Below are positions 1-64,000 of a DNA stretch of 64,000 nt, piece by piece. Source of the stretch: Nitrososphaerota archaeon (GTDB lineage: Archaea > Thermoproteota > Nitrososphaeria > Nitrososphaerales > Gagatemarchaeaceae); the NCBI GenBank assembly GCA_027887045.1, contig JAPCJH010000002.1:508723-572722 (forward strand), in the 5' to 3' direction. Each line of letters opens with the position of its first letter. Position 1 is the first letter of the stretch. The position numbers and the translations under genes were made by a program. A model generated the notes under the pieces. The model was not told the origin of the DNA. It did not search any database and was given only the letters and a program-made list of their open reading frames with translations.

Positions 1-407
1 AACCCCACCATGTAGAGGAAAGTTCTGGCGGACGATTCGCCTAGAAATCGAAACCTCGACCTAAGGTCTGCAATCAGTTTCTCCTCATCACCCCTGAAGC
101 CGTCTACGTACTTGGAGAATGTGCCGAACTCTTTCTTGATTTTCTCGTACTCCTGCGCGTTCGTGATGCTTGACTTGATCTTCTTCTCGTTTCTGACGAT
201 TCCGGTATCCTTCATGAGTCTTCTTACCTCCTTGTCCCCGAACTTCGATACTTTCTCGACGGAGAAATCTGCGAACGCCTTTCGAAAATTTGGCCATTTG
301 TTCTCAATCATCCGCCAATTGAGCCCGGCTTGGAAGATGGCTCTACTCATCCGCTCGAAGTACCCGTCGTCCGTCTTGGGGGGATCGGCTTTCCAGGCCT
401 GCGGCAT
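1..407 (-). CDS. DNA-3-methyladenine glycosylase I-like (partial, cut by left edge)
   Basis: The minus strand reads open from ATG at 407 to the window edge, giving about 135 residues that begin MPQAWKADPPKTDDGYFERM. The segment with GLNWRMIENKWPNFRKAF and the later F..FSKYVDGF stretch is typical of the Tag family, which flips out and excises alkylated adenine (3-methyladenine) in base excision repair. The C-terminal part with the last catalytic-pocket residues lies outside the window. A TATA-like TTAATA sits about 26 nt before the ATG, so the start is probably leaderless. The upstream divergence from the family N-terminus (no early zinc-binding Cys) suggests the HhH-GPD-like Tag variant rather than the E. 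coli enzyme. Confidence 0.8.
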   Translation of the reverse strand, partial: MPQAWKADPPKTDDGYFERMSRAIFQAGLNWRMIENKWPNFRKAFADFSVEKVSKFGDKEVRRLMKDTGIVRNEKKIKSSITNAQEYEKIKKEFGTFSKYVDGFRGDEEKLIADLRSRFRFLGESSARTFLYMVG

Positions 408-480
408 ACCAATGAATGGAAACTGACACGTATTAAGTTAGCCCATGACCTTGCCGTTTCATGGAGCGCTCGAACCGGTG

Positions 481-1233
481 TTATTTTCTGGTACGCTTTG
501 AAAGTTTCCGATGAATCAAGAATCTGGAGAAATTCCCGAACGCCCCGGCTTCCGAGGCTTTGAATTCAAACCCGACTTCATCCATGATGTGGTTGAAAAT
601 CCACGGGGCCCAAATCTGGAATGAACCCTTGAACCTTCGGTTCTTGTCAAGGTCGACGAACAGTCGGTTGAAGGTGCCTTTCTCTCCGTCATAGTTTGTG
701 TGAAGAGAGAATACGTCCTTTTCGCCCGAGGGCTCGTACAGAATCCGCTGATACATCCCTGATAGGAATAGGGCGACGTGATCGTTTATCTCCGCTACCA
801 AGACTCCTCCCGGTTTGAGTACTCTGTAAGCCTCGGACATCACTCGCCTGAGATGCTGAACGCTGAAGTGTCCGGTGGCGGCACCCAAGAAAAGGACCGC
901 GTCGAAGGAGGCGTCGCCGAATTTCAAATCCATAGCGTCCCCCACCGCAATCCTTGCACGAGACCCGATCTTCGCCGCTCGGCGTTGGGCGGCTCCAATC
1001 ATTTTGGCCTGAATGTCTACCCCTGTCATTGCGAATCCTGCTTTCTCGACATCGAATAGATAGACCCCAGCCCCACAACAAAGGTCAAGAACCCTGGAAC
1101 CCTTCTTGGGTAGATGCTTCAGGAGGCGGGGGAGGCCTTGCTCCACCCTGGCTTGGGCCGCTTCTGTGTTGGGGAGGTATGGACCGAAGTAGAGATCGTA
1201 AAACTTTTCCGCCCACCCAGGAAACTGATCCAA
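481..1233 (-). CDS. class I SAM-dependent methyltransferase
   Basis: A Rossmann-type methyltransferase of about 250 residues. Motif I is VLDLCCGAGVY, followed by the acidic motif II end GVDIQAKM, the AVGDAMDLKF motif around the substrate region, and the post-motif VLKPGGVLVAEI, as in the Methyltransf_11/25 families. The reading frame stays open to 1302, but that would overlap the divergent neighbour. I chose TTG at 1233 because a TATA-like TTATAAAA at 1257-1264 lies 27 nt upstream and the protein then starts at DQFPGWAEKFYDLYFG, where the family homology begins. The methyl acceptor cannot be told from sequence; small molecules are the common targets of this group. Confidence 0.85.
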   Translation of the reverse strand: MDQFPGWAEKFYDLYFGPYLPNTEAAQARVEQGLPRLLKHLPKKGSRVLDLCCGAGVYLFDVEKAGFAMTGVDIQAKMIGAAQRRAAKIGSRARIAVGDAMDLKFGDASFDAVLFLGAATGHFSVQHLRRVMSEAYRVLKPGGVLVAEINDHVALFLSGMYQRILYEPSGEKDVFSLHTNYDGEKGTFNRLFVDLDKNRRFKGSFQIWAPWIFNHIMDEVGFEFKASEAGAFGNFSRFLIHRKLSKRTRK

Positions 1234-1256
1234 CTCGTTCAAACAAGTTAGTGGCC

Positions 1257-1264
1257 TTTTATAA
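1257..1264. promoter_or_regulatory. TATA-like element shared by two divergent genes
   Basis: TTTTATAA lies between the methyltransferase (minus) and the Nudix-like gene (plus). It is about 27 nt from the TTG at 1233 on one side and about 30 nt from the ATG at 1291 on the other, so one near-symmetric TBP site could serve both directions. Inference from spacing only. Confidence 0.45.
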
Positions 1265-1290
1265 CCAATGCATCCTCCCAGAGTTCGATC

Positions 1291-1818
1291 ATGCTCAGGC
1301 ACGCCCGCTACGGGCCGCGCGGGAGATACCTCGACCCGCCTCCAGCGGGGATGTGCATCAGCGTCTTCGCCATTGTGAAGCGCGGAACAAAGTTCCTAGT
1401 GGGCACCCCAGAACCTCACCACAATTGGAGGGAAAAGTGGCTGTTCAGCTGGATGGCCTATTCGAGCGAGGAGCTGGAGGAGGCGTACCGTGAGAAGCGC
1501 CTGCCGTCGACGTACCTTTTGGAGGGAGAAGACCCGGCGGATGCGCTCAAACGAATAATGCGGGATCAGCTGCATATGCCTTCTTACAAAGCGAGTGGAC
1601 CCCGAGTTCGGTCCTACACATCACCCAGTGACTGGTTTCCCGGGAATAAGCATTGGGATCTCGTCTTGGTGTACGAGGTGGCGACAAACGGTAAGGTGAA
1701 GCCGCTCCCTTGGTGGAAGGAACTGGCCTTTGAAGAACGTTCGAAGCTGCGTTCCGAGGATTTCGGTTGGAATTCTGACTTTGTGGTTGACTTCGGCGTC
1801 GCAGAGCCCCGAACGTAG
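1291..1818 (+). CDS. Nudix-fold protein with degenerate Nudix box
   Basis: A 175-residue protein whose middle resembles the Nudix hydrolase fold: an early strand CISVFAIVKRGTKFLVG, then EGEDPADALKRIMRDQLHMP, which lines up with the Nudix box (GETPxxALxRExxEELG). The two catalytic glutamates of REUxEE are replaced by Asp and Gln, so metal-dependent hydrolysis is doubtful. A late strand DLVLVYEV matches the usual core. It may bind a nucleotide without cleaving it, or act through other residues. ATG at 1291 lies about 30 nt after a TATA-like box, giving a near-leaderless start. Divergent from the methyltransferase. Confidence 0.6.
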   Translation: MLRHARYGPRGRYLDPPPAGMCISVFAIVKRGTKFLVGTPEPHHNWREKWLFSWMAYSSEELEEAYREKRLPSTYLLEGEDPADALKRIMRDQLHMPSYKASGPRVRSYTSPSDWFPGNKHWDLVLVYEVATNGKVKPLPWWKELAFEERSKLRSEDFGWNSDFVVDFGVAEPRT

Positions 1819-1829
1819 AGGGATTCCGC

Positions 1830-2399
1830 TCAACCGCCAGTGGTCTCGGACGGCTCTGGATACTCGACGTGCGTTACGAGCGTCCGCGAGCAGTCTACGC
1901 AATGGACGACGGTCTGGGCGCAGTCTTTGTGGTACCTCGCGCCGCATTCACATTCGATGTATGGCTCGGCTTCGTCCCCGAATTCCAGGGCCGACTTGAT
2001 CTGCTTGCCACAATAAAGACAAAGTCTGTTCAGAGCTAGGACGTCCCTCGGAGTGAAGACGCCCACTATGGCGCCGTCTTTCGTGACGAGCATCCTCCTC
2101 ACCTTCTTCCTGTTCATCAGGTCCAAAGCCTCCCGCACCGACTTCGTGTGGTCAATCGTGATGGGCGGAGATGTCATTACGTCCCCCACGAGTGTGGACT
2201 TTGGGTCACGATTTCCTGCGACCACCTTCCTCAAGAGGTCCCTTTCGGTCACTATCCCAATTGGCTTGCTGTCCCTTGTCACCACCAGGCTTCCCCTCCC
2301 GCGCTCAACCATTGTCTTCGCGGCCTCGAGCACAGTGGCGGAGGCTTCGACCGTCGCGATTTCCCGGGCTATTTCACTCACGGGCGAATCTAGAATCAT
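1830..2399 (-). CDS. CBS-domain pair with C-terminal RING-like zinc domain
   Basis: Residues 1-125 form two CBS motifs ([10 protein letters not shown], then [20 protein letters not shown]; second [12 protein letters not shown] and [13 protein letters not shown]), which usually bind adenosyl nucleotides as an energy or ligand sensor. Residues 126-175 hold Cys pairs CLYC, ECEC, a HKDC and CVDC, giving the C-x2-C ... C-x-C ... H-x3-C ... C-x2-C spacing of a RING or treble-clef zinc domain. ATG at 2399 has a TATA-like TTAAATAAGG 28 nt upstream, so it is probably leaderless. The pairing of a ligand sensor with a protein-binding zinc domain suggests regulation by protein contact; partner unknown. 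Confidence 0.85.
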
Positions 2400-2421
2400 G
2401 CGAAAAATTGAACTGGCATGT

Positions 2422-2431
2422 CCTTATTTAA
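2422..2431 (-). promoter_or_regulatory. TATA box of CBS/RING-like gene
   Basis: TTAAATAAGG on the minus strand, centred about 27 nt before the ATG at 2399. The spacing is the archaeal TATA to transcription start distance, implying a leaderless message. Confidence 0.55.
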
Positions 2432-2469
2432 GCCGTGAGCGGTCAAGCAACCCAAAGTTTATACTCAAG

Positions 2470-2877
2470 ATGAAGAGTTTTTCAACTGTGTTAGCTCAAG
2501 ACAAAGCGAAACTGAAGAGTCGTCTGACACCGGAACAATTCGAAGTCTGTGTCAACAAGGGAACCGAGGCGGCCTTCTCCGGCGAATACTGGCACTCGAA
2601 GGAGAAAGGCGTGTACAAATGCGTCGTTTGTGGCAGCCCCCTATTCTCGTCGGATACAAAGTTCGATTCGGGAACAGGGTGGCCGAGCTTCTGGGAACCC
2701 TTCGCAAAGGAAAAAGTCCGAGAAGAAAAGGACTTCAGCCATGGCATGGGAAGAGTCGAGGTAAACTGCGGCAGCTGCGGTTCGCATTTGGGCCACGTCT
2801 TCGAAGACGGTCCCGACCCGACCGGACTCAGGTATTGCATAAATTCTGTCTCGCTCAAGCTCGAAAAGAAAGAGTAG
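2470..2877 (+). CDS. msrB: peptide methionine-R-sulfoxide reductase
   Basis: About 135 residues covering the whole MsrB domain. It reduces the R-epimer of methionine sulfoxide in proteins, repairing oxidative damage in the cytoplasm. The resolving/catalytic region is [11 protein letters not shown] with the nucleophilic Cys, and two zinc CxxC pairs are visible (CVVCG and CGSCG). The GTGWPSFW and [11 protein letters not shown] motifs are canonical. ATG at 2470 is the start used here. A TATA-like TTTATACTC at about 2457-2465 is better placed for a leaderless GTG at 2488, six codons later, and both give a complete domain. MsrA is not in the window. Confidence 0.95.
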
Positions 2878-2956
2878 CCTCAGCCGAACCATTCCTCCGG
2901 ACCGAAGGATGTTGGCCGATTGAGCAATAATCCCCGGAACCCGGGCCTGGGCCGTT

Positions 2957-5133
2957 CTACAGAGTGAAGAAGGCGGCGTCGTAGTATGAAGTGCTATAGG
3001 TGGAGCCTATGGCGGCAATCTGGAACGACGAAGACACCAACGGAAGAGTCACCTGAAGTTTGAAGTAGAATGGAGTGGTCGTGAAAAACCAGGTGTTGCC
3101 CGCGTCATAGCTATAGGCTATCGAGAGTTGCTCCCCGCTCCCAGATGCAAACTTGTCGTAAGCCATCACCAAGTTTCCGCCGATGGAGCTCATCGCCCCA
3201 GAGTCTATTCCTGTTGCTACTGCCGAAGACGCTGATGAAAGAGCCAGCGTGTCGAAGTTGTACGACCACCAAGCTAGGTTCCCTGCGGAGTTTCTCCCTC
3301 CGAAGAAAGCGGTGTCTCCCACGTACGTTCCTGAAGATGATGCATAACAGAGCGGAGATCCAGCTGCACTTACGGGGCCAGTGGGCACTGTCCAGCTCTG
3401 ACCAAGGTTTGTCGTGTAGACAAAATAGTCCCCGCTACACGCTGAGCTAGACGAGATGTAGTCGAGAATGATGTCGCCGTTAGGAAGGGCAATGAGCTGA
3501 GGAATCGGATCGTAGGTGAGTGCGGGACTTACGTAGACGCTGTTCCACGGTGCGGCCGTGGCGGAGCTGGCGTAAGCCGCTTGGAGGCTGATTTCTTGCA
3601 CTTCCAGATAGTAATTGGGGCTGTTGTATTCGTCTATGGCCGCCCATAGATGACCGGACTGGTCTCCAACGATAGAGATGTAGTTCTGCGCCGGATATTT
3701 TGTCACCTCGTTCAGACCCTGTCCACAAGTTCCCGTGGCCCAGAGCCAAGATATTCCGGATCCTCTGAGAGTCCCGATAGTAAAATACCAATTGCCGCTG
3801 CTGCTCGCCGCATAAAACAATTGATCGTGGACTGAAAGACGTCGAAGTTGTATCCCCAGAACGGGCATGAGGCGGGTTGGCCGCCGACCCCTCCCGTCCC
3901 GATCCTCGTCCAGCTTGTTCCTGAGTACGAGGTCATCTCGTAATAGATACCCGCAGGCTGCCCCGAACCGGCGCCCGTGCTCGAATAGAAGAACCCATAG
4001 TATGTATTGTCCCAAAGCGCCGTTTTGTGCTCCCTCGGGTATCCATCCCTGACCGTGGCGGTTGTGTCAATAGACTGTACGTTCGGGGGAGTGATGACTG
4101 TTGAGTAGGTCGTCGAGGCGCTTTGGCCATCGGCGCCGGTAGCCACGATAAGCAGCGAATACATGGCATTCGTACTGGAGCCTGAATATGAGATACTCAT
4201 CGTGGTCGTAGCACTGCTCATGGAGTTGGAAACGGCTGCGGGTGAGAACAAGACGGACACTCCTGCGGGGAGACTGGGAGCAGAGAAAGCGACGCTCTGA
4301 GGTTGACCTGAAATGGTGATCCTAGTACTGCGTGAGACTCCTGATCCCTGGGCGATTCCATCTTTCAGAGGTACGACGCTGGAGATACTGACACCCGGCA
4401 CGAAATTGGCGGTCTCGCTGATCTGACCTGTCAGGGTCAACGTCGCGGGATTGTTCGGGCCCGAATACGACCCTGAACCTGACCCTGACCACGATGAAAA
4501 GGCATACCCTGACGAGGGGGTTGCGATAATCTGAAGCATCTGCCCGCTACAGACCGATTGCACTCCGGCGGGGATGGTGGCCCCCGAGCCCGCAGGAGAA
4601 ACCTGCATCGTAAGACTCACTACTGTGGTTGAACAGGAGTTCGGCACCGTACCTGAGCCCGAGTTTGTCGAGGGAAACCAGAAAGTGTTTCCGAGCGAGG
4701 TCGCGATACCAACCGCGCTCCCCGGAGTCGGATTCGCCAATATCGAGTTATACCGCTGGAGGCACGTCTCTCCTCCGCAAGGACTGTTGGGAATGACGGC
4801 TTGAACCTGAGCCGCCCCGCTGGAGGGCAACAGGAACGATTGCGCCAAGTTGTATACGGTGCCGTTTGCAAACTTGAGCAGGACGGCTACGAGCTTTGAT
4901 GAGGTGGTTCCTCCATTCGTCACCGAAAGGCCGTTTGAACCGCGGGCCAACGTGAGCAATTCTTTTCCGTGCTGGTTTACGAGTTGCTGCGCCTGCTGCG
5001 CTGCCACGGTTGATTGGACTTGAAGGGACGAGAAGTAGGCTAATGCGACGAACGCGGCCATGAAGACTATGATGAACAGGATGGTGCCTATCACAGAAGC
5101 GACCGCTCTCCGCCCGTTGCGTTTTGGTTTCAA
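2957..5133 (-). CDS. pilin-anchored beta-propeller adhesin, split by a frameshift
   Basis: Two adjoining frames together give one protein of about 725 residues. The N-terminus (GRRAVASVIGTILFIIVF) is a class III prepilin-like signal with one hydrophobic helix. Around residues 165-245 the SPAGSGATIPAGVQ ... GYAFSSWSG ... ATLTLTG pattern fits a divergent InlB B-repeat. A beta-sandwich follows, then a long region with repeated Tyr/Trp-rich blades (SYSGTSWTRIG, YSYDAGNTWFF) like BNR/sialidase propellers. The frame changes near 3835-3837, where adding one T to TTT on the coding strand gives DVFSVHDQLFY without a break. It is the last gene of the pilus operon, 30 nt after its neighbour. Likely a minor pilin or tip adhesin. 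The upstream frame alone would make about 430 correct residues. Confidence 0.75.
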
Positions 5134-5163
5134 TCAGAAACACTCAATTCAGGTCGGAAATCA

Positions 5164-5664
5164 TTATCCCGGAACCGCGGGGACCTGCTGCAACCCCTGC
5201 GCGATGGGAGTGGCGCTTACAGAGATGAGGTACATGCCGCCGACGGCGAAAATGTTGCCCGTCATCGTGAGAGTCACGAGCAGCGACTGACCCGGGAGAA
5301 GGCTTGAGCAGATGGTGACAGAGGCAGGGTTAGTCCCCATTCCGCAGGTAGACGACGGTGCTGACGAAGGGTTTTCGGGATTCACGAGCGAGAGGTAGAA
5401 AGCGCCCGAGGAGGGAGAACCCTGGGTGGTTAGAGTGAACGAAGTTAAGGGGACCGTCCCGGTGTTGAGAATCGCAAGTTTCTCAACGGCCACATCGAGC
5501 CCCTGCCTGAGGGAACTAGACGATATGGTAAGACCTGGACCCTGCGCAGAAACCCCGTATTGAGTTGCCGTCGAGTAGACGTAGGCTGATCCGGCCATCA
5601 CCAAAGCAATCAGGGTGAAGCTCTCTATGTACGCGGCGATGGCGACCCGGTTTCTACGTCTCAA
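5164..5664 (-). CDS. type IV pilin-like protein 3
   Basis: A 166-residue protein with an N-terminal helix (AAYIESFTLIALVMAG) behind a basic MRRRNRV start, as in archaeal pilins processed by a PibD-type peptidase. The rest is Ser/Thr/Gly-rich beta structure with two spaced Cys (TCGMG and TICSS) that could form a disulfide outside the cell. Its start overlaps the end of the upstream pilin-like gene by 11 nt, indicating translational coupling. The role, minor or structural pilin, is inferred from context. Confidence 0.75.
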   Translation of the reverse strand: MRRRNRVAIAAYIESFTLIALVMAGSAYVYSTATQYGVSAQGPGLTISSSSLRQGLDVAVEKLAILNTGTVPLTSFTLTTQGSPSSGAFYLSLVNPENPSSAPSSTCGMGTNPASVTICSSLLPGQSLLVTLTMTGNIFAVGGMYLISVSATPIAQGLQQVPAVPG

Positions 5665-6133
5665 ATTGCACCTCGTCTCCAGATGTATCGACGAGAAGTA
5701 TGATCTGGCCAGACGGATGAGCGCAAGTTGGCAAGGTTAGCGTAAAGGTGGTCATCGCGTTGGGCGCGATCTTACCGTACCCGCTGCCGCCGTACAGTGT
5801 CAAGTTTACGAAGACCTCCCCGGGTGAGAAAGTCGTCGTGCCGTAGTCGTAGAAAGTCAATATCAGAACATTCCCTTCGTTGTAGCCCCCGTAGAGGGGG
5901 CAACTCTGACTCGGTGTGCTCGTTGAATAGATGAGCGAAACAAGCTTCCCGACAGAGGCCTCCTGCGAAGACGCGGCAAAGGCGTCAGCGTTCTGAGCCA
6001 GATTGAACTGGCTTATGGCGGTGTTCGTAACATACCCACCGAAGCCGAGTGTTACACCGATCATCATGATCGAAGCCAGCAACTCGCTTACTCCGCGCCG
6101 TCTTCTAGTCCTGATGCCAAGGAACGCTTTCAT
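5654..6133 (-). CDS. type IV pilin-like protein 2
   Basis: A 159-residue protein with RRRRG followed by VSELLASIMMIGVTLGFGG, the clearest class III prepilin signal in this operon (charged end, Gly/Ala before the cleavage point, then a hydrophobic helix with an early Glu). The exported part is beta-rich with two Cys (SCPLYGG and PTCAHP). It lies 43 nt after pilin-like gene 1 and overlaps gene 3. The Glu near the start of the helix is the residue that orients type IV pilin assembly in known systems. Confidence 0.8.
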   Translation of the reverse strand: MKAFLGIRTRRRRGVSELLASIMMIGVTLGFGGYVTNTAISQFNLAQNADAFAASSQEASVGKLVSLIYSTSTPSQSCPLYGGYNEGNVLILTFYDYGTTTFSPGEVFVNLTLYGGSGYGKIAPNAMTTFTLTLPTCAHPSGQIILLVDTSGDEVQFET

Positions 6134-6176
6134 GGCAATAAAGGGGGAGGGCGCGGAGACTCCGTGTGAGTCTCCG

Positions 6177-6695
6177 TTACTCCGCCACCAGCTTAGCTGA
6201 GAGGGAGTCGGTGCCGACCTGGATGCTCGCAGTGTAGGTGCCGCCAGATGTTATGGATGCTGTGCCGGTCAGAGTGACAGAGAAGGAAACCTGAGCCCCG
6301 GGAGCCAGCGTGACAGGAGATGTCCATGTGAGTGGTGTTGTCGAGGTGCACGAACCATTGCCGCTCGCGGGTTGTGTCCACGTGACTGAGCCCGTAGCCG
6401 TACACGTGGCGCCCGTTGCGCCGTTCACGCCGATTGTTATCGTTGCTGTTGGGTTGTTCAGTGTTTGTGTCCCCACGTTCTTCACCGTGAGGCTCAGGGA
6501 TGCGGGATTCCCCCCGACCAATGTTGATTGTGTTATCTGCAGAGTTGATGTTGAAGCCCCTGATCCGATTATTCCGAGCACCGCGGCGGTCGTTACGCCG
6601 CCTGCCGCGAGAACTGCTGCGATGATGATGAAGAGATCCAGACTTTGCGAGAGTGCACGTCGTCTTGAACTTTTCAGTAACCTATCTGTTTTCAT
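6177..6695 (-). CDS. type IV pilin-like protein 1 (probable major pilin)
   Basis: A 172-residue protein with a basic leader (KSSRRRA) and the helix LSQSLDLFIIIAAVLAAGG, followed by a Thr-rich CARDB-like beta-sandwich (SLSLTVKNVGTQTLNNP). Two Cys (ATCTAT, GSCTST) may form a disulfide. A strong TATA-like CTTAAATATTCC lies 23 nt before the ATG and separates it from the platform gene by 93 nt, so this gene has its own promoter. That, and its compact size, suggest it is the abundant structural pilin. Surface fibre subunit; assembly would use the ATPase and platform encoded just upstream. Confidence 0.75.
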   Translation of the reverse strand: MKTDRLLKSSRRRALSQSLDLFIIIAAVLAAGGVTTAAVLGIIGSGASTSTLQITQSTLVGGNPASLSLTVKNVGTQTLNNPTATITIGVNGATGATCTATGSVTWTQPASGNGSCTSTTPLTWTSPVTLAPGAQVSFSVTLTGTASITSGGTYTASIQVGTDSLSAKLVAE

Positions 6696-6711
6696 GCCGA
6701 TGTAGGTGAGA

Positions 6712-6723
6712 GGAATATTTAAG
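6712..6723 (-). promoter_or_regulatory. internal promoter before the pilin genes
   Basis: CTTAAATATTCC on the minus strand, centred 23 nt before the ATG at 6695 and inside the pilus operon. It would allow pilins to be made in excess of the ATPase and platform protein. Confidence 0.5.
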
Positions 6724-6788
6724 ATGCAACCTCGTGTTCGGTCGAGACGCCGTCGGTCGGAACTTCCCCTGCGCTTCAGACAAAGACG

Positions 6789-8864
6789 TCAAGGAGTGAG
6801 ATGCAGGAGCGACGTTATGTTGATCTGAGTGAAGAGATAAGCCACCGAAGTCGCGAGCATGACGTTCATCGAAGCACGTAGCGTGTTCTTGACTGTCAGA
6901 TCAAGCATCTTCGCCCCGATTATCCCGAGGGCAGCAGAAGAAACCACGATGAGAAGATTGGAGACCTCCCTCAACTGTGAAGGCACGGTCCCGACAGCAA
7001 GGTTCGCTACGTGGATACTCGCGAGGCCCGGTTGAACAAGAGAGCTGAATGAATTCAGGACCCCGCTGATGAAAGTGACGCCGAACGCAATCATCACCGG
7101 TGAAAAATAGGAGAGCAGAACGTACGGGCGCATCTCCGCCTTGGTATTCTTCTTCATCTCGACCACCCTAGTGGTGTAGGTTGAGAGCTGGTAAACCGTT
7201 TCGACAGTACCTCCGCCGGAGTGTCCCATCTGGCCCAGCACGAACAGAACCAGCCTGGCTAGTTTACTCTTGGGGTCCACTGTCACCTCGTTGAGAGGGG
7301 TCCCGACCCTGAGCTGGGCCGCTATTCCAGAAAGTACTTTGTCGAAAGAAGAAGTGTACCTGTTGTGTGCCGCGATAGCCAAGATCGATCTGGTGAGATC
7401 GTAGTCCTGCCTCTTGAATTCCATCAGGTCCTTTGTGAACTCAGGAAGCGCCTCCTCCATCTCTCTCATCTCGCGTTGCTGTTTCACGACGGAGAAGCCG
7501 TACACGGTCAGGAATAGGAATAACGTGGACGCGGCACCAAGCCAAGCCTCGCGGGTGAGCAAGCCCAACACCAACCCAGGAGCCGCCAGAACCAAGCTTC
7601 TCTTGGGATTCCCGACCAGGGGCTCTTCCCCGACCGGTTGCATCCTGCTCGCCATGAAGACCAGCATGACGGTGAAGGTTGGGACGCCCAGCAGCGCAAA
7701 TATTGTAAGGTCGATGATGGACGTCGCTGGAGAGAAGATGCCGACGATCAATAGGATCATCGGGATTACGCCAAAGATCGTTATCATCATGCTGCCGATT
7801 ATCCCAGCTCGGGAAGAGTACCTGTTCCAGGTCTCTTCCAGCGCGCGGAGAAGCGTACCACTCTCGCCGAGCAGATACGATGGGATGTCCCCGCCCGATC
7901 GGACCTTGCTCGTGTATCCGTAGAGAAAGGAGGCGAACTTCCGTGAGGGATGGTACGACGCAAGATTCTCGAATGACTCAATCGGGTTCGTACCGAAGAT
8001 GGTGACGTCGCGCTTGATCAGGAGACTCTCATTTCGAATGAACTTGAAGATCTTTGTGTTCGCGACGCTGACGAAGATCGTGTAGAGTGGGACGCCCGCG
8101 CTCCCCAAGACATTCACCAGAATCGAGAAGAAGGGAAGCTCTCTCTCAACGCCGACGCGACGCTCCCCCGCCCGATCTTTGAGCCTAAGTTCCGGCGCCA
8201 CGTAAATAATTCCTGGAACAATGGCGAGCAACAAGATCGGGTACCAAACGAGCAACCCGAAAGCGAGCGCGGCGGGAATCGAGATGATCGCAGCGAGGAA
8301 CGACCTTCTCACGGAGCTCGCGGCGAGTAGGTAAGGGTTCCCGATTACCCCTGATTTGGCCAAAAGCGACGAAAATCGTTTTGCCCTGTATTCCGCCAAC
8401 AGCCTGAGTCTGTCCTTCCCGGCGACGAGCTTGACGACTTTCTCTTCCATTATCGTTTCAGAAGATGGGATGCGGGTTGTCCCCTTGAGGGGGTAGACGC
8501 CTCGGATTACTAGTACGGTGAAGACAAGGAGAGCTGGTAACGGAATGAACAGCCAATCGGAACCGAACGTGTGGTAAGCATAATACAACGACACCGCGGT
8601 GCTCCCGGCAATTATTACGACGGGAATCCTCAGATCATAAGCAAGTAAGTTATTGGATACATTTCCAAGGAAGCTCAGATTCCGGGCGAGGGAATAGAGA
8701 AGAGCCATCACGCCGCACAGGCTGAGATTGAGCAGGAAGACTCCTTCGAGCTGGGACCCGAGTGTGTTCAGGCTTACGAGGTTCGCATAAGAATAGAGCG
8801 TCAGCAAGGCGAAAGCGAGGAGCAGGAGCTGGAGGATGGTCCTCCTTGCCAAGGAAGAGTTCAC
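6789..8864 (-). CDS. type IV pilus membrane platform protein (TadC/ArlJ family)
   Basis: A 691-residue membrane protein with several hydrophobic clusters: an N-terminal group (residues 10-130), then two T2SF-like halves, each a soluble helical segment followed by transmembrane helices. The motif LPEFTKDLMEFKRQDYDL and GQMGHSGGGTVETVYQLST are typical of archaeal pilus platform proteins. It sits in the cytoplasmic membrane and couples ATP hydrolysis to pilin insertion. Its start is 5 nt from the end of the ATPase gene, so they are co-transcribed. The length is larger than ArlJ of archaella and closer to archaeal adhesion pilus platforms. Confidence 0.9.
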   Translation of the reverse strand: MNSSLARRTILQLLLLAFALLTLYSYANLVSLNTLGSQLEGVFLLNLSLCGVMALLYSLARNLSFLGNVSNNLLAYDLRIPVVIIAGSTAVSLYYAYHTFGSDWLFIPLPALLVFTVLVIRGVYPLKGTTRIPSSETIMEEKVVKLVAGKDRLRLLAEYRAKRFSSLLAKSGVIGNPYLLAASSVRRSFLAAIISIPAALAFGLLVWYPILLLAIVPGIIYVAPELRLKDRAGERRVGVERELPFFSILVNVLGSAGVPLYTIFVSVANTKIFKFIRNESLLIKRDVTIFGTNPIESFENLASYHPSRKFASFLYGYTSKVRSGGDIPSYLLGESGTLLRALEETWNRYSSRAGIIGSMMITIFGVIPMILLIVGIFSPATSIIDLTIFALLGVPTFTVMLVFMASRMQPVGEEPLVGNPKRSLVLAAPGLVLGLLTREAWLGAASTLFLFLTVYGFSVVKQQREMREMEEALPEFTKDLMEFKRQDYDLTRSILAIAAHNRYTSSFDKVLSGIAAQLRVGTPLNEVTVDPKSKLARLVLFVLGQMGHSGGGTVETVYQLSTYTTRVVEMKKNTKAEMRPYVLLSYFSPVMIAFGVTFISGVLNSFSSLVQPGLASIHVANLAVGTVPSQLREVSNLLIVVSSAALGIIGAKMLDLTVKNTLRASMNVMLATSVAYLFTQINITSLLHLTP

Positions 8865-8869
8865 TGCGA

Positions 8870-10555
8870 TTACCTTTCAAATTCGTGCCGAGATTCCTTC
8901 GCGACGTACTCCCTCACCATCGAGGAAAGCTTCTCGCTGTTGAACTCCCCGCTGCTTATCGCATTCGCGATGTAGGCTGCCCTGTTGGACAGGCTGCTGA
9001 TGACGTGATTGTAGACCCAGCCGAAGCTTTCAGCTATTTCCTTCAGTCGGAAGCTTCTTTCCAGTACTGCCTCGGGTGTGGTGGGGGAGAAGGAATCCTT
9101 CGAATAATCGTATTTGAAAACGTTCACTATCTCATGTGAGTCCGCGCCGACCGGGCGGATTTCGTCAACGCTCACAACCCTGCGCACGATCCTGCCATCA
9201 GGAAGGAAGATCTTTCTGATCGTTGCGATGGCGGTTATGTCCCTGACGTGGCCGAGCGTGAAGCGCATCGGGGGAGTAGTGACTCGCTGGACGCAACGCT
9301 GCGCGTCTTCTGCGTGGACCGTCGTGATGGTAGAGAACCCCAGCGTTATTGCCGCGGCAACGGTTTCGGATTCTTCTCCTCTCATTTCACCAAGCGACAG
9401 GATTGTGGGCGAGAATCTGAGAGACAGCTTCAGGAGGTCGGAAAGATTGTATTCGTAATTCCCAGATGTGGGGGAAAGCCCGGCGCGATAGAACCTCGTC
9501 TTCAATCTCTGCCAGTGCAGGTGAGGCGGCAGGTTGATTTCGAGGACGTCTTCGGCGGTCACGATCTTCGCCTTAGGATTCATCATCGAGAGAATCGCGT
9601 TCATGAGGGTCGTCTTGCCGGAGCTGGTTTCGCCTGCAATGAGCACGTTCGTCGTTCTTTCCATTAGCAGCCAGAAATAGGCGGCCATAAGTGCAGATAG
9701 TGTCTTGTGAGAGTGGGTCTCTGCGTAGACGAGTCTCCGTTCCAGGGACACCGGAACTCGCTGAGGATACGACCGGGCCGATTCCGGAGACGCGAGCTGA
9801 ACGATCGTGAGTGGATTCTCTTTCTGTTTTCTTATCGTGAAGGTTGAGCCGGGCCTGGAAATCTCGTCACCTAACGTCGCGGAAATCCTCCTGTCAGATG
9901 CGCCGTGGAGAGTGACCTCCAGCGAGGGTTGTGCTAGAGAAACGGTTGTTCCCCCGAACTGCGCAAGTCGGCGGATGAACGCTTGGAGCCTATCTTCGCT
10001 TTGGTATAGGATGTTCGTTTCCATGAACATGTACTCGGTATGTTTGCGATGGAATACCCTGACCGGCCTGTCGAACTTGGTGACCGAGATTTCTTCTATG
10101 TCGTCGTCGTTTATCAGTGGGTCCACCTCCCAGAAACCCGCGAAGTCCTTGAGGAGATAGTACAGAAACTTCGCTGGAGACCTTTTCACCGTCGATGTGA
10201 TGCCCGCCTTCTCGGCCGTCTCCCACAGGTACTCTTCGAGAATTTCCTCTGCGCTCCCCGAAGTCTCGACCGGGATTGCGCTGCGTAGATTCTCCTTTAG
10301 TAGGTCTAGGGCCTGAATTTCGGCCACGTCGAGCGGAGGGAGCTTGATGAAATGTTGACCGAAGGAATTGTCATCGACGATGAAGACCTGTGCGGACGCG
10401 TCTAAGCCGGCCTTCTGCGGTACCCGATACGTGTCTACGATCTTTCCTTGAATCGACGTCGGAAGAAGTAGGGTTGCTTCAGGCGGTTCTGAGCTCTTAG
10501 TATCCGAGCTAATTCCAGACAACGGACTATGCCTGAGTCTTCCAATTTGGACCAA
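8870..10555 (-). CDS. type IV pilus assembly ATPase (VirB11/GspE/ArlI family)
   Basis: A 561-residue secretion ATPase. The Walker A is GETSSGKTTL, the Walker B region ILSLGEMRGEE, and the His box TTVHAEDAQ; an N-terminal domain (residues 1-250) precedes the RecA-like core. It forms a hexamer at the membrane and powers pilus assembly with the platform protein encoded 5 nt downstream. Start is TTG at 10555. It is the first gene of a six-gene minus-strand operon. No ArlH-type (RecA-like) gene or archaellum stator genes are present, which favours an adhesion pilus over an archaellum. The prepilin peptidase is not in the window. Confidence 0.92.
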   Translation of the reverse strand: MVQIGRLRHSPLSGISSDTKSSEPPEATLLLPTSIQGKIVDTYRVPQKAGLDASAQVFIVDDNSFGQHFIKLPPLDVAEIQALDLLKENLRSAIPVETSGSAEEILEEYLWETAEKAGITSTVKRSPAKFLYYLLKDFAGFWEVDPLINDDDIEEISVTKFDRPVRVFHRKHTEYMFMETNILYQSEDRLQAFIRRLAQFGGTTVSLAQPSLEVTLHGASDRRISATLGDEISRPGSTFTIRKQKENPLTIVQLASPESARSYPQRVPVSLERRLVYAETHSHKTLSALMAAYFWLLMERTTNVLIAGETSSGKTTLMNAILSMMNPKAKIVTAEDVLEINLPPHLHWQRLKTRFYRAGLSPTSGNYEYNLSDLLKLSLRFSPTILSLGEMRGEESETVAAAITLGFSTITTVHAEDAQRCVQRVTTPPMRFTLGHVRDITAIATIRKIFLPDGRIVRRVVSVDEIRPVGADSHEIVNVFKYDYSKDSFSPTTPEAVLERSFRLKEIAESFGWVYNHVISSLSNRAAYIANAISSGEFNSEKLSSMVREYVAKESRHEFER

Positions 10556-10685
10556 GGTCTTCCTCGCTATGCTACTTTTCCTCGGATTAGGGGTGACTCA
10601 GGTTGTGGGCTGGTCTCGGGCGTTGCATAGAATGAATCTGTCGCGGCGCATATAAGGGGCCACTAGAATCGCAGGACCGAGAAGA

Positions 10686-11003
10686 GTGGAATTCCTCTAT
10701 CTCACAACAATTGGATGGAAGTCAGGAAAGCCCCATGAGATTGAGATTTGGTTCGTCGAACGCGGTTCAATGTACTACGTTGTCTCAGAAATGGGGCGCG
10801 CATCTCATTGGGTGCAGAACATCATCCGCAATCCCTTGGTTTCCGTCAAGGTGAGCGGCGAGAAAGCCGAGGGCACGGGGAGGCTTGTGAGCAGGGAGGC
10901 TGAGCCAGAGCTCACGCATGAGGTCGCAGCCCTCATGAGCTCAAAGTACAAGTGGAGCGACGGTCTGATCGTTGAACTAGCCCCATCAAGATCAAGGCCC
11001 TAA
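10686..11003 (+). CDS. F420/FMN-dependent nitroreductase-like protein
   Basis: A 105-residue split-barrel protein. LTTIGWKSGKPHEIEIWF matches the opening motif of the deazaflavin-dependent (Ddn-like) nitroreductase family, which binds F420H2 or flavin and reduces quinones or nitro compounds. WVQNIIRNPLVSVKV is the second conserved motif. Start is GTG at 10686; a TATA-like CATATAAGG lies about 30 nt upstream. The C-terminal half is shorter than typical Ddn proteins (about 130-150 residues), but the barrel motifs are intact. The substrate is not predictable. Confidence 0.75.
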   Translation: MEFLYLTTIGWKSGKPHEIEIWFVERGSMYYVVSEMGRASHWVQNIIRNPLVSVKVSGEKAEGTGRLVSREAEPELTHEVAALMSSKYKWSDGLIVELAPSRSRP

Positions 11004-11006
11004 CCC

Positions 11007-11222
11007 CTAACCCGCACCCTTGACCGCTGCCAGTGCTTTCATCTTAGCCTTCTCCCTCGCGACGGTCTTAAGAGCCGCAATTGTCCAGAAAACGTCCTCC
11101 TTTACACAGAGGTATCGCCCGGGGACCCCTGTGCGCTTCAACTTGGAATTGCAATTCGGGCAGCGCCTGATCCTTCTCACGATTTTCTTTTTCCTTCTGC
11201 GACGCTTCCGGGTCCCACTCAT
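11007..11222 (-). CDS. small basic zinc-ribbon protein
   Basis: A 71-residue protein with a very basic N-terminus (TRKRRRRKKKIVRRIRR), then CPNCNSKLKRTGVPGRYLC, with three Cys that may bind zinc with a fourth ligand missing or replaced. The C-terminus is Lys/Ala-rich. The charge suggests nucleic acid binding. It converges with the nitroreductase-like gene, ending 3 nt apart. Function unknown. Confidence 0.6.
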   Translation of the reverse strand: MSGTRKRRRRKKKIVRRIRRCPNCNSKLKRTGVPGRYLCVKEDVFWTIAALKTVAREKAKMKALAAVKGAG

Positions 11223-11317
11223 TTGCTCGATTCATCCACAAAGGAAGATTCGAAGATTCCTTGCACGCGCAAGTGACGCGAGACGTTCTCTTAATTTTTG
11301 TTATCTGCCGATCGCGT

Positions 11318-11521
11318 TCACCGGAATCTGGCCTTCCCTATGTTGGGGCTGAACTCGAACCCGCATTTCAAGCAGCGACGCATCCCGGGGGCGTCCGTGA
11401 TCTCCTGCCTCGTGCCGCAGCGCGGGCATTCGAGCGTGATCTTCCCTGGAGAGATCGCGTCTCGGTGAGCCTCGCGTACCCTGTCGATCGCGTTCTTGTA
11501 CGCGTCCCTCTGTTTTCTCAA
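11318..11521 (-). CDS. small zinc-ribbon protein
   Basis: A 67-residue protein with a helical N-terminal third (RDAYKNAIDRVREAHRDA) and a four-Cys zinc ribbon: CPRCGTRQEITDAPGMRRCLKCG split as CPRC and CLKC. It ends FSPNIGKARFR. This is a common archaeal design of unknown role, often nucleic acid or protein binding. It is the second such gene in a row on this strand. Confidence 0.65.
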   Translation of the reverse strand: MRKQRDAYKNAIDRVREAHRDAISPGKITLECPRCGTRQEITDAPGMRRCLKCGFEFSPNIGKARFR

Positions 11522-11638
11522 ATTCCTTTCAAGTCTCCGTCCCGGCTGCCACTATAAGGCCTTGTGAGCCATTGCGGCGGCTTGCTCCAAGAGAAACAAT
11601 CAAAAACTATTCTAGCAAGAAGGTTCCACGGTGAGCAG

Positions 11639-13246
11639 ATGAGCGCGGACCCTGTAAGCGAGACCACCTCCACTGCGGTTTTGAATCTGGGCCATGACGG
11701 GCGAACGCCGTTCACAGTCGACGCAAACCTGATAGCTACGGGGAGGACGTGTGTCCTGGGATCGAGCGGCAGCGGTAAGAGTTACGCTGTTGGGGTGATA
11801 TGTGAAGAGCTCTGCAGGAAGAAGGTCCCCTTCGCGCTCGTGGACACTGAAGGGGAATACTCGAACCTCAAAGAAAAATTCGGCGTAATCTGGGTGGGTG
11901 ACGACGTCGGATGCGACCTTCGCTGGGATGGAATCAACCTCCAGGAGCTCGCGGCCCAAGCTCCCGACATCGCCCCCTTGATTCTTGATGTTTCAGACCT
12001 GGAGAATCCCAGGGAGAAGATAGCCAGCCTTCTCACTTCCCTATATTCAGAGATATCAAGCCGACGGACTCCGTATCTCGTCATTCTGGAGGAGGCTGAC
12101 AAGTTCGTACCCCAGGCGGGGCAACGGGTGCAGATATTCGACGAAATCGCGAGACGAGGTCGCAAGCGCGGCCTCGGGTTGATGCTTTGCTCGCAGAGAC
12201 CCTCCCTCGTGGACAAGAACGTGCTGAGCCAGTGCGGTAACCAGCTCATAGGGAAGTTGATCATCCAGAACGACTTGAAGTCGGTCTCTCAGTTCTTTCC
12301 CGAAAGGGGTCTCCCTAAACAGCTCACCACCCTGAGGCCCGGGATGTTCTACGCCTTAGGGGGTCTTGTCGCCAGCCCCACACTCCTGACGGTCCGGAAG
12401 CGCGAATCGCGCCACGGAGGAGTGACGCCGATCCTAAGGGACAGGGTCGTCAAGCCTTACATGGGTACCCTGTCAACTTCAAGTCCGTTCGTTCGACCTG
12501 TCCAACGAGTGGGGGGCCCCGTAGTGCGAGGGGAGACCAAGCCTGGCCTACCGTTCCGAATCAAGGCGGATGACATACCAATCTACGTCAAACGCGAGAA
12601 GCGATTCCTCCTCTTTGGGAAGGACGAGACCGTAACGTCGGTCCAATCCATCTTCCACCCCCTGATTGAGGTAGGAGTCAGGCTGAGGAAGGGAGTTATC
12701 AAGAAGAAGTTCGAGACGTTTTACATTACGATTGATGGGATTTCAGGGAAACTAGCCGACATCGAAGAACGCCTCACTCTACACGAAGGATTTGAAAGGC
12801 TGATCGGATTGAGCGCGTTCCACCTGGAGGTGCTCCGGGGCGTGAGCACCGACAGTGATTCGAGTGTCATCGACATCGCGAGCAGGGTCGGGGACTCTAA
12901 GGGCTCCGTTAGGCGCGTTCTTAATCTTCTGGAGGAGAAAAGGCTCGTCAGGTCGATAGAGATGCGAAGGAACAAGCTCTTCCGACGCTTGATAGACATC
13001 CCGAAGGTCTCCTGGGAACGATCGCATTTGCGACTTGAGGATGTTGAGATGGGCGGGGCGAGGAGAGAAGAACCAAAGATCAAGGAGAAGGAAGTGAAGG
13101 ATATGATCAGGGGTCTGTGGGATGGAGCAGACCTGGACAGTTTCAACGTCGTCTTTTATCCCGTGTACAAGATTGAACTGACCCTGAAGCGGCGGAGGAG
13201 AGAGGTGTATCTCGATGGCAGGACAGGAAAGGACCTCCCCATCTAG
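11639..13246 (+). CDS. HerA-like (DUF87) ATPase with winged-helix C-terminus
   Basis: About 535 residues from ATG at 11639; the frame is open to 11564, but GGTGAG just before this ATG fits an archaeal ribosome-binding site. Walker A GSSGSGKSYA, Walker B region PYLVILEEADKFVP and IARRGRKRGLGLMLCSQRP (sensor/arginine region) are those of the HerA/FtsK-like DUF87 family. Residues 370-460 form a winged helix (IASRVGDSKGSVRRVLNLLEEKRLV), so DNA binding is likely. The family moves DNA or protein hexameric rings. No NurA or Rad50/Mre11 lies nearby, so it is a free-standing relative, not the repair HerA. Confidence 0.88.
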   Translation: MSADPVSETTSTAVLNLGHDGRTPFTVDANLIATGRTCVLGSSGSGKSYAVGVICEELCRKKVPFALVDTEGEYSNLKEKFGVIWVGDDVGCDLRWDGINLQELAAQAPDIAPLILDVSDLENPREKIASLLTSLYSEISSRRTPYLVILEEADKFVPQAGQRVQIFDEIARRGRKRGLGLMLCSQRPSLVDKNVLSQCGNQLIGKLIIQNDLKSVSQFFPERGLPKQLTTLRPGMFYALGGLVASPTLLTVRKRESRHGGVTPILRDRVVKPYMGTLSTSSPFVRPVQRVGGPVVRGETKPGLPFRIKADDIPIYVKREKRFLLFGKDETVTSVQSIFHPLIEVGVRLRKGVIKKKFETFYITIDGISGKLADIEERLTLHEGFERLIGLSAFHLEVLRGVSTDSDSSVIDIASRVGDSKGSVRRVLNLLEEKRLVRSIEMRRNKLFRRLIDIPKVSWERSHLRLEDVEMGGARREEPKIKEKEVKDMIRGLWDGADLDSFNVVFYPVYKIELTLKRRRREVYLDGRTGKDLPI

Positions 13247-13273
13247 TCGGCTCGTGTGAGTTGAAACCTGACC

Positions 13274-13585
13274 TTGGCTCAATACTTGGTCAAGGCGAAA
13301 CCGAAGCTCGTTAGGCTGAAAAATCTCAGGGAACGGCTGGACGCCGGCGAAATTACAATCATGCGCCCCTTCGGGAGAGCGCTTGATTTCAGCTTGAAGA
13401 AGGGCAAGATCCAAGAGGACGGTTATGCATTGTGGGAAGAGGAAGATTACTGCGATCCGCCCCTCGCGCAGGAAAGACTAGCTGTTCTGGATTACTATTT
13501 CGACGACATCTCTGTTGAGAAGGTCGAACCTGATAGGGGCTGGAAAAGGATAGCCAGCCTTTCGTCCCTTTGGTCAAAGCCATAG
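13274..13585 (+). CDS. conserved small archaeal protein of unknown function
   Basis: A 103-residue, charged, single-domain protein starting at TTG 13274, 27 nt after the HerA-like gene and on the same strand, so probably co-transcribed. ERLDAGEITIMRPFGRALDFSLKKG and the tail DDISVEKVEPDRGWKRI are its most regular parts. No Cys or hydrophobic helix. I do not recognise the family. Confidence 0.6.
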   Translation: MAQYLVKAKPKLVRLKNLRERLDAGEITIMRPFGRALDFSLKKGKIQEDGYALWEEEDYCDPPLAQERLAVLDYYFDDISVEKVEPDRGWKRIASLSSLWSKP

Positions 13586-13680
13586 GTTGGGTTGTCGATC
13601 GACACCAAGGGTAACAAAGACAGTATCGACATTCGCTGAATCTTCCCGCGCACATATGATGCGCGGAGTTGAGATTGCTT

Positions 13681-14328
13681 CTAGATTGCTAAGCCTTCTT
13701 CCTCGGGCTCGCGCTGAACCAGCGCGGGGATTTCAGGGAAGGTCTCCGTCATCCTCTGCTCCGCCACAATCTCAGCCTCCTCTAGGACGCGCCGTGCTTC
13801 CTCGTTGGCCACTTCGAAGTTCAGAGAAATTCCCCCAACGCTGCCAGCCTCGACGAGCGTGCTGCTGAGGAGAGAAGAAATCTCATTAATCTCACCCTGT
13901 GCGTTCGGGAGGAGATTCCCAAGGCCTTGACCGACGCTTCTTACGACCGCGATCGTGGGCGCGAGGGTCGCCGCGATGTCACCGAGGTCGGTGAGGGTCG
14001 TCAATCTGAGCACCACCTGCTCGAGGGCGAGCTTCGCGCCTGTGACCATCTGGCCTACTTTTCGGATTTCTGACAGTTCGTTGGCGTAAATCGTTGCGTG
14101 AGCACGGTCCCCCTTCTGGGTTGCGCTTACAACGTGCTTGAATATCGATTCGTCCCTGGCTTTGATCTTCGCCTCGGTCTGATCAAGTCGGGATACCAAC
14201 ATGTTGATTTCTCGAACCCCTCTGTCAATCTGAGGTTTCAGTGGGGGAGGATTCCTGAACAGCCCCCCAAATTTGCGGGACACGCCCTCGTCTGTGTTCT
14301 TTTGCCAGTTCTTCGAGAAATTCGACAT
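13681..14328 (-). CDS. cdvB: CdvB-type ESCRT-III (Snf7 family) protein
   Basis: A 215-residue Snf7-domain protein. The helical core runs over residues 30-185 (GVREINMLVSRLDQTEAKIK, HATIYANELSEIRKVGQM, LTDLGDIAATLAPTIAVVRSVGQGL), with the charged N-terminus and acidic C-terminus of ESCRT-III. These proteins polymerise on membrane necks and drive cell division and vesicle budding in TACK archaea. The tail TFPEIPALV resembles the proline-containing MIM2 motif that binds the MIT domain of the Vps4/CdvC ATPase. CdvA and CdvC are not adjacent, so this could be one of several CdvB paralogues. A stand-alone MIT protein lies at 25780-26046. Confidence 0.9.
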   Translation of the reverse strand: MSNFSKNWQKNTDEGVSRKFGGLFRNPPPLKPQIDRGVREINMLVSRLDQTEAKIKARDESIFKHVVSATQKGDRAHATIYANELSEIRKVGQMVTGAKLALEQVVLRLTTLTDLGDIAATLAPTIAVVRSVGQGLGNLLPNAQGEINEISSLLSSTLVEAGSVGGISLNFEVANEEARRVLEEAEIVAEQRMTETFPEIPALVQREPEEEGLAI

Positions 14329-14443
14329 CTCGGTGAGTGGTATGGAAACTCATTCTAATGGCGGGAGATTAATTTGCACTGGCTCTTTGAGCAATTTTGT
14401 TCGACCTTCTTTGGCCACGGGCGATTTCACGCGTGCTAGTTTT

Positions 14444-15649
14444 CTACTTTCGTCTGCGAAGCAGGACCAGTGCGAGGATCACCACTACTGCTACAGCAGC
14501 CAGTCCGCCATAGAGTAGGTAGTTTGTCGATGACGATTCAGTGCTGGAAGAGCTCGTCGATGTGCTCGTTGTAGTACTCGTCGCCGAAGTAGAACTCGAA
14601 CTGCTTGTCGAGCTGGTTGTCGTGGTGGACGCGGGCGTCACGGCAAGAAGTTCGCATGGACTCGTTGCCGGGGCATTGTTAGAGTCTCCGCTGTAGACCG
14701 CGTGCCAACTGAAAGAACCCGCCGACTGGAAAGTTTGGGAGGCGGAGTTCGGAACGACACCGTTTGTGACGCTGACGGCCGATCCGACCGTGGTGCCAGT
14801 GCCAGAGCAAGCGCCGTTGGAGTAGTAAGAGTAAGTTACATTTCCAGACGCGGTGCTTGTGATGCTTGATAGGGTCGCCGTATCATGCACAGAACCCCCG
14901 AGAGCCACCGATGAAGCCGAAAGAGTGGTGCTGAGAACTGATGCGGCCTGGGTGACCGTGAGAGGCTCGCACGGACTCGTGGCCTGAGCATTGTTGGCAT
15001 CGCCGCTGTACATCGCGCTCCAGCTGAAGCTACCGGTAGAGTTGAAAGGCTGTGGGTTGGAATTAGGAACGACCCCGTTGGCTACGCTGAGGGGCGTTCC
15101 GACTGCCGTGGGGGTGCCTGTGCACGTCGCACCCTGAAAGTATTGGTAAGTTACCGTCCCGCCGGGACTGGAGCCCCCGCTCAAAGTGGCTGTGTCGTAT
15201 GCAGAGTTTCCTACGGCGATGGTTGTCGCAGAAAGGGAAGTAGTGAGCGTCGTATTCGCGAGTGGCCTCGGCGAATAGAAGAAGGCGGTCGTGTTCTTTA
15301 TGGTCGGAGGATACGCGCCCCAAGTCACGTTAACAAGATATGTACCAGTGATCCAACGAGAGTTACCTCCGGCCACGCCGCTAAAAGAGTATGAACCTGT
15401 GGTGGCGTTCACGGATGCCGGCCCCGCCAGCACCAACGACTTATTCGGGTTACTCACTCTGACAAAAGCAGCAGTGTTTGGACCCGGAGCGGGGGTAACC
15501 GTACCGCTCACGTGAATGCTCGCTGAACCGACGTACGTCGTCTTATCCGTCTTCACGGTTACGCTGAAGGTCTTTGCGTTTACGGCTATGGCCCCGATTA
15601 GGAGAAGCGTGAGTCCTAGAATCAGAATGGACCTTGTCTGGGTTTTCAA
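14444..15649 (-). CDS. membrane-anchored surface protein with two Ig-like repeats and Ser/Thr stalk
   Basis: About 401 residues. An N-terminal signal helix (SILILGLTLLLIGAIAV) is followed by an Ig-like beta domain, two near-identical 100-residue repeats each ending NNAxATSPCExL, then a 40-residue Ser/Thr-rich stalk and a C-terminal transmembrane helix (YLLYGGLAAVAVVVILALVL) with RRRK. Each repeat has two Cys (ATCTG or GACSG, and SPCE), fit for one disulfide. I use TTG at 15649: the upstream gene stops at 15660 and a purine-rich GAGAGGCAGAG precedes the TTG. The frame is open to 15706. It is co-transcribed with the small exported protein before it. Likely a cell-wall protein or adhesin. Confidence 0.75.
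   Translation of the reverse strand: MKTQTRSILILGLTLLLIGAIAVNAKTFSVTVKTDKTTYVGSASIHVSGTVTPAPGPNTAAFVRVSNPNKSLVLAGPASVNATTGSYSFSGVAGGNSRWITGTYLVNVTWGAYPPTIKNTTAFFYSPRPLANTTLTTSLSATTIAVGNSAYDTATLSGGSSPGGTVTYQYFQGATCTGTPTAVGTPLSVANGVVPNSNPQPFNSTGSFSWSAMYSGDANNAQATSPCEPLTVTQAASVLSTTLSASSVALGGSVHDTATLSSITSTASGNVTYSYYSNGACSGTGTTVGSAVSVTNGVVPNSASQTFQSAGSFSWHAVYSGDSNNAPATSPCELLAVTPASTTTTSSTSSSSSTSATSTTTSTSTSSSSTESSSTNYLLYGGLAAVAVVVILALVLLRRRK
14637..14944 (-). repeat. second Ig-like repeat unit
   Basis: About 100 codons of the surface protein gene that repeat the unit at 14945-15247. Shared landmarks in both are a CTGTA-rich segment encoding YSGD.NNA and the final SPCE. The similarity is visible at DNA level (GGACTCGT, GCATTGTT, GCCGCTGTA-type words), pointing to a fairly recent duplication. 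Confidence 0.6.
14945..15247 (-). repeat. first Ig-like repeat unit
   Basis: The partner of the unit at 14637-14944, in the same gene and frame. The encoded segment begins LTTSLSATTIAVG and ends SPCEPLTVTQ; the second begins LSTTLSASSVALG and ends SPCELLAVTP. Confidence 0.6.
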
Positions 15650-15659
15650 TCTCTGCCTC

Positions 15660-16076
15660 TCAAACCTTGATTGAAATCGTGCTTGTCGGGGAGACCGGGA
15701 CTCCATCGTATGTAACGGCGAATATGAGTCCGGTGTAGTTACCTGACGGAATGTTGTTCAAGGGTATGAAGGCCGCGCCTTTCCCATTACCAGGGATGTT
15801 ATCGGAAGCCACCGGTATTCCAACGGTCTGACCAGAAGTCTTATTGTAGACACCGAGGTAAACGAACACGCTTATTGCCGTGCTCAGCGTATTGTTGTAC
15901 GGCACCAACACTCCAAGCGATGGTCCGATTATTTTCTCGGTGGGCGTCCCGGGGACCAGAGTTGTCGTCAAAAGGTTCGGAGAGGTGACGGAATTCGAGG
16001 GAGAAACGAACCCAAGAATTGCAAAAATCAGGACAAAAGTTAGAGCACCTACCTTCAGATGGCTCAATTTTTTCAT
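15660..16076 (-). CDS. small exported protein of unknown function
   Basis: A 138-residue protein with an N-terminal signal helix (VGALTFVLIFAILGF) and a beta-rich, Thr/Pro/Asn-rich exported body with several NxS/T sites (NNTLST, NKTSGQ, NYTG). It precedes the Ig-repeat surface protein by a few bases on the same strand and is probably in its operon. It has no Cys. Function unknown; a cell-surface partner of the larger protein is a reasonable guess. Confidence 0.65.
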   Translation of the reverse strand: MKKLSHLKVGALTFVLIFAILGFVSPSNSVTSPNLLTTTLVPGTPTEKIIGPSLGVLVPYNNTLSTAISVFVYLGVYNKTSGQTVGIPVASDNIPGNGKGAAFIPLNNIPSGNYTGLIFAVTYDGVPVSPTSTISIKV

Positions 16077-16123
16077 CGGTGCTTCCCCTTTTGCATTGAG
16101 GTCATATTAAGCATGAAGGATGA

Positions 16124-16489
16124 TTGTTCTACATTCAAAATAATCGACCTCGAGGAGCGACTCCAAATCCATACAGAAGATTCAGTCAGAGAGCGATTCA
16201 ACTCCTAAACATAACGCCGACGGACCATGCACTATATGACTTGGTGCAAGCAAAAAAGACAAACACACAAGACAAAATCATTGAAGATTCGCTCGCCATG
16301 ATGCAGACACTCAAACAAATTTGCAATGCTCGCAATATTGTTTCAGCAATCCTTGACTTATTCCACAAGAACTACCCAAGTTTGAGAGTCGCCTCTCGCT
16401 GCTTTGTCTGTCCATTCAAGCCGGGATACGGATCTCCTCCCCCACCTGATTCAAACCGGGAGCCGAGCGCTGGTTGGTCGCGGTGTTAA
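16124..16489 (+). CDS. doubtful small protein
   Basis: An open frame of 121 codons. The middle part (residues 20-90: RAIQLLNITPTDHALYDLVQ, KIIEDSLAMMQTLKQICNARN) reads like a real helical protein, while the C-terminal 25 residues (SPPPPDSNREPSAGW) do not. Base composition is more AT-rich than its neighbours in the first half. No family recognised and no clear promoter. It could be a remnant or a short gene that ends earlier in another frame. Confidence 0.3.
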   Translation: MFYIQNNRPRGATPNPYRRFSQRAIQLLNITPTDHALYDLVQAKKTNTQDKIIEDSLAMMQTLKQICNARNIVSAILDLFHKNYPSLRVASRCFVCPFKPGYGSPPPPDSNREPSAGWSRC

Positions 16490-16855
16490 GCGAGGGCTCC
16501 ACGCCGCTTCCAGTCAACGACCGTTCCAAGTCTTCCTCAGGCGAAGTTCTCAAACCGCGCCTGGCTCTCCTGAGCACAAGGCTCGACTTCAGGGAGAATT
16601 CGCAACCCGGAATATTTCCCGACTGCGCGCTGAGTCGTAGCCGACTCGGGTCACGTTTCCTCCCCTTAGCTTCACCAACAGCGAGAGAGCTGGCCGCGTA
16701 TGGCCAGGCGCCTGTGTTAATCTTGCTTGGCTCCAGTTTCTGACAATTTGCACATCTTCTTTTGACCAACGTATCGTGGATTCCATTATCAACCAAGAAG
16801 TCAAGATAAACGATAGAGGAAACCGGGGAAAACCTTGTGTTTCGGAAGGGCCGCC
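16490..16855. other. stretch without an identifiable gene
   Basis: About 370 bases of GC-rich sequence. Open frames exist on both strands, but none has convincing protein character. A minus-strand GGGGAGGAAACGTGACCC at about 16660-16677 faintly recalls the first conserved region of RNase P RNA, but the rest of that signature is not visible. Confidence 0.4.
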
Positions 16856-17187
16856 TTACGACCTCTTGATGTTTGTCACGAGCAATCTAAACTGGAGCGT
16901 CTTTCCCGCCATCGGGTGCCTTCCCACTCTTCCGTAAGCTTTCTCTGGTGTGATCGAGACCTCCTTCGTTTCGTTCACCTTCATCCCGAGTAGGGCGTCC
17001 TCGAAGCCTCGGATGACCTGATGTGCCCCGAGAACGACCTGCAGGGGTTTGTAATCGCGCGCGGGGCTCAAGGGCCTGACTTTATCGCCTCCGACTTCAT
17101 GCTGGTATCGAAGACCTTCCCTCCGGGGAACTTCCCCAAGTAGTGCACCGATATTGTGTCGCCGTTTTGTGCTGTGAGCTCGCTCAA
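16856..17187 (-). CDS. FKBP-type peptidyl-prolyl isomerase, frameshifted
   Basis: Two frames join into a single FKBP of about 110 residues. The first gives GDTISVHYLGKFPGGKVFDTS, the second RDYKPLQVVLGAHQVIRGFE, then ALLGMKVNETKEV and EKAYGRVG, which are the standard order of FKBP motifs. The break is in GGGCC at 17072-17076, where one missing base restores SGPLSPARDY. FKBPs speed proline isomerisation during folding in the cytoplasm. Start is TTG at 17187. The second frame alone (71 residues from a TTG) lacks the first strand and would not fold. Sequence error or recent inactivation cannot be separated here. Confidence 0.8.
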
Positions 17188-17302
17188 TTGAATACGATCG
17201 CCTCGTGACTCGTCTCTAACAATTGTGCAGAAAATCCGATCATTATCCCCTGCAGGGGTGGTTTCGACGTCGCGCGAATATTACAAAAATGTCCGTGATG
17301 GT

Positions 17303-17815
17303 TTACGTCTCTGGGTCGGGAGCGACGCTTTCCTCGATGGGGTCGTTTTTCTTGATCTGTCCTTCTGATAGCACTCTGGCATACCATCCTCTTCTGCCGA
17401 GCATCGTACGCAGGAATTCTGGTCCTCTAGATCGCCCCACGTAGGGAAGAAGGTAGAGATTCGTGCAAGGATCGCAAGGACGAGAGATCTGGATCCGTGC
17501 GTCACCGAGTCTGAACACCTTCCCCGGCGAAAACTGATCGTAGGACAAGCCGACAGTCGTGACATTTTCCCCGACATCGCCTGGACGGATTGGCCACCCT
17601 TCCGACTCCAGTTGCTGTAGCGTCTCGAGAGGCATCAAGAGCATGGCCGAATCGAAATCATCGGCTCGCTCCTCATGTCGGTACTTGTTGAAGTCCCCGC
17701 GTACTCCGGCCTTGGTGACGAACACGCTATCGACCGGATGCTTCGGGAGACCGCGCTCCCCCGGCGTCTGTGGTTTCACGTTGATCTGGAATACCCTGCC
17801 ACTCACGCGTGACAA
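17303..17815 (-). CDS. MOSC domain protein
   Basis: A 170-residue protein that is essentially one MOSC domain. GLPKHPVDSVFVTKAGVRGD and RPGDVGENVTTVGLSYD are signature motifs, and SRPCDPCTNL contains the conserved Cys that binds molybdenum or transfers sulfur in this superfamily. Homologues include YiiM/YuaD-type proteins that reduce N-hydroxylated compounds. No molybdopterin biosynthesis gene is near. The usual beta-barrel N-terminal domain of mARC proteins is absent, so this is a short, free-standing type. Confidence 0.88.
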   Translation of the reverse strand: MSRVSGRVFQINVKPQTPGERGLPKHPVDSVFVTKAGVRGDFNKYRHEERADDFDSAMLLMPLETLQQLESEGWPIRPGDVGENVTTVGLSYDQFSPGKVFRLGDARIQISRPCDPCTNLYLLPYVGRSRGPEFLRTMLGRRGWYARVLSEGQIKKNDPIEESVAPDPET

Positions 17816-17929
17816 TTCTCAGTCCGGCCTTAAATCAGTTTTCGGAATTCTGCTGCCCCAAGTTCAGAGCCTCGTCGGTCGCGCCCAATAGCAGATCAGG
17901 GAAACGCGGGGGATTTGTTATGAAGGGGA

Positions 17930-18268
17930 CTATTCGCTCAGCCTGTTGACCAGCTTCATCATCTCGGCATAATGATGCTGGATTATTTCCGCCCCTTGAG
18001 GGCCCATCATCTTTTCAGCATTGCTCTTGCACTCTGAAATTGCGGTTTCTATTCCCTGCTTGGTCGGATTGGTGAAACTCACTCCACATTGGGAGAAGAC
18101 AGACTCCACGAAACCTCGAACCTGCGCCTTGAGCGCATCGTCGGTCACGGGTTGATGCAGCAACGTGGCGAACTCTTTGTTCGCACTTTCGAAACAGGTC
18201 AACAATTCGTCCCTGACACGCGCCGGAGTGATTTGTTCATCGCGGAGTGGGGGTGCGGTGTAGGTCAA
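17930..18268 (-). CDS. helical protein of unknown function
   Basis: About 112 residues from TTG at 18268, chosen because TTTTATATAA at 18291-18300 lies about 27 nt upstream; the frame is open to 18337 but that would run through the promoter. The protein is entirely helical (RVRDELLTCFESANKEFATL, HHYAEMMKLVNRL) with one pair of Cys, and may form a helical bundle. Divergent from the PLP/rhodanese fusion gene. Not recognised. Confidence 0.6.
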   Translation of the reverse strand: MTYTAPPLRDEQITPARVRDELLTCFESANKEFATLLHQPVTDDALKAQVRGFVESVFSQCGVSFTNPTKQGIETAISECKSNAEKMMGPQGAEIIQHHYAEMMKLVNRLSE

Positions 18269-18290
18269 CCGAGAAATTCTATAACATAGG

Positions 18291-18300
18291 TTATATAAAA
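18291..18300. promoter_or_regulatory. strong TATA element between divergent genes
   Basis: TTATATAAAA, a near-perfect archaeal TATA box. It is 27 nt from the TTG at 18268 on the minus strand. On the plus strand it would start transcription near 18321, just before a TTG at 18329, which questions the GTG at 18311 as the true start of the next gene. Confidence 0.6.
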
Positions 18301-18310
18301 GCGCAGTCTG

Positions 18311-19891
18311 GTGGGAAGAGGGAAAGAGTTGCAGCAATCAAAGGGCAGGGGCGAGATTGACACAGACCTTCTTCACCAGTTCGAGCAGGAAATCGGAACC
18401 AAAGTACCCCACCTGGAATCGGCCGGAACAGAAACCAGAGTCGTCAACCCGACCCCGTTGATAGATATCACAGACGTCATGATGGATTGTGCAAAGTCAG
18501 TGCATGGTTTGGACGTTCCCCCCGAAGGGGTGAGAATCTATGGCAAGATGGATTCGAAAATAACAGGTGGATCGGTCAAGGTTAGACCGGCGGTTCAGAT
18601 CATCGCCGAAGCAATTGCCTCCGGGAAGCTCAGACGAGGGCAGACAGTTTTCGAAGCGACCTCGGGGAATTTTGGGGTTGCGCTCGGCATGGTGACAAAA
18701 CTTGGCATCAACGTAATCGCGTTGGTGTCCAGGAAGCTCCAAGAAGGTGTCCTCGATGAATTGAGAGGAAGTGGAGTGAAGACCGTAGACTTGGATGTCG
18801 ACATCTGTCCGGCGCCCGGCATGCAGATTGATCAGAACCTCGCTCTTGCAAAGAGCGTGGCGGTCAGCGTGAGACAACAGCTCTCCGAGATAGGCTTGGA
18901 TACAGCAACCTTCGACGAGTCTAAGGGAGAGATTGAGCGTTTGCTCGCCCGCCAGGACGTGATCAATCTGGCGAAGTTCCTCGCCCAGATCTACGATGGC
19001 TTCTGTCCCCAGCAGTACGATAACGAATTGAACATCAGAGCTCACGAAGTGTTAACGGGGCCGGAGATTGACCAGCAACTTAGGACGGAGGGCTACTCGC
19101 TCGGGGAATTCGGGCTAATCTGCGCGTTCGGTACCGGAGGCACGTCGGGAGGACTGAGTAAATACGTCCAGAAGACATACGGGAAAAAACACGTGCGCGT
19201 AATCTTTCCTCTTGGAAACCAGGACGTCGCAGGGATCAGGACTAAGGAGAAGGCCGCGGGTCTGAGACTCTATGATCCAGAGAAATACGCGGGTGAGCAC
19301 GAAGTGGACTTTGAAGCGTCCAAGCCTCTTCTGGGATATTTTGTAAAGAAGGGGTACGACCTGGGGGAAAGTTCTGCCCTCGCGCTTTACGCGTGTATTC
19401 AGCTGATCAATTACGGGGCGGGAAAGAAGTTCGTGGTAATCATCGCTGACGGGATTTCGAAGTATGCTAAGAATTTCGAAACGAAACCGGAAGCGCCGAA
19501 GCGGCTAGAAGTGAATGCCCAAGAGGCCGCAGAATTCGGAGAATACAAGGGGCTGATTTGGACTCATGGGATGTTCACCCCGAACGAAGAAGGTGCCAGG
19601 CTGATCGCATCGGCTGTCGGCTACCCTGTGGACAAGATGAAAGTCGCAAGAACACGGGACGTTCAGAGATTGGTTTCCACACAAGAAATCCCTGACGCCC
19701 TCAAAAGTCTCCTGCCAAAGGACGGTGGCAGGGTGTTGCTCGTCTGTATGGCAGGCCAGACGTCGTTAAGAATTGCGCAGATCTTTGCGGAGAAGGGTAT
19801 TGCTGCGGAGAGCCTCAAAGGCGGAATCATCAATGTGGCGACGGCCAGCAGGAAGCAACCCTCAGACTTGGTGCGAATGGCGGCTGAATAA
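18311..19891 (+). CDS. cysteine synthase-like PLP enzyme fused to a rhodanese-like domain
   Basis: A 526-residue protein. Residues 30-400 are a fold-type II PLP enzyme: TGGSVKVRPAV carries the probable Schiff-base Lys, EATSGNFGVALG is the substrate loop and FGTGGTSGG the phosphate loop, as in cysteine synthase. An insert of about 65 residues (around 170-235) is not usual. The C-terminal 100 residues carry VLLVCMAGQTSLRIAQ, the active-site loop of rhodanese-like sulfurtransferases with its Cys. Together they suggest that sulfur is delivered as a persulfide to an aminoacrylate intermediate to make cysteine. Start is GTG 18311 or TTG 18329 (see promoter). The Lys context KVRPAV departs from the usual KDRxA. 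Confidence 0.85.
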   Translation: MGRGKELQQSKGRGEIDTDLLHQFEQEIGTKVPHLESAGTETRVVNPTPLIDITDVMMDCAKSVHGLDVPPEGVRIYGKMDSKITGGSVKVRPAVQIIAEAIASGKLRRGQTVFEATSGNFGVALGMVTKLGINVIALVSRKLQEGVLDELRGSGVKTVDLDVDICPAPGMQIDQNLALAKSVAVSVRQQLSEIGLDTATFDESKGEIERLLARQDVINLAKFLAQIYDGFCPQQYDNELNIRAHEVLTGPEIDQQLRTEGYSLGEFGLICAFGTGGTSGGLSKYVQKTYGKKHVRVIFPLGNQDVAGIRTKEKAAGLRLYDPEKYAGEHEVDFEASKPLLGYFVKKGYDLGESSALALYACIQLINYGAGKKFVVIIADGISKYAKNFETKPEAPKRLEVNAQEAAEFGEYKGLIWTHGMFTPNEEGARLIASAVGYPVDKMKVARTRDVQRLVSTQEIPDALKSLLPKDGGRVLLVCMAGQTSLRIAQIFAEKGIAAESLKGGIINVATASRKQPSDLVRMAAE

Positions 19892-19986
19892 GAAAGGCCT
19901 CTAGTCCAGTCGGCTCGACCACAGAACTTCGGCGATACGTCGTTCAGGGCAGTAGTTATTATCAACCAGAAGCCGAACTAAGGCTC

Positions 19987-20388
19987 ATGTCGGAAACAAC
20001 CGGCCTTGACTACTTCAGATGCTTGGACTATGTCGGAATCGTACGGTCGGTCAGACAGGAGTATCAGATTTTCAAGACGATCAACGGTGACTTTCTTGTC
20101 TTCAGCCCCAGCAACAGAAGCCCCTCGTCGTTTCACATGACCCATGTTTCGGCCCCAAGAGTTGAAGAGCTCAAGAAAATCGCAGTAGGAAAGAGGGTCT
20201 CCTCAACCTCCCTGTTGAAGGACAAACGGGTGCACGAAGTCTTCAAGATCGAGGACAGGGTAGTCCTCAGATTTGAAATCCTCACGACGCTGTACGTTAT
20301 GGTCGCGCTCAATGTGCTGGAGATGAAGAAAACCGGGAGAACTCTCGTGTTTACCCCAACGAGGTCCCCGAGGGATTACGAGGACTAA
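19987..20388 (+). CDS. hypothetical protein
   Basis: A 133-residue soluble protein, mixed alpha/beta, starting MSETTGLDYFRCLDYVGIVR. The first half contains two strands with aromatic residues (IFKTINGDFLVFSPSNRSP) and the second a long helix-strand pair (VHEVFKIEDRVVLRFEILTTLYVMVALNVLEM). I see no catalytic motif. It lies 96 nt after the PLP/rhodanese gene on the same strand. Confidence 0.6.
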   Translation: MSETTGLDYFRCLDYVGIVRSVRQEYQIFKTINGDFLVFSPSNRSPSSFHMTHVSAPRVEELKKIAVGKRVSSTSLLKDKRVHEVFKIEDRVVLRFEILTTLYVMVALNVLEMKKTGRTLVFTPTRSPRDYED

Positions 20389-20470
20389 TCCCGAATCTCG
20401 GTCAACTTGTCCCAAGAAAATCTTGATCGAGAGTCCGCGCCCTCCCGATCTGTTTGTACTAAGAATCTCG

Positions 20471-20935
20471 CTAACTCAGCTTGACAAGCTGTTGAGTTTC
20501 CTTTACGGGGGACACCACGACCGCCGTGCCGAAGGCTATGATTTCGTCCATCGTGTTCCCGATCTCCGTAGAGTCGAACATAACGCTCACGACCGCGTTG
20601 GCGCCCATCCCCTTCGCCTGATCTGAGAGTCTGTCGAGCGCTTGTTGTCTTGCCTGATGCGCCATCTCCGTGTATTCCTTGATTTCCCCTCCAGCGATTG
20701 TGCGGAGCCCCGCGATTATGTTTCCTCCCAGTCCTCTGGACCTAACCGTTATCCCGTAGACCAACCCCAGAACCCTGTCTACTCTGTAGCCCGGAGCATA
20801 GTTCGACGTAAGGAGCATTATGTCCCCAGTCGATGACGACGGTGCGCTACGAGTTGAAGCCTTCAGGGTTGCACCGCACGAGGGACAGAAGATGGCATCG
20901 TCAGCAATTTCCTTCCCGCAACTCGGGCAGAACAC
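20471..20935 (-). CDS. YbjQ-family protein with N-terminal zinc ribbon
   Basis: A 154-residue protein. The N-terminus is a double CxxC ribbon (FCPSCGKEIADDAIFCPSCG). Residues 45-140 form the YbjQ (UPF0145, heavy-metal-binding) domain with RVLGLVYGITVRSRGLGGNI, QARQQALDRLSDQAKGMGAN and AVVSVMFDSTEIGNTMDEI, which is close to the family consensus. The family forms pentamers; its function is unknown despite the metal-binding name. Zinc-ribbon tags of this type recur in this window (26300-26794 and 37911-38412). Confidence 0.9.
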   Translation of the reverse strand: MFCPSCGKEIADDAIFCPSCGATLKASTRSAPSSSTGDIMLLTSNYAPGYRVDRVLGLVYGITVRSRGLGGNIIAGLRTIAGGEIKEYTEMAHQARQQALDRLSDQAKGMGANAVVSVMFDSTEIGNTMDEIIAFGTAVVVSPVKETQQLVKLS

Positions 20936-21007
20936 GGCTCCCGTGACTCTAGTTCGAAACTTCTTAACGTTTGTGGAAGAAATGCCAGACCCGTCACACG
21001 ACTTGAT

Positions 21008-22423
21008 TTACTTCGGAGGTTCTCGAGAATAATCTTTGCCGCGGTTTTCCTTTCCAATAAACTGGCCATAGGCCAGGCTTAACACCGCGACGGCGAGGCT
21101 GACAGTAAGCCAGACGCCAACGAAGGGCAATATCATGATCGATACGGCGAATGATATCCAAGGAAATAATCTCTTCATTCCCTTTTCCTTGAGTAGCTTG
21201 ATCCCGGACGCGGACCCGATTACGTAGACGGAGATGGCGGCGCCGCTCGGTATCAACAGCGCACTCTGCAGGCTTACGTTGAGTACAAAAAACAATATGA
21301 GCGTCAGCTGGGAGAGAACAAGAAGCGCTATCAAACAGCGATTGGGGACGCCTGTTCGTGGATGTATCTTGTCCAAGATCTTCGGGAGACCTCCCTCCCT
21401 CGCAACCGCGTACACCACCCTGGAGATTCCCGCCATGTAGGCGTTCACCGTGCCGAAGATTATGAGCACAGCGAGGACCGCCGTCCCCATCGCTGCGTAG
21501 GGGCCAAGAACGTTGGACAGAATCGCGGCGAACGGCGCGACGCTCCCGCCAGCTTGGTACGCACGAGTCCCCACAGTAACGAAAGCAACGGACAGGTATA
21601 GTCCGCTGATCAATAACACGCTCAGCGTGATGCTCCTCGGAAAGTCCCGTTCAGGATTCTCAAATTCTTCGGCTACGTTCGGGACGTTCTCGTATCCGAA
21701 ATACGACCAGATTATCAGAGCGGCAGCAACTCCTATAGGAAGAAATCCGTTGGGGAATAAGGGGAAGAAATTGCCCTGCTCGACAAGGCGCGTCGAAGCG
21801 AGGACGGTCGCTAGAAGCAGCGCCACGATCGCCGCGACGACTCCCAGCTGAACCTTGCCGCTGATCACGATTCCCTCGTAGTTAATCATGGCCGCGAAGA
21901 TGATTATGAGCGCGGCGAGGCTGTACGCCGCTTCGCGCGAAACGGGGAAGGCGTACGAGATGTATGATGCTGCAATTAGGGTGACGGCAGGCGCTCCGGT
22001 GATGAACCATGCGGCAAAAAACCAACCCACAACGTTTGCAACCCGAGGGCCGAAACTCTCCTTAGCGAATACGTAGATTCCTCCAGATTTAGGTCTGCGC
22101 GCGGAAAGGGAGGCGAATGTATAGGCGAAGGGATAGCTTACGAGAGATAAACCGAGCCAGGCGAGAAGAGACGCCGGACCAGCGAGCTCGGCGGCGAGCC
22201 CGGGCAGGACCAGGATCCCTGAGCCGAGGACCGATGAGATGTACAACGCGACCGCGTAGCGCATCGTGATCTTCTTATGGAGAGTCCCGGTGGACGGGGT
22301 TGCGCTTGTCGTGGTCACGGGGTTGGTATCCCTCGAAGCGCCAACATCTATGTTTTGAATCAGAATTCTGCTAGGTGAACGTAGGTCCGAGTCGCTTTTG
22401 GATCGAGTCTTATACCCCTGCAC
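21008..22423 (-). CDS. APC-family amino acid permease
   Basis: A 471-residue integral membrane protein with about 12 transmembrane helices. The first helix contains SSVLGSGILVLPGLAAELAGPASLLAW, the substrate-binding GSGI motif of the APC superfamily, and helix 6 FGYENVPNVAEEFENPERD is the second unwound segment with the family acidic motif. It likely imports amino acids by proton symport. The longest frame starts at 22423, inside the divergent peptidase gene's leader, and the first 50 residues are not conserved; a later start such as TTG near 22357 is possible. Confidence 0.9.
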   Translation of the reverse strand: MQGYKTRSKSDSDLRSPSRILIQNIDVGASRDTNPVTTTSATPSTGTLHKKITMRYAVALYISSVLGSGILVLPGLAAELAGPASLLAWLGLSLVSYPFAYTFASLSARRPKSGGIYVFAKESFGPRVANVVGWFFAAWFITGAPAVTLIAASYISYAFPVSREAAYSLAALIIIFAAMINYEGIVISGKVQLGVVAAIVALLLATVLASTRLVEQGNFFPLFPNGFLPIGVAAALIIWSYFGYENVPNVAEEFENPERDFPRSITLSVLLISGLYLSVAFVTVGTRAYQAGGSVAPFAAILSNVLGPYAAMGTAVLAVLIIFGTVNAYMAGISRVVYAVAREGGLPKILDKIHPRTGVPNRCLIALLVLSQLTLILFFVLNVSLQSALLIPSGAAISVYVIGSASGIKLLKEKGMKRLFPWISFAVSIMILPFVGVWLTVSLAVAVLSLAYGQFIGKENRGKDYSREPPK

Positions 22424-22437
22424 AACATGTTGACTTT

Positions 22438-24354
22438 GTGAAGACGGCGCCCTACGGATCTTGGCGGTCTCCCATAACCGGTGTCATGCTCACGGAGGGC
22501 TCCGTACTATCGGAGCCTTCGCTGGACGGAGAAGACGTGTACTGGCTCGAGTTGCACCCATGGGAAAAGGGTCGCATTGTGCTGTTCAATAAGAAAGATG
22601 GTGAGAGGGCAAGAGAGGTTCTACCCTCCTCTTTCAACGTGCGGACTCGGGTGCACGAGTACGGAGGCGGGGCTTACTGCGAGAACAGGGGGACAATCTA
22701 CTTCTCGAACTTCACGGACCAGATCGTCTACCACCAAGAAGAGGGTGGGAGGCCCGCCCCGATCTCTTTCAACGGCCTTAGATACGCAGACTTCATTGTT
22801 GACGAGAAAAGAGAGCGTCTTATCGGTGTAAGGGAGGACCATTCGGATTCCCCACATAGTGTGGTGAATACCATTGCGAGCATCGGGCTCCGCGACTCCT
22901 CGACCAGAGTTCTCGCGTCGGGGAACGACTTCTATTCCGCACCTCGGCTCCACCCCAGCGGCTCCAGACTTGCATGGCTGACGTGGAACTTTCCCAACAT
23001 GCCGTGGGACGGAACGGAGTTGTGGGTCGGCGACCTTGGAAGAGATGGAGCGCTCACAAACAGGAAATTGGTCGCTGGAGGATTGGATGAGTCCATCCTC
23101 CAGCCAGAATGGTCGCCTAGAGGGGTGCTTCACTTCATCTCGGATAGGAACGGCTTTTGGAACATCTATCGTTGGATCGATGGTAAGGCGGACCCACTCC
23201 ATTCAAGGAAGGCCGACTTCGGGAGGCAACCCTGGGTATTCAGAACCTCGACCTATGCTTTCGAATCCGAGGAAACGATTGTCTGTAGCTTCGCGAAAGA
23301 TGGCGTCTGGCATCTGGCGACGATCGAGACGGCCACTCTGAAATTCAAACCGATCAGGGTCCCCTTTACATCCCTGGAATATGTGAAGACTCACCAGGGC
23401 TACGCTGTCTTTCTTGGAGGGTCACCGACCGAACCAACTTCGATCGTGAGCGTCAAGCTCGCTGACGGATCATGGAAAACCCTCTACAGACCAAAGGTCC
23501 AGAGTATTCCTCGGGGTTTTCTGTCAAGCCCCCATCATTTTGATTTCAAGACGGCCAGAGGGAAAAACTCCCACGGTTTCCTCTATCCGCCCAGGAATCG
23601 GAACTACAAAGCTCCCAAGGGGGAGAGACCCCCGCTCATCGTCGTGTGTCACGGCGGACCTACCTCTGCCGCTCGAACCGAAAGGAACCTTGGAATCCAA
23701 GCTTGGACGAGCAGGGGATTTGCGGTCCTCGACGTTAACTATGGTGGGAGCACGGGGTACGGTAGAGCATACAGAAAGAGACTCGAGGGCAAGTGGGGCA
23801 TCGCGGATGTGGACGACTGCGTAAACGGCGCACTTCACCTTGTGCGACGCGGTAGGGTCGACGGCGAGAAGTTGATCATAAGGGGTCAGAGTGCCGGCGG
23901 ATACACGACCTTGTGCGCGCTGACATTCAAGAAGGTCTTCAAAACAGGCGCGAGTTACTACGGCGTGAGCGACCTTGAGTCGCTCGCCATGAAGACACAT
24001 AAGTTCGAGTCCAGGTATCTGGACAAGCTCATTGGTCCGTACCCCGAGCAAAAGGACGTCTATCGCGAACGCTCCGCAATCCACCACGTCGATTTACTTT
24101 CCTGCCCCGTAATTTTCTTCCAGGGATTGGAAGACCCAGTTGTGTCTCCCAGCCAAGCAGAGACGGTGGTGCGATCTCTGCGCCAGAGAGGAATACCCGT
24201 GGCTTACCTCAGTTTCGATGGAGAACAACACGGTTTCAGGAAGGCTGACAGCATCAAACGTTCATTCGAGGCGGAGCTCTACTTTTATTCGAAAATTCTC
24301 CGCATCCCTCTACCCGATCGAGTCGCGCCCGTCCCGATCGAGAACCTTCGCTAA
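22438..24354 (+). CDS. S9-family prolyl oligopeptidase/acylaminoacyl peptidase
   Basis: About 638 residues from GTG at 22438 (frame open to 22375). Residues 1-370 form a beta-propeller (YAPRLHPSGSRLAW type blades such as PQWSP-like QPEWSPRG). Residues 390-638 are the alpha/beta-hydrolase: oxyanion VVCHGGPTSAA, nucleophile GQSAGGYTT, Asp in LEDPVVSPSQAE and His in GEQHGFRK. It cleaves short peptides, removing residues from the N-terminus or after proline. The TATA-like CTTATACC at about 22408-22415 is 26 nt before the GTG. No signal peptide, so it is cytoplasmic; the divergent amino acid permease supports a peptide/amino acid use role. Confidence 0.92.
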   Translation: MKTAPYGSWRSPITGVMLTEGSVLSEPSLDGEDVYWLELHPWEKGRIVLFNKKDGERAREVLPSSFNVRTRVHEYGGGAYCENRGTIYFSNFTDQIVYHQEEGGRPAPISFNGLRYADFIVDEKRERLIGVREDHSDSPHSVVNTIASIGLRDSSTRVLASGNDFYSAPRLHPSGSRLAWLTWNFPNMPWDGTELWVGDLGRDGALTNRKLVAGGLDESILQPEWSPRGVLHFISDRNGFWNIYRWIDGKADPLHSRKADFGRQPWVFRTSTYAFESEETIVCSFAKDGVWHLATIETATLKFKPIRVPFTSLEYVKTHQGYAVFLGGSPTEPTSIVSVKLADGSWKTLYRPKVQSIPRGFLSSPHHFDFKTARGKNSHGFLYPPRNRNYKAPKGERPPLIVVCHGGPTSAARTERNLGIQAWTSRGFAVLDVNYGGSTGYGRAYRKRLEGKWGIADVDDCVNGALHLVRRGRVDGEKLIIRGQSAGGYTTLCALTFKKVFKTGASYYGVSDLESLAMKTHKFESRYLDKLIGPYPEQKDVYRERSAIHHVDLLSCPVIFFQGLEDPVVSPSQAETVVRSLRQRGIPVAYLSFDGEQHGFRKADSIKRSFEAELYFYSKILRIPLPDRVAPVPIENLR

Positions 24355-24386
24355 ACGCCTGTGTTGAAAAGTTTGTGAGGTCGCCG

Positions 24387-24578
24387 TCATCCTTTGCGCT
24401 CCTCCTCTCTCTCTTCGATTTTCTCCGATTCACAATCTTCTTCCTCTTCCTCAGTCTCTCCTTCTAACTCGTCTTCATCCACGTCTTCAACAGACTCAAC
24501 GTCGGTTGTCGCGTCTACTTCGCGCTCCTGCTCAACCGCGTCAGCTTCTTCATCCCGCGCGCTGCTCCCCGCCGTCAT
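24387..24578 (-). CDS. highly acidic microprotein
   Basis: A 63-residue frame, about half Glu/Asp, starting at ATG 24578 with a TATA-like AAATAAATA centred 30 nt upstream, at about 24608. Long runs of Glu occur in the second half. No fold predicted; could mimic nucleic acid or bind basic proteins. The promoter spacing supports transcription, but the low complexity lowers confidence that it is a gene. Confidence 0.4.
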   Translation of the reverse strand: MTAGSSARDEEADAVEQEREVDATTDVESVEDVDEDELEGETEEEEEDCESEKIEEREEERKG

Positions 24579-24706
24579 TGGAATTCTTCAGGATGATTCT
24601 TGTATTTATTTTATCACTAGGTCGCTTCTCCCAGGTTTCAAAGAATCCAATTGGGTGTTGAGCCGGACTTCGCAGAGCTTTTATCGTCCGCGGAACTGAA
24701 GTCCTC

Positions 24707-24895
24707 GTGCAGATTTCGAGAAAGCAGTATTTCGGAATCCTGGGGCTCGTCGTCGTCGTTGTCTTCTGGCTCGCGGTTGGAGGAATACTGCAAGCTTCAA
24801 TCGTCGCGGTCGTAATCGTTTTGGCTGTCATTTTCTTGAATAACAACCTAAAGAGACGGAAGGAGTCTGAGTCAATAACTGGGACGCCCGCTTAG
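24707..24895 (+). CDS. small two-helix membrane protein
   Basis: A 62-residue protein with two hydrophobic segments (YFGILGLVVVVVFWLAVGG and ASIVAVVIVLAVIFL), separated by a short Gln-containing turn, and a charged tail KRRKESES. Start is GTG at 24707, with CTTTTATC centred 27 nt upstream. Membrane-embedded; function unknown. Confidence 0.55.
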   Translation: MQISRKQYFGILGLVVVVVFWLAVGGILQASIVAVVIVLAVIFLNNNLKRRKESESITGTPA

Positions 24896-25010
24896 GCCTT
24901 CTAGAGGACGAAGACTTACTCGTCGCTTTTCAGGCGGGCAGTGTTCAGTAGCACTAAGCATGAACATCGACAAAAGACCAAATACGTTACCCTTGCAGTG
25001 ACTTTTCGCG

Positions 25011-25664
25011 ATGTCGAATCCTCAGGGTGGATCGCGCCCACGTCCCAGAATAGAACAGCTTGCTGATTTGATCTTCGGGCTTTCACTGTCGATCGGGTCC
25101 ATCGCTTTGATTGCCAACTCGCCGACCGACCCGAGTGAAATTAACAGCCACATTCTTGCTTTCGCTTTCACATTCCTGCTTCTTATCACGGCGTGGTTGA
25201 TTTACACGACGTACATGTCGGTCTTACCCTTTGAAGTAAGGTCGATTACGTTCCTCAACGTCGGGCTACTCCTGCTGGTCGCCCTCGTGCCTTATCTGCT
25301 AAATAGTGTGGAGCTCGTTAATCTTTCGCTGACCCCGGTCGCGGCTTCGGCGATAAGAGACTACTCCTCGACCCTTTTCGCGTTGGACCTGGCAGGAATT
25401 CTTGTAATCTTGGCTACCTTCGCCCACGTCATCAGCGTGGAAGAAAAGAAGCTCGTTGCCCCGGAGCTCACCACGCTTTTCCGCAACGGGAGGAACCGAA
25501 TGAGCGTCTTGGCTATCGTGATGGCCATTTCCGTGGCCCCACAGTTCTGGCAGTGGACGATACTCGGAGCGCCCGCCAGACTCTATGTCTGGTATCTCCC
25601 GTTGATCTCTTACTGGGTTGGGAGAGCACTGAGACCTGAAAGCCGAACTTATAGGTCATCTTGA
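25011..25664 (+). CDS. membrane protein resembling TMEM175/DUF1211
   Basis: A 217-residue protein with about six transmembrane helices. The N-terminal RIEQLADLIFGLSLSIGSIAL resembles the FSDG-containing first helix of the archaeal/bacterial TMEM175 family, which are potassium channels, though the FSD motif is altered to LAD. The second helix and polar QFWQWTILGAP region fit a six-helix unit. Assignment is tentative; a different small integral membrane family is possible. Confidence 0.55.
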   Translation: MSNPQGGSRPRPRIEQLADLIFGLSLSIGSIALIANSPTDPSEINSHILAFAFTFLLLITAWLIYTTYMSVLPFEVRSITFLNVGLLLLVALVPYLLNSVELVNLSLTPVAASAIRDYSSTLFALDLAGILVILATFAHVISVEEKKLVAPELTTLFRNGRNRMSVLAIVMAISVAPQFWQWTILGAPARLYVWYLPLISYWVGRALRPESRTYRSS

Positions 25665-25779
25665 AAGGGGAGTCGTTATGGTCCCAACTGGAAGGTTTTT
25701 GGGAACGCCATAATCTGAGTCAGCGTGCTTAGCTTTATCTCGGACCAGGGGATTTTGAGGCAATGAAGCGAATTCGCGG

Positions 25780-26046
25780 TCACTGCGGTCTTGATGCGAT
25801 GAGAGTCTTAGCCTTCTTCTGGCAGTGTTCCGCCTTGTCTGTGTAGTTCTTCCAAGACGTGTAGTTCTCCTCCACCTTTCCGAGGAGAAGAAGAAGGTCC
25901 GCGGCTTTCAAATAAGCGACAATGGCGTCGCCCGGTCTGGAGCTCTTCTCTGCCGCTGCTCCGTCTGCCATTAGCTGATCAGCGTACCACCTCAGCTTCT
26001 CTGAGCGGCTCATCTGCGAACTTCCGGCTGGTTGCATTAGCGACAC
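25780..26046 (-). CDS. stand-alone MIT-domain protein
   Basis: An 88-residue helical protein. RSEKLRWYADQLMADGAAAE, SRPGDAIVAYLKAADLLLLL and WKNYTDKAEHCQKKAKTLI line up with the three helices of the MIT domain found at the N-terminus of Vps4/CdvC ATPases. MIT domains bind proline-containing or helical tails of ESCRT-III proteins. The AAA ATPase part is absent, so it should act as a separate adaptor or competitor. A CdvB with a possible MIM2 tail lies 12 kb away at 13681-14328. Confidence 0.75.
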   Translation of the reverse strand: MSLMQPAGSSQMSRSEKLRWYADQLMADGAAAEKSSRPGDAIVAYLKAADLLLLLGKVEENYTSWKNYTDKAEHCQKKAKTLIASRPQ

Positions 26047-26299
26047 TTGCCGACAGACCTAGACAAAGACATCTGGGTCGCATTTCTTCGACAAAATCGC
26101 CAATCCGGGAGCACTTCTTAACGACGAGGTTTGACGCCTCCTACGCCCTCCTCTTCCGGTCGTGGACTCGAGTATCTTTATGTCGAATTGTCGGACAAAT
26201 CGGCATGCGGAACGAGCAAAAGGGAGGGTGGCGACTTTTCTCCTGCTTCTCCTCGGTCTTCTGGAAGTGTGGGCAGGAATATCCTACTGAGACGGTTCC

Positions 26300-26794
26300 T
26301 CATTGGAGAGGTGTCGCTTTCACCGTGTGAAGCGCTCTGTAAAGATTCATGAGATCTGTGCGCCTCCCTCTCATCTGCATTCCGTCGATTTCCAGGATAA
26401 AATCCTTCATGAACATCCCTACCTCTGTAAGCGTGGTCCTACCGATGGCCCTGAGGTCTATCGCGTCCAAACTATCTCTTGTTATGACGATGCCATCCTT
26501 CCTGTGGAGAAGCAGTCTCCGGTTCGTCAAGTACACTCTCTTCCTTTGCTCTCCAACCTGCACCGTTCCAGTGGTCGCATAAACCACGTGTTCGCCATGG
26601 GTGAGAAACTTCTCCAACCCAGAGCGCGATAGTCTGGATCCAACAGGAAACTGTTCCCGCTGAACTGGGTCTGCGGGTGGCGTAGGGAGTGGTTCGAACT
26701 CGGGCCTGGACGCCACGGTCATCTGGCTCCCACAAGCATTGCAAAACTTCGCTCCCTCAGCATTATTTGAACCGCAACTCGAACAGTAAGACAT
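26300..26794 (-). CDS. zinc-ribbon protein with PH-like domain
   Basis: A 164-residue protein. Residues 1-25 hold the paired CxxC ribbon (CSSCGSNNAEGAKFCNACG). Residues 70-160 resemble a bacterial PH/GRAM-like domain: HGEHVVYATTGTVQV, RKRVYLTNRRLLLHRKDGI, IDLRAIGRTTLTEVGMF and ILEIDGMQMRG. These domains often bind lipid or protein surfaces. Pro-rich linker between. Cytoplasmic; function unknown. Confidence 0.7.
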   Translation of the reverse strand: MSYCSSCGSNNAEGAKFCNACGSQMTVASRPEFEPLPTPPADPVQREQFPVGSRLSRSGLEKFLTHGEHVVYATTGTVQVGEQRKRVYLTNRRLLLHRKDGIVITRDSLDAIDLRAIGRTTLTEVGMFMKDFILEIDGMQMRGRRTDLMNLYRALHTVKATPLQ

Positions 26795-26906
26795 CTTCCT
26801 CGACCGCTTAGATTGCTCTTACCCGAATTAGGGCATCGCGGAGAAACCCGTTTACAATCTTGTGAAATTATTTCAATTGATAGGGCGGCGGATCTTGTGA
26901 TTAGAG

Positions 26907-27113
26907 TTACTCTGCAGCTTTCCCCTTGCGGGTGGAGCGAACGTCCTTCTGGAGCTTGGTCTGTACTCGCTTGACAATCCAGTCTTCGAACGTGTCAGTC
27001 TGGAACCCGCTTCCGTTCCTTTTCCTGGTGTGGCTGATGCGCTGGGATTTCACCCATTCTTCGTAAGTGTCGGCTGGGAGGTGTGTTTTTTCGCCCTTTT
27101 GCTTTTCTCTCAT
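26907..27113 (-). CDS. small basic protein with a repeated DTxExW motif
   Basis: A 68-residue basic protein in which ADTYEEWVKSQRISHTRKR is partly repeated as TDTFEDWIVKRVQTKLQKD. A TATA-like CTTTTAATAG lies about 27 nt before the ATG at 27113. Probably binds nucleic acid or protein; not recognised. Confidence 0.5.
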   Translation of the reverse strand: MREKQKGEKTHLPADTYEEWVKSQRISHTRKRNGSGFQTDTFEDWIVKRVQTKLQKDVRSTRKGKAAE

Positions 27114-27530
27114 TGTCTAGTTGTCTGGTTTTGGTCGGACTATTAAAAGCGTCCCAGCTGATCTCCACGGCGAACTCCCCCCTCCTGACAAATTGTGCGA
27201 ATCCAAGACTCCAGAGCATGTTTTTCCCCTGTTTCGGTAAGAATCCTTTCATTGGAATGAGAGCCCAAAGTGAGCAACTGGACTGCACTTGGGGTCACCG
27301 GGCCTTCGTTCGTGGGTCATGGTCATGGGCAGTCCAAGTTATGAAAGCCCGGCCCCCTTCTATTTCCTCAAGAAAGCCGAGGTTTCGAAGCTAGTCTCGT
27401 CTGGAGACGTCTGCAAGCGCTCACCCCGTTGACAAGGCGCCTCCATGGAGAAGTGATCGCATACACAGAATGCCGCACCTCACTTTCCGTCTGACCCTGA
27501 TTCTGTCCGATGCCGAACCAGTAAATCCAT
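27114..27530. other. intergenic stretch without a clear gene
   Basis: Apart from the promoter of the basic protein near 27135, no convincing gene is seen. A 37-codon plus-strand frame at 27319-27432 (ATG start, encoding PAPFYFLKKAEVSKL) is the best short candidate, without a recognisable ribosome-binding site or promoter. Confidence 0.35.
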
Positions 27531-27929
27531 CTAACCAGTCGAGGCGCCCTTTGCATGCCTGTACGTGGTGTAGCAAGATTTGATCACGAGGGCGGAGAGG
27601 ATGACGTCGATAGCTTCGAATGCGCTGATTATTGCCGGAGGGAGTTGACCCGGAACGACGAACCCCGTCTGATCGAGAGCTACCCCGAGAACCATCAAGG
27701 CGGCGGTCAGAATGCCGAAGACGGAACCAATTCTTGGTCTCTTCCAGAGCACCGGTATGGCTAGAATGTTCAGGAACAATGCGACGAAAAAAGGGATGCC
27801 GAAGATGAGCGAGGTGCTTGCGATCGGACGCGTTTCAAATCCGAAGGGAGAAGGAAAGTATGCGTCCCAGGATACCAGAAGCACGATAAGAAGGATTAGG
27901 CTCCGTCTGGCCGTGGAAGGTAGACCCAT
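27531..27929 (-). CDS. four-helix membrane protein of unknown function
   Basis: A 132-residue protein with four predicted transmembrane helices: SLILLIVLLVSWDAYF, STSLIFGIPFFVALFLNIL, GSVFGILTAALMVLGVAL and a final AIDVILSALVIKSCY. The loop with QTGFVVPGQLPP lies outside or inside the membrane face. It is 6 nt downstream of the CBS gene that follows on the same strand, suggesting a shared transcript with the CBS protein as the regulatory part. Confidence 0.6.
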   Translation of the reverse strand: MGLPSTARRSLILLIVLLVSWDAYFPSPFGFETRPIASTSLIFGIPFFVALFLNILAIPVLWKRPRIGSVFGILTAALMVLGVALDQTGFVVPGQLPPAIISAFEAIDVILSALVIKSCYTTYRHAKGASTG

Positions 27930-27935
27930 CAGACT

Positions 27936-28340
27936 TCAGGCATCCGTCCGACGCCATCTGGACGACTGAAGCATCGCCTTCAAGACAGGTCCGCTGATGT
28001 CCAGCGCATCCCTCATTGAGATCATCCCGACTGGCTTCCCGGCCCGGTCAACAACAGGAAGATGCTTTATCCCCGCCTTGTGCATCAGCTCCACAGCGCT
28101 GACCAAATTCTGATTGGGGCTGATCTTGAATTTCGTCTTTGACATCACGCTGGAGACTGGAACTCCTCTTCCGGTCATCGATTTGGACACGGTAAAGACC
28201 AAGTCCCTCTCGGTGAATATTCCTACCATCATCCCATCCTGATCGACGACAATCAAGCTCCCGACCCCCTTCTCCCACATTATCGATGCGGCTTCATCGA
28301 TGGTGGTATTTTCTGAAATGACGATTGGGGGAGAAGCCAT
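27936..28340 (-). CDS. tandem CBS-domain protein
   Basis: A 134-residue protein made of two CBS motifs. First: ASPPIVISENTTIDEAAS, KGVGSLIVVDQDGMMVGIFTERDL; second: SVMSKTKFKISPNQNLVSAV, GIKHLPVVDRAGKPVGMIS. It should bind AMP, ATP or SAM in the cleft between them. No effector domain is fused. It reads upstream of the membrane protein at 27531-27929, and the two are probably translated together. Coding character continues a few codons before the ATG (the LKTKDL stretch), but no in-frame start codon exists there. Confidence 0.85.
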   Translation of the reverse strand: MASPPIVISENTTIDEAASIMWEKGVGSLIVVDQDGMMVGIFTERDLVFTVSKSMTGRGVPVSSVMSKTKFKISPNQNLVSAVELMHKAGIKHLPVVDRAGKPVGMISMRDALDISGPVLKAMLQSSRWRRTDA

Positions 28341-28638
28341 CAGGTCCTTCGTCTTTAGGCTGACCGGTTTCGACCTTTGCTTAGTGCGCGTGTCATCAGA
28401 TGATTAGGACGTCGACGTAATAACCGTTCAGGAGATTGCTCAACTTTACGACCTTAGTATGACCTTCCGCTTCATTTAGTGCGTACGGAGTTGAAAACAA
28501 CTGATGCGGGTTCCGTCTCTTCCGTCCGGAACGGAGTAATGCACTGGGTTGGGGGCTATCAGGTGGATTTAGCAGCTGAGGCTCAATAACCCTCCGCACA
28601 GCTTATAATCAGTAAATTCGAACGAACCGTGCTCAACA
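28341..28638. other. intergenic stretch
   Basis: No convincing gene. A TATA-like CTTATAAT near 28603-28610 precedes the next plus-strand gene by about 30 nt. Confidence 0.4.
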
Positions 28639-29058
28639 ATGCCAAAAGCGAGCGTTACTGGTAAGGGAACAAAAGAACAACCCTGGTCCCTCAAGACACC
28701 GCCCGGAACATCAGAATACAAGGCCTATCGCGATGAAACCCTCAGCCCTCCTGCCTTGGTTGTCTGGGTTGGGAAAACGGAGCTCCGCTACGATCTGCGA
28801 TGCATCGAGGACCTTCACTCGGCGCTGGAGAAACATGGAGATTGGATGCTCCTGGGCAGCGCGGACGAACAGAAACCTGCAGCTGAGGGAACCGTCGAAG
28901 CATGGGGACGCTCACAGAAGAATCCTGTCGGCGGCTGGTATGGACTGAAGAAGGGTCTTCGCGGTCGTTTCGGTATGTATGTGCCACCTGTAATGGAAGC
29001 TCTGGGAATGGCAGAAGTAGAACATAACCCGAAGAACAACCGGATGCGATCGCTCTAG
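28639..29058 (+). CDS. conserved hypothetical protein
   Basis: A 139-residue soluble protein. GTKEQPWSLKTPPGTSEYKA near the start, then SPPALVVWVGKTELRYDLRC and a later KNPVGGWYGLKKGLRGRFG, give the look of a small conserved family found in soil microbes; I cannot name a function. It has no signal peptide. A TATA-like CTTATAAT about 30 nt upstream suggests it is a single-gene unit. Confidence 0.65.
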   Translation: MPKASVTGKGTKEQPWSLKTPPGTSEYKAYRDETLSPPALVVWVGKTELRYDLRCIEDLHSALEKHGDWMLLGSADEQKPAAEGTVEAWGRSQKNPVGGWYGLKKGLRGRFGMYVPPVMEALGMAEVEHNPKNNRMRSL

Positions 29059-29165
29059 TTCGTCTGTAACCTCTTTGTTTTCGGTGCGCTTCGGGAAGAG
29101 GACCGTGGGGCGTTGGCTAACGACTCACTTATGGCCCTATGGTAAGGTTTTGATGAGCAGAAAGA

Positions 29166-29203
29166 GTTATATCGGCTATCCGATATCGGGTTGCCGATAT
29201 CGA
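29166..29203. promoter_or_regulatory. three tandem palindromes (operator) before the ABC exporter
   Basis: CCGATATCGG at 180-189 (offset 29000) and CCGATATCGA at 29194-29203 are spaced by exactly 14 bp, and GTTATATCGG at 29166-29175 is a degenerate third copy 14 bp upstream. The first copy overlaps a TATA-like TTATAT. A dimeric repressor of the PadR, ArsR or MarR type bound on successive faces would block transcription of the exporter at 29255. Confidence 0.6.
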
Positions 29204-29254
29204 AATGCAGTCTTTGGAGCTCAGATTCTACAGGTCTAGAGGTCTCGGTCCTGA

Positions 29255-30238
29255 ATGAGCGAGGGAAGAAAACCTACGAGATCTGGGAACGAACTCAATC
29301 CGACTCCAAACTCTGGGGTGGCGATAGGAGTCACATCGCTGCACAAGGCGTATGGAGACCTCAAAGCGGTTGATGGAATTTCGTTCACCGTGAAAGTTGG
29401 AGAGGTGTTCTCGCTACTGGGACCCAATGGTGCGGGGAAGACCACCACCATTGAAATCCTTGAAGGCCTGAGGCAAAAGGATCAGGGGGGAGTCGAGGTC
29501 TTGGGGGTCGACCCTTGGACCAAAGGATACGAACTACATAAGAAAATCGGGGTAATACCGCAGGGGTTCAAGTTCTTCGAATATCCGACACCGAGAGAGG
29601 CGATCAAATACTACGCGGTGTTGTTCGGTGTGAAGGCAGATGTCGAGGACATCCTTCGCAAAGTCCTACTGGAGGATTCAGCGGATGTCTATTTCACCAG
29701 GCTGTCCGGGGGTCAGAAACAGAAGGTTGGACTCGCGTTATCGCTCGTTAACGACCCAGAATTGCTTTTCTTGGATGAGCCCACGACTGGTCTAGACCCG
29801 CAGGCGCGGAGGGCTGTGTGGGACGTGATAAGGGAACTAAAGAAAGAGGGAAGGACTGTCCTGCTCACTACACATTATCTTGAAGAGGCTGAAGAACTCG
29901 CAGACCGAGTGGCGATAATGCACAAGGGGAAGATAATCACCTCAGGCACGCCGCAGGAGATCATCGAGGCACATTCTTCGGGTGAGAGGCTACAAATTCA
30001 CGGCACCGAACGACTGGCTAACTACTTGAAAGAGCACACCAAGTTAAGGGTGGAGTTCGACGGAGAGAACCTCGTTACTGTATATCTCCAGCGAAAAGAG
30101 GATGTGTTGACCGCCATCCGTGCGATTGAAGAGTCGGGCCTTGAGTGGAGTGACCTGAGGACCAAGCGTGATAGCCTTGAGGACATATTCGTGAAGTTAG
30201 TGGGAGAGCCCCTCGAAGCGCTGGGTCAGGGAGCATAA
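29255..30238 (+). CDS. ABC exporter ATPase (DrrA-like)
   Basis: A 327-residue ABC ATPase. Walker A GPNGAGKTTTIEIL, signature LSGGQKQKV, Walker B LLFLDEPTTGLDPQ and the switch TTHYLEEAEEL are all present. A C-terminal domain of about 90 residues (from residue 235) is typical of DrrA/CcmA drug-export ATPases, which work with an ABC-2 permease. The permease starts 4 nt after the stop codon. An operator-like set of palindromes lies upstream. Confidence 0.95.
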   Translation: MSEGRKPTRSGNELNPTPNSGVAIGVTSLHKAYGDLKAVDGISFTVKVGEVFSLLGPNGAGKTTTIEILEGLRQKDQGGVEVLGVDPWTKGYELHKKIGVIPQGFKFFEYPTPREAIKYYAVLFGVKADVEDILRKVLLEDSADVYFTRLSGGQKQKVGLALSLVNDPELLFLDEPTTGLDPQARRAVWDVIRELKKEGRTVLLTTHYLEEAEELADRVAIMHKGKIITSGTPQEIIEAHSSGERLQIHGTERLANYLKEHTKLRVEFDGENLVTVYLQRKEDVLTAIRAIEESGLEWSDLRTKRDSLEDIFVKLVGEPLEALGQGA

Positions 30239-30241
30239 AGA

Positions 30242-31333
30242 ATGAACCTGAAAAGGGTGCTCGCTGACTTCGACGTCTTCAGTCGAGGATACATGCGCAG
30301 CAGGATTGGAGTGTTCTTCGCGCTCGTCTTCCCAATTATCCTGATCCTGATATTTGGGGCGATCTTTTCAGGAGGAAGCTCAGGGCCAATCAATGTCTAC
30401 GTCCAGAACCAAGATGGATCTCAGATCAGCAGTTCCTTCGTGAATGCGTTGAACAGTACGAGCACAATGCGCCTGGTTCCGGTTGACAACACGCAGAACT
30501 TCACGAAGTACCTTCTTTCCCACTCCTCCTCAGACGGCATCGTGATTCCAGCAGGATTCGGGACTGCTTTTGCTTCCGGAAAACCCATAAACGTCAGCGC
30601 ATATGGGAATCCATCCTCGACGACGAGCGCCATCGTCTCGGGAATCACTCACGGTGTCATCAATGAATTCAATCTGAGGCGCGCGGGCGGGTCCTCAGTA
30701 CTCGGTGTGCAGGAGTTGAACGTGAAGTCCCAGTCTTTCAAGTACATCGACTTCCTCGTCCCTGGCCTCGTGGGGTTCACGGTATTGACAAGCCCAATGT
30801 TCGCCTTGGTAAACATCAGCTCGCAGTACAAGAGGGACAAGATCTTCAAGCAGCTCTCGCTTACCCCACTCACAAAGTCGGAGTGGCTCCTTTCGAAGAT
30901 AATGTTTTACATAGTGTTGACCATCATCTCCTTCTTTCTGATGACGGCTGTCGGTGTATTCGCGTTCGGTGCGCACATCACACTGACCCTCTGGATCATT
31001 CCGTTTCTGGTGATCGGCCCTCTGCTCTTCGTGTCTCTCGGGATGCTTGTCGGAACCGGTTCGAAGACGGTTGAATCCGCGGCCGTCGTCGGGAACCTGG
31101 TCACTTTCCCGATGATGTTTCTTTCGGGGACGTTCTTCCCGGTAAGCACAATGCCAGCCTACCTGCAGTCATTGGCCCACGTCCTGCCATTGTTCTACGT
31201 AATTGACGGATTGAACAACGTGATGACTTACGGCAACTATAGCGCCGCTTTGATTGACCTCGGAGTGCTCGTCGTACTCTCCGCCATAATCTTTGGGCTG
31301 GCTGTCAGGTTCTTCAAGTGGCGCGAAGACTAA
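30242..31333 (+). CDS. ABC-2 type exporter permease
   Basis: A 363-residue membrane protein with six transmembrane helices. The first (GVFFALVFPIILILIFGAI) is followed by a large extracellular domain of about 140 residues, then five helices. GTFFPVSTMPAYLQSLAHVLPLFYVIDGL is the usual ABC-2 motif near the end. It forms the transport path with the preceding ATPase, probably expelling a lipid-like or drug-like compound. It follows the ATPase with a 4 nt gap and a shared transcript. Confidence 0.93.
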   Translation: MNLKRVLADFDVFSRGYMRSRIGVFFALVFPIILILIFGAIFSGGSSGPINVYVQNQDGSQISSSFVNALNSTSTMRLVPVDNTQNFTKYLLSHSSSDGIVIPAGFGTAFASGKPINVSAYGNPSSTTSAIVSGITHGVINEFNLRRAGGSSVLGVQELNVKSQSFKYIDFLVPGLVGFTVLTSPMFALVNISSQYKRDKIFKQLSLTPLTKSEWLLSKIMFYIVLTIISFFLMTAVGVFAFGAHITLTLWIIPFLVIGPLLFVSLGMLVGTGSKTVESAAVVGNLVTFPMMFLSGTFFPVSTMPAYLQSLAHVLPLFYVIDGLNNVMTYGNYSAALIDLGVLVVLSAIIFGLAVRFFKWRED

Positions 31334-31341
31334 CCCAGGAG

Positions 31342-33276
31342 CTAACTGAGAGCGACTGAAGAGACTTCAGAAAGAGATGGGAGGCTGTTTGCCATAATCA
31401 TTCCGTTCGAGATCGTGTAGACCGCGTTCCCAATGATTACAATTCGGTCCACGTAGAGATTGGATTCCTGTTGAATGCTCTCACCCAGCGGGATGTGGGT
31501 TATTCTGCCAACCAAATGGAAACTGTTCTGTGAAGATACGGTGTACAAGTAGGCGCCCTGCCAGACCGGTTGACCGTAAGCATATGGCGGCAATGTCCCC
31601 TGATAATTGCTCTTGTCCACCTTGTCGATGAGGACAGGAAGGGCGACAATCTTCGTGGTAGAGTCATAGACGAATGCCCTGTGGTCGTTCAGGACCGGAG
31701 AGTCGCTTCCCCTGTCGCCCAAGTCGACTTTGGCTACCTCGGTGGCATTGCCATTGGCGTCAACGTGATAAAGCGAGATCTTGAGACCCTGGTACCACGC
31801 GAAGTTGCCAGTAGCCGCAGGCTGCGCCTCCTTTCCAACACCGATGATGTATCCACCTCCGATAGGATTGAGGTAATCGGAGAAGCCGGGCATGCTTAGC
31901 GCGCTTAACACATGTGGCTGTGTCGGGTCATCGAGGGATACGGCAAAGAGCGGGTCGATTTTCTCGAACGTGACGACGTACGCCCTGTTCTCCATGAATC
32001 GGACCGCGTAGATCTTCTCCTTCGGAGCCAGCCCCAAGAGGGAACCGACTTGGTTCAGATTTGAGTCCAACACGTACACGTTGTTGGTCTGGATGATGCT
32101 TTGGCCGTTTCTCACGTTGAGCGTGGTCGCGACCCTGAAGTATCCGCCATATTCGTCCATCGAAAACTGATTCAGTAAGCTACCCTCAACGGTTCCGGAC
32201 GCAGCAACATTGATGCCTCCGTTCGAAAATGCAACGCGAAAGATCGTCGTGTTGGAGTTGTAGAATCCGAAGACCGGCATCATCGCCACCCCACCCGAGA
32301 TCGGGGCGCTACCAGAAGAAGCGGGTAGCCCGACGGGCCGCAATATCGGAGGATAGAAGATCGAATAGCTCGGGAACGTAAGGTAGATGTTCGAGAGAGA
32401 GGCATAAATCGTAGAACCGTATCCGGTCAGGATTGCTTTCTCGTTTGACACTCCATCACTTATGTGAACGGAAAGGATGATCGTGTACTCGTTGAAATTT
32501 CCCGCTGAAGAAGGTTGATAATAGATGTCCGGCGCCTGGAGTTTTTGTAGAATGCCGTCCTCGGTGACCGCCGGAGCGGTGACGTTCATTCCGTTTTGGT
32601 CAGAATAGACGACGGCGTTCTCTTGAGCGACGAGGTAGATGTAGCCACCGGTCAGTCTGGAGCTCACGTATCCACCGTCGATTGTGAGGACCTTCAGCTG
32701 AACCGGGTTGGACCTGTCAGATATGTCGTACAGAGTGAGTGCCATTTGAGGATAATTGTAGTGAGGGTAGGCTTTGGCGCCCAATGGGACGACCGACGAG
32801 GTAGTGCCAATGACTGCGAGTCGGTCACCCGAGACGAAGATCCCATTGACTGATCCGGCGAAACTCAGCTTCGCAACAATATTGGCTCGACCTTCGGGCC
32901 CCGCACTTACTATGAAGACGTTGTCATTGGAAGCAACGTAAAGGTAGCTTCCATCCGTCTTGACTTTGTCGAGCTCGTCGACCCCCGCGACTTGGACGTT
33001 TGTCGTAGTGAAACTGGCCGCCGTCAATGAGGCCGGAGCAGGGACGCTCGCCGATAGCGTGGCCTTGACCCCGCCGGACGCATCACCATAATATTGGTTG
33101 TAGCTTCTAATCCCTTCAAGGACATAAGAATCGAGTTGGTCGTAGGAGTTGAACGATAGAAGCCGCTTGCTCGTATCCTTATGATTGGGAGTCTGTATGA
33201 GCGCAAATGAGACTGCCTGCATCAGCATTACACTCAACACTATGATCCCAACAACTGCTACGGTCCGCCTTTGCAT
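31342..33276 (-). CDS. secreted beta-propeller domain protein
   Basis: A 644-residue protein with an N-terminal signal helix (VVGIIVLSVMLMQAVSFAL) followed by a full beta-propeller of the archaeal/bacterial beta_propel family. TNVQVAGVDELDKVKTDGSY is the family signature (usually TNVQVEGVDEADIVKTDG). Later blades read YLYVASNDNVFIVSA and YVVTFEKIDPLFAVSL. It acts outside the membrane. It converges with the ABC permease, ending 9 nt after it. The ligand is unknown in the family. Confidence 0.88.
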   Translation of the reverse strand: MQRRTVAVVGIIVLSVMLMQAVSFALIQTPNHKDTSKRLLSFNSYDQLDSYVLEGIRSYNQYYGDASGGVKATLSASVPAPASLTAASFTTTNVQVAGVDELDKVKTDGSYLYVASNDNVFIVSAGPEGRANIVAKLSFAGSVNGIFVSGDRLAVIGTTSSVVPLGAKAYPHYNYPQMALTLYDISDRSNPVQLKVLTIDGGYVSSRLTGGYIYLVAQENAVVYSDQNGMNVTAPAVTEDGILQKLQAPDIYYQPSSAGNFNEYTIILSVHISDGVSNEKAILTGYGSTIYASLSNIYLTFPSYSIFYPPILRPVGLPASSGSAPISGGVAMMPVFGFYNSNTTIFRVAFSNGGINVAASGTVEGSLLNQFSMDEYGGYFRVATTLNVRNGQSIIQTNNVYVLDSNLNQVGSLLGLAPKEKIYAVRFMENRAYVVTFEKIDPLFAVSLDDPTQPHVLSALSMPGFSDYLNPIGGGYIIGVGKEAQPAATGNFAWYQGLKISLYHVDANGNATEVAKVDLGDRGSDSPVLNDHRAFVYDSTTKIVALPVLIDKVDKSNYQGTLPPYAYGQPVWQGAYLYTVSSQNSFHLVGRITHIPLGESIQQESNLYVDRIVIIGNAVYTISNGMIMANSLPSLSEVSSVALS

Positions 33277-33417
33277 GCCATCCAGAATGCAATGGACATG
33301 GTATAGTCCTAGCCATTAGAACGAAGTTTCTAGAAATTAGAACGATACGTCTGAAACAGTGAGAGAAAGCTCTGGTGCTGGATTCGGCGTAGCTATTCAA
33401 ATACAAAAAGACGTCGC

Positions 33418-33620
33418 CTACGCCCAGATGGGCTTGCAGGCGAAGAGCGTCTCGCTTGCGTTGATCCCCTCGATTTGGGCGATCTGGAGAACCTATGAGA
33501 GGAGTGATTCGTAGTCCTTGCCGTACAGGTGGCGATTATGTCGAACTCGCCCGGCACGACGACTGCGCTGTAGATGTTCTGAACTTGTGAGAGACCCCAA
33601 GCAAGGTTAAACGGCAGCAC
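33418..33620 (-). pseudogene. Lrp/AsnC ligand-binding (RAM) domain remnant
   Basis: Residues QVQNIYSAVVVPGEFDIIATCT from GTG at 33620 match the RAM domain of Lrp/AsnC regulators (pattern G-x-Y-D-I-I). The frame then shifts by one base near 33522-33528, after which GKDYESLLS and VLQIAQIEGINASETLFACK complete the domain, interrupted by an in-frame TAG at 33493-33495. The N-terminal strand is also missing, because a stop precedes the start codon. A shift plus a stop mark it as non-functional. It sits in the gap between two surface-protein genes. Confidence 0.75.
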
Positions 33621-35069
33621 TTGGAAATCTCATTCGTGAGGAGGGTAACTCTCGTCGGGCTAACGCTTGTGATTATCTTGGTTGGTGCCGGCCTAGCATA
33701 CTTTGGATATTATGGAAGAACTCCCCCGACAACAAGCGTCACAACGTCCAACACGTTCATCTCCTCCTCCACCTCGACTTTTACCTCGACTGTTTCCTCG
33801 ACAACGCCTAGCTCTTTGACTCCAGGTCCAGGATGGACAACATATCATCGAGACAACTCGCGGTCTGGGGACGAATCATCAGCCAGCCTCAACAATGTCT
33901 CTTTCGGGTGGAATTCGGCGAAACTTGACGGCCTAGTATACGCAGAGCCACTTGTCTTCGGAGGCAGCGTATTCGTTGCGACCGAGAATAACTCCGTCTA
34001 TGCTTTGGACGCGAGGACCGGGACCGAGCAATGGCGTACGCTTCTGGGAAGCCCAGTGACCGGGTCGAGCCTGCCCTGCGGCGACATCAATCCCACCGGA
34101 ATCACGGGAACGCCCGTCATCGACACTTCAACCAATACCATCTACGTGGTCGCATTCTTAAAACCTCTGAGCCACGTCCTGGTTGCCCTTGACTCGGGGA
34201 CTGGGAACATCAGGTTCAAACGCGGCGTCGACCCGCAGGGAGCCAACCCAGCCGTCCAGCAACAGAGGGCTGCTCTTTCGCTCGCCAACGGCATGGTCTA
34301 CGTGCCATTCGGCGGTCTTTACGGGGACTGCGGTCAATATCACGGATGGGTCGTTGGTATCAGTGCCGACGGAAGCGGCGCTATGATTTCATACCAAGTG
34401 CCGACTACCAGAGAGGGCGGAATATGGGCTACCTCAGGAGCCGCTATCGATTCAGCCGGGAATGTCTACATCACGTCGGGAAATGGGGCCTCTTCGGGGA
34501 ACTTTGACTATGGTAACAGTGTCATCAAGCTTTCGCCTCAGCTCGAACAACTGGGTTTTTTTGCACCTTCGAACTGGTTACAGCTGAACCAGGGGGACGT
34601 GGATCTCGGCTCGGTGGGCCCCACCCTTGTTGGCTCCAGCGCTCTGTTCCAGATCGGTAAAGAAGGGGTTGGCTACCTCATCGATACTGGGGCGATGAGT
34701 GGCATAGGATCGCAGCTTTTTTCGGCAAAGGTTTGCTCAGGTGCTTACGGAGGGACAGCTTCGAGCGGAGCTTACGTCTTCGTCCCTTGCACGGACGGCC
34801 TGTTTGCGCTTCATCTCAGCGGCTCAGCTTTCACTTTAGCCTGGAAGGGGTCGGGATTCAATGCTGGGCCGCCCGTCGTGACGGGCAACTGGGTCTGGAG
34901 TGTGGACGTGGGCAGCGGTACGATCCACGCATTCAACATTACCGACGGCAAGGAGTTGTATTCCCACGGGCTTGGCTCGGTAACTCGTTTCACCACGCCC
35001 GCCAGCGGAGAGGGAAGGTTATTCGTCGCCGCTGGAAACGAGATAGTTTCATTCGTGTTTTCACAATAG
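33621..35069 (+). CDS. membrane-anchored PQQ-like beta-propeller protein
   Basis: A 482-residue protein with one N-terminal transmembrane helix (VGLTLVIILVGAGLAYFGYYG), a Ser/Thr-rich linker of about 40 residues and then an 8-blade-like propeller. Blades carry VYALDARTGTEQW, the PQQ/WD40-like signature, and VYITSGNGASSGNFDYGNSV. It is anchored by its N-terminus with the propeller outside the cell. The TTG at 33621 is the longest start; GTG at 33636 gives a better helix placement. Whether it binds PQQ is not shown, as the catalytic residues of PQQ dehydrogenases are not evident. Confidence 0.82.
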   Translation: MEISFVRRVTLVGLTLVIILVGAGLAYFGYYGRTPPTTSVTTSNTFISSSTSTFTSTVSSTTPSSLTPGPGWTTYHRDNSRSGDESSASLNNVSFGWNSAKLDGLVYAEPLVFGGSVFVATENNSVYALDARTGTEQWRTLLGSPVTGSSLPCGDINPTGITGTPVIDTSTNTIYVVAFLKPLSHVLVALDSGTGNIRFKRGVDPQGANPAVQQQRAALSLANGMVYVPFGGLYGDCGQYHGWVVGISADGSGAMISYQVPTTREGGIWATSGAAIDSAGNVYITSGNGASSGNFDYGNSVIKLSPQLEQLGFFAPSNWLQLNQGDVDLGSVGPTLVGSSALFQIGKEGVGYLIDTGAMSGIGSQLFSAKVCSGAYGGTASSGAYVFVPCTDGLFALHLSGSAFTLAWKGSGFNAGPPVVTGNWVWSVDVGSGTIHAFNITDGKELYSHGLGSVTRFTTPASGEGRLFVAAGNEIVSFVFSQ

Positions 35070-35169
35070 CATTCGAGGATGGTTCCTTCCAGAACGCCCG
35101 AAAAACTTAGAGAGGCCGCCGATCCTGTGATCGCACGGCCATGCTGTCTTGAATGAGATTCCGCGCGGT

Positions 35170-35553
35170 CTATTTCTGCGAGTCTTGCCAGAGCCCTACG
35201 ACGTTTCCTTCGGAGTCTTTGAAGTACGCTGTCCAGCCCATGTTGGGGATTTCGCTTTTCTTCCCCTCGGCTTTTCCACCTAGTCTCTTGACGGTTTCAA
35301 GAGTCTTGTCGATGTTGTCCACTCTGATGGTGAAGACTGGAGCCCTGAGAGGTCCTTCTCTCTTCCCCAGCCCGCCGTTGATCGCCCCTGGAGACGTGGG
35401 TCGCCCTTCTTGGTCGCTTGGTGTCGTGCCCACCATGTAGTACTCCATCCCTGGGTACTGGTTGATTTGCCATCCGAAAGCCTTGTTGTAGAACTCCTGC
35501 GCGCGCTTTACGTTGTCTGCAGGAATCTCGAAGTGTACTACACTTCCGCTCAT
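35170..35553 (-). CDS. VOC-family (glyoxalase-like) protein
   Basis: A 127-residue single VOC domain. SVVHFEIPADNVKRAQEFY and AFGWQINQYPG start the fold; GLGKREGPLRAPVFTIRVDN and GGKAEGKKSEIPNMGWTAYF, then FKDSEGNVVGLWQ complete the two beta-alpha-beta-beta-beta modules. Start is ATG at 35553: TTAAATATGG centred at 35580 lies 27 nt upstream, giving a leaderless start. Metal ligands vary in this family, so the reaction is not predictable. A related broken gene lies at 40176-40567. Confidence 0.88.
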   Translation of the reverse strand: MSGSVVHFEIPADNVKRAQEFYNKAFGWQINQYPGMEYYMVGTTPSDQEGRPTSPGAINGGLGKREGPLRAPVFTIRVDNIDKTLETVKRLGGKAEGKKSEIPNMGWTAYFKDSEGNVVGLWQDSQK

Positions 35554-35730
35554 GGGCACGCTTTCAAGTTCGTCCATATTTAAGGCGAGTAGGGAGCGGA
35601 AGTATAGCATTGGTGTCCTATGAAGGTGCTGACCTCTCGCTTCAAATCCCAGCAGTGTGCCCGACGACAATGTCTTCGTGGACCGGGTCGCTTAAGCGCG
35701 AAACCCGTGTGAGTGGTGAAACCGAATATC

Positions 35731-35946
35731 ATGACAAGCCAAGAAAAATTGCCTTCTTGGTTTAACCCGCCAGGACGGGTGTCACAGGCAGAGGTGAATG
35801 ACAAAATGACAGAAGCATATTGCGTCAAGTGCAAGGCAAAGAGACAAGTCTCCGGAGCACGCAGCGTCACTTTCAAGAATGGAAGGCACGCCGTACAAGG
35901 GACCTGCCCCGTCTGCACAACCAAGCTATTCAGAATAGGTGGTTAG
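35731..35946 (+). CDS. DUF5679-like zinc-binding protein
   Basis: A 71-residue protein with EAYCVKCKAKRQVSG and later TVQGTCPVCTTKLFRIGG-type sequence (GTCPVCTTKLFRIG), which is the DUF5679 pattern of two CxxC pairs with a basic stretch between. I chose ATG at 35731 (frame open to 35713 GTG) because GGTGA 11 nt upstream fits a ribosome-binding site. Function unknown, probably nucleic acid or protein binding. Confidence 0.75.
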   Translation: MTSQEKLPSWFNPPGRVSQAEVNDKMTEAYCVKCKAKRQVSGARSVTFKNGRHAVQGTCPVCTTKLFRIGG

Positions 35947-36266
35947 TCGGATAGAGCTTGCCCCTTCAGCGGGGTGAGCTTCAGTCTGATACGCCACTTG
36001 GATTAGGTGTCTCTCTATGTCCCCCGAGGAAATGGGCGAGTGAGTTCAGAGCGCTAGCAGCGCTCCAGTTTCCTCCTCGCCAAATATTACTCTCCTACAA
36101 CAAATTACGTTAATGCCGATTGCGCGCTAGCAGGGATAAAGCGCATCACATAGAAAATTGAACCTTCACGACAGTGTCGTTTCGCCAATGATTCGGCGGA
36201 AGCCTGCTAGTTGGGAAGGGCTGGGGCTCCAAAGGCATAAATTACGTCATTCGTCCGAGGCCTCGT
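35947..36266. other. intergenic stretch before the KaiC-like operon
   Basis: About 320 bases with no convincing gene. Two inverted words GCGCTAGCAGCGC-like occur at about 36048-36062. A TATA-like GCATAAATT at about 36234-36242 lies some 28 nt before the next start. Confidence 0.4.
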
Positions 36267-37034
36267 ATGGCTTCTCGTGAGGAGAAATCTGGAAGTTCAG
36301 GCTCAGCGGGCAAACTTGGTTCTGGAATTCAAGGCCTTGATGTGCTGCTTGAAGGTGGGTTCAACGCTGGCAGGGTAGTCCTGGTCTTGGGAGAGCCAGG
36401 AACCGGTAAGACGATTCTGTGTTCCCAGTTTCTCCACTATGGAGTAACGCAGAAAGACGAGAAGGGGGTCTTCATAGGAATCAACGAATCAAAATCCAGA
36501 TTCTTGAGCGAAATGCTTGAGCTTGGGATGGACTTCGCGAAGCTCGAGAAAGATGGGAAGTTTGCCTACGTCGATGCTACGGAAGTAAGACGAATACCGG
36601 AGCAGGCCAGAGTCGGAAGGATCCCAGTGGGTGGGAGGGAACTCGGCATTGTAAACCTGATGGATTTGATCCAAGAAGCAATTGAGAAGGTTTCTCCGAA
36701 ACGCGTGGTCGTCGATTCAATCTCTGATCTGATCTTTCGCTTCCCGAGGATCGAGGAGCGAAGGCCGGTCGTCCTTGATATTGTGGAGGCTCTCGAAGCA
36801 ACTGGAGCTACAAGTCTCCTGACGAGTGAGCTTCTTTCCACGGGAGAGAGTAGGACGCTTCAGCCCGAGGAGTACCTCGCTGAAGGGGTCATAATTCTTA
36901 GACAGTTGCGAAAGGGGATTAGAGGGATTCAGATACTGAAGATGAGAGGATCGAAGATCGACACGCGGCCAAGGCCCTACGCAATCAGAGACAAAGGCAT
37001 CGAGGTCTACGCCACCGAGGAACTCTACGAATAA
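36267..37034 (+). CDS. single-domain KaiC-like ATPase
   Basis: A 255-residue RecA-fold protein of the KaiC family. Walker A GEPGTGKTILC, Walker B VVVDSISDLIF and GIQGLDVLLEGGFNAGRVVLVLG are diagnostic, while only one domain is present, as in most archaeal KaiC-like proteins. Such proteins sense or transmit signals by ATP-dependent changes in assembly; the circadian role of cyanobacterial KaiC does not transfer. The next gene follows after 12 nt, so the two are co-transcribed. Confidence 0.92.
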   Translation: MASREEKSGSSGSAGKLGSGIQGLDVLLEGGFNAGRVVLVLGEPGTGKTILCSQFLHYGVTQKDEKGVFIGINESKSRFLSEMLELGMDFAKLEKDGKFAYVDATEVRRIPEQARVGRIPVGGRELGIVNLMDLIQEAIEKVSPKRVVVDSISDLIFRFPRIEERRPVVLDIVEALEATGATSLLTSELLSTGESRTLQPEEYLAEGVIILRQLRKGIRGIQILKMRGSKIDTRPRPYAIRDKGIEVYATEELYE

Positions 37035-37046
37035 ACGTGAAGGGAA

Positions 37047-37826
37047 ATGTCCGCTCCCGAGTCATCCGGGGTTCCCCAGCAGGTCATCGACGTCCTGAAC
37101 AATTCCAAGATTGGATATCTCTCTGTGACTTCCAAGAAGGGCGAACTCTTCAGTTATCCGGTAGCATTCCACTACGCAAACGAGCGAATCTATTTCATGA
37201 CTCCGGTTAGCGCGGCGAAATACAAATTTGTCAAGGCTAACCCCGTCGTGTCCTTCATCGTAGACAACCGAGAGTTTACGACAAACGCGTGCGGTGCAAT
37301 GATTCAGGGGAGGGCTAAAGCGTTCAGCTTGGGTGGGATGTTTGCGTCGATCATTAACGTGGGACCGAAGATGGCAAAGTTTGCAAAGAAATATCCGGGG
37401 ATGTTCACCTTTTACGCTCGAGGGAAGGGGTTACCCGATGAGAGGAAGCTGTACAAGTACAGGCTCATCAGGGTCGACCCGGTTAAAATCCTGTACTGGA
37501 CAGGTTACGTCTTCGGGAAGTACGTCCCGAGGAAGGCCGCCTCCAAGAAAGATGAGATGACTGGGCTACCGAAGGGGGAATCCAGTATTGACGCCGTCGG
37601 GACCTTGATCGAGTCGGCAGACCAGGAACTCCCGGAGAACGAATTCTCGATTGACAGCGATTGGCTATCCGAGTTGAGTTCAGCAGCCGCGAAGGGGATT
37701 GTCTCGCAGAGCGAGCGGTTGGTGATCGCGGGCCTCAGGGGGGAGAGCGAAAAGGGAGGGAAGGTGTCAAGTGGTGAAAAGAAGCTCCTGGAGAAGTGGA
37801 AATCCTCAGGAAAACGTCAGGACTGA
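37047..37826 (+). CDS. flavin-binding split-barrel (PNPOx-like) protein with C-terminal extension
   Basis: A 259-residue protein. Residues 1-155 form a pyridoxamine phosphate oxidase-like split barrel (IGYLSVTSKKGELFSYPVAF, ERIYFMTPVSAAKYKFVKAN, VVSFIVDNREFT, GAMIQGRAKAFS), able to bind FMN or F420. The extension (residues 165-259) is charged and helical with no hits I recognise. It is 12 nt after the KaiC-like ATPase, which suggests a redox-linked partner of that signalling ATPase. The barrel resembles the F420/heme-utilising pyridoxamine oxidase-like group more than true PdxH. Confidence 0.78.
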   Translation: MSAPESSGVPQQVIDVLNNSKIGYLSVTSKKGELFSYPVAFHYANERIYFMTPVSAAKYKFVKANPVVSFIVDNREFTTNACGAMIQGRAKAFSLGGMFASIINVGPKMAKFAKKYPGMFTFYARGKGLPDERKLYKYRLIRVDPVKILYWTGYVFGKYVPRKAASKKDEMTGLPKGESSIDAVGTLIESADQELPENEFSIDSDWLSELSSAAAKGIVSQSERLVIAGLRGESEKGGKVSSGEKKLLEKWKSSGKRQD

Positions 37827-37910
37827 CGCTTTATCGAAAGGAGAATTTTCCAGTTCGCGTGTGCGGGGACTTAGACGCTTCCCAACCTTCCTTTTGAAAA
37901 TTCCGAGCCT

Positions 37911-38412
37911 TTACAGGGTCTTGCCACAGTTCGGACAGAATCTTGCGTCCTGAGCTACAGGCTTCCCACAATTCGGACAGAACATGCTCCTGGAGAAGGT
38001 CGTCTGAGGTTGCAACGCTCCAGGAGTTACTTGCGATATCGGAACAGAGTGTTGAGACCGCATCGTTTCGATCGGCTGCCAGACCATTGCAAGGATTCCT
38101 CCCACCAAGCCTAGAAGGAACCCGATGAAAGCGCCCCCGAACGCGCCTACCCAGCTGAGGCAGGAAAAAATGATGATTGCGATTCCCCAACCGACGTGTT
38201 GTTGTGGGTTCGCTCGGAACATGAAAGCGCTGACTATCATCAATGCTCCCCAGAGGACGCCTAGGAGCCCGAAGATTCCGCCGATTCCGAACAGAAAGAA
38301 CTTGAGAAGCGCCCACCACTGCAACGACCAACCCGAAGAGCAGGACCAAGATGCCACCCGCTAGCGAAAGCCCGAACGCGGCGGTCGGCGTCTCTTCGCG
38401 GGAGCTATTCAA
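37911..38412 (-). CDS. membrane protein with C-terminal zinc ribbon, frameshifted
   Basis: Two frames together give about 166 residues: three to four transmembrane helices (GLSLAGGILVLLFGLVVAVV, then FFLFGIGGIFGLLGVLWGAL, VGWGIAIIIFSCLSWVGAF, GFLLGLVGGILAMVW) and a C-terminal double CxxC ribbon (FCPNCGKPVAQDARFCPNCG). The frames join if one G is removed from GGG (plus-strand CCC at 38312-38314), giving VVALLKFFLF. An insertion in a homopolymer is the simplest explanation. Zinc-ribbon-plus-helices proteins are common in archaea; role unknown. Confidence 0.7.
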
Positions 38413-38522
38413 ATGATGCTAAACAGAGTAGGATTCTATTTAACGACTTATGGCAAAGCCCTCCCGTGACCAAATACGCCGGATCTTGCAAGACTAGTAA
38501 ATTGAGCGCCGCAATAGTTCCG

Positions 38523-38996
38523 TTATTTACTGGGACGCTCTAATTTCTTGATAGGGAATTGAATTTCTGTGTTCTTCCAGGCCCTTCCACTAGACCACGG
38601 GCTCCCGCTGTAAACTTCCCTCGTACTCCCGACGCTTTCATATTTTCCATCCTTCTTTCTCCATCTTAACCAGTCAGATATTCCGTGGTAGACGAGTCTG
38701 GCAGCAAACTGGTCAGGATCAAACTTCACGCTCGCGACAAGCTGCTTCGGGAGGGTCTTTACGCGAATCTTCCCGTGTGACCTAGGCCTTCCTCTGACCT
38801 CCAAGCAGGCCTCCCAGTGCCTCTCGCTCGGTTCATTAAAAATCCATTTTCCCGTTCGAATCTTCTTTTCTCTAGCCCACTTCACGAGCTGGTCAAATTC
38901 TGGTCTGAGGATGTCCTGGCCAGGGTATTCCCCTCGATATGACAAAGAAGCAACGGTGTAGCTCGGCGCGGTCTTGACTCGTATGTCAACTACCAA
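38523..38996 (-). CDS. GyrI-like effector-binding protein
   Basis: A 157-residue single-domain protein with AraC/GyrI-like motifs: VKTAPSYTVASLSYRGEYPG at the start, EFDQLVKWAREKKIR as the helix, and SERHWEACLEVRGRP and KTLPKQLVASVKFDPDQF for the repeated half. Such domains bind small hydrophobic drugs or inhibit gyrase. No HTH is attached, so it is a free-standing binder. It follows a short AT-rich gap and is unlinked to the gene before it. Confidence 0.75.
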   Translation of the reverse strand: MVVDIRVKTAPSYTVASLSYRGEYPGQDILRPEFDQLVKWAREKKIRTGKWIFNEPSERHWEACLEVRGRPRSHGKIRVKTLPKQLVASVKFDPDQFAARLVYHGISDWLRWRKKDGKYESVGSTREVYSGSPWSSGRAWKNTEIQFPIKKLERPSK

Positions 38997-39223
38997 GCAG
39001 ATTTAGAACCGGCGGGTGGGTGTATTATTCTTTGTGCCTCAGGATGCGCTCACCAGATCGCGGGCTGTCCATTGTGCCGACACAGTTTTCTGAAACAAAA
39101 GCCGACAAGCCCTCCGTCATTTTTGCGATAATGGATGTACTATCGTCGCGTTGACCAGTTCGGTGATTGAGGTAAAAAGGGAGGGATGGTTGGGAACTTC
39201 CCCCACCTATCTCATTGCCGACT

Positions 39224-39514
39224 CTATGGAAGTTTGCCGATCACTGTGGCTGCCGCCTCTTCTGGCCATGCCCTCATGGTCGTCGAGCGGACGTTGCCCT
39301 GGGTACCGAGTGCCAGCCCAAACTCGAAAGCGACTTCGTCCGAGGGTAATTCAGCCACCCCTACGACGTCGTATTTTCCCAACGTGTACCAGAGCCATAG
39401 TTTCCCTCCGTGGTCCTCGGCCCACTTCCTAGCGGCCGCAGCTCGCTTCGGCGATTCCTTCGCGGCGCGGATGCCTTGGTCGGTCCACTTCAACAGTACA
39501 ACAAAGTGAGGCAC
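39224..39514 (-). CDS. GYD-domain protein
   Basis: A 96-residue ferredoxin-like fold protein: FVVLLKWTDQGIRAAKESP is the first strand, WYTLGKYDVVGVAELPSDEVAFEFGLALGTQGNV is the characteristic GYD-like region (here GKYDVV), and MRAWPEEAAATVI ends it. The family is small and uncharacterised, with a dimeric alpha/beta barrel. No signal peptide. It lies in a run of small stand-alone domains. Confidence 0.85.
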   Translation of the reverse strand: MPHFVVLLKWTDQGIRAAKESPKRAAAARKWAEDHGGKLWLWYTLGKYDVVGVAELPSDEVAFEFGLALGTQGNVRSTTMRAWPEEAAATVIGKLP

Positions 39515-39712
39515 GGGTCGGCTTGGTGAGGTTCAGTATTTAGCCCTGCGCCGCAGGGATCTTCTAGTAATTCAAGGTCGGAAGGAATAAGCTATCTAGC
39601 CTCAAGTGTGATTTCGGTGGACTGGAATCGCAGGGCCCTCGAACTGAGGCTTAAGAGGCATCGAATCGCGGTTGTGTCGTCTCAAAAAGGAAATGGAGGC
39701 TACCGTCAGGGT

Positions 39713-40057
39713 TCAGTAGCCGAACCAAGCGATTTGTGCCGGCGGGGCTCCCGATGGAGGCGAGGAGAAATCGATCCCTGTAATCTCTTTCAGCTGGTTT
39801 CTGAGCAACACTTCGAACGGATCTTTAGAGATGGCGAAATCCCCGAACGCCTTCCCCACGTCCTGTGCTTCGATGTACATCAGCAGCCAATCGCCTTGTG
39901 ACGAAGACTGCAGGAACCATCCTTCCTTCTTGATGCCCAGATGCTTCTGAGACCTTTCCAGGTCCTTCCTCATGGGACCCATTATGTCCTTCGCGAACTG
40001 CATGACGAGTTCCTTCTTTCCAGGGAGTACCGGCAGCGCTCCGCAGTAGGTCTGCAT
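39713..40057 (-). CDS. conserved hypothetical alpha/beta barrel protein
   Basis: A 114-residue protein, MQTYCGALPVLPGKKELVMQ at the start and QSSSQGDWLLMYIEAQDVGK in the middle, with a hydrophobic tail PPAQIAWFGY. The pattern resembles the DUF6176-type small dimeric alpha/beta barrel proteins. A TATA-like CAAATATACC lies 27 nt before the ATG at 40057. Function unknown. Confidence 0.65.
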   Translation of the reverse strand: MQTYCGALPVLPGKKELVMQFAKDIMGPMRKDLERSQKHLGIKKEGWFLQSSSQGDWLLMYIEAQDVGKAFGDFAISKDPFEVLLRNQLKEITGIDFSSPPSGAPPAQIAWFGY

Positions 40058-40175
40058 ACACGTTGGAGCCCGGGATAGGTATATTTGAGTTAACGACGAT
40101 TAATCAATATTAGGGAAAAACCAGAGTAGCGGAATGCTAAGATCGACCGTCGGAGGATTGAGCCGCTTGGTATTC

Positions 40176-40567
40176 TTACTTCCTGTTTCGTGACTTGCGT
40201 TTCGTGGCCCTCTTTGGCGCCGGCGGCATCCGCCCCCACAGAGCTATGACGTTCCCCTCGGGTCCGCTCCTATGAAACCCCATCCCTGTCCTGGAACCTC
40301 CTGTTTCCCCATGACTTCTCTGCCCCCAGCGCTCTTGAATTTCTCGATTGCCTTGTCAACTTGTCGACGCCGATGAAATTGCGTGGCTTGTCGTCCGGGC
40401 CCATCCTCTGGTACATCCCGCCTCTCACACTCTTCCCGCGCGGACCAGTCGAAATCAGGCATCGGGACCTTCTCGAACTTCCATCCGAAGGACTCCGTGT
40501 AGAAGCGACTAAGCCTTCCGACGTCGCTGGCTGGTATTTCGAAGTGAACGATCGTTTTTATTACCAA
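40176..40567 (-). pseudogene. VOC-family gene with three frame disruptions
   Basis: Start TTG at 40567, with a TATA-like AATAATT centred about 29 nt upstream. IKTIVHFEIPASDVGRLSRFYTES begins a VOC domain. The middle is in a second frame (GKSVRGGMYQRMGPDDKPRN, FIGVD), needing one extra base at about 40435-40441; the frame returns (VDKAIEKFKSAGGREVMG) with one missing base at about 40361; and one missing base in the GGG at 40260-40262 restores NVIALWGRM and a stop at 40176. The first two nearly cancel, so the visible frame stays open while 30 or so codons are wrong. Confidence 0.65.
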
Positions 40568-40672
40568 TAGGGAATCATCATCCAATTATTCTTACAGGTC
40601 ATTTAAGCGATCCTCTGCTCCTTTCGGGGCTCACGGCTTCTGCGATCGACTCGACCGGCCTGCGGACCAGGT

Positions 40673-40846
40673 TCAACCAAACTGACCGGAGAATGTTATT
40701 TCAGCTCCGGAGGTCAGTACGAACCAGCCGACGAAGTACGGACCTGCTGGTGTTGCTGGAAGACCCGTTATGAAGAGCGTCGCTAAAGCGTTGGGGGCAA
40801 CAGCCGGCAATTCCCAATCATGGTGCTCAAGTAGGCCGTCGCACAC
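40673..40846 (-). CDS. short open frame with leaderless-like promoter
   Basis: A 57-codon frame from GTG at 40846, ending in TGA at 40673. CTTAAA on the plus strand at 40867-40872 reads as TTTAAG on the minus strand and is about 24 nt upstream of the GTG. The peptide has a hydrophobic middle (ALATLFITGLPATPAGPYFV) ending in TFSGQFG, like a pilin or small exported subunit, but no signal peptide is clear. Not recognised. Confidence 0.35.
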   Translation of the reverse strand: MCDGLLEHHDWELPAVAPNALATLFITGLPATPAGPYFVGWFVLTSGAEITFSGQFG

Positions 40847-40898
40847 TTGCCGGAAAGGGTGTGAGGCTTAAATTGATCGAGGGTATGAGCCGTAACTA

Positions 40899-41333
40899 AT
40901 GAGCAGCCTGCGAGCGAGATTCGCAGAGGTTTCGGTGAGCAAAGAACAGCTGCCGCCCATATTCATCACGCTTGGAATGAAACTCGTGAAGGTTGGCAAG
41001 GGCCGTGCGACAATCACGATGGATGTTGGCAAAAAATTCCACAATCCAATGGGAACTGTTCACGGCGGTGTAATCACAGACCTCGCGGATGCTGCGATGG
41101 GAGTCGCCGTCATAAGCACCTTGGAGGAGAAAGAGGCCTTCACCACTCTGGAGCTGAAGATGAACTTCCTTCGACCGGTGTATGCAGGGAAACTTACGGC
41201 TGAGGGCAAGGTCGTCCATCGAGGGAAGACAATCGTCCTGGTTGAATCGGTAGTCATCAATGAGAATCGGAAGGCTGTCGCGAGGGGTGTCGCAACACAG
41301 ATGATACTGAAGGCGAGGCCGACCCCTTCTTAG
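40899..41333 (+). CDS. hotdog-fold thioesterase (PaaI-like)
   Basis: A 144-residue hotdog domain. NPMGTVHGGVITDLADAAMG is the signature helix with the HGG turn, MDVGKKFHN precedes it, and LELKMNFLRPVYAGKLTAEGKVVHRGKTIVLVE is the central beta sheet. The family hydrolyses acyl-CoA or aromatic acyl-CoA esters. A TATA-like CTTAAATTG at about 40867-40875 is 27 nt upstream. No CoA-pathway genes are adjacent. Confidence 0.9.
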   Translation: MSSLRARFAEVSVSKEQLPPIFITLGMKLVKVGKGRATITMDVGKKFHNPMGTVHGGVITDLADAAMGVAVISTLEEKEAFTTLELKMNFLRPVYAGKLTAEGKVVHRGKTIVLVESVVINENRKAVARGVATQMILKARPTPS

Positions 41334-41545
41334 ACCTAGCCGCCTTAAACTAGCTTTCCTTTGATTCCTTCTACTTGATAAAAGGTTAACGGAGAACTGT
41401 TATCGTTCACTGTAATGTTTAACATTGGAGACCCCAAAACGATTTTATCTTGTGCATGGTGGAAAGATTCGCAAACCCTTCGAATCTTCTGTGTCTGTAA
41501 TCTAATTCTGTCAGACTGTTCAAAAATGTAGGCTTAATTGCAGAC

Positions 41546-42541
41546 GTGGATACCGTGAATACGATGAAATGCAAAGGGAGCAGATTGGTACCTCTCACCG
41601 TGCTCGCACTCATACTAACATCTGTAGCACCGCTGGCGTTCGCGTCAACGCTCACGGTGAACCTTAATACAAAGGCAAAAATCGCCGTAGTAACGAGTGT
41701 TAGCACCACAAAGATAGTGCTCGCCTATCCGGCTGGGTCGAGCATGTCAGGCTATCTGAAAGAATACAATTCATCTATCGCGCTGAAAGGCAGCTTCAAA
41801 GGGGGGAGCGATGGCGTCAACCAGTTGCAGACCCACTTCGACGACGAGGACAATAGGGCCAGCATCCAAAACATGACGGTCGCGTTCAACTATTCGGCCA
41901 AAGGCAACGCGACGGCGCTCGTAGTCAACAAAGAAACGGACATCACCGCATGGGTTTCCGGCGTCTTTAACGTCACAAACGGGAAAGTCACAGCCGATCT
42001 GGGGTGGAGATCGTTCTCCGTGCCTGGTGAAATGAACCTTAACCTTGAGGAGCATCATGTCGACGTCAATCTCGTGGGTTCTGCGATGACGGAGAGTCTC
42101 GGAGCACGCGTTTCTGTATTGGGCATCCTGACGGGCATGTTCGGGGGTGCATACGTTTGGCAGAGACCCACTATCAACTTCTCGAGCCTAAACTCGCCTC
42201 TCAGCACGTGGACGAGAAACTACAACTCTTTGACGAACACAACCACGTTCTCCAAGACGGTTTCGGGTCAGTCGACCTTCACCGCCTCGGTCTCGAACAA
42301 CGGCCAGAGATACTCAATTTCGGCGGTTTCAGACCCGTCGGCAGCAATCTCAACTCAGGGCTATGCCGTGGCGTCTGGTAATTCACTCACAATTCAGAGC
42401 ACACCAATTCTACTGTCGCCAGTGGTGTGGGCTTCCGTCGCTGTGGGGATCGGAGTCCTCGGGGGCATCGCCTACGCGCTCATCCGTTCAAGAAGGAGCA
42501 CACGACAAAAGTCGTTCACCCTGCCAGCCTCCCCCGCGTAG
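41546..42541 (+). CDS. exported and membrane-anchored surface protein
   Basis: A 331-residue protein. An N-terminal signal helix (LVPLTVLALILTSVAPLAFA) precedes an Asn/Ser/Thr-rich exported domain of about 240 residues, then a C-terminal transmembrane helix (VVWASVAVGIGVLGGIAYALI) and a basic tail RSRRSTR. The topology places the domain on the outside. ATG at 41564, six codons later, is an equal start (MKCKGSRLVPL). The domain is beta-rich without recognisable motifs. Confidence 0.68.
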   Translation: MDTVNTMKCKGSRLVPLTVLALILTSVAPLAFASTLTVNLNTKAKIAVVTSVSTTKIVLAYPAGSSMSGYLKEYNSSIALKGSFKGGSDGVNQLQTHFDDEDNRASIQNMTVAFNYSAKGNATALVVNKETDITAWVSGVFNVTNGKVTADLGWRSFSVPGEMNLNLEEHHVDVNLVGSAMTESLGARVSVLGILTGMFGGAYVWQRPTINFSSLNSPLSTWTRNYNSLTNTTTFSKTVSGQSTFTASVSNNGQRYSISAVSDPSAAISTQGYAVASGNSLTIQSTPILLSPVVWASVAVGIGVLGGIAYALIRSRRSTRQKSFTLPASPA

Positions 42542-42658
42542 AATTCGAAAGAGCCCCAGCGGCTGCTTACTCTTTTTCTTGTCAACATGGATTTCTCCTT
42601 AACCAATGGGGTAATCCCTGAGTTCTCGGGCCGAAGCTGTTGGGCCTAGATTCCGAAC

Positions 42659-43036
42659 TTAGTTTTGATTGTAGGCGACTCTGCGTGGGTGTTGAACTTC
42701 GAGGACTTTCAGGAGCGAGAGGTTCTCAAGTTCAGCCGGTGCCATTACCCTCATCCGGTATTGCATCGCCAATCTCTTGGCTTCCTCCGTTGGCTTCCCC
42801 ACGAGGCAGACCACGCTGACCGAAACGCTCGTATCCAGCTTTTTGGCATAACTGCGAAGAACTTCGATGCTCCCCACGTTCTCGTAGAAGTCGAACGCAT
42901 ATGATTGACCCTCGTCGGTTGCCAAGAAACTGAACCTATGGTCAATTCCAGAGGCTCCCCTTGCGAGAGCTGGCTTGATAACGTCCCAACCCAACCTTGT
43001 CGCACTTATCTCGAGGGTTAGGATTTCGAAGTACAA
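42659..43036 (-). CDS. hypothetical protein
   Basis: A 125-residue soluble protein. The central part (ASGIDHRFSFLATDEGQSYA, FDFYENVGSIEVLRSYAKKLD) alternates short strands and a helix in a way that recalls the Mrr/PD-(D/E)XK nuclease fold, and the end EEAKRLAMQYRMRVMAPAEL resembles a closing helix of that fold. The link is weak. Start is TTG at 43036 with a TATA-like CTTAATTACT 26 nt upstream. Confidence 0.55.
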   Translation of the reverse strand: MYFEILTLEISATRLGWDVIKPALARGASGIDHRFSFLATDEGQSYAFDFYENVGSIEVLRSYAKKLDTSVSVSVVCLVGKPTEEAKRLAMQYRMRVMAPAELENLSLLKVLEVQHPRRVAYNQN

Positions 43037-43344
43037 CGGATACCTGCTCGAAGACGAAGTAATTAAGGTCTAGGTAGCGATTAGAGAAAAGTAAGATGTG
43101 CATACTCCCTTCTCAAGGGGAACAATCTCGAAGGCCCGAACTCTCGCTAACTCATGAGCCAGCTACTTACGAGCAAGAGAGCCAGAGCAAGCACAGACGT
43201 TACAATCTCCTCTCGCCTGGTAAGAGAGCGACTGGCTGACATTACTCCTAGATTGTCCGACGGGACTCTAAAAGAATTAGGAACTGACAATCAATATTTC
43301 AGATGAATTTTCTGCTGAAAACCTAAGTGCAAGTTGCAGTCTGA
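43037..43344. other. intergenic stretch
   Basis: Only the promoter of the preceding gene near 43057-43067 is clear. A short 46-codon plus-strand frame from 43096 looks unconvincing. It may hold the leader of the downstream large protein. Confidence 0.35.
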
Positions 43345-45360
43345 ATGTGCCAATTGGATTTGATCTGTGCAACGCGAGCTCTGAAAAATGCAAAGTTTCT
43401 TCATAGCTCGGTTCCGGGGGTATTTCCCAATCAAGAGCCCTTAGAAGGGTTTTCGAGCATCATTCCGTTCGGAGTTTTGAGGAGCCTTGAAAGGTCACCA
43501 CCCCATCTGGTCAAGAACGAATCATTGCAGAAGCATCTCTTGGGAATCAAGATGCCTGCTGCTGGGACCAAAGCGCTCGCGCCTCTCTTCGCAGGATCTC
43601 TGCGATTTGTGCATGCGACGTTTCTGAATTCTGGCAAGAGCTACGTCGTGCCGACCCCAGACATCAAGACTGCTGCTCAATATGCTAGCCTGGCAGTGGT
43701 ACCGATTTCAGAATACGCGTCGCAATATGGTCCGAACGCAGCGACGATTTCGGGTGACGTACTCCCTTTCAAAGCGTCATTAGGCGGGGGAAAGTACAAC
43801 GACCGAATCCTTGCCGCGTGGACGGATGAGATTGCCAAACAACAAGGTCTGTCCGCTGACTCCTGTCTTGTGCTTCTGAACCCCCGTGGGGTTGTGAACA
43901 CCGATGCCGATGCCACCCAGGGCGTTCTGGGGTATCACAGCATCTCCCCTGGGGGCCTTCCTTACATTTTCGTCAACGTGACTGGCGAAGGATTCAGCAT
44001 TCAGGATGACAGGGACCTCTACGCGCTCGCTCTCAGCCACGAAATTGCCGAGATGATCGTTGACCCCGCCGCGAACGGGAGCAACCCTGAGGTCTGCGAC
44101 CCTTGCGGTCCAAACTGCCCGCCCTCCCTGCGCGATTACTTCGGTCCCTCCGGTTCATACCTCGAAACCACCGCGACGTTTCCTCCTGGGTCCGGCTATG
44201 GTTACTACGTCAACGCGATTGTGCAGCCGAACTACGCGAGTCAGTGTCCGGCTCCGCTATCGGCTTGCGCTTATTCCCCACCGAAGCCGGCGAATCCCAT
44301 CGGAGGAGCTGCGAAGGGACTGGCCTACTCACCATTTCCAGCTTCTGCGGGAGCGTCGACTCTGTTGTCGTTGGCCAAGGGCGTCATTGAGCACGTTGTG
44401 ATAATAGTGAAAGAGAATCACACATTCGACAATTACTTCGGCATGTTCCCGGGAGCGAACGGGATAACCTTACCACGATCGCCGAATCCTCCTCTGAAGG
44501 ACCCGAACCACACCCACGCTGCCTGGCTTACACGTGATGCGTCGGCCGTTCGCGAGCAGTTCGTGGAGCAGGACATTCCCGCTTACTTCTCCTACGCCAG
44601 AGGGTTCACGCTCTGCGACAATTATTACACCGAGGTTGCCGGACCATCCACTCCGAACCACTTGATGCTGGTCGCGGCAGATTCCCCCGTCATCGACAAT
44701 CCGTCCCATTTTCAGACGCCAGCATTCAAGCTCCAATCTTCGCTTCCCAAGAGCCTCGAACTGGCGAATCTAACGTGGAGGAGCTACGGGGGGTTCGCGA
44801 CTGATTACTTGCAGGGTATCAACACCAAATCGAAGGCGACGTCCGACCGTTTCAAGACGGATGCGGCCTCGGGTGCTCTTCCCAACGTCGCGTGGCTCTT
44901 CGCCCCGGCGGAGTATGATGAGCATCCTCCGAACAATTTCAACAAACAGGGCGGGAACGTCACGGTCGGAATGCAATGGACGGTGGACCAAGTGAACGCG
45001 CTCGTTCAGGGCGGGCTGTGGCCCAAATCGGTCATCTTCATCACCTGGGATGACTGGGGAGGGTGGTACGACCATGTAAACCCGCCCGACGTGGAAACCT
45101 GGAACGGTAACACTCACCCTGCTTACAACGGCACACAATTCCGTTACGGGCCGAGGGTCGGTTGTCTGGTCTTGAGCCCATATGCCAAGAGTGCTCTAAT
45201 CTCAAGCGCCCTCCATTCTCACGTGAGTCTTGTCAAGTTCTGCGAGTCCGTGTTCGGGTTGCAACCTTTGAATCAGCGTGATACGAGCGCCGACGACATG
45301 TCAGACTGCTTCGATTTCGCTCAGAATCCCCTGACACCGCCGCCTGCTGTTCCGCGCTGA
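43345..45360 (+). CDS. metallopeptidase-like domain fused to a phospholipase C-type esterase
   Basis: The longest frame gives 671 residues, but the first 70 are uncertain and ATG at 43552 is a possible start. Residues from about 70 to 330 end in LALSHEIAEMIVDPAANGSN, a HExxE-type metal motif followed by a Cys-rich CDPCGPNCPPS. From about residue 345 the phosphoesterase (phospholipase C/acid phosphatase) domain begins: VVIIVKENHTFDNYFGMFPG, then GFTLCDNYYTEVAGPSTPNH and FITWDDWGGWYDHVNPP, with the metal-binding residues of the AcpA/PLC fold. No N-terminal signal peptide is evident. It could release phosphate from phospholipids or other esters. The fusion is unusual. Confidence 0.78.
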   Translation: MCQLDLICATRALKNAKFLHSSVPGVFPNQEPLEGFSSIIPFGVLRSLERSPPHLVKNESLQKHLLGIKMPAAGTKALAPLFAGSLRFVHATFLNSGKSYVVPTPDIKTAAQYASLAVVPISEYASQYGPNAATISGDVLPFKASLGGGKYNDRILAAWTDEIAKQQGLSADSCLVLLNPRGVVNTDADATQGVLGYHSISPGGLPYIFVNVTGEGFSIQDDRDLYALALSHEIAEMIVDPAANGSNPEVCDPCGPNCPPSLRDYFGPSGSYLETTATFPPGSGYGYYVNAIVQPNYASQCPAPLSACAYSPPKPANPIGGAAKGLAYSPFPASAGASTLLSLAKGVIEHVVIIVKENHTFDNYFGMFPGANGITLPRSPNPPLKDPNHTHAAWLTRDASAVREQFVEQDIPAYFSYARGFTLCDNYYTEVAGPSTPNHLMLVAADSPVIDNPSHFQTPAFKLQSSLPKSLELANLTWRSYGGFATDYLQGINTKSKATSDRFKTDAASGALPNVAWLFAPAEYDEHPPNNFNKQGGNVTVGMQWTVDQVNALVQGGLWPKSVIFITWDDWGGWYDHVNPPDVETWNGNTHPAYNGTQFRYGPRVGCLVLSPYAKSALISSALHSHVSLVKFCESVFGLQPLNQRDTSADDMSDCFDFAQNPLTPPPAVPR

Positions 45361-45438
45361 GATTTGCGGGGCCGTTGCCACTCCCGGGATTCAAGCAGGC
45401 AATGCTTAACCGAGTCTACGTAATCCTATCATCAGATC

Positions 45439-46383
45439 ATGCCCTGCGATGTCGGAGTAGCGATGGGAGAAGCGTTGCTTTCTTACTCCTTTCCGAGCCC
45501 ACACCCGTTTACGCAGGAGCGGGCTAAGAGGTTCTGGGAGAAGTTGGATGAGCAAGACATCCTCGTGAGGATTCTCAAGCCAGAGAAAGCCGGAAGAGAG
45601 TTGCTCGAGCTCTTTCATGACAAGCGGCAAATCGAGTTCGTCGCCAAGATGTCTCGTTCAGGACACGGCTTCCTGGACAGAGGCGACACCCCAGCGTTTC
45701 CGGGTGTATTCGAAGCAGCGCAGTTCGCGGTCGGCTCAACGGTCAGATGCCTGAAAGAGGTAGTCGAGGGAAGGTTGGACCACGCGTTCAATCCCGTCGG
45801 AGGTCTACACCATGCCACGAGAGATTCTTCCGCAGGTTTCTGCGTCTTCAATGATGTTGGCGTTGCGGTGGAGCTGCTCAGGAGACAGTACGCAATCAGA
45901 CGTGTGCTCTACGCCGACATCGACGTTCATCACGGTGACGGGGTATTCTACTCCTATGAAACAGACCCTGATCTCTACGTATTCGACATGCACGAAGATG
46001 GGCGATACCTCTATCCAGGGACGGGCTTCGAGTCGGAGCGAGGGAAGGGAAAGGCGGAGGGGACCAAGGTCAACGTCCCTCTGCCTCCCGGAGCCGGAGA
46101 CGAAGAGGCAGCGGCGAACATCTACAAGCTCAAGGAACTTGTAGACTCTAGCTCCCCAGAGTTCATAATCCTCCAGTGTGGCGCTGACGGTCTCGCTGGA
46201 GACCCAATAGCAGGGCTCCGTTACACTTCCGAGACGCATCGAGTGGTCACTGAACTACTGCATTCAGCGGCGCACAAGGCTTGCAAAGGAAGGATACTCG
46301 CCCTCGGCGGTGGAGGGTACGACCCAGAGAATTGTGCGAGTGCGTGGGTCACCGTCGTAAAGACTCTGACAAACGTTTCGTAG
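45439..46383 (+). CDS. histone deacetylase-family (AcuC/HdaH-like) deacetylase
   Basis: A 314-residue HDAC-fold protein. NPVGGLHHATRDSSAG and ADIDVHHGDGVF provide the catalytic His and zinc ligands, and CGADGLAGDPIAG, GGGGYDPENCASAW complete the pocket. Such archaeal members deacetylate acyl-lysine or acetoin-type substrates. It has its own start (ATG 45439) 78 nt after the phospholipase fusion. No acetoin operon is near. Confidence 0.95.
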   Translation: MPCDVGVAMGEALLSYSFPSPHPFTQERAKRFWEKLDEQDILVRILKPEKAGRELLELFHDKRQIEFVAKMSRSGHGFLDRGDTPAFPGVFEAAQFAVGSTVRCLKEVVEGRLDHAFNPVGGLHHATRDSSAGFCVFNDVGVAVELLRRQYAIRRVLYADIDVHHGDGVFYSYETDPDLYVFDMHEDGRYLYPGTGFESERGKGKAEGTKVNVPLPPGAGDEEAAANIYKLKELVDSSSPEFIILQCGADGLAGDPIAGLRYTSETHRVVTELLHSAAHKACKGRILALGGGGYDPENCASAWVTVVKTLTNVS

Positions 46384-46519
46384 CTGGCTCGAAGTGCGCT
46401 CTCGGGAGCCTTCGAGAACCAGTTCCGTCCTCGGTCATTGCTTTCAGTGACCCCTCCCTTGTTCGAGTACTTTCACTGACCTCTTCTCATTAAATCCAAG
46501 GAGGTCCTCCTAGGGGGTC

Positions 46520-46633
46520 ATGGCAGATGAGGATTCGGTCGAGACGCTGGACGCTATGTCGGGACGTATTTTCGAGCAAGAAGGGATTGCGCCGTTCTTG
46601 CCAGGGCATCGGTGCAAGAACTGCGAGGACTGA
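46520..46633 (+). CDS. microprotein with C-terminal CxxC
   Basis: A 37-residue frame from ATG 46520 ending HRCKNCED. The upstream AGGAGGTCCTCCT at 46499-46511 contains a strong ribosome-binding word (GGAGG) inside a palindrome, and AGGGGG lies 3 nt before the ATG. It is followed 6 nt later by the Cys-rich microprotein. No homologue known to me. Either a small metal site or a chance frame. Confidence 0.4.
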   Translation: MADEDSVETLDAMSGRIFEQEGIAPFLPGHRCKNCED

Positions 46634-46639
46634 GATACC

Positions 46640-46768
46640 ATGATGTCTCAGCAGCTGACTTTCAGGTGTCGGGGGTGCATGGAGAGGTGCGGGTTTGACT
46701 TGGCCTGCGCAGGCTGCGGTCGGTGCCCAGACTGCTGTGGGTGCAAGCTACCCGCACCCCCTTTCTGA
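46640..46768 (+). CDS. cysteine-rich microprotein
   Basis: A 42-residue frame with nine Cys in 26 residues: CRGC, MERC, LACAGC, GRCPDCCGC. The spacing is dense enough for a small zinc cluster or iron-sulfur site. It begins ATG ATG at 46640, 6 nt after the preceding 37-codon frame, so the two may be co-translated. Not recognised; a metallothionein-like or metal-chaperone role is only a guess. Confidence 0.45.
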   Translation: MMSQQLTFRCRGCMERCGFDLACAGCGRCPDCCGCKLPAPPF

Positions 46769-46958
46769 ACGAATTCAACGCATGTCGGGGTTATCCCAGT
46801 CTATCATTCGGGGCGGTCCAAATCCTCACGGTTACCTGCGTCTGGATGATGGAGCGGGAACAGTTTGAAGTGCCGGAATGACACTTCTTCACAAAATAGA
46901 GCGCGTCTTTAGACTGAGGGCACCATAAGCCGCTTCACTGGAGCACGGACCTGCAAAC

Positions 46959-47411
46959 ATGAAGGCCAAGAAGAGTCGAAAGTTGGATTTTGTTGTCACT
47001 GAAGTGCCACACAGCAGGCACAGGTATCCCACCGTCGGAGATTGGATCCCAGGCAAACCGGTTGAGATACGCGTGAGTAAGATGGATGATGAAAGATACG
47101 TCTTCCTAGTTGCGCTACACGAGCTGATAGAGTATGAGTTGTGCAGGATGAAAGGAGTTGGAGATGCCGAAGTCGTGAAGTTTGACAAGAAATTCGAAGC
47201 GGAACGGATTAGGGGCTTGCACAATATGGCGGAGGAGCCCGGCGAGGATCCCAGGGCCCCGTATCGAGCAGAACACATGTTCGCGACGACCATCGAGAAG
47301 TTGGTTGCCCAGAAGCTGGCCGTGAAATGGTCTGACTATGAGCAGAGGTTGTTGGATCTGAGCGCAAAACGCAAGATCGCCGTGAAACAGTTCGCGACAC
47401 CCCACGTATAG
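46959..47411 (+). CDS. conserved hypothetical protein with HELIE motif
   Basis: A 150-residue soluble protein. VALHELIEYELCRMKGVGDA carries a HExxE pair, and RAEHMFATTIEKLVAQKL a second His/Glu cluster, which would suit a metal site. The N-terminal half contains a short strand set (LDFVVTEVPHSRHRYPTVGDW). It looks like a member of a phage/archaeal conserved family of unknown function. No signal peptide, and no neighbour on the same strand within 190 nt. Confidence 0.6.
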   Translation: MKAKKSRKLDFVVTEVPHSRHRYPTVGDWIPGKPVEIRVSKMDDERYVFLVALHELIEYELCRMKGVGDAEVVKFDKKFEAERIRGLHNMAEEPGEDPRAPYRAEHMFATTIEKLVAQKLAVKWSDYEQRLLDLSAKRKIAVKQFATPHV

Positions 47412-47476
47412 GGTCCAGTCCGGGCGTCACGATTCGAGTTGAGTCTTAAGTCAGACGGCATCATCACTCGTGTCAC

Positions 47477-48399
47477 CTAGCTTGGAAAATAATCCAAGGA
47501 GATCATCGTTCCTACCACCCAGTTGGGTCGGTCTACTACTTCGTGGACCCTGACGTCGGCTGCGACGCTGCACAAGACGTACGCCTCTTCCCTTGTGAGC
47601 CCGTGTTTTTTCGACAGGTAGCCGATCATATTCCTGACAGATTCTTTGGTGGCCATCATCAGGTCGGGAGCGATTCCAGTCGCGACATAGTAACCCTTGC
47701 GTGACTTCGTATCCCCCTTAGTGAAATAGCGGGGCCAGCGGAGCTTCGAGTCTTTCAGGATTTCAAAGCGGAGTCTCGCGGTTCCTGCGCATTCGATGGC
47801 GCTCACGCACACCTCGCCGTCCCCCATCGACGCGTGGACGTCCCCTGTCGAAAACAGCGCCCCGTCGACCCAGACAGGAATCTCGATCCTGCTCCCTGCC
47901 GTCAGATGGCGGATGTCCAGGTTCCCTCCGTGCCTTCCAGGAGGCATGACTTCGAAGAAGCCAGCCTCGGGGGGTGCGACGCCTAGAACACCACAAAAGG
48001 GTCGTATGGGTATCCTGATTCCCTTGCTGAAATTGGCGAATTTCTTGTCTCGCAGATTCCATTTGTAAAGGAAGGGCTTCTTGAATTCCTCCAGTGTTCC
48101 GAATCCCGGAAGAATCGCCGACCATCCAAATCGCCGACCTTGACATCGAGTACATCTATTGCCAGTGCGTCTCCTCGCTTCGCGCCCTCGATGTAGACAG
48201 GACCGGCCAGGGGATACAGTTTCGACCCGTCGAAGTTGTTGAGGTCCTCCGATTCCCACTCGTTGGTAATCTGCCAACTGCCGACATCGTTGATCTCGAA
48301 TGTGACAGTGTCCCCCGCCCTTATCGAGATGGCGGGTCTATGCGATTTGCTCCATTTGTAATGAAAAGTGTCAAGTTTGATTCTATGTTGGGAGGGCAA
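47477..48399 (-). CDS. acetamidase/formamidase, frameshifted
   Basis: Two frames together give one 307-residue protein of the acetamidase/formamidase family. The first frame: MPSQHRIKLDTFHYKWSKSH, GDTVTFEINDVGSWQI and DALAIDVLDVKVGD; the second: FGWSAILPGFGTLEEFKKPF, MPPGRHGGNLDIRHLTAGS and VDGALFSTGDVHASMGDGEV, VHEVVDRPNWVVGTMIS. Adding one T to the TTT at 48128-48130 (minus strand) joins them as VGDFGWSAILPGF. It hydrolyses short amides to carboxylate and ammonia in the cytoplasm. A start at 48399 needs no upstream extension. Confidence 0.85.
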
Positions 48400-48543
48400 A
48401 CGTGAATCCTCTTTCCCACGACTCGAGTGATTCTAATCCTTTTCGAGTTAGGGCACAAGGTATGAAGAACTTAGGCGAACCGGCGGAACCTTTTGAATAC
48501 CGAAGAGCTTAGAACGCCATTGGGAGAGAAGTGGCTCACGACT

Positions 48544-49857
48544 ATGGATAACGATTTACTTGTCGTCGGCGCGGGGATAATGGGGGTCGCCTCAGCTTAC
48601 CATCTAAAGAAGAACAATCCAAACAAGGACGTTCTTCTGATTGACAGGTTCCCGTCTCCCGCTCAGGGAAATACTGGGAGGAGTAATGCGATGTTCAGGA
48701 ATACGTTCTCATCAAGAGACAATCAGATACTTTCTGACGCTTCCATCGATTTCTACCTCCATTTGCAAAACGAATTGGAGATTGACATCGGGCTCCAGCC
48801 CATCGGCTACCTCTGGCTGATGAGCGACGGACAGCTCTCGGCGAGCGAACCATTCCTAAAGCAGATGGAAAGAAACCGGATTGAGATTCGAAGGCTTCCC
48901 AGAGAGGAAGTGAAGCGCCTTCTTCCGGGCTTGGAGATGAGCTTCGAATCGAACGACGAAGCGATGTTGATGGACCTGCCAAGAATCGATGGTGGGGTTT
49001 TCGGGCCCAAATGCGGGAGGCTCGACCCAGACAAGTTGGTGAGATTCTACGCGCAGGAATTTTCTCAAATGGGGGGCAGGGTCGCCTTCAACACGAATGC
49101 CGAGAAGTTGCTGGTCGGCCCTTCGAAAAGGTTGGGCCTCGACGGTGAACCATTCGTCTGGCAGGATTCGAGGATCGAGGGTGTCCAGGTAAGCGGCTCG
49201 ATGACTGGTGAGCTCCGCGCAGAAACGATCGTCCTGGCGTGCGGCGCGTGGGGGAACGAGTTACTGGAACCCATAGGGATTGACGGCCACGTGAAAGCGA
49301 AGAAGCGACAACTCTTCACCGTCCCGGCTAAGGGGAGCGACAGACTCGAAGCCCTTGTCCGAACGGAGGGATTCAATCCGTTGGGCCTCCTCCCTCTGGT
49401 GATCCTGCCGAAGGCGAGGGTGCATTTCAAACCCGTTAGCACTGAGAACGAGTTTTGGATTGCTTGCGAGGATGAGGTGAACAGGCCGTACATCGACATT
49501 CCGGCCCACGATCTAGAAGGATACAAAGCCGAGATGGACTTCTATGATACGAGCGTCCGCCCGGTCCTGTCCGCTTACTTCCCGGATTTCAGAAACGCAC
49601 GGGTAAAGGCCATGTGGGCGGGGCTGTATTCGTACAACACTTTGGACTTTTTGCCTTTCGCGTTCAGGGAAAACAATCTGATCGTGGTCGGGGGAGACAG
49701 CGGAAGTGGGATAATGAAGGGTGATTCGCTCGGGAGGATTGTGGATGCGCTCTACAGAGGCGAGGACGACGCTCTTCTGTACGGTGACAGGCCAGTCAGG
49801 ACCTCGAAGATTGGCTTCGAAAAGAGGGACGTGGAAAGAGAAGAGTGGGTCATCTAA
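48544..49857 (+). CDS. FAD-dependent DAO-family oxidoreductase
   Basis: About 437 residues from ATG at 48544; the frame is open to 48493. DLLVVGAGIMGVASAYHLKK is the FAD Rossmann motif; NTGRSNAMFRNTFS is the flavin-binding second stretch, LACGAWGNELLEPIGIDG the later one and VVGGDSGSGIMKGDSLGRI the FAD-binding end. The family oxidises amino acids or sarcosine-like amines, giving imino acid plus H2O2 or passing electrons on. It stands divergent-convergent with the MFS transporter, which ends 23 nt later. Confidence 0.88.
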   Translation: MDNDLLVVGAGIMGVASAYHLKKNNPNKDVLLIDRFPSPAQGNTGRSNAMFRNTFSSRDNQILSDASIDFYLHLQNELEIDIGLQPIGYLWLMSDGQLSASEPFLKQMERNRIEIRRLPREEVKRLLPGLEMSFESNDEAMLMDLPRIDGGVFGPKCGRLDPDKLVRFYAQEFSQMGGRVAFNTNAEKLLVGPSKRLGLDGEPFVWQDSRIEGVQVSGSMTGELRAETIVLACGAWGNELLEPIGIDGHVKAKKRQLFTVPAKGSDRLEALVRTEGFNPLGLLPLVILPKARVHFKPVSTENEFWIACEDEVNRPYIDIPAHDLEGYKAEMDFYDTSVRPVLSAYFPDFRNARVKAMWAGLYSYNTLDFLPFAFRENNLIVVGGDSGSGIMKGDSLGRIVDALYRGEDDALLYGDRPVRTSKIGFEKRDVEREEWVI

Positions 49858-49880
49858 TCTGTTCATTTTGGCTTGCACTG

Positions 49881-51053
49881 TTACGTTACTTCGTCTCTGA
49901 CTTTGTCTGGCAAGAAAACCAGAGGAACCAGGAACAACAAACTCAAGCATGCGCCACCGAACCACGCAACCGCATAGCCTAAAGATTCCGCCAGATAGGA
50001 GAACACTAAAGGGGGCCAGAACGAGCTGGTAAGGGAGAGACTATTCACCCAAGCGATGGCAACGCCATCGTATTCTTTCTGCGTTCCGTGCAGGTCCTTT
50101 GCTGCCGCGAACGAGACTGTCAGACCGACACCGAAAGCTGCTCCCCCTAAGGCTGAGCCGACGGCGGCACCGATTAGATTTGGGAGGGCGCACAAGAGAA
50201 GCGCCACAATCATCGCGAGCAAGGCTGCCAGCATCAGAAGCCTCGGCTTCTTCATTCGGTCGTAAAGCCTCCCTCCCCATAGCGCGGAAAAGATCGGCAT
50301 GACTACCATCAGGGCAGAAATCAGCCCTGCGAGTGCGGGCGTTTCCCCCAGCTGTTCGTGCAGATAGAATGCCATGAAACTCGAAACTAGCGTGTTACCA
50401 AGTGTGATACCCATTGTCCCAAATCCCAACAGAATCAGATTTCTGTCCTCGAATATCCTCCGTAACTCACTCAACGCCAATCTCGACCCGAGGTTCCCTT
50501 CGTCTCTCGGTACGAAGTAGACGACTAAGATTGCGGTAAGCACTCCGAGAATCCCGCTCAGCAAGAGGCTGGGCCGCCAGCCCGTTGCCGACGCCAGCAC
50601 AATCCATCCGAAGAGCCCGAAGATGCCTCCCACTCCGAAAGTAGAGTTGAAGAGACCGACACCGATCCCTGACTTGCTCCCGACAAATCTCGCCAGGAGG
50701 ACTACCGCAGGCGCGAAGACGAATGCCATTCCTGCTCCCACGATGAACCTGAAGACGGCAACTTCGGGGATGTTGCTCGAAATAGCGGACCCGAGGACGG
50801 CGAATGATGACATCATTATCCCGAGTGTCACGACCATTTTCGGGCCCCACTTTGCGGCGAAGAGACCACCGGGCACCTGCAGCAACCCTACGCCGAGGTA
50901 GAAGCTCGAGGTCAGAGTTCCCAAGCCAGAGACCCCTCCGCTTAGGTCGGTCCCCATTAGATAGAAGATTGCGCCGATGTTCAGCCAATTTACCGCGTAG
51001 ACGAGCCGTGCAGCAACGAGCGCCGCGACGGCGCGATTGGTTGTCTCGTCCAT
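49881..51053 (-). CDS. MFS transporter
   Basis: A 390-residue protein with 12 transmembrane helices. GGLFAAKWGPKMVVTLGIM is the MFS signature loop between helices 2 and 3, and ALWGGRLYDRMKKPRLLML the matching loop between helices 8 and 9. Its gene is between the FAD oxidase and the FMN reductase, so it may carry the substrate of one of them. Substrate not predictable. Starts 95 nt after the FMN reductase stop. Confidence 0.9.
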   Translation of the reverse strand: MDETTNRAVAALVAARLVYAVNWLNIGAIFYLMGTDLSGGVSGLGTLTSSFYLGVGLLQVPGGLFAAKWGPKMVVTLGIMMSSFAVLGSAISSNIPEVAVFRFIVGAGMAFVFAPAVVLLARFVGSKSGIGVGLFNSTFGVGGIFGLFGWIVLASATGWRPSLLLSGILGVLTAILVVYFVPRDEGNLGSRLALSELRRIFEDRNLILLGFGTMGITLGNTLVSSFMAFYLHEQLGETPALAGLISALMVVMPIFSALWGGRLYDRMKKPRLLMLAALLAMIVALLLCALPNLIGAAVGSALGGAAFGVGLTVSFAAAKDLHGTQKEYDGVAIAWVNSLSLTSSFWPPLVFSYLAESLGYAVAWFGGACLSLLFLVPLVFLPDKVRDEVT

Positions 51054-51147
51054 GGCAGAATCAGGCCCCCATCATTGGACTGCTTTATGCGCGTCAGAGC
51101 TTTCTCTCAGTCTGCCAAGCAAAAACTATCAGCTCCTGAAACCGCCG

Positions 51148-51738
51148 TCAGTCGCTGACTTTGACGGTCCATTCCACGAGCTCCTGAAGAAGGGTCTTGA
51201 GGATCTTTCTGGCTCGTTCGTCCTTCAATCTGAGATGTTCATCGAACGCTTCTTCGGCCCTTGCTAGGAGCAGCTGCGGCTGGTTGATCGGATACATGTT
51301 GAGGTCGACCATGATTTGTCTCAGGTGAAGCTGTGCCCTCGCGCCGCCTCTCGGTGACGTGGACGCGCTCATTACCGCCGCAGGTTTTCCGTCCCAAGAG
51401 TTGTCCTCCGGTGGCCGGTTGCCCCACTCAATCGCGTTCTTCAGCACCGCGGAGACGGAATAATTATGCTCCGGCGTGGCGAAGAGTACTGCGTCTGAAG
51501 CCCTAATCCTTTCCTTGAACTCCACCACATCGGGGGGCGGCGTGAGTTCAAGGTCTTGCGTGTAGAGCGGGAATCTTGACACGTCGAATATGTCGAGCGC
51601 CGTGTGGGCAGGTAGAACCTCTTTGGCTGCCTTCAGCAGGGCAGTATTATACGACCCTTTACGGGCGCTTCCAGATATTCCAAGTATCTTTACGACGCCG
51701 TCCTTCCGAATAACCGCCGTGTCTGTCGCTATCATCAT
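51148..51738 (-). CDS. NADPH-dependent FMN reductase
   Basis: About 196 residues from ATG at 51738 (alternative 51735). GISGSARKGSYNTALLKAAK is the flavodoxin-like FMN-binding loop, LFATPEHNYSVSAVLKNAIEWG the second FMN contact and AAVMSASTSPRGGARAQ the third. It reduces FMN, quinones or chromate with NADPH. The start lies 1 nt beyond the stop (TAA) of the upstream PLP enzyme, so translation is coupled. Confidence 0.92.
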   Translation of the reverse strand: MMIATDTAVIRKDGVVKILGISGSARKGSYNTALLKAAKEVLPAHTALDIFDVSRFPLYTQDLELTPPPDVVEFKERIRASDAVLFATPEHNYSVSAVLKNAIEWGNRPPEDNSWDGKPAAVMSASTSPRGGARAQLHLRQIMVDLNMYPINQPQLLLARAEEAFDEHLRLKDERARKILKTLLQELVEWTVKVSD

Positions 51739-51739
51739 G

Positions 51740-53218
51740 TTACTGGAGTCCTGCACGTCTGCATACGATTTCAATGGCACCGACGAGGGCACGAACCCCC
51801 GCCCTCATCCTCTCACCAATCAAAGAGCCTTCATCGTCAATTGTACCGTGACCTGGGGCGATCAGGATGTTACCGTCGTATGTTATCGTCGGGAGCACAC
51901 CCATTGCGGCAACGGCTGTCTCAATCAGAGCGAGTCCCGCGAATGAGTCCTCTTCACTGAAGATCGGAATTCCGAAATCGTCGTTCTTCCATGTCCGATC
52001 GTAGTTCACTTCGACGGAGAGGTTGTTGTAGGTCTTCGTGATTAGCAAGTCCTTCTTGAACTTCCCCGGTCTAACGCCGGCGAATTCCTCTCTCACAATC
52101 TTGTACGTCTCGTCGACAGGCTTCGTGAAAAGCTTAGGTTCCTCTACTAGCTTCCGCACGATGTAGTTTTGCGCGACTATCGCTTCCCTTCCCGGGTCGA
52201 ACGCAGAATACATCGCCTTCGAGTAGCCCGAGGGGTTTCCGGAACGGGTACTGTGCGTCCCGAGAGCTCGCCTTACGGCGACCATCACATCCTCCTTCCC
52301 AATGATTAGGGCGCTCAAAGGGCCGTGCAAGACTTTATCGATACTGTAGAACATCAGACTCGCACCGGTCTTGCGGATATCGGTCCCAAGGATTGGCGCA
52401 CCCCACGCGTTGTCCGTGATATACGGGACATCGTATTTACTCGCCAGCTTCCCTATCAGAAATTGTAGTTCAGGTACGTCGTCCGGTGTCTTGTCGGAAT
52501 AGCCGTAGCCTGGAACGTCATAACCGAGCGACGCGAAGGCCGAGAGATATGCTGCGTGCCTCTCGGCCACCTCAGCAAGCGTCTCTCCGGATTTCTTTGC
52601 ATCCACTCTGGAGAGGAGCGGAACTGGATAGTACTTGATCCCATGGGAGTCGTAACGCGCGCCGTCTAGCGGCACCAAAACAACGTCGAGGTTGTTCAGA
52701 CGCTTGCCTTCGACGCCTAGTTCCCCGGCGGTTGCGTATCGCTCCGCGCCCACGTACTTGTACCGCGCAGGGAAAGGTCTCCCGAATCCGGATTGATGAG
52801 TGACGTGTCGCTCGAGAGGTGCGACGTAACGTGTTCTGTACGGCGAACCGTGCCCGAGAAGTGGAGGAGTTGCGAGGACGTCGAAGGCGACCCATAGCGC
52901 CGCTTCACCGGAACCTATCGGCGCCGCATCAAATTCGTCTCCATAGTAGTCCTTTACCGCAGACCGAAGTTCGTCGACGAGGTCGGGGAGTGGGCGCATT
53001 TGTTTCTGAGCACGTGTTATCTCCTTCAGCACATCGAAACCGATGGGGCCTGGGTAACTCGAATGTGCTCCCGTGAGCCCGAACTTTCCCCTGTCCTTCG
53101 GCAAGAAATCAAGCGACCGCCCGAACTTCTTCGCGTCGTGAACTATGTCGTCCCTATGCGCGTAGAGCGTCTTGTAGAGCTCGAACTTCTTTCGTCCCAC
53201 GACGCTCTTCATCGGCAT
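51740..53218 (-). CDS. PLP-dependent fold-type I enzyme of unknown specificity
   Basis: A 492-residue protein. YGDEFDAAPIGSGEAALWVAF is the cofactor-phosphate region, SKYDVPYITDNAWGAPILGTD contains the Asp that pairs with the PLP ring nitrogen, and MFYSIDKVLHGPLSALIIG the likely Schiff-base Lys in SIDKVLHGP. The organisation resembles SepSecS/tyrosine-phenol-type aminotransferase relatives more than typical aminotransferases. It is translationally coupled to an FMN reductase and divergent from a serine/threonine dehydratase. Reaction unknown. Confidence 0.7.
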   Translation of the reverse strand: MPMKSVVGRKKFELYKTLYAHRDDIVHDAKKFGRSLDFLPKDRGKFGLTGAHSSYPGPIGFDVLKEITRAQKQMRPLPDLVDELRSAVKDYYGDEFDAAPIGSGEAALWVAFDVLATPPLLGHGSPYRTRYVAPLERHVTHQSGFGRPFPARYKYVGAERYATAGELGVEGKRLNNLDVVLVPLDGARYDSHGIKYYPVPLLSRVDAKKSGETLAEVAERHAAYLSAFASLGYDVPGYGYSDKTPDDVPELQFLIGKLASKYDVPYITDNAWGAPILGTDIRKTGASLMFYSIDKVLHGPLSALIIGKEDVMVAVRRALGTHSTRSGNPSGYSKAMYSAFDPGREAIVAQNYIVRKLVEEPKLFTKPVDETYKIVREEFAGVRPGKFKKDLLITKTYNNLSVEVNYDRTWKNDDFGIPIFSEEDSFAGLALIETAVAAMGVLPTITYDGNILIAPGHGTIDDEGSLIGERMRAGVRALVGAIEIVCRRAGLQ

Positions 53219-53254
53219 CTCAAGTTATTCACTCTATAGGTTGATCAGTCCCCG

Positions 53255-54292
53255 GTGTCGCAGCCACGACGAATATACGAAACCAAGGTGGGAAGAGCAA
53301 TTAATACTCAGAGTCAGGGGCGCTCGGGAATCGTGCCAGGCTCGGAAGTCCCGCGAGTAACTCTTGCTCAAATCGAGGACGCGCGTCAGCGGATACGAGG
53401 AGTCGTTTCGCGAACTCCACTCGTGCCCGCTTCCCGCTTCGACGACGGCAAAACATACCTAAAGCTTGAATGCCTACAGCCGACCGGGAGTTTCAAGGTC
53501 CGCGGGGCTTGGAATAGGATGAGCAGGTCGACTGATGAGGAACTTCGAAGTGGCTTTGTGACCGTGTCCGCGGGAAACCACGGGCAGGCCGTCGCCTGGT
53601 GCGCGAAAAAACTCGGGGCGGATTGCACGGTATACGTGCCGAACGATGCATTGCGGCGCAAGGTCGAGTCGATGGAATCGATGGGTGCGAAGATAATTAG
53701 ACGACCGCACCGTGAGATAATGGAGTCGATGGCCGACGACCGAATGGGGAAGCTGGGGATGACTTACATTCATCCTTTCGGCGATCCTTATGTCGTCGCT
53801 GGGCAGGGTACCGTGGGTCTCGAGATTCTCGACGACCTGCCGGAAGTGCGGAGTGTGGTCGTTCCTGTCGGCGGCGGTGGACTAGTCAACGGGATCGCTT
53901 TCGCAATAAGGGCGAAGAAACCCGAAGCCAAGGTCTACGGAGTGCAAGCGGAGGGAGCGGCACCTCTGCCAAAGTCTTTGTCAACGGGACGACCTGAATA
54001 CGTCGGCGACCCGAAAACGATTGCGGATGGCATCGGCGCAACGATGGTCTTTGACTACATGCTCCCGCTGTTCAAGGAGAATCTGGCGGGTGCTTTTACG
54101 GTGAGCGATCAAGAGATGAAGATCGCGATGAAGCAGCTCATGAAGGAATCTCATGTGGTCTCGGAACCCGCGGGAGCGTCTTCTCTGGCTGCTGCGCTCA
54201 AACACAGCGCAGATCTGGTTGAACCGATTGTGTGTGTAGTTAGTGGCGGAAACGCCGATCCTCAACTTCTCGCCGAAGTGCTGAGTTCCTGA
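53255..54292 (+). CDS. threonine dehydratase/serine racemase-like enzyme
   Basis: A 345-residue fold-type II PLP enzyme. PTGSFKVRGAWNRM carries the Schiff-base Lys, SAGNHGQAVAW the substrate loop, VPVGGGGLVNGIAF the phosphate loop and CVVSGGNADPQ the C-terminal loop that contacts the ring nitrogen (here with Gly-Gly-Asn). The reading from SEVPRVTLAQIEDARQRI onward aligns with the family, so the first 30 residues may not be real. It deaminates Thr or Ser to a 2-oxo acid plus ammonia. Followed by an ornithine cyclodeaminase-like gene 65 nt later. Confidence 0.92.
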   Translation: MSQPRRIYETKVGRAINTQSQGRSGIVPGSEVPRVTLAQIEDARQRIRGVVSRTPLVPASRFDDGKTYLKLECLQPTGSFKVRGAWNRMSRSTDEELRSGFVTVSAGNHGQAVAWCAKKLGADCTVYVPNDALRRKVESMESMGAKIIRRPHREIMESMADDRMGKLGMTYIHPFGDPYVVAGQGTVGLEILDDLPEVRSVVVPVGGGGLVNGIAFAIRAKKPEAKVYGVQAEGAAPLPKSLSTGRPEYVGDPKTIADGIGATMVFDYMLPLFKENLAGAFTVSDQEMKIAMKQLMKESHVVSEPAGASSLAAALKHSADLVEPIVCVVSGGNADPQLLAEVLSS

Positions 54293-54357
54293 GCAACCAG
54301 ATTTTGGTAGGACGAAATGAATAAATGACCTTCAAGGGGCAAATGGGAACAACTTAG

Positions 54358-55368
54358 ATGAAAACGCTCGTCGTCGGCTCCCTAGATGTCACTGAAATCC
54401 TGCGGATGCCTAAATGCATTGAAGTGATGCGAGAAACCTTTCGCGCTTTCGCTCGGGGCGAGGCAATTTTCCCACCCCGGCGTGCGTTGCCTCAACCAGA
54501 TAAGAAGGGAATCCTCGGAATGATGCCTGGATATCTCGGGAGTAAGGGAGCAATAGGCATCAAGGCGATCACCGTCTTTCCTGGGAATCTCGACACAACC
54601 TTCGAATCGCATCAGGGGGCAGTCTTACTTTTCGAAACCGAGCACGGCCGATTGCTGAGCGTAGTCGACGCTGGCTCGATCACAGCAATACGCACCGCAG
54701 CGGCTAGCGGGGTCGCCACGGATACTCTGGCAAGAAAGGATGTGGCCAACCTGACAATCCTCGGGTCAGGGACACAAGCGAATAGCCACTTGGAGGCTAT
54801 GCTCGCCGTCCGCCCGGGGATTCGCAAGATTCGGGTGTGGTCACGCAACCCTGACCACGCAAAGCGCTTCGCAGTCCGCGAGTCCGCGTCGCGCGGGGTC
54901 CAGATTGAAATTGCTGAAAGCGCGCGGAGCGCTATTCTTGGGTCAGATTTGATTTGTACAACGACCGGGGCCAAGTCCCCAATTCTGAAGGGCGAGTGGT
55001 TATCTCCTGGAGTCCACATAAATGCCGTGGGCGCTTCTACGCCGTCATTTCGAGAGCTGGACACGGACGCAATTGTGAAGAGTCGATTCTTCGTAGACAG
55101 CCGAGAATCGGCTCTGAATGAGGCTGATGATTTTCGCATTCCAAAGCAAGAGGGTGCCATAGACGAAAGTCACATCGTTGGTGAGATCGGCGAGGTGCTG
55201 GAGGGGAAGGTTACAGGGCGGACTGGCCCGGGGGAAATAACAATCTTCAAATCGCTTGGAATTGCGATTGAAGATGTGGCCGCTGCGCACTACATATACA
55301 CTCAGGCGTCGTCCAGGAACATGGGGACGTGGGTAGAATTCGCCGGAGAGCGGCACAGTTCCACCTGA
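54358..55368 (+). CDS. ornithine cyclodeaminase/mu-crystallin-family enzyme
   Basis: A 336-residue protein with NAD(P)-binding ILGSGTQANSHLEAM in the middle and VDAGSITAIRTAAASGVATD before it, the latter being the family catalytic segment. The N-terminal PPRRALPQPDKKGILGMMPGYL is also typical. It converts ornithine to proline plus ammonia, or reduces imino acids such as pyrroline or keto-alanine derivatives. It probably works with the preceding dehydratase-type enzyme. Confidence 0.92.
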   Translation: MKTLVVGSLDVTEILRMPKCIEVMRETFRAFARGEAIFPPRRALPQPDKKGILGMMPGYLGSKGAIGIKAITVFPGNLDTTFESHQGAVLLFETEHGRLLSVVDAGSITAIRTAAASGVATDTLARKDVANLTILGSGTQANSHLEAMLAVRPGIRKIRVWSRNPDHAKRFAVRESASRGVQIEIAESARSAILGSDLICTTTGAKSPILKGEWLSPGVHINAVGASTPSFRELDTDAIVKSRFFVDSRESALNEADDFRIPKQEGAIDESHIVGEIGEVLEGKVTGRTGPGEITIFKSLGIAIEDVAAAHYIYTQASSRNMGTWVEFAGERHSST

Positions 55369-55484
55369 GCTTCGGGAATGGGGTCGGATACTAGACTCTG
55401 CCCAGTGCCGCGCGAGGTCCCCTAACTCCTCAGAGCAATGAGCATCAGACCCTCTTACGTAAAGTGGTTTTGCAAAAATGTGCG

Positions 55485-55892
55485 CTAAATCCGTGACTTT
55501 TGCTCGGGGACTAGTGCTTCCTTCAGGTAATCCTCGCGGGTGGGAACGAAGAAGTCGATTATCAAACTTGGAAGCCTTCTATCCGTTTTCAGCTCATGAT
55601 ACAGGCCGGCCGGAACAAAGTACGAGTCCCCCTTTGATATTTTCCACATGGTTTCTTCAACTTTGAACTTTCCCCCTCCTTCAAGAAAGACCCCGAATTG
55701 GGCCTGCCTATGATTGTGCAGCGGAAAGACAGAACCAGGGCCAATCTTGTAGAGCACCATCATCCCAGCATCAGAGTGAGCCAAGATTCTTCTTCTGACT
55801 CCCGGGAAGATTTCCCGCCACGCGCCAGGTTTATCTCGCCATAGAGCAGGTTCCTGATGACCTTCTCGTCTTCGTTTCTGTCCGCTCTTCAC
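55485..55892 (-). CDS. single-domain cupin protein
   Basis: A 135-residue protein: LYKIGPGSVFPLHNHRQAQF has the metal-binding His pair (HNH) of the first cupin motif, then GKFKVEETMWKISKGDSYFVPAGLYHELKT the second with PAGLYHEL. It probably binds a divalent metal and a small organic acid. Stand-alone cupins often act as dioxygenases, isomerases or sensors. The reaction here is open. Confidence 0.85.
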   Translation of the reverse strand: MKSGQKRRREGHQEPALWRDKPGAWREIFPGVRRRILAHSDAGMMVLYKIGPGSVFPLHNHRQAQFGVFLEGGGKFKVEETMWKISKGDSYFVPAGLYHELKTDRRLPSLIIDFFVPTREDYLKEALVPEQKSRI

Positions 55893-56070
55893 GTTGCGAA
55901 AGAGAACTGATTTTCGGTTTATATCTTTATTCTACAACACGAGACTCGGGTTTCTAATCGAATCCAGGGAGTAATGTCGGACTAGATACATTTTGGTTCC
56001 TTGTGACACTGAAACACCAACGAAGATGCCAAAATCTTATATTCGCTTCTGAGCGTGAACAAAGGTCTTA

Positions 56071-57036
56071 TTGGGTACGCAGCTGGAGTTAGTCTGGTTC
56101 GACGGCGAAATTATCCCTTCTGAGGAGGCGAATGTCTCAGTGATGACGCATGCGCTACATTATGGAACGGCTGTCTTTGAGGGGATAAGGGCATACTTCG
56201 ACGCGGGGGAGCTTTACGTTTTCCGCCTGGAGGATCACATGCGACGCCTCGTAGACTCTGCCAGAATGCTTCACATCGAGTGTCAATACTCGGTTCCTAC
56301 TCTAGTTTCGGCGGTACCAAGCCTCCTCAGAGGAATGGGCTTGAGGACCTCGGTGTACATAAGGCCAATCCTTTTTGTGGGGGTCGGGGGGATTCAACTG
56401 GACTACCGAAAACATCCTAAACATCTCGCTATCTTCGCTTACCCCTTTTCCGGTTATTTCAGAAAGAGTGGTCTTCGCGTGTGCATCTCATCTTGGAGGA
56501 GAGTATCAGATGAATCAGTCGTTCCTCGAGCAAAGGCCGCATCAAACTACTTGAATTCCTCCATAGCGACCATCGAAGCGAAGCTCGCTGGATACGATGA
56601 GGCAATACTGCTTGACACCCATGGGCATGTCAGCGAGGGGGCGGGTGAGAACGTCTTTCTGGTCAAGGATGGGATCGTTTGCACTCCTCCGGTCTACTCG
56701 TCGATTCTTGAAGGAATAACCAGGGACACGGTGATATCACTCGCCAATGATTTCGGTATCACCGTCGTCGAGAGACCGATTCAGCGAAGTGAACTGTACA
56801 CTGCAGACGAGCTCTTCTTCACGGGGACCGCAACGGAGGTGGAATCGATTTTGGAGGTCGATGGCAGAAAGATTGGCAACGGTGAACCGGGGAGAACGAC
56901 AAGGCAAATCAGAGATTTGTACATGAAGGTCGTGAAGGGCCGTTCCAGCAAATACAGAAGGTGGCTCACCAAAGTATATGGGCAAAAAAGTGGGAAACTC
57001 ACCAGAGCGAACCTAGATTCTTCGAAAGGTTCTTAA
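56071..57036 (+). CDS. ilvE: branched-chain amino acid aminotransferase
   Basis: A 321-residue fold-type IV PLP enzyme. THALHYGTAVFEGIRAYFD, RAKAASNYLNSSIATIEAKL (the Lys in RAKAASNY holds PLP), and SEGAGENVFLVKDGIVCTPP, SILEGITRDTVISLA are diagnostic. It transfers amino groups between branched-chain amino acids and 2-oxoglutarate. The start is TTG at 56071, 30 nt after TTATATTC. A 25 nt gap separates it from the GatC-like mini gene, so transcription may continue into the amidase genes. Confidence 0.92.
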   Translation: MGTQLELVWFDGEIIPSEEANVSVMTHALHYGTAVFEGIRAYFDAGELYVFRLEDHMRRLVDSARMLHIECQYSVPTLVSAVPSLLRGMGLRTSVYIRPILFVGVGGIQLDYRKHPKHLAIFAYPFSGYFRKSGLRVCISSWRRVSDESVVPRAKAASNYLNSSIATIEAKLAGYDEAILLDTHGHVSEGAGENVFLVKDGIVCTPPVYSSILEGITRDTVISLANDFGITVVERPIQRSELYTADELFFTGTATEVESILEVDGRKIGNGEPGRTTRQIRDLYMKVVKGRSSKYRRWLTKVYGQKSGKLTRANLDSSKGS

Positions 57037-57061
57037 TCCAAGGAAGGCTTCATCTCGAATC

Positions 57062-57214
57062 TTGAAGAAAGAGTCTGGTCGACGCGTCCTGGAACTGTTC
57101 TCGATACCGGCTGGCTTTTCAGAGGCAGCACTTCAAGACGCTGATTCAATAATTTCGATGGACCACGAAGTAAGACGTGTAGTCGACATCGATGTCGAAC
57201 CGGCCTTCGTCTAG
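57062..57214 (+). CDS. GatC/AtzG-like amidase partner, very short
   Basis: A 50-residue frame from TTG at 57062 to TAG at 57212-57214. ALQDADSIISMDHEVRRVVD followed by VDIDVEPAFV lines up with the C-terminal half of GatC (I..Y...+..VDTEGVEPT), the clamp subunit of GatCAB. In known bacterial amidase AtzE, the partner AtzG is a similar short GatC-like protein. It is followed 12 nt later by a GatA-like amidase. Too short to be a full GatC. Confidence 0.55.
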   Translation: MKKESGRRVLELFSIPAGFSEAALQDADSIISMDHEVRRVVDIDVEPAFV

Positions 57215-57226
57215 AGCGGCAAAAGA

Positions 57227-58582
57227 TTGAAGGTCGGACTCGCCAATCTACCTCTTCACGAAGTCTTGGGACTCTACTCATCGGGGAGCGTCACACAGCG
57301 AGATCTACTCGAATCTAACTTTGACCGAATTAGACGACTCGACAGAGAACTGAATTCCTTCATTACAGTCTTTTGGGAGAAGGAGAGCCTGAAAAGTCCC
57401 CCAAAGAAAGGAGTCCTCGGAGGCATAACCGTCTCCCTCAAGGACAACATATACGCAAGTGGGAAACTGACGACCGCAGGATCTAAGATTCTCAGGAGGT
57501 TCAAGCCCGCGTACGATGCCACTCTGATGAAAAGATTGTTGAGCGCTGGTGCGATCCCAGTCGGAAAGACGAACCTTCACGAGTTCGCCTTTGGGGTCAC
57601 AAACGAAAATCCCCATTTCGGAGCGTGTAGAAATCCGTGGAGAAAAGATAGGATGTCGGGCGGGTCGAGCGGAGGATCCGCCGTTTCAGTTGCTTCAGGC
57701 ATGTGCTGTGTATCAATAGGCACCGACACGGCTGGCTCTGTTAGAATCCCGGCCTCTCTTAACGGCGTTGTTGGGTACAAACCTACTTACGGCATGATCA
57801 GTCGGCACGGGGTGATCCCCCTAAGCTGGAGTCTCGATACTGTGGGGTTCTTGACCCGCTGCGTCAGAGACGCCGCGGTCTTGGCCTCGGTAACATTTGG
57901 AGTGGACGGTTCAGACTTTCTGAAGATTGGCGCCTTCAAGGGACGCGGTCTGAAACGGTTGAGGATTGGTGTACCACGAAATCAGCTGGATCCCATAGAT
58001 GACGATGTAAGGAAAAATTTCGAAGAATCCCTTAACAGAGCCGAGGGCGAGGGCGCCCGCTCAATCCGCATATATATCGACAATCTTGATGCGGTGAATG
58101 CGGCGAGAAACATCATAGTTCACGCAGAAGCTGCCTCTTACCATCAGCCCTACATTCAGAAGCGATTACATGACTATGGGCAAGACGTGCGGGACAGGCT
58201 GTTGCGGGGACTGATGATACCTGCTATGACGTACTTGGCCGCTCAGAGGGCCAGGCGGAAACTATGCACAGCCTTCCGAGCAGTCTTCAAAGAGGTCGAC
58301 GCTTTGGCTTTACCCACCACGCCAATCCCTGCGCCTCCCATCGGTGCGAACTTGGTCAAAGTCGGGGATTCGATGATGGACACGAGGGCCGCCCTCCTCA
58401 GGTTCACACAACCCTTCAACCTGTTTGGCGTTCCAGCAATCAGCTTACCATGCGGTTCAACTCGAGAGAAGCTCCCTGTTGGCCTCCAGCTCGTCGGAGA
58501 CATGAGGCAGGATCAGAAGCTTCTTGCGATTGCCTTGTCCTTTGAGAAAATTCTCCCTCAGACCGAGACCCCACCAAAGTAA
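57227..58582 (+). CDS. GatA-like amidase-signature enzyme
   Basis: A 451-residue amidase-signature protein with the Ser-cisSer-Lys triad: Lys in VSLKDNIYASGK, the Gly/Ser-rich RMSGGSSGGSAVSVASGMC, and GTDTAGSVRIPASLNG with the nucleophilic Ser. It hydrolyses amides or glutaminyl/asparaginyl-tRNA adaptors; no GatB is present in the window. Start is TTG at 57227. The GatC-like mini-protein lies directly upstream and may form a complex with it, as AtzG does with AtzE. The branched-chain aminotransferase upstream suggests an amino-acid-derived amide as substrate. Confidence 0.92.
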   Translation: MKVGLANLPLHEVLGLYSSGSVTQRDLLESNFDRIRRLDRELNSFITVFWEKESLKSPPKKGVLGGITVSLKDNIYASGKLTTAGSKILRRFKPAYDATLMKRLLSAGAIPVGKTNLHEFAFGVTNENPHFGACRNPWRKDRMSGGSSGGSAVSVASGMCCVSIGTDTAGSVRIPASLNGVVGYKPTYGMISRHGVIPLSWSLDTVGFLTRCVRDAAVLASVTFGVDGSDFLKIGAFKGRGLKRLRIGVPRNQLDPIDDDVRKNFEESLNRAEGEGARSIRIYIDNLDAVNAARNIIVHAEAASYHQPYIQKRLHDYGQDVRDRLLRGLMIPAMTYLAAQRARRKLCTAFRAVFKEVDALALPTTPIPAPPIGANLVKVGDSMMDTRAALLRFTQPFNLFGVPAISLPCGSTREKLPVGLQLVGDMRQDQKLLAIALSFEKILPQTETPPK

Positions 58583-58604
58583 GCTTGGGATTTACGTCCC
58601 CATC

Positions 58605-59588
58605 TCACGTGTGTCCTTCAACTGCGTGCGGTTGATATGGTTCTTCGAGCCTCCGCATTTCTTTAGGTGAAATCTTGATCTCGGTCGCCTCGATAAGCTC
58701 ATCCAACTGGGCGCGCGAGGTGACCCCGACGATAGGGGACACTACCCCGGGTTTGTGAAGAAGCCATGCTAGTGCTAGCTTGGCAGAACTCGTTCCTTTG
58801 TCTTTCGCGGTCTCGGAAAGCCGCGTGACGACGTCGAAGTCCTCCGGTTTGAAATAACGCTCTTTGAGGTAGTAATCGCTCCTGTACCTTTTTCCTTTTG
58901 GTGCCGCTCCTCTGTTGTACTTTCCCGTAAGGAAGCCCCTCGCGAGGGGACTCCAAGGCATGATTCCAATGCCGCGTGAGAGGCAGAGAGGGATCATCTC
59001 TCTTTCTTCTTCTCTGTATGCGAGGTTATAGTGATTTTGAATGGTTACGAATTTCTCGAGTCCCAGCCTCTCGCTCATATCGAGTGCAGCGCCGAGCTGC
59101 CATGCCCACATAGCCGAGGCACCAATGTAGTTGACCACCCCGTCAACGTGGACAAGATCGTGGAAGGTTCTCAGTGTTTCCTCGATGGGGGTCTCGTAAT
59201 CCCAACGGTGGACTTGATAGAGATCAAGATACTTGGTACGCAGTCGATCGAGCGAACCTTTTACTTGATGTCTTACATGCTTCCTCGAAAGGCCTGCATC
59301 GTTAGGGCCGGTCCCAGTTCGACCGAAGACCTTCGTAGCTATGATTAGGTCGTCTCTTCTACCTTCTACGACTTTTCCGAGTACCTTCTCGGAACGTCCA
59401 TCGGAATAGACGTCCGCGGTATCAAAGAAGTTTATTCCGAGGTCGATGGCGCGCAGTATGATCGGTTTCGAGTCTTCGTAATTGAGAGTCCAGTGATAGT
59501 ACCCTCCTGGCGCTCCGCCAAAGCTCATGCAACCGAGGCAAAGACGTGAAACCTTTTGCCCGCTGCTTCCTAACCTTAGGTACTGCAT
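58605..59588 (-). CDS. aldo/keto reductase
   Basis: A 327-residue TIM-barrel NADPH enzyme. The catalytic tetrad is visible: Asp in GINFFDTADVYSDGRSEKVL, Tyr in the same turn, Lys in LIIATKVFG, and His in DLYQVHRWD. PWSPLARGFLTGKY and SPIVGVTSRAQLDEL are the NADPH-binding motifs. It reduces aldehydes, ketones or sugar carbonyls. Its gene converges with the amidase, ending 22 nt apart. Confidence 0.93.
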   Translation of the reverse strand: MQYLRLGSSGQKVSRLCLGCMSFGGAPGGYYHWTLNYEDSKPIILRAIDLGINFFDTADVYSDGRSEKVLGKVVEGRRDDLIIATKVFGRTGTGPNDAGLSRKHVRHQVKGSLDRLRTKYLDLYQVHRWDYETPIEETLRTFHDLVHVDGVVNYIGASAMWAWQLGAALDMSERLGLEKFVTIQNHYNLAYREEEREMIPLCLSRGIGIMPWSPLARGFLTGKYNRGAAPKGKRYRSDYYLKERYFKPEDFDVVTRLSETAKDKGTSSAKLALAWLLHKPGVVSPIVGVTSRAQLDELIEATEIKISPKEMRRLEEPYQPHAVEGHT

Positions 59589-59793
59589 AGCGCTGGCCTT
59601 TCAATTGGCCGATGAAAGTCTTACGTTTCGTGGTCTGTCCCATATGTTGCCCCGTCTAGTTGAGCCCGGCTATGATTGAAGAAGCTCCCTCAAGTCTTTA
59701 ATGATAAAATCGGGTTCCACGTCGAGATATCCTCACTGTGGTTCTTGCAGATAAGAAACCGGTGTCTGCGGGAAAAACGGAGATGGTATCACG

Positions 59794-60387
59794 CTACCTC
59801 CGTCGAGGTGATGCAACTTTGTCCGGAGCTCCCGCTTGTCTGAGAATCGCCTCTGCCTGAGCCTTCTTCATGATTTTCGATTGACCTAAAGCCCGCAGAA
59901 GGTCTCTTATGCTGGCGAATGAGTGCAACTTCACATCGATTGCGGCGAGATTACTTTTGCCGCCCTCAAGCCTATCGATCAACACCGCGGTATCCGTGAC
60001 CTTGTAGCCTTTGTTTCTGAGCGCGGTCGCCGCGGACACTACGCTTGCGCCCGTCGAAACCAAGTCATCGATTAACAGAACCCTAGAGCTTGGGGCTGAA
60101 ATGCCTTCCACAAGTCTCCCCGACCCTCGCCCTTCGCCCTCCTTTCTGACGTACAGCATGGGTTTCTTCAACATGATTGCAAGGGGCGATGATATGGTCA
60201 AGCCTGCTGTGGCGACACCTGAAATCGCATCGAATTTGCTTGCCCCGACTCCATCGACGAGCTCCACGTACGCGGCAAGCACCGTTGTGTAGATATCGGG
60301 GTAACTCGGCACCAGTCTAAGGTCGATGTCGTAGGAGCTCCTTCTGCCGTTGGGCAGGGTGAAACTTCCGAACCGCAACGCCCCCAT
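59794..60387 (-). CDS. pyrE: orotate phosphoribosyltransferase
   Basis: A 197-residue protein, PRPP-binding VLLIDDLVSTGASVVSAATA, with YDIDLRLVPSYPDIY and the later SIRDLLRALG. It converts orotate and PRPP to OMP in pyrimidine synthesis. The protein-like sequence AGTLAKALFEMGALRFGSF shows that homology runs about 20 residues before the ATG at 60387, but no ATG, GTG or TTG exists there before an in-frame TGA; a CTG at 60471 is the only candidate, with TTTTATAC about 31 nt upstream. A non-standard start or a small indel is likely. Confidence 0.88.
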   Translation of the reverse strand: MGALRFGSFTLPNGRRSSYDIDLRLVPSYPDIYTTVLAAYVELVDGVGASKFDAISGVATAGLTISSPLAIMLKKPMLYVRKEGEGRGSGRLVEGISAPSSRVLLIDDLVSTGASVVSAATALRNKGYKVTDTAVLIDRLEGGKSNLAAIDVKLHSFASIRDLLRALGQSKIMKKAQAEAILRQAGAPDKVASPRRR

Positions 60388-60636
60388 TTCGAAGAGGGCC
60401 TTCGCAAGGGTTCCGGCGCTTACCCGTTCAGGCTCTGGGTCGTTACCGCTTGATCGTTGCTTTCCTGCCAGATGGACTCACTTCACCGTTGCTGACATCT
60501 TCGTATAAAACTCCGTAGAGATAAAACTCAACCTCAATTTGGAGAACTCGCGTCTTTTGACCCCCGAGGTGACTCAAGAGAACCTACCTACTTGGAATCG
60601 TAGTATTTTTACGACGGTTGATAATCATTAGACCGC

Positions 60637-62235
60637 GTGCGTATAGCTGCGCCGCTGTCTCTATTGACATGTTTGTTCTTACTGACATCCGTTCTTGCCA
60701 ACTCGGAATTCCCGGTAAGCGCAGGGAGCCCCCCGATCAAACATCTGGTTTTCGTAGTTCAGGAGAATCACTCGTATGATAATTACTTCGGCACTTACCC
60801 TGGAGCGAACGGTTTCCCCATTGGGCTAACGATTCCGGCAAATCCCAACAAGACTGGTGTGCTCTATGTGGCGCCCTTTCATCTTAACGTCTCGCAGCCA
60901 GTCGACATAGTCGGGGACGAACTTCCTCCCGGGGTCTCAGACCCGGCCCAACTTGCGGCCGCTGCTCCTGGCAATGCCACCGTTACCCCGTTCCCTTTTA
61001 TGAACGAAAGCATAACAGGAGACCTCAGCCATGCTTGGTCGGTCGCTCATCTGGCGTATGACAATGGTAAGATGGATGGATTCGTTCAGGCCGAAAAGAG
61101 CACTCTTACGATGGGATACTACGATAGAAGTGATATCCCGAACTACTGGGCTTACGCTGATCATTTCGTACTCGACGACCAATTCTTCTCGTCGTTGCTC
61201 GGTCCAAGCTTCCCCAACCACCTCTACATTGCGTCCGGGTCTAATGGACCGACGAATTTCTCGGCCAATTGGGTGCTGAACGGTGGAGTCATAAATAATC
61301 CAGGGAGCGGCTTTACCTGGCAGGGAGTCGACCTCACGTGGTCAACCCTAGCTCAACAACTCTCACAGGCGAACGAGACTTGGAAGTGGTACGACGGGGA
61401 CGCGCGTCCTTTGGCCCCGACCATATGGAACGTCCTACCTCTTTTTGATTATTTTCAGAAAAATCCTGCCCAACTCGCCGCACACGTCCAGAACACGGCG
61501 AATTTCGCAGGGGATATAGCGAGTGGGAACCTCCCCGCTGTTTCGTGGATAATCCCGGGAGGCTGGGTTCCGCCTAGTTACCCGAGCGCTTGCGTGGGTG
61601 TCTCCCCCTCGGAACATCCACCGGCCAGAAGCGACTGTGGCATGGATTATGTCACTTACCTTGTCAATCAGGTCATGCAGAGCAAATACTGGGATTCGAC
61701 TGCGATTGTGGTGACATGGGACGACTACGGAGGATTTTTTGATCATGTGCCCCCTCCTCAGGTCGATCAGTACGGCGAGGGGTTCAGGGTCCCTACGTTG
61801 GTCATCTCGCCCTGGGCCAAGCCACACTTCGTCGACCACACGACTTACGAGTTCGCCTCTCTCATCAAACTCGCGGACGCTCTGTTCAATCTCTCCCCGA
61901 CCGAACCGAGAGTGACCAGCGCGAACGACATGATGAATTCGTTTGAATTCGGCCAAGTCCCTCTCTCTCCCTTGGTTGAGTCTGCGAGCGTCGTCGGGCC
62001 TGTGACCACCACTTCAACCAGTTCGAGTTCTTCGAGCGCTTCCAGCACTTCGAGCACCTCGCTCTCCACTGCCAGCTCCACTTCCACATCTTCCAAAACT
62101 TCCACAACGACTACAGAGACTTCCGCTCTCGGACTTCGTTCAGACTATATTTTGGCGGGGGCAGTAGCCGTCGGCGCTGCAGTCTTGATTGTGGTGGCGA
62201 TAGGGCTGAGACGGACAATCAGACGACCGAGCTAA
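60637..62235 (+). CDS. secreted, stalk-anchored phospholipase C-type phosphoesterase
   Basis: A 532-residue protein: signal helix ([20 protein letters not shown]), then the AcpA/PLC domain with [40 protein letters not shown] and [18 protein letters not shown]. From residue 440 a Ser/Thr-rich stalk of about 50 residues leads to a C-terminal helix ([19 protein letters not shown]) and a basic tail. The protein is therefore displayed on the cell surface. The substrate is phospholipids or phosphomonoesters of other organisms, since archaeal ether lipids are poor substrates. Related to the fusion at 43345-45360. Confidence 0.9.
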
Positions 62236-62277
62236 TTGTAGCCCTCCGTGAGCACAGAATGACCTGTTTAGCTTAAC

Positions 62278-63594
62278 TCAGGACTTCGCATTCGGTTTAC
62301 CGTCGGCCATCCGCACTGCTTCTTGCTCGAACTGCTCCTCCTCCGTTGAGCCCTTCATAGCCAGAGTGGAAGCGGACCGCGCGCTAATCACCGATGCGAC
62401 TTCGTCGAAATATGAAGTTCCGACGAAAGCCTGATGTTTCACACTGCCATAGCCCTCGCTTTCATCCTTGAACTCCTCCCTTTGCAATCTTACGTAAGCT
62501 GGCATGCCTTCGGCGACATAGTCCTTTGCCAGCCTGAACATGGAATGGTTCAGCGCGTGGAATCCGGCCAGCGTTATGAACTGGAAACGGTATCCAAGAG
62601 AGGCGAGCTTTTCGCGGAATGAACTGATCGACTCCGGGCTGAGGTTCTTCTCCCAGTTGAACGAGGGTGAGCAGTTGTACGCGAGGACCTTCCCAGGGTA
62701 GACGGCTTGGATTGCTCTGGCGAATTCCTCGGCCTCCTCGAGGTCAGGGGTCGCGGTCTCGAACCAGAGCATGTCAGCGTAAGGCGCGTAATCTTTCGCC
62801 CTAGCTATTGCTGCTTCGAGACCGCTCCTCACTTTGTAGAAGCCTTCCGTAGTCCTCTCGCCGGTGATGAAACGCCGGTCTTTCACGTCCACATCGCTTG
62901 TTATCAGGGTGGCTGATGCCGCGTCTGTCCTTGCCATTATGAGGGTCGGCGTGCCTATTATGTCCGCCGCGAACCGGGCCGCGACAAGCGAACGAATGAA
63001 CTGCGAAGTTGGTACCAGAACTTTCCCGCCCAAGTGCCCGCACTTCTTTTCGGAGGAGAGCTGGTCTTCGTAATGCACGGAAGCAGCCCCTGCCTCTATC
63101 ATGGCCTTGGTCAGTTCGAAGACGTTAAGCACGCCTCCGAAGCCTGCCTCGCCGTCTGCAACTATAGGAACGAACCAGTCAGTTCTCTCCTTCCCTTGTG
63201 ACCGCTCAATCTGGTCTGCGCGCTGGAATGCTTGGTTGATTCTTCTTACGAGGGTCGGGACAGAGTCGTAGGGATACAGGCTCTGGTCGGGATAGGTCTG
63301 TCCTGCGAGGTTCGCATCCGCCGCAACCTGCCATCCGCTGACGTAGATGGCCTTGAGTCCAGACTGCACCGCTTGCACCGCTTGATTCCCGGTCAAGGCG
63401 CCGAGAGCTGAGATGCACGGGCTCGTATGCAGTCCTGTCCAGAGCTTCTCCGCCCCGTTGCTGGCGAGCGTGTGCTCGATTCTAAGCGAGCCCCTAAGAC
63501 GAACAACATCCTCGGCCGTGTACGGCCGTCTTACCCCCTCCCACCTTTTCCGTCCCCACTCCTCCTCCACCTCTGTGACTTCTTCGGAGGTCAT
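62278..63594 (-). CDS. aceA: isocitrate lyase
   Basis: A 438-residue TIM-barrel enzyme with the catalytic [16 protein letters not shown] (KKCGH), [18 protein letters not shown] at the N-terminus, and [20 protein letters not shown] at the C-terminus. It cleaves isocitrate to succinate and glyoxylate, the first step of the glyoxylate shunt. The start codon overlaps the malate synthase stop by 4 nt, so the two are translationally coupled. A GGYGG-rich [13 protein letters not shown] segment lies near the substrate site. Confidence 0.96.
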
Positions 63595-64000
63595 GGCGAT
63601 GCCTTCTCCAGAGCCAGAAGCTCATCGTAAGCTGCAAGCGTGAGAAATTCGGGAAACTCGCTTTCCCTGGTAATCCTCTCGAAGATTTCCCCCGCCAGAG
63701 AAACGCGGGCCCGCCCTCGAGGATCCTTTGTTTTCTGGGAGAGCGATGACACCTCCGCGAAAATCATTTGTCCGACCATATCGCTTGTTACCTTCCTACC
63801 ATCCTTAAGCGAAGCGCCATGATGGACCCACTGCCACAGTTGCGCCCTTGAGATTTCTGCGGTCGCTGCGTCCTCCATAAGATTGTTTATGGGTACGCAT
63901 CCCTTCCCTGCGAGCCAGGACTCAAGGTAACACAAGCCCACGCTGATGTTTGTTCGGATTCCATCCTCGGTGACAACACCCGCGGGGACCCGAAGAAGGT
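63591..64000 (-). CDS. aceB: malate synthase, C-terminal part (cut by right edge)
   Basis: Minus-strand coding continues past the window edge; 136 residues are present. [40 protein letters not shown] and [19 protein letters not shown] match the C-terminal region of malate synthase A; the visible end [18 protein letters not shown] is the true C-terminus. It condenses glyoxylate with acetyl-CoA to malate. It is upstream of isocitrate lyase in one operon with a 4-nt overlap, the complete glyoxylate shunt. The catalytic arginine and acid residues lie outside the window. Confidence 0.95.

Follow-up and report, generated by a model that had tools for sequence, protein, structure and literature searches.

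A modular pilin gene at the end of a conserved archaeal type IV pilus operon

The window analysed here is a stretch of 64,000 nt from a Nitrososphaerota archaeon (GCA_027887045.1, contig JAPCJH010000002.1, positions 508,723-572,722). Inspection of its minus strand between 2957 and 10555 reveals six genes in the order ATPase, platform protein, three small prepilins and a large head pilin gene. A first-pass annotation of this DNA had described six minus-strand genes here as a type IV pilus operon, and its coordinates and assignments are right for all but the last gene. The genes that precede the head pilin gene, together with the promoter element that lies among them, are listed below, with the positions of acidic helix residues counted here and throughout from the predicted cleavage point.

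8870..10555, minus strand: secretion/assembly ATPase of the VirB11/GspE/FlaI type, TTG start (PF00437, 3.6e-21)
6789..8864, minus strand: platform protein of the TadC/FlaJ type with two T2SSF domains (PF00482, 4.5e-15, two stretches)
6716..6723, minus strand: TATA-like element of the pilin promoter, CTTAAATA, at 21-28 nt 5' of the pilA start codon
6177..6695, minus strand: PilA, small prepilin of 172 aa, RRRA before the cleavage point and LSQSLDLFIIIAAVLAAGG after it, Asp at +6; prepilin helix kept in all loci
5654..6133, minus strand: PilB, small prepilin of 159 aa, RRRG before the cleavage point and VSELLASIMMIG after it, Glu at +3; orthologues 39-49% identical, 16 loci
5164..5664, minus strand: PilC, small prepilin of 166 aa, TTG start, A before the cleavage point and IAAYIESFTLIAL after it, Glu at +6; orthologues 30-44% identical, 16 loci

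The Pfam matches bear out the VirB11-type ATPase and the platform protein that had been proposed. The nearest solved sequences to the ATPase are 2oap, an archaeal type II secretion ATPase (2.3e-51), and 4ii7, which is FlaI (4.3e-39), and its orthologues in relatives are 62-75% identical. Platform orthologues, 49-58% identical, lie immediately 3' of the ATPase at 16 loci. Class III prepilin-type N-termini are present on four proteins of the locus, namely the head pilin and the three small proteins that had been called pilin-like. PilA is probably the main shaft subunit, and PilB and PilC are probable minor pilins; PilC of the window carries V-A in place of R-G ahead of its cleavage point. Calling the operon complete was too strong, as no prepilin peptidase was found in the window's own genome, which is only about 56% complete. 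The peptidase is present in most relatives.

The pilin genes were also said to have their own promoter, and comparison across loci agrees. An element of the form TTAWA starts 27-28 nt upstream of the pilA start at 15 of 16 loci, compared with 0.26% at random positions. The same element occurs upstream of the ATPase at 6 of 17 loci and never upstream of the platform gene, pilB or pilC among the loci compared. The short spacing between TTAWA and the start codon suggests that the pilA transcript is leaderless.

The last gene had been described as a 725-residue protein with a class III prepilin helix at its N-terminus and a body made of an InlB-like repeat and a BNR-like propeller. The prepilin-type N-terminus and the InlB-like repeat are both present, and the N-terminus is not a normal signal peptide lacking a prepilin site, since the prepilin-type site is conserved in all relatives. 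The length is mistaken: frame A stops at 473 codons, and the second half of the gene (2957-3811) lies in a different frame. The figure of 725 equals the span from 5133 to 2957 divided by three. The features of the gene are as follows.

3712..5133, minus strand: head pilin gene, frame A, 473 codons, covering the stalk, the InlB repeat, the Ig-like region and the propeller start, then about 33 out-of-frame codons
4675..5103, minus strand: pilin stalk module, from the mature helix VASVIGTILF... (predicted cleavage site RRA|VASV) to the TSLGNTFWF motif
4399..4608, minus strand: InlB-type B-repeat (Flg_new_2; PF18998, 2.2e-9, residues 176-245)
4096..4395, minus strand: probable Ig-like beta-sandwich region, placed by an alignment and by the model made for the homologue in genome G003, whose corresponding part has pLDDT mostly 55-79
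about 2960-4038, minus strand: probable propeller region as a whole, divided by the frame change
3814..3817, minus strand: TTTT, site of the -1 frame change
2957..3814, minus strand: head pilin gene, frame B, remaining probable propeller, assigned by codon usage and collinearity with the intact G003 protein
3392..3415, minus strand: Asp-box-like motif TTNLGQSW
3089..3112, minus strand: Asp-box motif SYDAGNTW

A single 725-aa gene was rejected as a reading of this region, in that no frame is open over the full length and codon-usage scores change frame at about 3815. Frame B is open without a stop through 285 codons. In G003 (CADDZR010000023.1, 'archaeon isolate 13_2'), one frame of 694 aa aligns to both halves across the junction, and the two sequences are identical at 216 of 664 aligned residues and collinear across the break. 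The G003 gene lies at the end of its contig, with the surrounding operon unseen. G003 and other relatives have a single continuous head-pilin frame, which in the window's genome is interrupted in its propeller part. Given the intact collinear homologue, the sequence comparison indicates that the fused stalk-to-propeller architecture exists as a type of protein and that the window's copy of it is frameshifted.

What caused the break can be weighed from the rest of the genome. A survey of 119 queries, covering 464 kb of the window's genome compared with genome G006, met no further frame change across 25,359 aligned residues; the method does pick up the break in the head gene, which served as the positive control. 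This survey replaced a stricter form that gave only 14 proteins. The break-free residues make general assembly noise less likely, and an indel-rich assembly is not supported as the cause. We give an even chance to the head gene being a recent pseudogene, where the frame change is genuine and the cell makes a truncated tip pilin, and for this the clean survey counts, as does codon usage that is intact on both sides of the break and so dates the change as recent. The truncated product would comprise the stalk, the InlB repeat, the Ig-like region and the propeller start. The downstream half, however, has no stop and no further decay, and one miscalled base in this short stretch of T could produce the same sequence. 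An assembly or base-calling error, such that the organism has an intact head gene as G003 does, is accordingly held to be a serious contender at a little under even: both halves retain coding codon usage and homology and the change sits in a T run, but the tract is merely four T long and the sampled remainder of the genome is free of such errors. It is highly improbable that programmed -1 frameshifting yields a short and a long head pilin. Although TTT could re-pair after a -1 slip at TG-TTTT-A and each frame is open on its own side, the classical slippery heptamer is absent, downstream folding is no better than that of shuffled sequence (z = 0.66) and the G003 homologue is read unshifted.

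The BNR-like propeller is moderately supported as a fold, through a strand pattern that matches beta-propellers in the PDB, while the BNR_4 match itself (8.6e-4) falls below Pfam's cut-off. The propeller region contains the two Asp-box motifs and has all-beta secondary structure. AlphaFold models built from 3 and 2 input sequences are of low confidence, with mean pLDDT of 49 and 42, respectively. Most PDB matches from a Foldseek search with the pLDDT 42 model are beta-propellers, among them a Photorhabdus lectin and sialidases, and TM-scores are 0.31 or less; these lists were used as support only. The PDB holds no sequence relatives of the propeller, and no PilY1-type propeller domain was matched in Pfam even at E up to 10. 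A search for the same propeller in 400 genomes of the order was convincing in G000 and G003 only, and one locus was found in a wider genome contig database. This part of the head is probably a propeller, whose blades may close into a ring.

A search of related genomes for the same gene order recovered the six genes in identical order at 16 loci, which are spread over 15 genomes from the window's family (genus g7), with two copies in G006. Across these loci the head pilin has a prepilin-type site, a stalk of about 140 residues and a TSLGNxFW-like motif at the stalk end, and the window's stalk shares 38-49% identity with those found in genus g7. The part that follows the stalk falls into several classes. 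Some relatives carry a glycine-rich domain (PF21722, 2.7e-10) that also matches the phage tail-fibre profile phrog_863 at 1.2e-12, though glycine-rich sequence tends to inflate such scores. Others carry a sandwich-like domain without a Pfam match, for which the PDB gives weak lectin matches only (0.03 and 0.08), to which we attach no weight. G006 has an InlB repeat followed by that sandwich-like domain, and the window and G003 have the InlB repeat, the Ig-like region and the propeller. The locus is an archaeal pilus operon with a modular pilin: the N-terminal class III pilin module is present, as is a non-pilus module (PF18998 in the window and PF21722 in relatives).

Comparison of individual loci indicates how stalk and head vary. 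The window and G006 have the stalk and InlB repeat in common and diverge beyond them. The window and G003 have the entire head in common, with stalks just 30% identical. In the ATPase tree, the sandwich-headed locus L039 is nested among glycine-headed loci in a clade with good support, and its head shares 62-64% identity with the sandwich heads of other loci, so either the head alone or the whole gene may have moved. A constant stalk with a head that varies by lineage would let binding specificity change while the machine stays unchanged. Other genera have pilin-anchored proteins of 918, 851 and 1816 aa next to pilin or ATPase genes. Across the phylum, the stalk profile has matches in frames whose lengths range from 130 to 2011 aa, and in the PDB it matches the archaeal filament subunit 8fk7 (0.0026). 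A pilin signal on a propeller adhesin had been called unusual; the signal is present as claimed, but among relatives a large pilin-anchored head is the rule for this operon, with several kinds of head, and bacterial modular pilins are familiar (PMC8179133). The open-access literature searched gave no description of a cassette with a constant stalk and exchangeable heads.

The N-terminal helices bear on where each subunit would sit in the filament. PilA has Asp6 at 16 of 16 loci, PilB has Glu3 at 17 of 17 and PilC has Glu6 at 14 of 17. At none of the 16 loci scored is any of the first 20 residues of the head pilin acidic. In bacteria, the minor pilin that caps the tip lacks Glu5 (PMC10790768, PMC10191384). 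By analogy with this rule, the head pilin is likely to cap the filament and thus to stand at its tip. We consider it quite likely overall that the last gene of this compact type IV pilus operon specifies a modular archaeal tip pilin with exchangeable heads, and the pseudogene reading of the window's copy is compatible with this explanation. A binding head on a type IV pilus, as first proposed, is favored by the gene order, the prepilin-type sites and the intact homologue, whereas in the window the gene is frameshifted; the head would serve in binding.

Alternative placements are judged unlikely. The large pilin might instead sit along the shaft or be a membrane-held surface protein, for in archaea a class III signal can also be carried by a large binding protein, as in the bindosome of Sulfolobus. 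The head pilin resembles the bindosome proteins in being large and bearing a class III signal, and no ABC-type substrate-binding domain, as in the bindosome sugar-binding proteins, was matched in the window or in the relatives' heads. Modular pilins with a flexible linker could also be placed in a shaft (PMC8179133). Against a shaft or membrane position, the helix acidic residue is missing in the head pilin only, and heads as bulky as those of the proteins of up to 1816 aa would be hard to repeat on a shaft. It is less likely still, and in our view quite improbable, that the operon builds a short secretion pseudopilus or a sugar-uptake assembly and not an adhesive pilus. A pilus and a pseudopilus are not told apart by gene content alone, but substrate-binding and transporter genes are absent from the cassette and the repeat, lectin-like or glycine-rich heads are typical adhesion domains.

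The tip pilin reading can be set beside known systems. Bacterial modular pilins are established, for example PilB and PilC of Streptococcus sanguinis (PMC8179133), in which a class III signal and a small pilin module likewise precede a functional domain that is larger and unrelated, with a likely tip position and adhesive domains. In contrast to these, the machine and pilin fold here are archaeal, and the heads are InlB/Ig/propeller, glycine-rich or sandwich-like and vary within one cassette. The bacterial K subunits GspK, PilK and ComGG, which cap tip complexes (PMC10790768), resemble the head pilin as the operon's last pilin without the acidic helix residue, and GspK is similarly enlarged; the pilin set here is smaller (three plus one). 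PilY1/PilC tip adhesins also represent a propeller-bearing adhesin presented by type IV pili, although PilY1 is not a pilin and no PilY1-type domain was matched here. Archaeal pili with possible adhesins were predicted in a census (Makarova et al. 2016, PMC4858521), as was a pilus with a possible adhesin in Ca. Nitrosocaldus cavascurensis (PMC5797428). These archaeal, including thaumarchaeal, pilus loci share with ours a large extra protein proposed as an adhesin; the descriptions of them consulted include neither a constant pilin stalk with exchangeable heads nor the acidic-residue pattern.

On this tip pilin reading, a prepilin peptidase encoded elsewhere would trim the four prepilins. PilA, expressed from its own promoter, would build the shaft, and PilB and PilC would form the priming set beneath the tip. 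The large pilin, whose helix lacks an acidic residue for pairing with a subunit ahead, would cap the filament, with the conserved stalk carrying its C-terminal domains outward. As the ATPase and platform protein extend the fibre, the head would make first contact with a surface, a polymer or an adjacent cell. The window's one-base frame change would remove most of the propeller, and the striking head protein is not an intact frame in the window's genome. If true, this explanation would make modular tip pilins a systematic design in archaea as well, in which the six-gene machine and the stalk stay fixed and the head can be exchanged. It would also supply a simple sequence rule for naming the capping subunit of archaeal pili, namely the prepilin without an acidic helix residue, through which the tip question becomes directly testable. 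The operon points to a possible determinant of attachment in archaea with few cultured members.

A broader and more tentative reading, which we hold at somewhat less than even, is that a non-ammonia-oxidising family keeps a conserved pilus cassette in which the tip stalk stays constant and the heads are exchanged by recombination, some of them like phage tail-fibre glycine-rich domains, such that attachment specificity is re-targeted much as phages do with their tail fibres. Archaeal AmoA is present in all six of the genomes examined from three further families of the order and absent from G003, G006 and G012 of the window's family, which suggests that this family belongs to the Nitrososphaerales but does not oxidise ammonia.

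In the relative G012, inspection of locus L036 reveals that pilA is interrupted by an insert of ~5.4 kb (about 6326-11741), which is a mobile element inside the main pilin gene. The insert has a GC content of 0.50 versus 0.61, is accompanied by an 8-bp target duplication (ATGGACCT) and carries 11-bp terminal inverted repeats (AATCTGTATAG/CTATACAGATT). Its products are a Cys-rich protein of 378 aa, a small protein of winged-helix-like type, and membrane proteins.

The complete genome of the relative G006 holds the six-gene operon twice, at L033 and L048, with heads that differ between the copies. The intact propeller-headed pilin of G003 (L075, 103-2187, on the same contig as L067) lies at a contig end, such that any pilus genes upstream of it are out of view. 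In relatives, the head genes of L034, L035, L038 and L040-L043 encode pilin-anchored glycine-rich domains (PF21722), and these heads also match phrog_863, a phage tail-fibre profile, a match to be read with caution given that scores rise with glycine-rich sequence. In the AmoA-bearing genome G087, a full-length stalk module (G087:C1:1566272-1566661, L120) is found within a 1711-aa frame, and very large pilin-anchored heads therefore occur in ammonia oxidisers too.

Adjoining the pilus operon of the window is a divergently transcribed gene:

11564-13246, plus strand, HerA-like ATPase (PF01935, 1.1e-12)

The C-terminal part of this ATPase is winged-helix-like.
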